From: a virus
Reading direction: 5' to 3' (one strand)
IMG/VR virus record: IMGVR_UViG_3300021962_011589
Span: 1 to 21,494 of that record
Length of the DNA stretch: 21,494 nucleotides
Shown here piece after piece: positions 1-21,494 of this stretch. The stretch's first letter is position 1. Each line of letters starts with the position of its first letter. The notes beneath the pieces were generated by a model that worked only from the letters and a program-made list of their open reading frames with translations, made no database searches and had not been told where the DNA came from. The translations under genes were made by a program, and so were the position numbers.

Positions 1-717
1 GTCCGCAAAACTAATTTGGCTTGCTCCTGTTGTAGAGCTATACATAACGAGGGCTGGACTTCCGGCGCCATCACCAATTTGAACAGTTGGTGCTGATGCA
101 GCAGATGTAGTAATGACTGTTGAGCCCTTGACGCCAACATTCCCATTCGCATCAACAAACAACCGCCCAGTGCCATTAGTTGAGATGGCTACTTGGTCCG
201 CACCAGGGGAATAGATGCCGGTGTTGGGATCAGACGAAAAAGAAATGCTTGGTAATGCTTCGGCTCCGGTTGCAAAAACACCAGAAGTGATGGTCGCAAC
301 GCCGCCGGTTACTGTTGTAAAGCTGCCCGCGTTTCCTGTTACGGTCGCGCCAGAAACAGTTGTAGTTCCCCGAATGGTCGCAGCAGTAACTGTACCCCCA
401 AAGTTTCCGGTGGTGCCGGTAACGGTAGTACCAGAAACAGTCGCAAAATTAGCGGTTGTTCCCGTAACCGTTGTACCGGTAATCGTTGTGAAGCCCGCCG
501 TGCCGCCGGTAATAACCGTAAATTGGGCCTGAGTTCCGGTAACTGTTGCCCCAGAAACAGTTGTAGTTCCAACAACAGTGGCAGCGGTTACGGTACCAGT
601 AGTTGTAATGTTACCCGTAAAGGTTGGGTTTTGAACTAAACCAGAAATAGAAACACTGGTATCAGCGCCACCAGCGGTAAATGTGATGGTGTCAACTTTT
701 ATGGTACCGTAAGGCAT
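1..717 (-). CDS. Fibre-type repeat protein, C-terminus cut by window edge
   Basis: The frame is open from an ATG at 717 down to base 1, giving 239 codons with no stop, so the C-terminus lies outside the window. The N-terminus (MPYGTIKVDTITF) is of the kind that opens many cyanophage fibre or structural proteins. Residues about 30-145 are Thr/Gly/Val-rich repeats of the VSGATVTG / TTVTGTT type, expected to form a beta-rich fibre shaft. Around residues 155-175 comes DPNTGIYSPGADQVAIS, a motif common in phage fibre and baseplate-associated proteins, followed by GNVGV-type sequence. A peripheral virion role (tail fibre or adhesin) is inferred. It lies 37 bp after the larger fibre-type gene on the same strand and shares a repeat block with it. 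I see no strong ribosome binding site. Its receptor and exact location in the virion cannot be read from sequence. Confidence 0.75.
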   Translation of the reverse strand, partial: MPYGTIKVDTITFTAGGADTSVSISGLVQNPTFTGNITTTGTVTAATVVGTTTVSGATVTGTQAQFTVITGGTAGFTTITGTTVTGTTANFATVSGTTVTGTTGNFGGTVTAATIRGTTTVSGATVTGNAGSFTTVTGGVATITSGVFATGAEALPSISFSSDPNTGIYSPGADQVAISTNGTGRLFVDANGNVGVKGSTVITTSAASAPTVQIGDGAGSPALVMYSSTTGASQISFAD

Positions 718-754
718 TGGTCTTTCTGCTTTTTTCTTATTTTAACTGAAAGAA

Positions 755-2998
755 TTAAGGCAGGATAATCAGTGGACCTTGGATAATAAAACCTGCAGTG
801 CTACCGGAAACAACCCCTGAACAAACAATTGCCGGAGTGGCACCTGAAGGAGTCGTTACTGCAAGGGTTGATCCTGTGATATTTGTAAATTTAGCGGTAT
901 CACCAGTAATCGTTGCACCACTGATTTGAGTGGTACCAACAAAATTTACGCCAGTTACGTTTGTAAATTGTGCAGTTGATCCCGTGACGGTGGTGCCAGA
1001 AACAGTTACGAAATTAGCGGTTGTTCCTGTGACCGTTGTCCCAGTAACTGTAGTAAACCCTGCGGTGCCGCCTGTTAAAACAGTAAATTGACCTGTATTA
1101 CCTGTAACCGTTGCTCCGGAAACACTGGTTGTTCCAACAACAGTAACCCCTGTAATATTTGTTGCATTTACTGTTGTTCCTGTAATAGAAGCACCTGAAA
1201 GTTGGCTGGTAAATGTACCGCTAATCCCCGTATAGGTAGCGCCTGTAATCGTGCCGGAAACAAATAAACCTGAGCCAGAGACAAAAACGCCCGATAAAAC
1301 AGTAAAGTTACCGCTAATTGTCTGGTCTCCGGCAAAAGTTTGGTTGATAGCAGTTAAGAACTGGAAAAGACCACTCGTAAAGCTTGCGTTTCCGCCAGTT
1401 ACCGTGTGGCCGGAAATCCGATCAGTAAATGTACCACTAACACCGGTAATAACAGTTGCCTGGACCGTATTTCCTGTCAGCGTTTGACCGGAAAGCTGTG
1501 TTGTAAATACACCTGAAACGCCTGTTAGCGTTGTGAATTTGCCAATGTTCCCTGTAACGGTTGCGCCAGATACTTCAGTGGTGAAAACACCTGAAATTCC
1601 TGTAACCGTGGTAGCCCGTACCGTATCTCCAGTAATAACAGCTCCCGAAAGCTGCGATGTGAAGACGCCACTTACGCCAGTAACTTGAGTGAACTGTGCC
1701 GTGGTACCAGTAAAGGTAACGCCTGAAACCGTTCCGTTGGTAACAGTAAGTCCAGATGCTATTGTTCCAGAAGAGCCAACTGTCAGTGTTCCACTTGTAG
1801 AAATATTGCCAGTAACAGTGATGTTTTGTTTAACAATTCCAGTGGTAATAATTGCCGTCTCGGCGGTTAATGTTGTGAAGTTGCCAATATTTCCTGTAAT
1901 TGTTGCGCCACTTACTTGTGTGGTAAAAACTCCACTAACACCAGTAACGGTAGAAGCAAGGACCGTGTTGCCGGTAATCGTTGTACCACTTAATTGAGTT
2001 GTGAATACACCGCTAACACCGGTAATATTGCTAAATCGTCCGGTATCACCGGTGATAACTGCACCAGAAAGTTGGCTGGTGAAAACACCAGATACTCCAG
2101 TTACCGTAGCAAAACGTGCCGTATCTCCTGTAATAACAAGACCACTTAGGTTTTGATAAATACCAGAGGTGACACTGGCGGTTGTTCCTGTAAAAGTTTG
2201 TCCACTGATCGTGCCGGTAACACTAATGCCAGAGGCAAAGAAGCCGGAGCCACTAACGAATAAGTTACCTGAGACGGTATGGTTTCCTGTGGTTGTATGA
2301 CTACCTGCAATCAGTGTTTGAAATGTGCCGGTCGTGAAGTTAGCATTTGTTCCGGTAACGGTTGCGCCTGAAAGTTGTGTTGTAAAAACACCAGAAATAC
2401 CCGTAATTATCGACGCTCTTACCGTATTGCCAGTTATTGTTGCGCCAGAAAGCTGGGTTGTAAAAACTCCGCTAACGCCTGTGATAGTACTAAATCGACT
2501 TGTATCACCCGTGACAACTGCACCGGATAATTGACTTGTGAAAACACCTGAAACGCCTGTGACAGTGGAAGCCCTTACCGTGTTGCCGGTAATTGTTGCA
2601 CCAGAAAGTTGGCTTGTGAACGTTCCGCTAACACCAGTGATGTTGGTAAAACGTGCCGTATCCCCGGTGATCGTGGAACCACTGATGGTACCGGTGGTTG
2701 TTAAGTTATTTTGAACGACGACGCCACTAAACGTAGCAAGGCCGGAGCTTGTAACTGTATTAAGGCTGGTAGCGCCACTAACCGTAAGATTGCCGGTGAT
2801 CGTAACGTTTCCGGCAAACGTTTCTCCTGTGATGGTTGCGTAATACTGGTCTAAATAATTACGAAACTCGGTAAAAGTAATTTTTTTATTACGAAGCGTC
2901 GGGTCCACCTCAAAGACGTGGACAAGTGTCAACAGGTCCTGCTCGTTAACTTCTACCCCGCCAATCGCGGGGAATTCGCTGATTCTCCTGTTTGCCAC
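755..2998 (-). CDS. Large fibre-type protein built from 26-residue repeats
   Basis: The product has 747 residues and starts at GTG (2996-2998). The first ~55 residues (MANRRISEFPAIGG..., then a DLLTLVHVFEVD segment) form a non-repetitive head like those of cyanophage virion proteins. Residues about 60-710 are low-complexity Thr/Gly/Ser/Val sequence. The main unit is 26 residues with the core TGVSGVFTTQLSGATITG, and about twelve copies of the (V/I)SG(V/T)F core occur, near residues 122, 148, 174, 200, 301, 327, 353, 441, 467, 492, 520 and 591. Longer spacer modules around VSGSGxFxSG occur twice. Such sequence is expected to form a beta-rich, probably trimeric, shaft. The C-terminus is short and hydrophobic (FIIQGPLIILP). 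It is cotranscribed with the fibre-type gene downstream. A virion fibre role is likely; attachment to tail or capsid is unknown. Confidence 0.72.
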   Translation of the reverse strand: MANRRISEFPAIGGVEVNEQDLLTLVHVFEVDPTLRNKKITFTEFRNYLDQYYATITGETFAGNVTITGNLTVSGATSLNTVTSSGLATFSGVVVQNNLTTTGTISGSTITGDTARFTNITGVSGTFTSQLSGATITGNTVRASTVTGVSGVFTSQLSGAVVTGDTSRFSTITGVSGVFTTQLSGATITGNTVRASIITGISGVFTTQLSGATVTGTNANFTTGTFQTLIAGSHTTTGNHTVSGNLFVSGSGFFASGISVTGTISGQTFTGTTASVTSGIYQNLSGLVITGDTARFATVTGVSGVFTSQLSGAVITGDTGRFSNITGVSGVFTTQLSGTTITGNTVLASTVTGVSGVFTTQVSGATITGNIGNFTTLTAETAIITTGIVKQNITVTGNISTSGTLTVGSSGTIASGLTVTNGTVSGVTFTGTTAQFTQVTGVSGVFTSQLSGAVITGDTVRATTVTGISGVFTTEVSGATVTGNIGKFTTLTGVSGVFTTQLSGQTLTGNTVQATVITGVSGTFTDRISGHTVTGGNASFTSGLFQFLTAINQTFAGDQTISGNFTVLSGVFVSGSGLFVSGTITGATYTGISGTFTSQLSGASITGTTVNATNITGVTVVGTTSVSGATVTGNTGQFTVLTGGTAGFTTVTGTTVTGTTANFVTVSGTTVTGSTAQFTNVTGVNFVGTTQISGATITGDTAKFTNITGSTLAVTTPSGATPAIVCSGVVSGSTAGFIIQGPLIILP
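1193..2665 (-). repeat. 78-bp coding repeats in the fibre-type gene
   Basis: The 26-residue protein unit corresponds to a 78-bp DNA period. Copies are in tandem at about 2330-2665 (four), 1920-2130 (three) and 1420-1690 (four), plus one near 1200-1230, separated by unrelated fibre modules. Synonymous drift is visible between copies, so these are old rather than freshly duplicated repeats. They may still support in-frame expansion or contraction of the shaft by recombination. Confidence 0.7.
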
Positions 2999-3044
2999 CT
3001 ACTGTTACGCCATATTCTTATTCTTCAATTATAAATGTCTTTGT

Positions 3045-3332
3045 CTAGCGAACTTTAATTTCGATTCGTGGAATTAAGTTTGCCGCTGTATTCCAGCTCC
3101 ACTGAATTCCTGTTACAATTCCACAAGATAAAAGAATTAACAACAGAAGTTCTGCAACTGTTAAATTCCTACGAACATAAACAAGCTCTTTTTGTGCTGA
3201 AGGAATTGCCGTTTGTTGTACCAAGGTTTGCTGAATGGCCAATTCTCTGGCACGCGCCTTCATTTCTTCCAGTTGTTCTGGAGTGATTTGCGGAGGAGCA
3301 GGGGTTTGGCTGGGGGGAACAGGTTGTTCCAT
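3045..3332 (-). CDS. Small Pro-rich membrane protein, unknown function
   Basis: I chose ATG 3332, giving 95 residues (MEQPVPPSQTPAPP...); an in-frame TTG nine bases upstream is less likely. Residues 1-20 are Pro/Gln-rich. Residues about 20-50 are charged and helical (EQLEEMKARAREL). A single hydrophobic segment at about 59-77 (LTVAELLLLILLSCGIVTG) is a probable transmembrane helix, followed by a short basic tail. The gene is first in the fibre-type segment and diverges from the HTH operon across 53 bp. One membrane helix with a charged N-terminal arm could fit a holin, a spanin-like protein or a membrane-anchored virion protein, but no family is recognised. Confidence 0.6.
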   Translation of the reverse strand: MEQPVPPSQTPAPPQITPEQLEEMKARARELAIQQTLVQQTAIPSAQKELVYVRRNLTVAELLLLILLSCGIVTGIQWSWNTAANLIPRIEIKVR

Positions 3333-3385
3333 ATCAAGCAAAATGTTTTCTTACACGTTAGCATCTAACCAAAGACTTTGTTGAC
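3333..3385. promoter_or_regulatory. Divergent intergenic region with small inverted repeat
   Basis: These 53 bp separate the minus-strand membrane protein from the plus-strand HTH operon, so they must hold start signals for at least one of them. A 5-bp stem with a 3-base loop (GTTAG-CAT-CTAAC, 3357-3369) is present and could be an operator half-site pair for the adjacent HTH protein. I see no convincing -35/-10 pair and no clear Shine-Dalgarno sequence before either start. Confidence 0.25.
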
Positions 3386-3802
3386 ATGGCTTACGGTTTA
3401 AGAAAAGGTTTAGAGGATATTGCTCACGAGTTGAAAGGCATTAGAAATATTTTGGCGTCTATGTGGCATAGCCGTTACGAAAACGAAGAAACGGACGTCC
3501 TAAATCCAGAGGCTTATGCCGACGAATATATTTCAACAGAAGAATGTGCTAAACGCCTGAACGTTTCAGATCAAACCCTTAGAAACTGGATGGCAATTGG
3601 CAGAAAGACACCGGACAAGGGCTGGGTCGAGGGCATTCATTACATTAATGCCTGCCCAAACCCCAGCAAAAAGGCAATCATTCGCATCCCCTGGAACAAC
3701 CTGGTGCGGTCCTTTGCAAAAAATAGGGATCTTGGGTCGCACGACTATCAACGAGGATCTGGAAAACTGTACCAGTCTCCGCCAAGGGATTTTGACAACT
3801 AA
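3386..3802 (+). CDS. Winged-HTH DNA-binding protein, putative regulator
   Basis: The product has 138 residues. Residues 1-30 are a helical, basic N-terminus. Residues about 49-71 (ISTEECAKRLNVSDQTLRNW) read as a MerR/excisionase-type helix-turn-helix in which a helix rich in E/A/K is followed by a turn at NVSDQ and a recognition helix TLRNWMA. A wing-like segment follows (GRKTPDKGWVEGIHYI), then a basic strand ending in IRIPWNNLVRSF. The C-terminal 30 residues look disordered. It heads a four-gene plus-strand operon; its TAA overlaps the next ATG as TAATG (3800-3804). A regulator of the divergent neighbours or of its own operon is plausible but inferred. No strong ribosome binding site is seen. 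Confidence 0.65.
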   Translation: MAYGLRKGLEDIAHELKGIRNILASMWHSRYENEETDVLNPEAYADEYISTEECAKRLNVSDQTLRNWMAIGRKTPDKGWVEGIHYINACPNPSKKAIIRIPWNNLVRSFAKNRDLGSHDYQRGSGKLYQSPPRDFDN

Positions 3803-4260
3803 TGGCGCACCGTTTCAAGAGTTTTAAGATCAGCGAGGTAACTCTTGATAATTACGGAGAGGTGCTCCCGGAATCTTTGGCGCGTCAAGTAGAAATGTTT
3901 TTGCCTCCAGGGGGATCCTTTGATGTTGGATGCCTACGTCGATACCTGGAAAATTTAAAAAACTATGAAGAAGAAGACGCCAACTCGGGCATGACACTTG
4001 CCAATCGTTTGCGTCTTGCTTTTCGTGACATGAGCGCAGATACCATCTGCGGCAAATTTCCTCAGGCCGAGCTCCCGCTTAAAAGACGCCTTCGTTGCGT
4101 AGCAGAATATCTTATTCGCTCTGGAGAATTTGACAAAGTTAGGGATGCGGACGGAAAACTTGTTAAAAAAAGAGGTGTTCTTGGAAAAATGGTCGTTTTA
4201 TACCAGCCAACAGATAAACTGATCGAATCACTCGCCAAGCAAGGACTGCTGGAATCATGA
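3802..4260 (+). CDS. Hypothetical phage protein, 152 residues
   Basis: I do not recognise a family. The protein starts MAHRFKSFKISEVTLDNY and is soluble and mixed-charge, with no membrane segment. Residues about 50-80 contain an acidic stretch (YEEEDANSG). Residues about 90-115 hold a Lys/Arg-rich helical stretch (LPLKRRLRCVAEYLIRSGEF), followed by a KKRGVLGKMVVLY strand and a helical tail. This alternation resembles a small winged-helix or nucleic-acid-binding fold, but that is only an impression. The start is fixed by the TAATG overlap with the HTH gene and the end overlaps the next gene by 4 bp (ATGA), so it is translationally coupled on both sides. Confidence 0.7.
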   Translation: MAHRFKSFKISEVTLDNYGEVLPESLARQVEMFLPPGGSFDVGCLRRYLENLKNYEEEDANSGMTLANRLRLAFRDMSADTICGKFPQAELPLKRRLRCVAEYLIRSGEFDKVRDADGKLVKKRGVLGKMVVLYQPTDKLIESLAKQGLLES

Positions 4261-4643
4261 ACCGTAGAGAAAAATTAATTGCGTCAGTTATCGGACCAGA
4301 GCTTGATGAGACAAAAGCAAAAATGCTTGAGAGCACCATGAAACTTATTCTTGGTGACATGGGCGAGCATTATTGCAAAATGTGGGATTACGAAGGTCCT
4401 GGCGTCATGGTGTTTCAACCTGAAAACATGGCACGCTCTATGTTTTTCTTGACACTCAAGGAGTTGCACGCAGCGCAAGAAGAGTGCGAACGTGACAATA
4501 ACGGGGATATGGCTGAAACATTTCGTCGAATTTTGGATGCGGCACAGAAGATTGATCCGCAAGAAAAAGCTGGTTATGTCATCAATGATGGCGAAGGCAT
4601 GCGTTATTTTGAAATTGATTACAACCGTGCCACAGAAAACTGA
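4257..4643 (+). CDS. Hypothetical phage protein, 128 residues
   Basis: No family is recognised. The protein is soluble, Met- and Glu-rich and predominantly helical: an N-terminal helix (MNRREKLIASVIG), a central GPGVMVFQPENMARSMFF segment, a long acidic helix (LKELHAAQEECERDNNGD) and a C-terminal strand-like segment ending GMRYFEIDYNRATEN. The start overlaps the upstream stop (ATGA, 4257-4260) and the stop overlaps the next start (TGATG, 4641-4645). This places it firmly in the same plus-strand operon as the HTH and methyltransferase-like genes. Its position suggests an early function, but nothing in the sequence identifies one. Confidence 0.7.
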   Translation: MNRREKLIASVIGPELDETKAKMLESTMKLILGDMGEHYCKMWDYEGPGVMVFQPENMARSMFFLTLKELHAAQEECERDNNGDMAETFRRILDAAQKIDPQEKAGYVINDGEGMRYFEIDYNRATEN

Positions 4644-5230
4644 TGGCTATTCAAAATATTTCAAAACACACGGAAGATCGCGAATTAATAACAAATTATG
4701 ATCTTGTTGCCGCTGCACACGCTCTGCTTGATGGTATTGATTTAGACGTTGCAAGTTCTCCGCTGGCCAATACGTATGTAGAAGCAAAAGAATTCTATAG
4801 TCCACTGGATGACGGCTTAAACGCTCAGCAATGGTACGGAAGTGTCTACCTGTTTCCCCCCAGTGGCACGTATTTTTGGGAAAAGAAACAGCAAAGATGG
4901 AAGATGACAAGATCTACGTCTCCGTCTTTAATTTCTTCTCACGCTATTTGGTTTAGAAAAATAAGAAAAGCGTGGCTGGCTCGAGAAATCAAGCAAGGTT
5001 TGTACTTTACAAATTGTCCGGACATGATTAGGTATGAACAAAACCTGTTTGATTTTCCTGTGTGTATCTTGCGCACGCCTCCCAAGTTGGTTGTGAACAC
5101 CAGTGGGGGAATTAAAGAGCAAAAAACATGCACTTCTTTTTTGGTTTATCTTCCTCCCGTTAACGAAGCGTCTGAGGCTACGGAACGTTTTATTGACATT
5201 TACGGAGAAAAAGGACGCATTCTGTGTTGA
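4643..5230 (+). CDS. DNMT-like (phage N6-adenine methyltransferase family) protein, altered motif
   Basis: The 195-residue product has the layout of the phage DNA N6-adenine methyltransferase (DNMT, Dam-like) family. LDVASSPLAN at about 34-43 corresponds to the family's usual 'DxAAxxxN' motif. FYSPLDDGL at about 51-59 matches the 'yFT..nnGL' segment, and W-G-VYLFPPSG at about 64-75 sits where the catalytic (N/D)PPY is expected. A segment with TNCPDMIRYEQNLFDFPVCI and a final FIDIYGEKGRIL complete the match. Here motif IV reads FPPS, lacking the catalytic Asn/Asp and the aromatic residue, so adenine methylation is doubtful. It may bind DNA or act in another way, or belong to a cyanophage subfamily with changed chemistry. 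It is coupled to the upstream gene by TGATG. Confidence 0.62.
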   Translation: MAIQNISKHTEDRELITNYDLVAAAHALLDGIDLDVASSPLANTYVEAKEFYSPLDDGLNAQQWYGSVYLFPPSGTYFWEKKQQRWKMTRSTSPSLISSHAIWFRKIRKAWLAREIKQGLYFTNCPDMIRYEQNLFDFPVCILRTPPKLVVNTSGGIKEQKTCTSFLVYLPPVNEASEATERFIDIYGEKGRILC

Positions 5231-5236
5231 TTTTTG

Positions 5237-5242
5237 TATACT
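5237..5242 (+). promoter_or_regulatory. Possible -10 box before dCTP deaminase
   Basis: The 33-bp gap before the dCTP deaminase gene contains TATACT, a 5/6 match to the sigma-70 -10 hexamer, 21 bases before the ATG. No good -35 is found 16-18 bp upstream. This is the only non-overlapping junction in the operon, so a separate weak or phage-activated promoter is possible. Confidence 0.25.
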
Positions 5243-5263
5243 GAACAACGATAGACAACTGTC

Positions 5264-5851
5264 ATGAGCGTTCTTGCCGACTGGGAAATCAAGCAACTGG
5301 CCGAAGAAAAGGGGATGATCGAGCCCTTTTTTGATCGCCTGGTCAGCCATCAAGATGGACGGAAACTTTTAAGTTATGGTCTTGGTTCTTATGGCTATGA
5401 CATTCGCCTGTCCCCTAAACAATGTTTAATTTTTGGAAAAGTCCAGGCTGGAGATTGCGATCCCAAGGCTTTTGACCCTGATATTCTTAAGCCTGCCGAG
5501 TTACTGGAAGACGAGCGTGGTCAATATTTTTTGTTGCCTCCATACGGCTACTGCCTGGGGGTGGCGCAAGAACGGCTTAAGTTGCCACGCGATGTTACTG
5601 TCGTTGCGGTTGGTAAATCAACCTATGCACGGTCCGGTATTTTGGTGAATATCACCCCAGCGGAGAGTGGTTGGGAGGGTTATTTAACACTTGAGATTAG
5701 TAACTGTACCGGCTTATTTAATCGTATTTATGCTAACGAAGGAATTACACAACTTCTTTTTTATCGCGGAGAGCCGTGTCAAGTAAGCTATCAAGATCGT
5801 CAAGGTAAATACCAGGACCAACCGAATGAAGTTGTGTTTTCTCAGGTTTAA
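5264..5851 (+). CDS. dcd: dCTP deaminase
   Basis: The 195-residue length is close to that of bacterial Dcd (~190). The family deaminates dCTP to dUTP, feeding dTTP synthesis. Visible signatures are the N-terminal MSVLADWEIKQL start, SYGLGSYGYDIRL at about 37-49 (the usual 'GxxxYDlRlg' strand), AVGKSTYARSGI at about 115-126 (the nucleotide-binding G(K/R)SSxAR loop, with S119 and R123), VNITPAESGWEGYLTLEISN at about 128-147 with the expected catalytic glutamate E144, and IYANEGITQLLF at about 155-166. The C-terminus resembles the Tyr/Gln lid region. It is an intact, probably active cytosolic enzyme. It follows the methyltransferase-like gene by 33 bp, and its stop overlaps the stop of the convergent gene. 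Confidence 0.9.
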   Translation: MSVLADWEIKQLAEEKGMIEPFFDRLVSHQDGRKLLSYGLGSYGYDIRLSPKQCLIFGKVQAGDCDPKAFDPDILKPAELLEDERGQYFLLPPYGYCLGVAQERLKLPRDVTVVAVGKSTYARSGILVNITPAESGWEGYLTLEISNCTGLFNRIYANEGITQLLFYRGEPCQVSYQDRQGKYQDQPNEVVFSQV

Positions 5852-6225
5852 TAATTGAACGCTTTACCAAAGCGAGGTTGAGGCTTGTTGGCGTAATTAG
5901 TACTTCCGACAGGCCCAGCCGTATCCCCCATACTTGGTAATTCTGTACCAGCGATTGTTGCCGGGGTGCGTGGTGTTTTCCCTCGGATTGTTGGTTCAGC
6001 AATTCCAGCACGAAGACGATAAGCGCCCGCTGTTTTAGCAGCCCGCATAAACTTTGCTACACGGTTTTGCTGATCATTAACAGACTCTGTGGCACCCCTT
6101 TCTTCTGCGGGAAGACGCCGTAAATCTGTATCGTAGATTTTTTCGGGCGTTAAATCAGTTACTTCGACCCCAGAAGATCCGGAATCTTGCCTGGGATCGT
6201 AAGTGGGATCAAAGAAATTTGCCAT
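5848..6225 (-). CDS. Hypothetical protein, 125 residues, probably virion-associated
   Basis: I chose ATG 6225 (MANFFDPTYDPRQDSG); in-frame starts at 6249 or 6252 would add only MYVFYNNT-type residues. No family is recognised. The protein is hydrophilic, with many Pro, Arg, Asp and Thr. A short acidic segment (TPEKIYDTDLRRLPAEE) leads into a basic helical stretch (NRVAKFMRAAKTAGAYRLRAG), and the Pro/Gly-rich C-terminus looks disordered. Composition resembles small structural or scaffold-type proteins in this phage. Its TAA and that of dcd share bases 5849-5850 in convergent orientation, a 4-bp overlap. Confidence 0.6.
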   Translation of the reverse strand: MANFFDPTYDPRQDSGSSGVEVTDLTPEKIYDTDLRRLPAEERGATESVNDQQNRVAKFMRAAKTAGAYRLRAGIAEPTIRGKTPRTPATIAGTELPSMGDTAGPVGSTNYANKPQPRFGKAFNY

Positions 6226-6263
6226 AGTATTATTGTAAAAGACATACATCAAGGCTTAATAAC

Positions 6264-6608
6264 ATGCACGCATCTGCATTTTTGGATGCCTTTGTTCAGG
6301 ACGAAGTGAAATGCCGTTGTCTTGATCAAGAAGAAGATTTTGGGCAACCACTCGCAAACGAAGAAAATGATGTACCTTTATATGACATGTATAACAGGGG
6401 CTTAGCAGTATGCGAGCAGGGAATGGAGAGGAACCCACTCAACATCGAGGGGATGGACCGGCCCGGCTTGACGGGTTACATTCCGTCAGCGGAGGAGGGT
6501 ATGGCGATGGGGGCAAGTCCGAAGCCCAAGGCCCTGGTACTAGAGCTGGAAGGACCAACGGAGGAGATGAAGGAAGAATCCCTCAAGCGCCGTGGTTTGC
6601 GCCGGTAG
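6264..6608 (+). CDS. Hypothetical acidic phage protein, 114 residues
   Basis: The start at 6264 follows AAGG nine bases upstream, a usable ribosome binding site. No family is recognised. The protein is acidic at the N-terminus (DEVKCRCLDQEEDFG), has a Met/Gly/Pro-rich centre (GMDRPGLTGYIPSAEEGMAM) and ends in a charged helix (EEMKEESLKRRGLRR). A long ORF in the +2 frame overlaps its second half, but there the other frame encodes Gly/Arg/Asp-rich sequence typical of a shadow translation, so I take this frame as the real one. It lies 11 bp before the DUF3310 gene and probably forms a two-gene operon with it. Confidence 0.6.
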   Translation: MHASAFLDAFVQDEVKCRCLDQEEDFGQPLANEENDVPLYDMYNRGLAVCEQGMERNPLNIEGMDRPGLTGYIPSAEEGMAMGASPKPKALVLELEGPTEEMKEESLKRRGLRR

Positions 6609-6619
6609 AAGACGAAGAA

Positions 6620-6931
6620 ATGCTTGATTGCCCTGGTGGCGTCTGCCCTGTACCTTGGGCAGTCAAAGACAGCTCTGTATTCACAATTCAAGAACGTCCT
6701 CGGTTACAAGAAGACGTTGTCAACCACCCGTCACACTACACGGATGGCGGCATCGAAACAATTGAAGCCATTGAAGCGGCTTTAACCAACGAAGAATTTC
6801 GTGGTTACTGCAAAGGAAACTGTATGAAATATATTTGGAGGGAGCGCCACAAGGGCGGAACCGAGTCCCTGAAAAAGGCGCAGTGGTACTTAAATCGTCT
6901 TATTGAGCTGGACGAAACTCAGAACGGCTGA
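6620..6931 (+). CDS. DUF3310 family protein (phage SaV-like)
   Basis: With ATG 6620 (MLDCPGGVCPVPW) the product has 103 residues. Residues about 34-95 match the DUF3310 family common in phages: VNHPSHYTDGGIETIEAIEA, then CKGNCMKYIWRERHKGG and a final helix LKKAQWYLNRLIEL. The family is small and of uncertain biochemistry, often annotated as nucleotide-kinase-like near DNA-metabolism genes. The frame is open further upstream to an ATG at 6410, but those extra ~70 residues look like non-coding translation of the preceding gene. A Cys pair (C4, C9) near the start could bind metal. The C-terminal 13 bp overlap the convergent NblA-like gene. Confidence 0.8.
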   Translation: MLDCPGGVCPVPWAVKDSSVFTIQERPRLQEDVVNHPSHYTDGGIETIEAIEAALTNEEFRGYCKGNCMKYIWRERHKGGTESLKKAQWYLNRLIELDETQNG

Positions 6932-7206
6932 AGCTCGTCTTCATCATCGTCTTCCGCATATGCGCATGCAGCCGCGAGTTCTGCGAGTTCCAGATCGGTG
7001 GGGATATCAAAATCAATATCAATATTTTCATCTGCCATCAGCGTTTTAATGGCATGCCACTCCATTAAACGTTGGTGGTAAAGGTTGAGGAGTGCGGCGT
7101 AGAGCTCATCCCAGGTGAGTTCTTGCGCTACCAACTCAGCCTTGCGCATTGAAAATTGAAGCTCTAATGGTAGCTGAAACTCAGTGGGTTCCGTTGTGTG
7201 CTCCAT
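6919..7206 (-). CDS. nblA: NblA-like phycobilisome degradation protein
   Basis: The product has 95 residues. Residues about 12-58 (LPLELQFSMRK, then TWDELYAALLNLYHQRLMEW) follow the NblA pattern of cyanobacteria: an N-terminal LExxFxxR helix, a polar turn, then a second helix with the L-x-x-LY-x-Q/R core and a following (A/Y)xxxL segment. NblA is a small helical adaptor that binds phycobiliproteins and recruits Clp protease to dismantle phycobilisomes; copies are known in some cyanophages. This protein is longer than usual (~60 residues) and carries a second helical, strongly acidic tail (LELAELAAACAYAEDDDEDE). It lies 27 bp after the endolysin gene on the same strand, which would fit late expression. 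The match is by pattern, not by alignment software, so an unrelated two-helix protein remains possible. Confidence 0.6.
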   Translation of the reverse strand: MEHTTEPTEFQLPLELQFSMRKAELVAQELTWDELYAALLNLYHQRLMEWHAIKTLMADENIDIDFDIPTDLELAELAAACAYAEDDDEDELQPF

Positions 7207-7233
7207 TGAAACTATCGCTTCATTTCAATTATT

Positions 7234-7899
7234 CTACGCCCAACCTGTAAATATTGCGTCAAGCTCTTCCGGAAGAAAAGAAGACCACGAGTCCCCTTCA
7301 ATGTCAAAGTCATTGGCAAACTGCGACAAAAGATAAGGGCTGATTTGTTCTTCCAGGGTGCGAATTGCTTTTACTTGGTGGGGAGCCGCCGTGTAATTTC
7401 GGAACGCAGCAAGCAATACCTCGGTGGAAGCCCACTGATTTGTGTCGACTTCCTGAAGAAATAAATCAACCTCCTCTCTGCGCCTGTCGATAAGACCACC
7501 TATGACTTTGTGTTCAGCATCAAAGATCCAACAAGACATTCCCTGGGTGGCGCCAAAAAAATCTTCTTTATCAATGCAGTCAACAATATCGCTGTAAAGA
7601 AAAGGTTCCCACCCAATGGAATGAATAAAAGATATCAAGGCTTGACGCATGAAGTCATCAAGGCCCAAGTTTAGTTTTAATAACTGAGTATCGATTAAGT
7701 GCACCTCGTGGAACAAATATTCCAATGCTTTCTCTTTTGTACAGCACTGTCCTTGTTTTACCGGAGATCCGTCAGGGTAAAACTGTGTGCCGTAACCAAA
7801 AGTGTAAGGTTCTTTTCCTGTTACGGGATCAGCGTATGCCTTTTCGCTAAAGCCTTCATACTTACAGATCAAACTAATCGCACAAGAAATGTCGGACAT
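7234..7899 (-). CDS. Endolysin, GH24 phage lysozyme
   Basis: I chose ATG 7899 (MSDISCAISLICKYEG), giving 221 residues; an upstream TTG at 7923 is unlikely. The N-terminal domain has the T4-lysozyme-type catalytic triad: E15 in KYEGF, D24 in AYADPVTG and T33 in YTFGYGT. The E-to-D spacing of nine matches T4 (E11, D20). RQALISFIHSIGWEPF at about 83-98 is the usual central helix pair, followed by the RRREE helix typical of GH24. The enzyme cleaves the glycan of peptidoglycan. Residues about 150-221 form an extra helical, acidic C-terminal extension not found in the basic ~165-residue enzyme. No signal peptide is clear, so release would need a holin. Confidence 0.85.
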   Translation of the reverse strand: MSDISCAISLICKYEGFSEKAYADPVTGKEPYTFGYGTQFYPDGSPVKQGQCCTKEKALEYLFHEVHLIDTQLLKLNLGLDDFMRQALISFIHSIGWEPFLYSDIVDCIDKEDFFGATQGMSCWIFDAEHKVIGGLIDRRREEVDLFLQEVDTNQWASTEVLLAAFRNYTAAPHQVKAIRTLEEQISPYLLSQFANDFDIEGDSWSSFLPEELDAIFTGWA

Positions 7900-7934
7900 G
7901 GGGGCAATACTTATTACCCCCAATCATACACAAA

Positions 7935-8060
7935 TTATTTACCTTGACCGCGCATTTTTTTGCGTCCATGATTAGGAAGACTGTGCTGGCCCTGACCTTG
8001 TCTAGTTTTCTTGGGCTTGGACTCAAGTTTGACGGATGAAGATGATTTGGGTTTTGCCAT
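7935..8060 (-). CDS. Tiny basic protein (KKTRQGQG type)
   Basis: An ATG at 8060 opens a 41-residue frame ending at TAA 7935-7937. The protein is Lys/Arg/Ser/Gln-rich: MAKPKSSSSVKLESKPKKTR followed by QGQGQHSLPNHGRKKMRGQGK. A similar pattern (KKTRxGxGxH ... RGQG) recurs in small conserved cyanophage proteins as I remember them. It starts 3 bp after the stop of the upstream gene, so it is almost certainly translated in the same operon. Strong basicity and small size suggest binding to DNA or an acidic virion partner, but its function is unknown. Confidence 0.7.
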   Translation of the reverse strand: MAKPKSSSSVKLESKPKKTRQGQGQHSLPNHGRKKMRGQGK

Positions 8061-8063
8061 GGG

Positions 8064-8351
8064 TCACCAGTTGTAGTTACACGCCCAATAACCTGCTTTG
8101 AGCTTGTCTTTTTTCTCAGAGCAGTTGTGACGCGCTTTGAAGTTAGCACGTCTTCCCTCGTCTTTGTGCGAAAGATAATCTTCGTATCCACGCAGGCCAA
8201 ACCGCACAATAGCCTCTTTACCGTTTTGGCAACCCTTGACAACATACTTGTGTTTGTCCCCCTTGGGCGCCCGCTGAGGTTTGTTGCAGGGCATTTTGTC
8301 CTTTTGATATCTCTTTGCTGCAGCCGCTGCTTTTTTATGTTTTTCAGCCAT
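8064..8351 (-). CDS. Small basic Cys-containing protein, RARHxC/YWxC family
   Basis: The product has 95 residues. Residues 1-30 are a Lys/Ala-rich basic arm. The rest is a compact domain with KYVVKGCQNGKEAIVRFG at about 35-52, ANFKARHNC at about 69-77 and LKAGYWACNYNW at the C-terminus. This 'VVK.C..GK...vRfG ... (R/K)ARH.C ... YWAC' layout recurs in uncharacterised proteins of phages and large eukaryotic DNA viruses, as far as I recall. Cysteines at 22, 41, 77 and 91 with H75 could bind a metal. Its ATG overlaps the stop of the 846-residue gene by one base (TAATG on the minus strand). A virion or DNA-associated role is a guess from basicity and position. Confidence 0.65.
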   Translation of the reverse strand: MAEKHKKAAAAAKRYQKDKMPCNKPQRAPKGDKHKYVVKGCQNGKEAIVRFGLRGYEDYLSHKDEGRRANFKARHNCSEKKDKLKAGYWACNYNW

Positions 8352-10891
8352 TAGAGTCCTTTAAACATTGAAGTGAACTCACCCAAGATTTGTGTGCCAG
8401 TTTTGGATTTGTAATTCGTTTCTTCTTCGTCCTCGTTTAATTTTAAGCTAAAGAAATTTGAAGACCCTTCTTTGTCCGTAGTAGAAGGTTCTTCTTCATC
8501 AGCAAAGAAACTTTCAACTGTACCAAGGGAGGCAAACGGGTCACTGAAATCAAGACCGTATGTTTTTAGGGCTTCATTGGAACCGGCTTTCGTAAGAATT
8601 GTTTGCTCAGAGCGGTCTAAGTCAGGAAAGAAGTTTTGATAAAACTCATCTTCTGTTCCTTGGTAGCCAGCTTTTTGGAACACGCTATACAGCTCTGTTG
8701 AGGGCTTGGCCTGTTTGTCCGTGTAATCTTCAGGACGTTCAATGTAAGTAATACCAAGAACTTCTTGTGTTGGTTTTTGTCTTTTTTCATTTAAGTATTT
8801 AATTTGTTCTCGAATATCTTGGGCCGTACCAGTGCGCAGCGTTTCGACAATATAGTTTTTAAGCTCTTGAATATCACCTTTAAAATCAGTTAGTCCGTAT
8901 CGCTTTAATACTTCTTCCCAAGTAGATTTATCGCTGGGATCTAAACCACGCAACATTTCATCGGCAAATTCTTCAGGCAAAATGAATTGACCAAAAACAG
9001 TGCCCTGCTTTAAGGCTTCTTCTTTTAGTGCTGGAAGAATACGACCGTATATTTCGTCTTGCACGCCACCGGCGGTCAAGATGTCTTTGGCTGCGTCAAA
9101 ACCCCTACCCTGCCCTTTTATTTGAAAGTGGATTCTGGCAAAAGCATCTTTATCGTTAAGATCAATGCCAAAGCGATATGCTTGTTGGGCCCAATAAGGA
9201 TCTCCTTTTTTGGCCGCCTCCCAATCTTCTGAAACCATTTTGGCTTGGTTTAGATAGTCGGCTTCTCGCACTTTATTGCCAACGGGATTGAAATAAAAGT
9301 CTGCATCAAAATATTGATCTTGCATCTTTTGAATATCCGTTAAATATTGATCTGCACGCAAGTCAGCAACAAGCTTCACCGCGTTGACCATGTCTTGGGT
9401 TTGGAACGGGTTTTGCTCCTCTTGTCGAATATCTAAATATTCAACAAATTCGTCCATTGATTTTGAAGTATTAAAACGAGGTGTTAAATATTCATCAATG
9501 AACTGTCTTGCAAAATCTGCTTGAATTTTTACTTGGTCTTGGGCCTCTGCTGTTGTATAACCAAGCTCTAGGTCTTGTTCATAGCGTTTTTTTAACTCAC
9601 TATCGAACCATTGCTGCCAATTATATGTTGTGTTGTTACGCACACCCGTTATATTTTGCAAGCTTTTTTCTAAAGATTCTTCGGCCTTTCCAGCGGAAGT
9701 AAATGAAAGAAGTCCACCTACTCCTGAATCTCCAAGAATTGAATTTGTCAACTCCTTGTTTATATTTGTAATCTCACTAAAACCACCAAACCCACCTAAC
9801 AGGCCAAGCATTTGTTCTTTTGCTTTTGCTTGCTTCATTTCTTCGATTGTTTTCTTTAAGACATCTTGAGTCAATGCGCCAAAACGCTTGACATCAATGG
9901 TTGCTTTTTCGCCAACCGCCTGGCTAATTGCATCTTCTAATTCGGTAATGCCATATCCCGCGTTGGCGTTGTAATTGAAGGCAACTTGTTTATCTTCTGG
10001 TCTTTCTGACAAGCGAAATAACGCTGCAAACTCATCTGGCTTGGTAACGTCCAGGTATTTTTCTTTGGCTAAATTTATCCAATAAGGATCATTATTTTTA
10101 GCGTTCTCCCAAGCACGTGCAACTGCAGGTATGTTTAATAGTCTTTGTGTTTGCGTATCAATATCTACGCCTAACTGCAAGTCTCTTACGGCTTGAATAT
10201 CTTGATCGGTTGGTTTTTTTTCTAAATAAACTTTGGCACTTGTTGCTTCTTCTGGTGCATTACCGCGTAAACCGGCTGGCTTACCTTGTGTTGTGTAATG
10301 TTGAAGATAATAACCAGTTTCTCCGTATCTTTCTGTGATATCAATATCATCATTTTGAACAGCACTTTTCCACTGCTCAGCAATTTCTGGATTGTTATTT
10401 TTATAGTATTTAGCGTCAAACTCTCCGTATAAAGGCTTTGCCCCAAGACTGGAATCCCAGCGCTGCAACTTTTCCGTACGATAAAAATTTTTATACTGTT
10501 CTTCTAAATCTTTTTTTAAACTTTCATCAACCTCTTTAATGTTTCTAATCAATTGTCTTTGTCCAACATAATCACCTCCCTTTGTTGTGGTTGCAGCAGC
10601 CAATGTTTGCTTATACGCCTCATTTAACTTTTTATTTTTTTCTAACTGTATTAAATTATCCCTTCCCTGTTGATTCGCAAAAATTGCTGCGTTGTCGGGT
10701 ATCCAGCGAGTACCCCAGCGCTCGTCAGCAACACAGTGTCCAAAAAAATTGCGCACATCGCAAGGATGCTGCATTAAATAACGTTGACTATATCCCTCTG
10801 ACCGATCAGTGCGCAATTCCTCTGGGGTGTAATCGACTTTTTCCCAGTTTGTAATCCACTGTTTTTGGGTAGGGTTGTAATAAATGCCCAT
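8351..10891 (-). CDS. Large virion-type protein with internal repeats, 846 residues
   Basis: No named family is recognised. The protein is large, hydrophilic and mostly helical. Two related segments are visible: residues about 258-296 (WENAKNNDPYW ... DEFAALFRLS) and about 555-592 (WEAAKKGDPYW ... DAFARIHFQI). FDAKYYKNNNPEIAEQW at 158-174 and FDADFYFNPVGNKVREADY at 528-546 form a further related pair, reminiscent of 'FDxxYYxxxNPDV' repeats. Residues about 361-397 are Gly/Leu-rich and hydrophobic (MLGLLGGFGGFSEI), possibly membrane-active. The acidic C-terminus contains FADEEEPSTTDKEG. Size, repeats and context between HNH and lysis genes suggest an internal virion, tape-like or DNA-ejection protein, but this is inferred. 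ATG 10891 overlaps the HNH stop by one base. Confidence 0.7.
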   Translation of the reverse strand: MGIYYNPTQKQWITNWEKVDYTPEELRTDRSEGYSQRYLMQHPCDVRNFFGHCVADERWGTRWIPDNAAIFANQQGRDNLIQLEKNKKLNEAYKQTLAAATTTKGGDYVGQRQLIRNIKEVDESLKKDLEEQYKNFYRTEKLQRWDSSLGAKPLYGEFDAKYYKNNNPEIAEQWKSAVQNDDIDITERYGETGYYLQHYTTQGKPAGLRGNAPEEATSAKVYLEKKPTDQDIQAVRDLQLGVDIDTQTQRLLNIPAVARAWENAKNNDPYWINLAKEKYLDVTKPDEFAALFRLSERPEDKQVAFNYNANAGYGITELEDAISQAVGEKATIDVKRFGALTQDVLKKTIEEMKQAKAKEQMLGLLGGFGGFSEITNINKELTNSILGDSGVGGLLSFTSAGKAEESLEKSLQNITGVRNNTTYNWQQWFDSELKKRYEQDLELGYTTAEAQDQVKIQADFARQFIDEYLTPRFNTSKSMDEFVEYLDIRQEEQNPFQTQDMVNAVKLVADLRADQYLTDIQKMQDQYFDADFYFNPVGNKVREADYLNQAKMVSEDWEAAKKGDPYWAQQAYRFGIDLNDKDAFARIHFQIKGQGRGFDAAKDILTAGGVQDEIYGRILPALKEEALKQGTVFGQFILPEEFADEMLRGLDPSDKSTWEEVLKRYGLTDFKGDIQELKNYIVETLRTGTAQDIREQIKYLNEKRQKPTQEVLGITYIERPEDYTDKQAKPSTELYSVFQKAGYQGTEDEFYQNFFPDLDRSEQTILTKAGSNEALKTYGLDFSDPFASLGTVESFFADEEEPSTTDKEGSSNFFSLKLNEDEEETNYKSKTGTQILGEFTSMFKGL

Positions 10892-11262
10892 TATCCCGCA
10901 GCCATTCGAGATGCGCTTGTTTCAATATTATAAGAAAAAATGTCAATAACCTCTTGTTGCGTCCATGCTTTTATGTTTGCCATACGTTCTTCCGTAAAAT
11001 AATGCTGTTGATAATACCAATCTTCCATTTTTGCACTGGCTTTATTTGTATTGCAACGTCTACAAGCAGGAAGTAAGTTATTTCGATTACTAGAACCAGA
11101 ACGAAACCTTGGAATTATGTGATCCAGAGAAGTGGCTTCTTCTCCGCAATAAGCACACTTGCAATCCCAGGCTTCGTAAATTGATTGTCTGTATCTTTTC
11201 TTTGCTAACTTTGGAGTTAATTCAATGAGTAGGGAAAGGGGATCCTGCTCACAATTGAACAT
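10891..11262 (-). CDS. HNH endonuclease
   Basis: The 123-residue protein has a complete HNH motif: CxxC at C36/C39 (CAYCG), catalytic D47-H48 in SLDHIIPRF, N60-N61 in SSNRNNLLPAC, and the second CxxC at C67/C70 followed by the N-x-x-K finger (CRRCNTNKAS). HNH enzymes nick or cut DNA; phage copies serve packaging, homing or host DNA attack. A helical N-terminus (LLIELTPKLAKKRYRQ) precedes the domain. The AAAGAG just before ATG 11262 is a fair ribosome binding site. Because it is an ordinary operon member with no interrupted gene, a free-standing homing or phage-DNA-processing role is equally possible. Very similar HNH proteins are common in cyanophages. Confidence 0.88.
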   Translation of the reverse strand: MFNCEQDPLSLLIELTPKLAKKRYRQSIYEAWDCKCAYCGEEATSLDHIIPRFRSGSSNRNNLLPACRRCNTNKASAKMEDWYYQQHYFTEERMANIKAWTQQEVIDIFSYNIETSASRMAAG

Positions 11263-11322
11263 GCTCTTTAGTTGCCGTTACTTTATTTTAATTTCACTAC
11301 ATATGCAAACCTCTCTAACTAA

Positions 11323-11353
11323 ATCATAAAACGATCGTTAAAATCCTTGACAA
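11323..11353 (-). promoter_or_regulatory. Candidate promoter for the HNH/virion segment
   Basis: On the minus strand TTGTCA (11353-11348) and TATGAT (11328-11323) match the sigma-70 -35 and -10 boxes at 5/6 each, but the 19-base spacer is longer than the optimal 17. The -10 lies about 60 bp before the HNH start. The -35 overlaps the plus-strand -35 in the odd palindrome TTGACAA. Confidence 0.35.
11330..11339. promoter_or_regulatory. AACGATCGTT palindrome, possible operator
   Basis: This perfect 10-bp palindrome lies between the two candidate divergent promoters, inside the spacer of the minus-strand one. Its position suits an operator for the adjacent HTH protein. No second copy was noticed in the window. 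Confidence 0.3.
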
Positions 11354-11374
11354 AACCTTGTTGGTTGTTACGTT
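11347..11374 (+). promoter_or_regulatory. Candidate promoter for the small HTH gene
   Basis: A perfect TTGACA (-35) at 11347-11352 is followed after 16 bases by TACGTT at 11369-11374, which keeps only the most important T, A and T of a -10 box. A start near 11381 would leave a ~20-base leader before ATG 11404. The -10 is weak, so activation by another factor may be needed. Confidence 0.35.
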
Positions 11375-11403
11375 GTTTAAGCATGCGTTATTAGCTGCTT
11401 TCC

Positions 11404-11622
11404 ATGACTGGCCGTAAAAGCTGGGTTCCCGCTCACCGGGCTGAAAAACTGCTTGGTATTGACCGCGAAACTCTTTTTAAATATCGGGATGATGGCACAC
11501 TAAAGTTGGGCCCGCACTTCCGAGCCTTTGAGGATACTTTTTCACGGGATAGTTATCGTTGGAATGTAAGTGCCGTTAGGAAACACCTACGCAAGAACGG
11601 ATTGTTGGCGCTGGCCGCTTAA
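11404..11622 (+). CDS. Small helix-turn-helix protein, excisionase-like
   Basis: The product has 72 residues. VPAHRAEKLLGIDRETLFKY at about 8-27 is a MerR/Xis-type helix-turn-helix: a first helix (AHRAEKLL), a turn at GID and a recognition helix (RETLFKYRDDG). A wing follows (TLKLGPHFRAF), then SYRWNVSAVRKHLRKNG at about 50-66, the layout of small winged-HTH proteins that bind next to a 'W-N' strand. It is the only plus-strand gene in this part of the window. Its last 47 bp overlap a convergent recombinase-like gene. Size, fold and that neighbour suggest a directionality factor or repressor; this is inference. Confidence 0.65.
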   Translation: MTGRKSWVPAHRAEKLLGIDRETLFKYRDDGTLKLGPHFRAFEDTFSRDSYRWNVSAVRKHLRKNGLLALAA

Positions 11623-11998
11623 AAGTTTTGTAATGTTGCTTGCGAAGTTGGTGAGCTAATAGCAAATCAGTGACGTTTAACTGAACATCCTGATAGGCAA
11701 TGGCTCTGTAAAGTGAAGCCACCAAGGAATTCCAGCAGTCTTGCAAATCGCAAGGCTGCTTTTCTTTTAGTTCAAACAATAAAACCCATTGCGGATGCAA
11801 GGGATGAATAAGGCGTTTCCGACCGGATACTACCAACGCATTTTGTGGTCCCCAGGTAAAGCCGGTGAGCTCTTCTGGTTTTAGGCCATAGGTTGCGAGC
11901 AAGCCATAAAGCCAAGCAATCGATTGAGTTTTGCGATGGGAAGCCAGTTGAAAATACTCATCCACAATCCGCTGATCAACAGGCGGTGGTTGGTTCAT
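11576..11998 (-). CDS. Degenerate tyrosine-recombinase-like protein
   Basis: The 140-residue protein resembles the catalytic half of a phage integrase. GLLATYGLKPEELTGFTW at about 32-49 matches the box-I pattern 'LLyTGLRpsEl.gl.W', but the catalytic Arg is Lys (K40). ALVVSGRKRLIHPLHPQW at about 54-71 fits the beta-hairpin with the catalytic Lys and the following P-L-H-P segment. AHQLRKQH at 115-122 retains the HxLR of box II. The chain ends about 20 residues later with no downstream His/Trp and Tyr nucleophile. It is therefore probably not a strand-cleaving recombinase and may be a DNA-binding remnant recruited to another job. The N-terminal arm-binding and core-binding domains are also absent. 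The resemblance is by eye. Confidence 0.5.
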   Translation of the reverse strand: MNQPPPVDQRIVDEYFQLASHRKTQSIAWLYGLLATYGLKPEELTGFTWGPQNALVVSGRKRLIHPLHPQWVLLFELKEKQPCDLQDCWNSLVASLYRAIAYQDVQLNVTDLLLAHQLRKQHYKTFKRPAPTIRSCVGVS

Positions 11999-12118
11999 GG
12001 TTGAGTGGTGGGTAAAGTGCCCCTACCATACAAAAACAAGTTGGGTCCCAGGGACCGGTTAAGAATTTCCTAACAAGTCTTATGAGACTTAAGATAAGTA
12101 TACATTATTAAAAATTTA
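11999..12118. other. 120-bp gap with two inverted repeats
   Basis: This AT-rich stretch between the virion segment and the recombinase-like gene has no ORF. It contains a 13-bp palindrome GGTCCCAGGGACC (12044-12056) and a separate stem-loop AAGTCT-TATG-AGACTT (12075-12090). On the minus strand the first palindrome is followed within five bases by TTGTTTTT, so it could act as a weak terminator. It could also be a binding site near the recombinase-like gene. A TATACT lies at the start of the minus-strand gap. Confidence 0.4.
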
Positions 12119-12346
12119 TTACAACTCTTCGGGTGTTACACCACTTGCAAAGGCACCCCATGCAAGTCCAACTGCCTCCATCGTAGAGATTTCTCCAGAA
12201 GCATAAGGTAAATTAATAACGTCCCCAGCGTGATAAACCGTTGGAATACCGCTGTATTTAATATCGCTAAAACCGTATTTTCGTATATCAACCTGTTCGG
12301 CTGATAACGCAAACGTTGCGTCAATAATCTCTCCAAAATCAGCCAT
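12119..12346 (-). CDS. Small hypothetical virion-type protein, 75 residues
   Basis: No family is recognised. The protein is acidic, with a short N-terminal helix (MADFGEIIDATFAL), a central strand-rich segment (DIKYSGIPTVYHAGDVINL) and a helical end (STMEAVGLAWGAFASGVTPE). Its ATG overlaps the TAA of the 523-residue gene by one base, so the two are coupled and the product may assemble with or modify that larger protein. It is the last gene of the right-hand virion segment. Confidence 0.65.
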   Translation of the reverse strand: MADFGEIIDATFALSAEQVDIRKYGFSDIKYSGIPTVYHAGDVINLPYASGEISTMEAVGLAWGAFASGVTPEEL

Positions 12347-13917
12347 TACGTAGCTGGCGAACCACCTTGAGAAGGATTATATTCCGTACCATTTTTGTCA
12401 TACATCCTAAAGCCGCTCATCAAAACAAAAGTAGAAGGAACGTTAAACAGCTTCTGCATCATTGGCATCATCATTGGAGCTTGGCAGTTATAAGGAGGTA
12501 CGTCCATGGTTGCAAGTCCTTTTAGCGCCAAATTATATGCGGCTTCACGATTATCCTTTAAAACTTTATCTACAAGCTCTTGCTCCCACTGGGCCATACT
12601 TTCCACGTTTACCGGAAAATCAGACGGCTCAGGCGGGAATATCTTTTCAGAAAATTTCATTGCATAAATATGTTTACAGTACCGAACTTCGTCTAATAGC
12701 GGTGTCCAATAATCAGTTAAAGAAGTGATGGTTGTTGCTCCATATTCATCTGTTGTTGTCGAATAATCTTCATACAAAGGCATACCGTCCGCAACTGCGC
12801 CAGGGATACTGGGCGACGGTTGATTTCTAAGAAAAACGTTGCCAAAATCTCGATAAACACCAGGATCATCCCTGGTCGAACGAGGGTCTGTTGACACTGT
12901 CGGAGTAACCGTTGGAGGCACGTTATAGGGGGCAGACGGTGCAATCACCTCCATTCTCCTGTTGACATCTGCTCCGGTCATTGCGCTGTTATCCAATACA
13001 CCATTTAAGGTCATGCGTTCATGGCGACCCGGTTTAATTGTGGAGATTCGCGTTAAGGGAAAACGTTTCTTGGCAGTGCTGTTGCCAAGGTTTGATAAAT
13101 AAGCAAACTCGCGCCTATTAAAATCTTGGCAAGAACAACAATACCGCGCACCCGTAATTAAGTATCGCCCGACGTTCGGGGGGCGTGTTGCAGGTGTTCT
13201 TAAGATACCGTCCGGCGTCGATTCAACTGATCCTTCTTTTTGAAGCGTTAAGACGCCCGTGGCTTCATTTGTTGAAATTAAAACAGCTTGCACATAGCCA
13301 TATCTTTTCTGTGTTGTTGGATCAATTGTTTGACTATTAATAACTGTACCGCCAACAGTAATAACGCGATCTTCCAAAATTTCTCCGTTGATCGGATATT
13401 GCTTAGGGATTGGTCCTACAGGTTTAATAAACAGCGGTGCGGGCAGTGTATTAACAGAGCTCCAGGCACCTGTAAGTTGAACGTACCAATAGTTTTCGTC
13501 TTCCGTGACAGATGCAATGGAAGCCGGTGTTCCGACACTATCTCTTACGTTGTCGAAACGAAGGCTGCCAGCAAGACGAACACCCGCCCAGTGCATCCCA
13601 AGTTCTTTGTTTTTGGTCGGAAATCCTTGGAAAGCACCTGGGATCCGTGGTGGATTTGAACCCGGTGGAATTACTGTTCCCGGTGGCAAAGGAATAAGAT
13701 ACTCAAAGGGATAACTATAGATTTGATTGTATGTTGAGTTGCAATAAAGCTCAAAGCCCCGGCGCCATCTGGACCAAGCAGACTCAAAATTTATTGAATA
13801 CAAAGAGTTAGGAACGGAGCCCTTTGAAAACTCTGTTCTAATTGGGAGTACTTTATTGACGTCTAAAACGGTAATTTGATTAAAAGAACCAAAAGAGTTT
13901 CCGCTCTTTTTAGCCAT
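12346..13917 (-). CDS. 523-residue virion-type protein with split SWIM-like motif
   Basis: No overall family is recognised. The protein is beta- and Pro-rich with an aromatic N-terminal third (FESAWSRWRRGFELYCN). RYCCSCQDFNRREFAYLS at about 258-275 and VRYCKHIYAMKF at about 411-422 together form CxC...CxH (C261, C263, C414, H416), the ligand set of the SWIM zinc finger, including the typical 'CxCxDF' and 'CKHIYA' words. The ~150 residues between them (normally under ~30) would be an inserted domain rich in Pro, Thr and Asp. The C-terminus has a Met-rich stretch (PMMMPMMQKLF). Position in the virion operon suggests a structural or DNA-associated virion protein. The start lies two bases after the upstream stop. 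Confidence 0.7.
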   Translation of the reverse strand: MAKKSGNSFGSFNQITVLDVNKVLPIRTEFSKGSVPNSLYSINFESAWSRWRRGFELYCNSTYNQIYSYPFEYLIPLPPGTVIPPGSNPPRIPGAFQGFPTKNKELGMHWAGVRLAGSLRFDNVRDSVGTPASIASVTEDENYWYVQLTGAWSSVNTLPAPLFIKPVGPIPKQYPINGEILEDRVITVGGTVINSQTIDPTTQKRYGYVQAVLISTNEATGVLTLQKEGSVESTPDGILRTPATRPPNVGRYLITGARYCCSCQDFNRREFAYLSNLGNSTAKKRFPLTRISTIKPGRHERMTLNGVLDNSAMTGADVNRRMEVIAPSAPYNVPPTVTPTVSTDPRSTRDDPGVYRDFGNVFLRNQPSPSIPGAVADGMPLYEDYSTTTDEYGATTITSLTDYWTPLLDEVRYCKHIYAMKFSEKIFPPEPSDFPVNVESMAQWEQELVDKVLKDNREAAYNLALKGLATMDVPPYNCQAPMMMPMMQKLFNVPSTFVLMSGFRMYDKNGTEYNPSQGGSPAT

Positions 13918-13919
13918 GA

Positions 13920-14702
13920 TTAGAAATAGCCGCCTTCTGCGTAAATGTGGGCACCAGCGTTGTAGCCAGAGACGTTGGGGCCATCAGGGAAAACACCAAC
14001 GTAAATGCGATCGCCGCGCTCCAGGTAAATACCTTTGTTGCGAAGGGGTGCGCTTGATCCAAGGCCACCTGTATTTCCTGCACTGGGCATCGGAGCAGCA
14101 AGTGCTGGCATTACGTCAGAACAGTCAACCACGCCGCTGTCAGCGGGAACAGTCTTTGCAAACAGCAAACGATAGTCTCCAGAAGCGGGAATTGGCGTGG
14201 TTGTGTTGCGTGTGTGGTAAAAAGCAAAAGTCACTGCTGGTTTGTAGCCATAAGCAACACCGCTGTAACTAAAGCCCGTAGCTGTGCCGCCAGAATACTG
14301 AAGTGCTGTGTTAACACCTGTCAGAGTTGTGGCGCCGGTATAAACGTAGTAACCAACCCCACTTGCTGCAGCTAAGCCCGTAAGAACTCCGGTGCTGGTT
14401 ACATTAACAATTTGACCGCTAACCAGTGAAATTACGGTGCCTGAAGTTGTTGCGTTAACTGTGTAATCAGCAGAGCGAGTAAAATCGTTTCTTGTAATTG
14501 TAATTGAATCAATAACGCCACCGTTGTTATTATCTAGCTCCAGGGCGGCGTCCATGTCCACCAAAATAGAAGGGGCTTGCCCGCCTTGGACAAACAGAGT
14601 ATTGGATGCTGCGTTGCCTACGGTTTGCGTCGTTACACGCACCGAGTTAAACAAAGGCCGATCAACCAATAAGGGCTGTTTATTTGTAGCTGTTGACGAC
14701 AC
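13920..14702 (-). CDS. Beta-rich virion protein, 260 residues
   Basis: The start is GTG at 14700-14702 (MSSTATNKQPLLVDRPLF). The product is Ser/Thr/Gly/Val/Ala-rich and almost Lys-free in its centre, with alternating hydrophobic and polar residues (SGTVISLVSGQIVNVTSTG), as in beta-sandwich capsid-decoration or tail-tube proteins. A C-terminal YLERGDRIYVGVF segment reads as paired strands. It resembles in composition and length the protein at 18143-18943, and the two may be distant paralogues. Codons are GC-richer than in the left half of the window. Location in the virion (head decoration or tail) is not resolvable. Confidence 0.6.
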   Translation of the reverse strand: MSSTATNKQPLLVDRPLFNSVRVTTQTVGNAASNTLFVQGGQAPSILVDMDAALELDNNNGGVIDSITITRNDFTRSADYTVNATTSGTVISLVSGQIVNVTSTGVLTGLAAASGVGYYVYTGATTLTGVNTALQYSGGTATGFSYSGVAYGYKPAVTFAFYHTRNTTTPIPASGDYRLLFAKTVPADSGVVDCSDVMPALAAPMPSAGNTGGLGSSAPLRNKGIYLERGDRIYVGVFPDGPNVSGYNAGAHIYAEGGYF

Positions 14703-14740
14703 TTCGACTAATGCTGCTTTCGTTAATTATAGCGTTATGT

Positions 14741-15016
14741 TTATTGATTATTTCCAGAACCCGCCAAAGCTGAGAACAGTGCAAATTTAGGAGGCATTTT
14801 CATCTTTTGCTCTACCAAAGAATTGGGATTTGCTTGAAGAGCAAGAAAACGAGCAAAAAGACTATCTTGTTCTTCAGGTTCAAATTTAAACCGTTTGGCA
14901 GCAACATAAGCTGTTTTTGAACCCGGATCTTGCGGGAAATATTCACCCAAGCCTGCGGACGAAACTTCGCCCGGTAAAACATCTTTGTAATCTAAGTAAT
15001 CAAAAAAACGCGCCAT
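14741..15016 (-). CDS. Hypothetical protein, 91 residues
   Basis: No family is recognised. The N-terminus MARFFDYLDYKDVLPGE is aromatic and acidic; residues about 35-60 form an amphipathic helix (KTAYVAAKRFKFEPEEQDSL), followed by a Met/Pro-rich segment (KMKMPPKFALF) and a short flexible end. Its ATG overlaps the stop of the putative hydrolase gene by one base, which implies coupled translation. Its tight packing in the operon suggests a small virion or assembly protein. Confidence 0.6.
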   Translation of the reverse strand: MARFFDYLDYKDVLPGEVSSAGLGEYFPQDPGSKTAYVAAKRFKFEPEEQDSLFARFLALQANPNSLVEQKMKMPPKFALFSALAGSGNNQ

Positions 15017-15696
15017 TAGATAATTTCTCCAAACGACAGTGGACTCAAGACGGATACGTTACCCAAGGTGCTTTGATTTTGCATTGTTTTTTCCAGGAGT
15101 TCTTGTGCCAAGCGGTCTGCTATGGCTTGTTGAATTCCGGAAGAACTAATTACGGTGTTTGGTGATGAACCAGGAATTTCAGGCTGCCGTGTTTCTACTG
15201 GGACTTCACTTTGTTGCCACCAGGCTTTTGTTGGTGGACGCTTTGATTCGTTAAAAAAAGTGTTCTCCGCAGGGTCGGGTCTTAATCCAGACTTTTGAAG
15301 TTCTCCTGGAGTCATAAAGACCCGTCGATTATCTTGAAGAACCGGAATTAAGTTATCCGGATACTTCATTAAGTTTCCTGTTTTTTGTAAATACTTTGTT
15401 GAACGAAAGTCGGTTACACCCCCAAGTTCTTGTCCTGCTTTAAACAACTCCTCCTGACCTTGTGGAGTAGCTAAACGAGCTCGAAGTCGATTACCAGCGC
15501 CTCGTGGAGCGGGAAACTTAAGAACTTCATATTGATCAGGGGTCAGCCAGTTTTGATAATTACGGCCAAAAGAAGGATTGTGAAAACGATTAATCATCGA
15601 CGCCAAGGTCGGAATGCCTCCTTCCCTTTCTGCAATCGGCAACGCCCTTTGCAAAAAATTTTGAGGAACAATTCCACCCAACATTGGCTTAGGCAT
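15016..15696 (-). CDS. Virion protein, possible SleB-like cell-wall hydrolase
   Basis: The product has 226 residues. Residues about 19-59 read like the start of a SleB-type (Hydrolase_2) domain: LPIAEREGGIPTLASMINR with candidate catalytic glutamates E23/E25 and the usual following 'NR', then WLTPDQYEVL in place of the common 'v..pgQFe'. GGVTDFRSTKYL at about 92-103 matches the 'G.TDFRg..Y' word that closes such domains. SleB enzymes cleave the peptidoglycan glycan; virion-borne versions open a hole at infection. The C-terminal half is Pro/Gln-rich and unlike the family. The assignment is by eye and could be wrong. Confidence 0.45.
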   Translation of the reverse strand: MPKPMLGGIVPQNFLQRALPIAEREGGIPTLASMINRFHNPSFGRNYQNWLTPDQYEVLKFPAPRGAGNRLRARLATPQGQEELFKAGQELGGVTDFRSTKYLQKTGNLMKYPDNLIPVLQDNRRVFMTPGELQKSGLRPDPAENTFFNESKRPPTKAWWQQSEVPVETRQPEIPGSSPNTVISSSGIQQAIADRLAQELLEKTMQNQSTLGNVSVLSPLSFGEII

Positions 15697-15737
15697 GGTT
15701 CGCGTTTCTTCTAAATCAACTGTTGCTTGATATTCAT

Positions 15738-16427
15738 TTAACTCATCATGCTCCTACCCAATTCGCGCTGGCTCTCCAAGAGGGAAGAAAAAGATTGATC
15801 GTAAGGAGAAGAGGTTGACTGCGGAGAAAAATTACTTTGAGAAAGTAAGCGAGCGAGAAAGGCTTTTGTAAAAGCATTTTTTAAATAACTGGGATCATCG
15901 GTCCCCGTGGAAGCGCTAAGAACAGTTTCTTCACTTCCTTGCCCGACAGGAGGCTCTGTTGTTTCTTGAAAAGAAGCAACAGATAAAGCCTGAGCTTTAG
16001 TTCCAAAAGGATCTGAAGCGATGTCTTCTATGTTAGTACGCACCCATTTTGATCCGTCCCAGCGAACCTCCTTTCCTCCTAAATATGCAATTTGACCTGG
16101 CGCGGGAACATTCAAACTGTTTTTTAATTCTGTTAGCTGAGGTCCCGCTTTAGGTGTGCGATTGCTTGGCGCTCCAGTAAGAGCATCGTAACCAAGAATT
16201 ACTCGCGGATCTTTTTGTGGTTCATACATAAGACCCGGAAAACGTTTATTTATCTGTTCTTCTAAAACATCTGAACCATATAAAAGCGCATTGACCCCAA
16301 AGGCGGCATTGCCAATTGATTTTGAAGCCTGGTCAAGCCTAGAACCAGGAATAATAGAAAAAGGTAATTTCTTTTTTGAGTTATTTAATGGCTGAAAAAT
16401 ACTGCCAATGCGACCAATCGGATTCAT
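15738..16427 (-). CDS. Hypothetical virion-type protein, 229 residues
   Basis: I chose ATG 16427 (MNPIGRIGSIFQPLNNSKKK), two bases after the upstream stop, over a TTG at 16439. No family is recognised. A helical N-terminal part (RLDQASKSIGNAAFGVNALL) is followed by a Gly-rich strand pair (GQIAYLGGKEVRWDGSKWV at about 110-130), a motif often seen in small phage adaptor or tail domains. The C-terminal third is Ser/Gln/Phe-rich (SNFSPQSTSSPYDQSFSSLL) and looks disordered. Its gene neighbours are all virion candidates, so a structural role is inferred. Confidence 0.6.
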   Translation of the reverse strand: MNPIGRIGSIFQPLNNSKKKLPFSIIPGSRLDQASKSIGNAAFGVNALLYGSDVLEEQINKRFPGLMYEPQKDPRVILGYDALTGAPSNRTPKAGPQLTELKNSLNVPAPGQIAYLGGKEVRWDGSKWVRTNIEDIASDPFGTKAQALSVASFQETTEPPVGQGSEETVLSASTGTDDPSYLKNAFTKAFLARLLSQSNFSPQSTSSPYDQSFSSLLESQRELGRSMMS

Positions 16428-16429
16428 GA

Positions 16430-16891
16430 TTAACGCCAAACCTCATGCAAATAAATACGAGAACCCACTGCAGTATCAGCAGGACCAGGTAAAGCTTGAA
16501 TAAATTCAGCACCCGATCGTTCATAGCGGTAACGAGCTTGAAAAGGATCTTTGTAATTAGGAACGTAAAGAATACCGGCTAAACGGTTGGTTTCATAAAG
16601 ATAAATTTCGTCCCATGTTTTTAAGGCTTCTCTTGCGTTGCTGGAACGAATGGTACGGTCAACGTCACCAGCAATGCTTTCAATTCTCGTAGAAGGACTC
16701 GTAGCAATCTCAGTCTTTTTCTCTGCTGTATCACAACGACCAATCTGAATAACAATCTTGTTGTAGAAATATGAATCCGGAACAGTATTCATTGCCTCTT
16801 CCAGGCGAGCGTAATCACCCGCAGGAACAGTAACAGTAAAGTAACCTAAATGGTACCGAACTCTGCTTTTATCGAAGTCAGAGAGTTGCAC
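16430..16891 (-). CDS. Hypothetical virion-type protein, 153 residues
   Basis: The start is GTG (16889-16891), set by an ideal AAGGAGA six bases upstream. No family is recognised. The protein has alternating beta strands (RYHLGYFTVTVPAGDYARL, FYNKIVIQIGRCD), a helical centre (SNAREALKTWDEIYLYETNR) and a Tyr/Arg-rich C-terminus (YKDPFQARYRYERSG). This pattern fits small head-tail connector or adaptor proteins. It begins a sub-operon after an intrinsic terminator and the M23-like gene, and has its own perfect -10 box. Confidence 0.65.
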   Translation of the reverse strand: MQLSDFDKSRVRYHLGYFTVTVPAGDYARLEEAMNTVPDSYFYNKIVIQIGRCDTAEKKTEIATSPSTRIESIAGDVDRTIRSSNAREALKTWDEIYLYETNRLAGILYVPNYKDPFQARYRYERSGAEFIQALPGPADTAVGSRIYLHEVWR

Positions 16892-16897
16892 TGATAA

Positions 16898-16904
16898 TCT
16901 CCTT
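16898..16904 (-). promoter_or_regulatory. Strong Shine-Dalgarno AAGGAGA
   Basis: On the minus strand AAGGAGA stands six bases before the GTG at 16891. It decides that non-ATG start and is among the best ribosome binding sites in the window. Confidence 0.75.
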
Positions 16905-16912
16905 ATTTTTTA

Positions 16913-16918
16913 ATTATA
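16913..16918 (-). promoter_or_regulatory. Perfect -10 box TATAAT
   Basis: On the minus strand TATAAT lies in the 42-bp gap before the 153-residue gene. The best -35 at 17-base spacing is only AGTTTT, inside the end of the M23-like gene. The site might also be used as a phage late-type promoter with an AT-rich TATAATTA core. Transcription starting here would leave a very short leader ahead of the strong ribosome binding site. Confidence 0.35.
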
Positions 16919-16933
16919 AAAGCAAGTAATCAG

Positions 16934-17611
16934 TTAAAACTGAATTAATGATTCAAGAGAGGGAATACTGGAATAAATCGAGGTCTGTTCGGGCGCGGCA
17001 CCGCGACCCATTTTTTTGAGAATAGATTGAGCTATTAAGTCTTCCATGAAAGAAGTCATTGCATCTTTAACTGGAGCCGCAGGCGGTGGTAAGTTTGGAG
17101 CTGGAGGTGCAGAACCAGTAGCAGGTAAATCACCGGTAGCGACTTGCCCCTTTGGCAACTCACTTAAATGCATAAATTCAAGTGTAAACGGCCTGTTGTC
17201 TGCCGTTTTACTTGTAAAACGAGACATATTGCCAGCCGCACCAACATTGGCAAGCGGCGTCATTGTACCTGGCCCTAAAACTCTTAAGGCTGTTCCAGGT
17301 GGCAAATCATGATCCTCGCCTCTGTGCGGAACATTTTTTTCTTTTGTGACAGGATGGACGGCACGTATTCCAAAAGGATCCGATAAGCGAACATTGGGAT
17401 TTAAACCAAATTGTCCCTGACCATACTTCTCATATAAACCTTGCCATTGCTCACTGCCTGGCAACCGAAATTGAATACGACTGCCAGCGAAAGAACGCCC
17501 TTCGCTACTCAACGGCCTGTAAGAGCCATCAACAATTAAACCTAGGTGCAAATGGGGTCCTGTAACTCCTCCCGTTGCACCTGTTTTGCCAGCAAACGAG
17601 GCTTGTGCCAT
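16934..17611 (-). CDS. M23-like peptidase-fold protein, motifs in permuted order
   Basis: The 225-residue protein carries both halves of the lysostaphin/M23 metallopeptidase domain, in reversed order. GKTGATGGVTGPHLHLGL at about 8-25 is the usual C-terminal end of M23, with HxH (H20, H22). Residues 77-107 (SDPFGIRAVHPVTKEK, then HRGEDHDLPPGT) are the usual N-terminal half, with HxGxD (H96, D100). FMHLSELPKGQV at 146-157 gives the H148 expected before the permuted joint. All ligands for one Zn site are therefore present. M23 enzymes cut peptide crosslinks in peptidoglycan; a virion-borne copy could help entry. The C-terminal ~60 residues are Pro/Ala-rich then helical. A terminator separates it from the capsid genes. 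Activity is unproven. Confidence 0.68.
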   Translation of the reverse strand: MAQASFAGKTGATGGVTGPHLHLGLIVDGSYRPLSSEGRSFAGSRIQFRLPGSEQWQGLYEKYGQGQFGLNPNVRLSDPFGIRAVHPVTKEKNVPHRGEDHDLPPGTALRVLGPGTMTPLANVGAAGNMSRFTSKTADNRPFTLEFMHLSELPKGQVATGDLPATGSAPPAPNLPPPAAPVKDAMTSFMEDLIAQSILKKMGRGAAPEQTSIYSSIPSLESLIQF

Positions 17612-17631
17612 TATCTTTTTCTTTTTATTTT

Positions 17632-17663
17632 AAAACTAAAAAGCCCCTGAAAAATCAGGGGCT
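17632..17663 (-). terminator. Intrinsic terminator after the capsid gene segment
   Basis: A perfect 9-bp stem AGCCCCTGA/TCAGGGGCT (17642-17650 and 17655-17663) with a 4-base loop is followed on the minus strand by TTTTTAGTTTT (17641 downward). It lies 15 bp after the stop of the HhH gene and 20 bp before the M23-like start. It would end or attenuate capsid-segment transcription and so lower expression of downstream genes. Confidence 0.85.
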
Positions 17664-17678
17664 CGTTAAATATAAACT

Positions 17679-18107
17679 TTAAACTCGAATCAAGTCTGCC
17701 GCCAAAACAGCTTCCCAGTCAACACGTTTAATTTGTTTTAACTGCTCAAGATTGTTAAATCTTTCACCCGATAACGACATTTGAAGGTCTTTAATTTCCC
17801 TTGCGGTTTTAAGACCAATGCCTTTAATGTGATCCGCAATCATCTGGGCAGTTGCCGAGTTGATGTTTAGGCGGTTGTCAGGCGGAAAAGAACGAGGCTC
17901 GTCTTTTGCTGCTTTGTCTTTAATTTGCAGAGTCTTTACCTTTTTGGTGGCTTCCTCGTCGGGAGTCAACTCTGTTTTGTAAGCAGTAAAAAGGCGACCG
18001 TCTTGGTCTTCGACCATGTACCAGTCGCCGTTGTCCCATTCACTTATAACTTTGACGCGAGAACCAGTTTTTTTATGCTGATAAAGCATTGCTTCTGAGA
18101 GTGTCAT
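17679..18107 (-). CDS. Helix-hairpin-helix DNA-binding protein
   Basis: The product has 142 residues. Residues about 15-47 form small strands (SRVKVISEWDNGDWYMVED, then GRLFTAYKTEL) like an SH3-type barrel. A charged Lys/Asp linker follows (TKKVKTLQIKDKAAKDE). Residues about 79-140 are a ComEA-type tandem HhH: LNINSATAQMIADHIKGIGL, then TAREIKDL, GERFNNLEQLKQIKRV and a closing helix. HhH motifs bind double-stranded DNA non-specifically through the sugar-phosphate backbone. Being directly downstream of the capsid and decoration genes, it could act at the head or portal, or in DNA packaging. No secretion signal is present, so a DNA-uptake role is unlikely. Confidence 0.75.
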   Translation of the reverse strand: MTLSEAMLYQHKKTGSRVKVISEWDNGDWYMVEDQDGRLFTAYKTELTPDEEATKKVKTLQIKDKAAKDEPRSFPPDNRLNINSATAQMIADHIKGIGLKTAREIKDLQMSLSGERFNNLEQLKQIKRVDWEAVLAADLIRV

Positions 18108-18110
18108 AGA

Positions 18111-18127
18111 GCCAGGAATTACCTGGC
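18111..18127 (-). promoter_or_regulatory. Stem-loop just upstream of the HhH start codon
   Basis: GCCAGG and CCTGGC (18111-18116, 18122-18127) pair around a 5-base loop, ending three bases before the ATG at 18107 on the minus strand. No U-run follows, so it is not an intrinsic terminator. It could hinder ribosome loading on the HhH gene or mark an RNA processing site. Confidence 0.5.
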
Positions 18128-18142
18128 CCTAGTTTAACTCAA

Positions 18143-18943
18143 TCAGCTAACTGTGCGACCAAGAAGGTAACCGTCAATATCCTCGTAGCCAGCAGCTTCA
18201 TCCGGCTGGATGTAGCACACTTCCACAACCAGGTAACCAGAGCGACCAGAAGTGGAGTCACCGCTGGAAATGTAGAAGCCGCCAGAAGTCGTCAGGCCAG
18301 TTGTAGTGCCACGGGCAAACACCTTGAAGGTGGTAGCGCCAGTCACTTGGAGGTTAACACCAGAGGCAATAACGCCAGCAGCGCCGGTAGCGGTCAAGAA
18401 GGGGTTGGTGCCGTAAGCAGCCGAACCGGCGGCAAAGAAAATTTCACCGGGCTGGGAGCCAGAGGTGGTAGAGGTCAGGTTCGCCTGAGCCACAGCCTCG
18501 CCAACGCCTGTGGAAGCCACGGGACCGCTGGAGTCACGGCAGAAGGTGATCACATTACCGGTAGCGGCGTAAATGCCGGAAGCAACACGACCATCACCCC
18601 AACCAGAGGCAACGGAAATGGTGGCACGGTAGACGTAAGCAGGCAGGGTGCTGTCGCCAGAAATCACCATGCCGGTGATGTCGGGGCGGGTGTCGTCCTG
18701 GCGATAAGGCGAGGGAACAATCACATTACCGGTGCCAATAGCACCCGCGCCGGAAGTGGCGGTAACAGCCACATAACCACGCTGCTGGAAGTAGCGATAG
18801 CCAGGGATGGCCAGCACTGAAGTGGGGCCGCCCTTGGAGGCGTTATTGGTGCTGTCATCGTTGGTATCAATATTCTTGTACCAACCGTTCAGGGGTTCTG
18901 CCCAGTTACCCGGGTAGATTTTTTTAGCAGACAAATAGGTCAT
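18143..18943 (-). CDS. Probable capsid decoration-type protein, 266 residues
   Basis: The start at 18943 follows AGGAAAAG. The product is Gly/Ser/Thr/Ala/Val-rich and beta-like throughout, with a more structured N-terminus (MTYLSAKKIYPGNWAEPLNG) and an acidic C-terminus (VCYIQPDEAAGYEDIDGYLL). It lies 34 bp after the capsid gene, where tailed phages often place a decoration or head-stabilising protein. Codon use is GC-rich and close to that of the capsid gene, typical of highly expressed virion proteins. Only position, composition and size support the call; a tail protein cannot be excluded. Confidence 0.55.
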   Translation of the reverse strand: MTYLSAKKIYPGNWAEPLNGWYKNIDTNDDSTNNASKGGPTSVLAIPGYRYFQQRGYVAVTATSGAGAIGTGNVIVPSPYRQDDTRPDITGMVISGDSTLPAYVYRATISVASGWGDGRVASGIYAATGNVITFCRDSSGPVASTGVGEAVAQANLTSTTSGSQPGEIFFAAGSAAYGTNPFLTATGAAGVIASGVNLQVTGATTFKVFARGTTTGLTTSGGFYISSGDSTSGRSGYLVVEVCYIQPDEAAGYEDIDGYLLGRTVS

Positions 18944-18977
18944 TTATCTTTTCCTATGTAAGTTATGGATTTAATGA

Positions 18978-20147
18978 TCAGGCGATTGTGCCGTCGTCTT
19001 GAACAAAGCTGTAGGCTGTGGTCACGAAGTCCTTGTTCAGGATCTCGAAGCCAGCGTACAGTTGCCAAATCAAGATGATGAAGCGGCTGAAGTCGTCGTT
19101 GTTGTTGATGAGCACTTGAGCGTTCGGACCACCGATGCCCACGCCCACAGCCTGAGGACCAAAGAAGAAGCCTTGAGCCACTTCTTTGGAGGCGTAAGAA
19201 GAACCGCCATCAAACGAAGCAGAAACGTTCTTGGAGGGGAAGTTGGTGGACTCGTAGAACTTCACGCCTTCAAACTGAACGCCGGTGGGCATCACGGGTT
19301 CGCCAGCCAGGAAATAGGCTTGACCGGCCTGGGGGCCCATGTAGAAGCTGGCGTTGTTAGGCATCATGGGGTTGCCCGCCATGTACATGCCTTGACCAGG
19401 ATTGCCGCTATAACGAGCAATTTCGCGGAAGTCAGCATCACGACGCAGGTGCATCATGAAAGTAGGATCGCAAATGCAGCGATACAGACCATCAGCGAAG
19501 GTGGGAACGTTGCGCTTACGCAGGTCCTTAACAACAGTCAGCAGGTCAGTCGAAACATGGAACTGCTGAACTTCGTTCTGATATTCAGTGGCTGTGTAAG
19601 AAACACGGTTGGAAGAATCTTTGGTCTTACCGCCAGCAAAATAGTAACCGCCTTGAGTGCCAGAAGCAGCACCGTTTGCATCGGCTTTAGCGAGTTCGTC
19701 CAGGAACACGCGATCGCGCCAACGGCGATAGTCGTCGAGCAGAGTCAGCGAACCAATGCTCTGGTGGAACATGTTCAGGTTGCCGGTGTCCAGCAGTAAA
19801 CGCTGGGCAGTCACCAGGGTTTCACGAGCAATCTTGAAGGTGCTGGGTTGGGTCGGATCGCCCGGGTCGGCAGGACCGGTGTATTCCTTAAGCACCACCA
19901 GGACTTTCTCCTTGGTGATGTTACGGCTGTTAGCGGTACCGATGGTTTGGTCGGCAATACGCTCACGGCTGTCCTTGGTACCAGGAGTACCCCAGAACTT
20001 GTAGCGATCAAGCTGAACAGTTTGGCCGGGTTGACGAGTAAAGTCGTGAACAACCACAGGCTCTACGGCCATTTCTGCAATGTATGCAGGGTGGGGGCGG
20101 TAGAGTTCCGCGCCCAGAATCTTAGGAAAGTCGTTATCAATGAACAC
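18978..20147 (-). CDS. Probable major capsid protein (N4-gp56-like)
   Basis: The 389-residue product starts at GTG 20147 behind an excellent GGAGG. The N-terminal MFIDNDFPKILGAELYRPHP region leads into a long helix-and-strand part (TFKIARETLVTAQRLLLDTG). RNVPTFADGLYRCICDPTFM and LRRDADFREIARYSG at about 212-246 match the HK97-fold capsid words '..l..h.P....lr.d..f..'. Downstream VMPTGVQFEGVKFYESTNFP resembles the strand-rich capsid P-domain segment. It recalls the N4-gp56 capsid family by these words and by length. It sits just before the decoration-type gene and after the scaffold-like genes, and its codons are strongly GC-biased and uniform, as expected of the most abundant virion protein. 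The capsid call is firmer than the family name. Confidence 0.75.
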   Translation of the reverse strand: MFIDNDFPKILGAELYRPHPAYIAEMAVEPVVVHDFTRQPGQTVQLDRYKFWGTPGTKDSRERIADQTIGTANSRNITKEKVLVVLKEYTGPADPGDPTQPSTFKIARETLVTAQRLLLDTGNLNMFHQSIGSLTLLDDYRRWRDRVFLDELAKADANGAASGTQGGYYFAGGKTKDSSNRVSYTATEYQNEVQQFHVSTDLLTVVKDLRKRNVPTFADGLYRCICDPTFMMHLRRDADFREIARYSGNPGQGMYMAGNPMMPNNASFYMGPQAGQAYFLAGEPVMPTGVQFEGVKFYESTNFPSKNVSASFDGGSSYASKEVAQGFFFGPQAVGVGIGGPNAQVLINNNDDFSRFIILIWQLYAGFEILNKDFVTTAYSFVQDDGTIA

Positions 20148-20155
20148 TTTGTTTT

Positions 20156-20222
20156 ATCCTCCAGTGTCGCGGAAGTGTTGTTAGCGGATGAAAGATTTAG
20201 ACAAGTAAATGTCTTATCTAAA
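20156..20222 (-). promoter_or_regulatory. Capsid gene leader: strong RBS and inverted repeats
   Basis: GGAGGAT (20162-20156) lies 8-10 bases before the capsid GTG and sets this non-ATG start. About 50 bases upstream, inverted repeats overlap: TTTAGA/TCTAAA (20196-20201, 20217-20222) and AGACA/TGTCT (20199-20203, 20210-20214). They could form a 5' leader stem that stabilises or processes the capsid mRNA. I could not settle on a -35/-10 pair. Confidence 0.45.
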
Positions 20223-20252
20223 ACAAATTTTAGCAGACAGTAAATCTAAAGA

Positions 20253-20783
20253 TTACGTATACTGCATTGTTGGAACTTTGGAGCGTGCCCCAGGGGAGTT
20301 GCTAGAGCCGTAAGACTCAGGATCAACAACAGAAGGCTGGAACCCAGGAACACCAAGAGCCCCGGGAATTGCACCGGCGGCAACGCCGCCTAAACCGGCC
20401 AGAGCAGTAGCGCCTGGAACCAAGCCAGCGGCAAATGTCCTACCAGTAGCCCGTTGTATATTACCGGGATTGACTTGAGCACCTGAGGCGGCTTCGGCAA
20501 CATCAAGAAGTGCTTTTTGGCGTAATCCACCTTCGCGCATCTTCGCTGCTTGTTCCAGGGAAAATTCAGATACTTCTTTGCCTGCTCCTTTTACTGCGCC
20601 CAGTAAATCACCTGCGTATTTACCGGCTAATTGACGTGCTGCCAATAAACCACCGGCAGCGCCAACGCCACCAGCAAGACCGGCTAATGCAGCAGAGCCT
20701 GGATCTTCGCCCTGAGAAAGGGCGTACCCGCCAGCAGCTAAACCGCCAGCAAGAGGTACGCCGAACTTAAGAAGTGGGCGCAT
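20253..20783 (-). CDS. Gly/Ala-rich membrane-type virion protein, 176 residues
   Basis: No family is recognised. Residues about 5-24 (LKFGVPLAGGLAAGGYALS) and 31-51 (AALAGLAGGVGAAGGLLAAR) are hydrophobic glycine-zipper segments, and a third occurs at about 116-145 (TFAAGLVPGATALAGLGGV, then AAGAIPGALGV). Between them lies a charged helix (SEFSLEQAAKMREGGLRQK). Such patterns occur in membrane-inserting ejection or pore-forming phage proteins, but also in low-complexity scaffolds. The gene starts four bases after the upstream stop, with GGAG inside the end of that gene as ribosome binding site, and directly precedes the capsid gene. Confidence 0.6.
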   Translation of the reverse strand: MRPLLKFGVPLAGGLAAGGYALSQGEDPGSAALAGLAGGVGAAGGLLAARQLAGKYAGDLLGAVKGAGKEVSEFSLEQAAKMREGGLRQKALLDVAEAASGAQVNPGNIQRATGRTFAAGLVPGATALAGLGGVAAGAIPGALGVPGFQPSVVDPESYGSSNSPGARSKVPTMQYT

Positions 20784-20787
20784 GGCA

Positions 20788-21494
20788 TCACTCCATCACA
20801 AACAGTTTGTTTGCAACAGTTTGGGGCTGAGCTTGATTCAGAACGCGCCAGGCATTCTGGGGATCACGGGCCATGATGTCATTAAAGTTACCCCAGAAAT
20901 TTTCGGGGGCTTGAGGAGCGGCGGCTGTGGGCGGAGCGGGGAGCTGGCCGAGCTGCGGTTGACCAAGAGCCTGGGTGGGATACCCACGGGTCTCAAGTTG
21001 CGCTTCGTTTTCGTACACGGGATAGGGACCTTCAGGACCAAAGAACTTCAGCGTGTAATCGCTGAGCACATCCGGGTTAGTCAGAATTTCGTTGTAAGCC
21101 AGGTTTTCCTGATGCTCATTAACGGCAAACTGTGCGTAGCCCTGAATGGTATCAGCGGCGCGGTTTCCCCACGCGACGGCGCTGTCCAGCATTTGCTCCA
21201 GGTTTAGAGCGTAGTTGTTCAGTAGAGCCGGAGCTTCGATCCCGAACGCGTCCATCACCTGACGGCTTTCCTGGCTCATTCCCACCAGGTCGGCCACTTG
21301 CTCCAAAGAGACCTCCGAGGAGGTTTGGGAATAGCTGGGCGAGTATGCCTGGTTGGGAGACCAGGTCTGCGGAGCCGATTGTTGCGTAGCCTGGCTGCTG
21401 GCTTGTTGTCCGTAATTGGCCGGGGTATACGCTGTCGGCGGCGGCGAGGGTTGACCCTGGAACGGGGATTGAACTGGGGCGCTCAGCAGGTTCG
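20788..21494 (-). CDS. Pro/Gln-rich pre-capsid protein, N-terminus cut by window edge
   Basis: The frame stays open to the right edge, so the true start lies outside; an apparent start at 21306 is only an internal TTG. The visible N-terminal part is low-complexity Pro/Gln/Ser/Tyr (NLLSAPVQSPFQGQPSPPP, ANYGQQASSQATQQSAPQ), then comes a helical middle (VADLVGMSQESRQVMDAFGI, MLDSAVAWGNRAADTIQGYA) with an acidic LKFFGPEGPYPVYENEAQ segment. A second Pro/Ala-rich stretch precedes a closing helix (DPQNAWRVLNQAQPQTVANK). Helical, low-complexity and placed two genes ahead of the capsid gene, it fits a scaffolding or head-morphogenesis protein. No family motif confirms this. Confidence 0.6.
   Translation of the reverse strand, partial: NLLSAPVQSPFQGQPSPPPTAYTPANYGQQASSQATQQSAPQTWSPNQAYSPSYSQTSSEVSLEQVADLVGMSQESRQVMDAFGIEAPALLNNYALNLEQMLDSAVAWGNRAADTIQGYAQFAVNEHQENLAYNEILTNPDVLSDYTLKFFGPEGPYPVYENEAQLETRGYPTQALGQPQLGQLPAPPTAAAPQAPENFWGNFNDIMARDPQNAWRVLNQAQPQTVANKLFVME

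Follow-up and report, generated by a model that had tools for sequence, protein, structure and literature searches.

The window analysed here, a 21,494-nt stretch of viral DNA (positions 1 to 21,494 of IMG/VR virus record IMGVR_UViG_3300021962_011589), carries a minus-strand gene at 6919..7206 whose homology to nblA is well supported by sequence comparison, the case being decided by the protein family as a whole, whereas the single sequence is suggestive. Among the sampled S-EIV1-like cyanophage contigs, the gene is core, and its place directly behind the lysozyme gene does not vary. We consider it probable, with a probability of about 0.65, that its product is a phage-encoded adaptor for phycobilisome degradation that is made late in infection. 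The gene was located from the list of open reading frames (ORFs) together with the profile evidence. It starts with an ATG at 7206 and encodes 95 residues (MEHTTEPTEFQLPLELQFSMRKAELVAQELTWDELYAALLNLYHQRLMEWHAIKTLMADENIDIDFDIPTDLELAELAAACAYAEDDDEDELQPF). A plus-strand reading of the 6919-7206 ORF was ruled out, since stops close the frame.

Directly upstream of nblA, on the same minus strand, lies a GH24 lysozyme (endolysin) gene at 7234..7923 (Pfam Phage_lysozyme, 1.4e-15; PHROG endolysin, 8.8e-23), and an intergenic gap of 27 bp (7207..7233, minus strand) separates the lysozyme stop from the nblA start. The nblA gene is the final gene of a minus-strand block of capsid, virion and lysis genes, which also encodes the major capsid protein (18978-20147), an M23-peptidase-like protein and an HNH nuclease. 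The coordinates thus bear out both the spacing and the location in a lysis/virion segment that had been noticed in a sequence-only reading of this DNA. In a simple scan, no minus-strand terminator-like site was found between lysozyme and nblA, and the sole such site on that strand, at 6782-6765, lies beyond nblA. On the opposite strand, a DUF3310 gene (6410..6931, plus) converges with nblA, the two ORFs overlapping tail to tail by 13 bp, and a DUF3310 relative is found downstream of nblA on the opposite strand in related loci too. Further downstream lies a dCTP deaminase gene (5264-5851, plus; Pfam, 1.9e-24), which is retained in most relatives. The DUF3310 domain lies in residues 104-162 of the 6410-6931 ORF, suggesting that its true start is probably further downstream; this ORF also overlaps a plus-strand ORF at 6264-6608 in a different frame. 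Elsewhere in the window, a minus-strand gene at 755-2998 encodes a 747-residue protein of degenerate repeats (e.g., GVFTSQLSGAVITGDT), which is probably a tail fibre or spike. These repeats, too diverged at the DNA level, were not detected by Tandem Repeats Finder, and the many opposite-strand ORFs across the gene are mirror artefacts.

Among cultured phages, Synechococcus phage S-EIV1 is the nearest; it infects a Synechococcus. Its ortholog of the window gene, AHV82245.1 (KJ410740.1, 73902-74222), follows the lysozyme gene and is annotated as "hypothetical protein". Within the gene block, the two phages match at 69.7% on the nucleotide level across 700 bp, and the order around lysozyme, nblA, DUF3310 and dCTP deaminase is common to both. 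The window and its relatives therefore belong to the S-EIV1 cyanophage lineage. More than 400 relatives were found in one scan of IMG/VR and more than 570 among the matches listed in a second. Contigs were picked by their lysozyme or major capsid protein genes, which avoids selection by nblA itself. Among the lysozyme-selected contigs, nblA is the next gene in all 79 that have room for it, at a gap of 18-34 bp, and the 80th contig ends. Among the capsid-selected contigs, nblA is present in 15 of 18, and in 15/15 of those running past lysozyme; the three without it break off short of, within or immediately past the lysozyme gene. Wherever a sampled contig extends far enough, the gene is thus present, each time behind lysozyme, and it is on this ground that we regard it as core. 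Nine loci seemingly without an upstream lysozyme proved to be an artefact of stop-to-stop ORFs, the lysozyme being present. Homologues are not confined to phages of hosts lacking phycobilisomes, since the sole cultured relative infects a Synechococcus, a genus that carries phycobilisomes. Genes for CpeT, ferredoxin-dependent bilin reductase and psbA are absent from 15 long relatives. One 126-kb contig (G007, IMGVR_UViG_3300042503_000838; locus L261) carries two types of NblA, at 36586-36714 and 50024-50164, one of the S-EIV1 type and one of the T7-like cyanopodovirus type. This contig may be chimeric, joining two phage genomes, and nothing is therefore concluded from its second NblA.

The window protein by itself scores 16.5-17.4 bits (E 0.012 at 16.5 bits) against the Pfam NblA family (PF04485), under the curated cut-off of 25 bits, and DUF4030 scores marginally better on this single sequence. 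Several orthologs at the same gene position (G005, G008, G009, G310 and G313) exceed the cut-off, so the orthologous group straddles it. The Pfam cut-off for the NblA match anticipated by the sequence-only reading is thus reached by some orthologs and not by the window sequence on its own. All 36 relatives that were scanned match Pfam NblA (best 5.9e-6), with competing families at 0.001 or worse; DUF4030 and PHF12_MRG_bd were rejected as identities, since they match weakly and, taken over the family, fall far short of NblA. No family for the nblA-like protein was found in PHROGs or NCBIfam. In the PDB, the crystal NblA 1OJH is the sole match of the window protein at E up to 10 (E 0.59), and it ranks first when the phage family profile is searched against the whole database (E 0.001).

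Searches in both directions agree with this assignment. When the phage profile was run against 292 cyanobacterial genomes, it gave 18 matches, 17 of them at coordinates with Pfam NblA. The 18th (G127:C149) is also found by an NblA model built from cyanobacterial sequences only, so that in these genomes the phage profile selects NblA genes and nothing else. Conversely, among 27,601 ORFs from the fetched loci, the cellular-only model recognises the phage protein in 180/181 loci (E 5.6e-8 to 1e-3); the single locus missed holds a truncated fragment without the first 42 residues, and the one further phage ORF that the model catches is also an NblA, of a different type. Against this model, the best of 20,000 shuffles of the window protein reaches 14.5 bits and the protein itself 21.4, which argues for an NblA-like core beyond chance. 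Profile-profile alignment (hhalign) joins the phage family and cellular NblA without gaps over residues 7-60, with a probability of 97.3% and E 2.3e-11. The core, which is about 26% identical to cellular NblA, retains seven positions that are identical in all aligned phage and cellular sequences (L14, Q17, F18, R21, L39, L42 and Y43). At the position of Anabaena NblA Lys53, which we take to be important for phycobilisome binding, the phage family has Ala, Glu, Asp or Thr. A search of GTDB genome contigs with short peptide patterns found no close cellular homologs. Together, the relatives, the 1OJH match, the reciprocal searches and hhalign bear out the NblA-type identity that was first proposed from the letters of the window.

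The core (residues 7-60; 7027..7188, minus) is predicted to fold as the helix hairpin expected of NblA. In the AlphaFold2 model, which is of a monomer, helices 14-28 and 32-59 are placed with high confidence (pLDDT about 90-97 in the core model), and next come a third helix (70-86), less confidently predicted, and a disordered terminus; the model thus gives the two-helix core suggested earlier and no other fold. Foldseek gave no significant match for the full model in the PDB or BFVD, or for the core model in the PDB, which is uninformative because short helical hairpins carry little signal. The protein is longer than the roughly 60 residues typical of cellular NblA because of its C-terminal extension (residues 61-95; 6922..7026, minus), and small size is typical of the cellular members rather than a defining trait of the domain. 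The extension comprises a strongly conserved segment, (D/E)xxDxPTxxEL.EL, to which the predicted helix 70-86 belongs, and a disordered acidic end that closes with PF, a terminus shared by 67 of the 78 distinct proteins with this motif. The acidic extension of about 35 residues pointed out in the sequence-only reading is real and conserved, but it is strongly acidic only in its last 12-15 residues or so; by medians, the last 20 residues are 45% D/E and contain no K/R. The pN/pS ratio is 0.14 in the core and 0.22 in the extension (residues 58-78), showing that the gene is under purifying selection. The cellular NblAs that were aligned, of 58-66 residues, are without the added helix and acidic tail, which by this comparison are conserved in the phages and phage-specific.

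In cyanobacteria, NblA binds phycobiliproteins and ClpC, which brings the antenna to the Clp protease (PMC7966870; PMC7760959), and expression of other phage nblA genes in cyanobacteria is reported to cause phycobilin loss (PMC9602691). The earlier statement that NblA triggers phycobilisome breakdown and is known in some cyanophages agrees with these reports (PMC7966870, PMC9602691). By analogy, the phage NblA would be a small helical adaptor that docks on the phycobiliproteins of the infected cyanobacterium and passes them to the host ClpC-ClpP protease; it presumably dimerises as a four-helix bundle and binds both the phycobilisome and ClpC. Its synthesis most likely falls late, alongside that of the virion and lysis proteins, a reasonable inference from its genomic position, because the place behind lysozyme is fixed in the lineage. 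Dismantling of the antenna during particle assembly might then benefit the phage through the amino acids set free and the reduced uptake of light. The most likely role of the conserved third helix and acidic tail is to adjust how the protein binds its target or how Clp deals with this adaptor. Phycobilisome binding of NblA is placed at the C-terminus (PMC7760959), and an effect of the extension on docking or Clp handling is plausible because it starts at the phycobilisome-contacting end of cellular NblA.

A more ambitious form of this proposal, which we put forward tentatively and judge to be on the unlikely side, holds that late, lysis-linked demolition of the antenna is lineage-wide and built in, in place of an optional auxiliary gene that acts early, and that the extra helix and tail add a property which host NblA lacks, namely a new mode of docking or an ability of the adaptor to escape when Clp degrades the cargo, possibly in hosts that are rich in phycobilisomes but have no recognisable NblA. 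Among the cyanobacterial genomes, NblA was not detected in 16 small ones (2.1-3.7 Mb; G148, G184, G198, G210, G214, G230, G234, G236, G248, G266, G275, G279, G281, G283, G297 and G300) with 8-12 phycobiliprotein genes each, in which the best E value was 0.21 with Pfam and 0.034 with a cyanopodovirus-type NblA query. Judged by their sizes, these are probably picocyanobacteria with a divergent or missing nblA, and picocyanobacteria are the likely hosts of S-EIV1-like phages. A divergent nblA-like gene has been reported in Synechococcus WH8102 (PMC7439483), and non-detection is therefore not to be read as absence. If the hosts truly lack NblA, the phage would supply a function missing from its host.

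The conserved, phage-specific extension, and the many surface positions of the core that differ from cellular NblA, would also suit an NblA-derived protein with a new target, in which the hairpin is kept for Clp recruitment and the added helix and acidic tail steer a different host or phage protein to or from the protease. However, the family invariants of NblA are retained, and the cultured host belongs to a genus with phycobilisomes, so we regard this reading as unlikely. The protein might instead protect the antenna, as a decoy that keeps the dimer surface and not the full adaptor activity, and that partners host NblA or covers its docking site, so that bleaching is blocked and light harvesting is kept through a long infection. 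The docking end has diverged, the Lys53 position is not kept, and the bulky extension sits on the target-binding end. The latent period of S-EIV1 exceeds 7 days (PMC8790148), which could favour keeping the antenna and, together with the change at Lys53, leaves room for such a role. Nevertheless, the position behind lysozyme suggests late action, when protection would be of little use, and the phage NblAs that have been tested degrade the antenna (PMC9602691); this role is quite improbable. It is very improbable that the protein is no NblA at all but a small helical accessory lysis or virion protein of convergent similarity. Its gene adjoins lysozyme, weak matches to short helical proteins can be spurious (DUF4030 matches weakly too) and fold searches were empty, but the profile searches are specific in both directions, 36/36 members match and the alignment runs ungapped across the whole NblA domain.

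Phage nblA has so far been regarded as a scattered, host-derived auxiliary gene; in the present data it has the look of a core gene, shared across a widespread lineage of cyanophages and without annotation in the cultured isolate. Should the protein be active, S-EIV1-like phages in many aquatic samples would demolish the host antenna at a late stage of infection. With S-EIV1 in culture and an established complementation test, the idea can be put to a direct test, and the conserved tail gives access to the question of how protease adaptors select their cargo and, perhaps, outlast it. Nishimura 2017 (PMC5332604) lists no nblA for the S-EIV1 group. Literature naming both nblA and S-EIV1 leaves them unconnected in the portions available, and prior recognition is possible (Nadel 2019, Chenard 2015).

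Compared with cellular NblA (PF04485; Anabaena 1OJH), the phage protein shares the ungapped two-helix core, but it has 95 residues instead of about 58-66, adds a helix and an acidic tail, and does not conserve the Lys53 position. Its closest counterpart, S-EIV1 AHV82245.1, is about 61-66% identical, sits in the same place after lysozyme and has the same kind of extension, with a longer acidic tail. Phage NblA has been described in Ma-LMM01-like phages, PaV-LD, marine cyanopodoviruses and some cyanomyoviruses (PMC5332604, PMC9602691); what is new here is the extension, the link of the gene's position to lysis and the fixation throughout the lineage. The nblA genes of the Ma-LMM01-type Microcystis phages and PaV-LD are likewise phage-borne and associated with phycobilin loss upon infection or expression (PMC9602691, PMC4103541). 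A tblastn search of phage records with Anabaena NblA gave nothing relevant and did not recover these freshwater phage genes. The Ma-LMM01 gene lies in a nucleotide-metabolism region and is transcribed early (PMC4103541), whereas the window gene lies behind lysozyme, a contrast drawn by description. The nblA genes of marine T7-like cyanopodoviruses and of cyanomyoviruses are distant cyanophage relatives (PMC9602691; L261-type matches). The podovirus copies found lie at annotated exonuclease genes, and NblA of the L261 type bears its extension at the N-terminus, in contrast to the C-terminal extension of the window protein.
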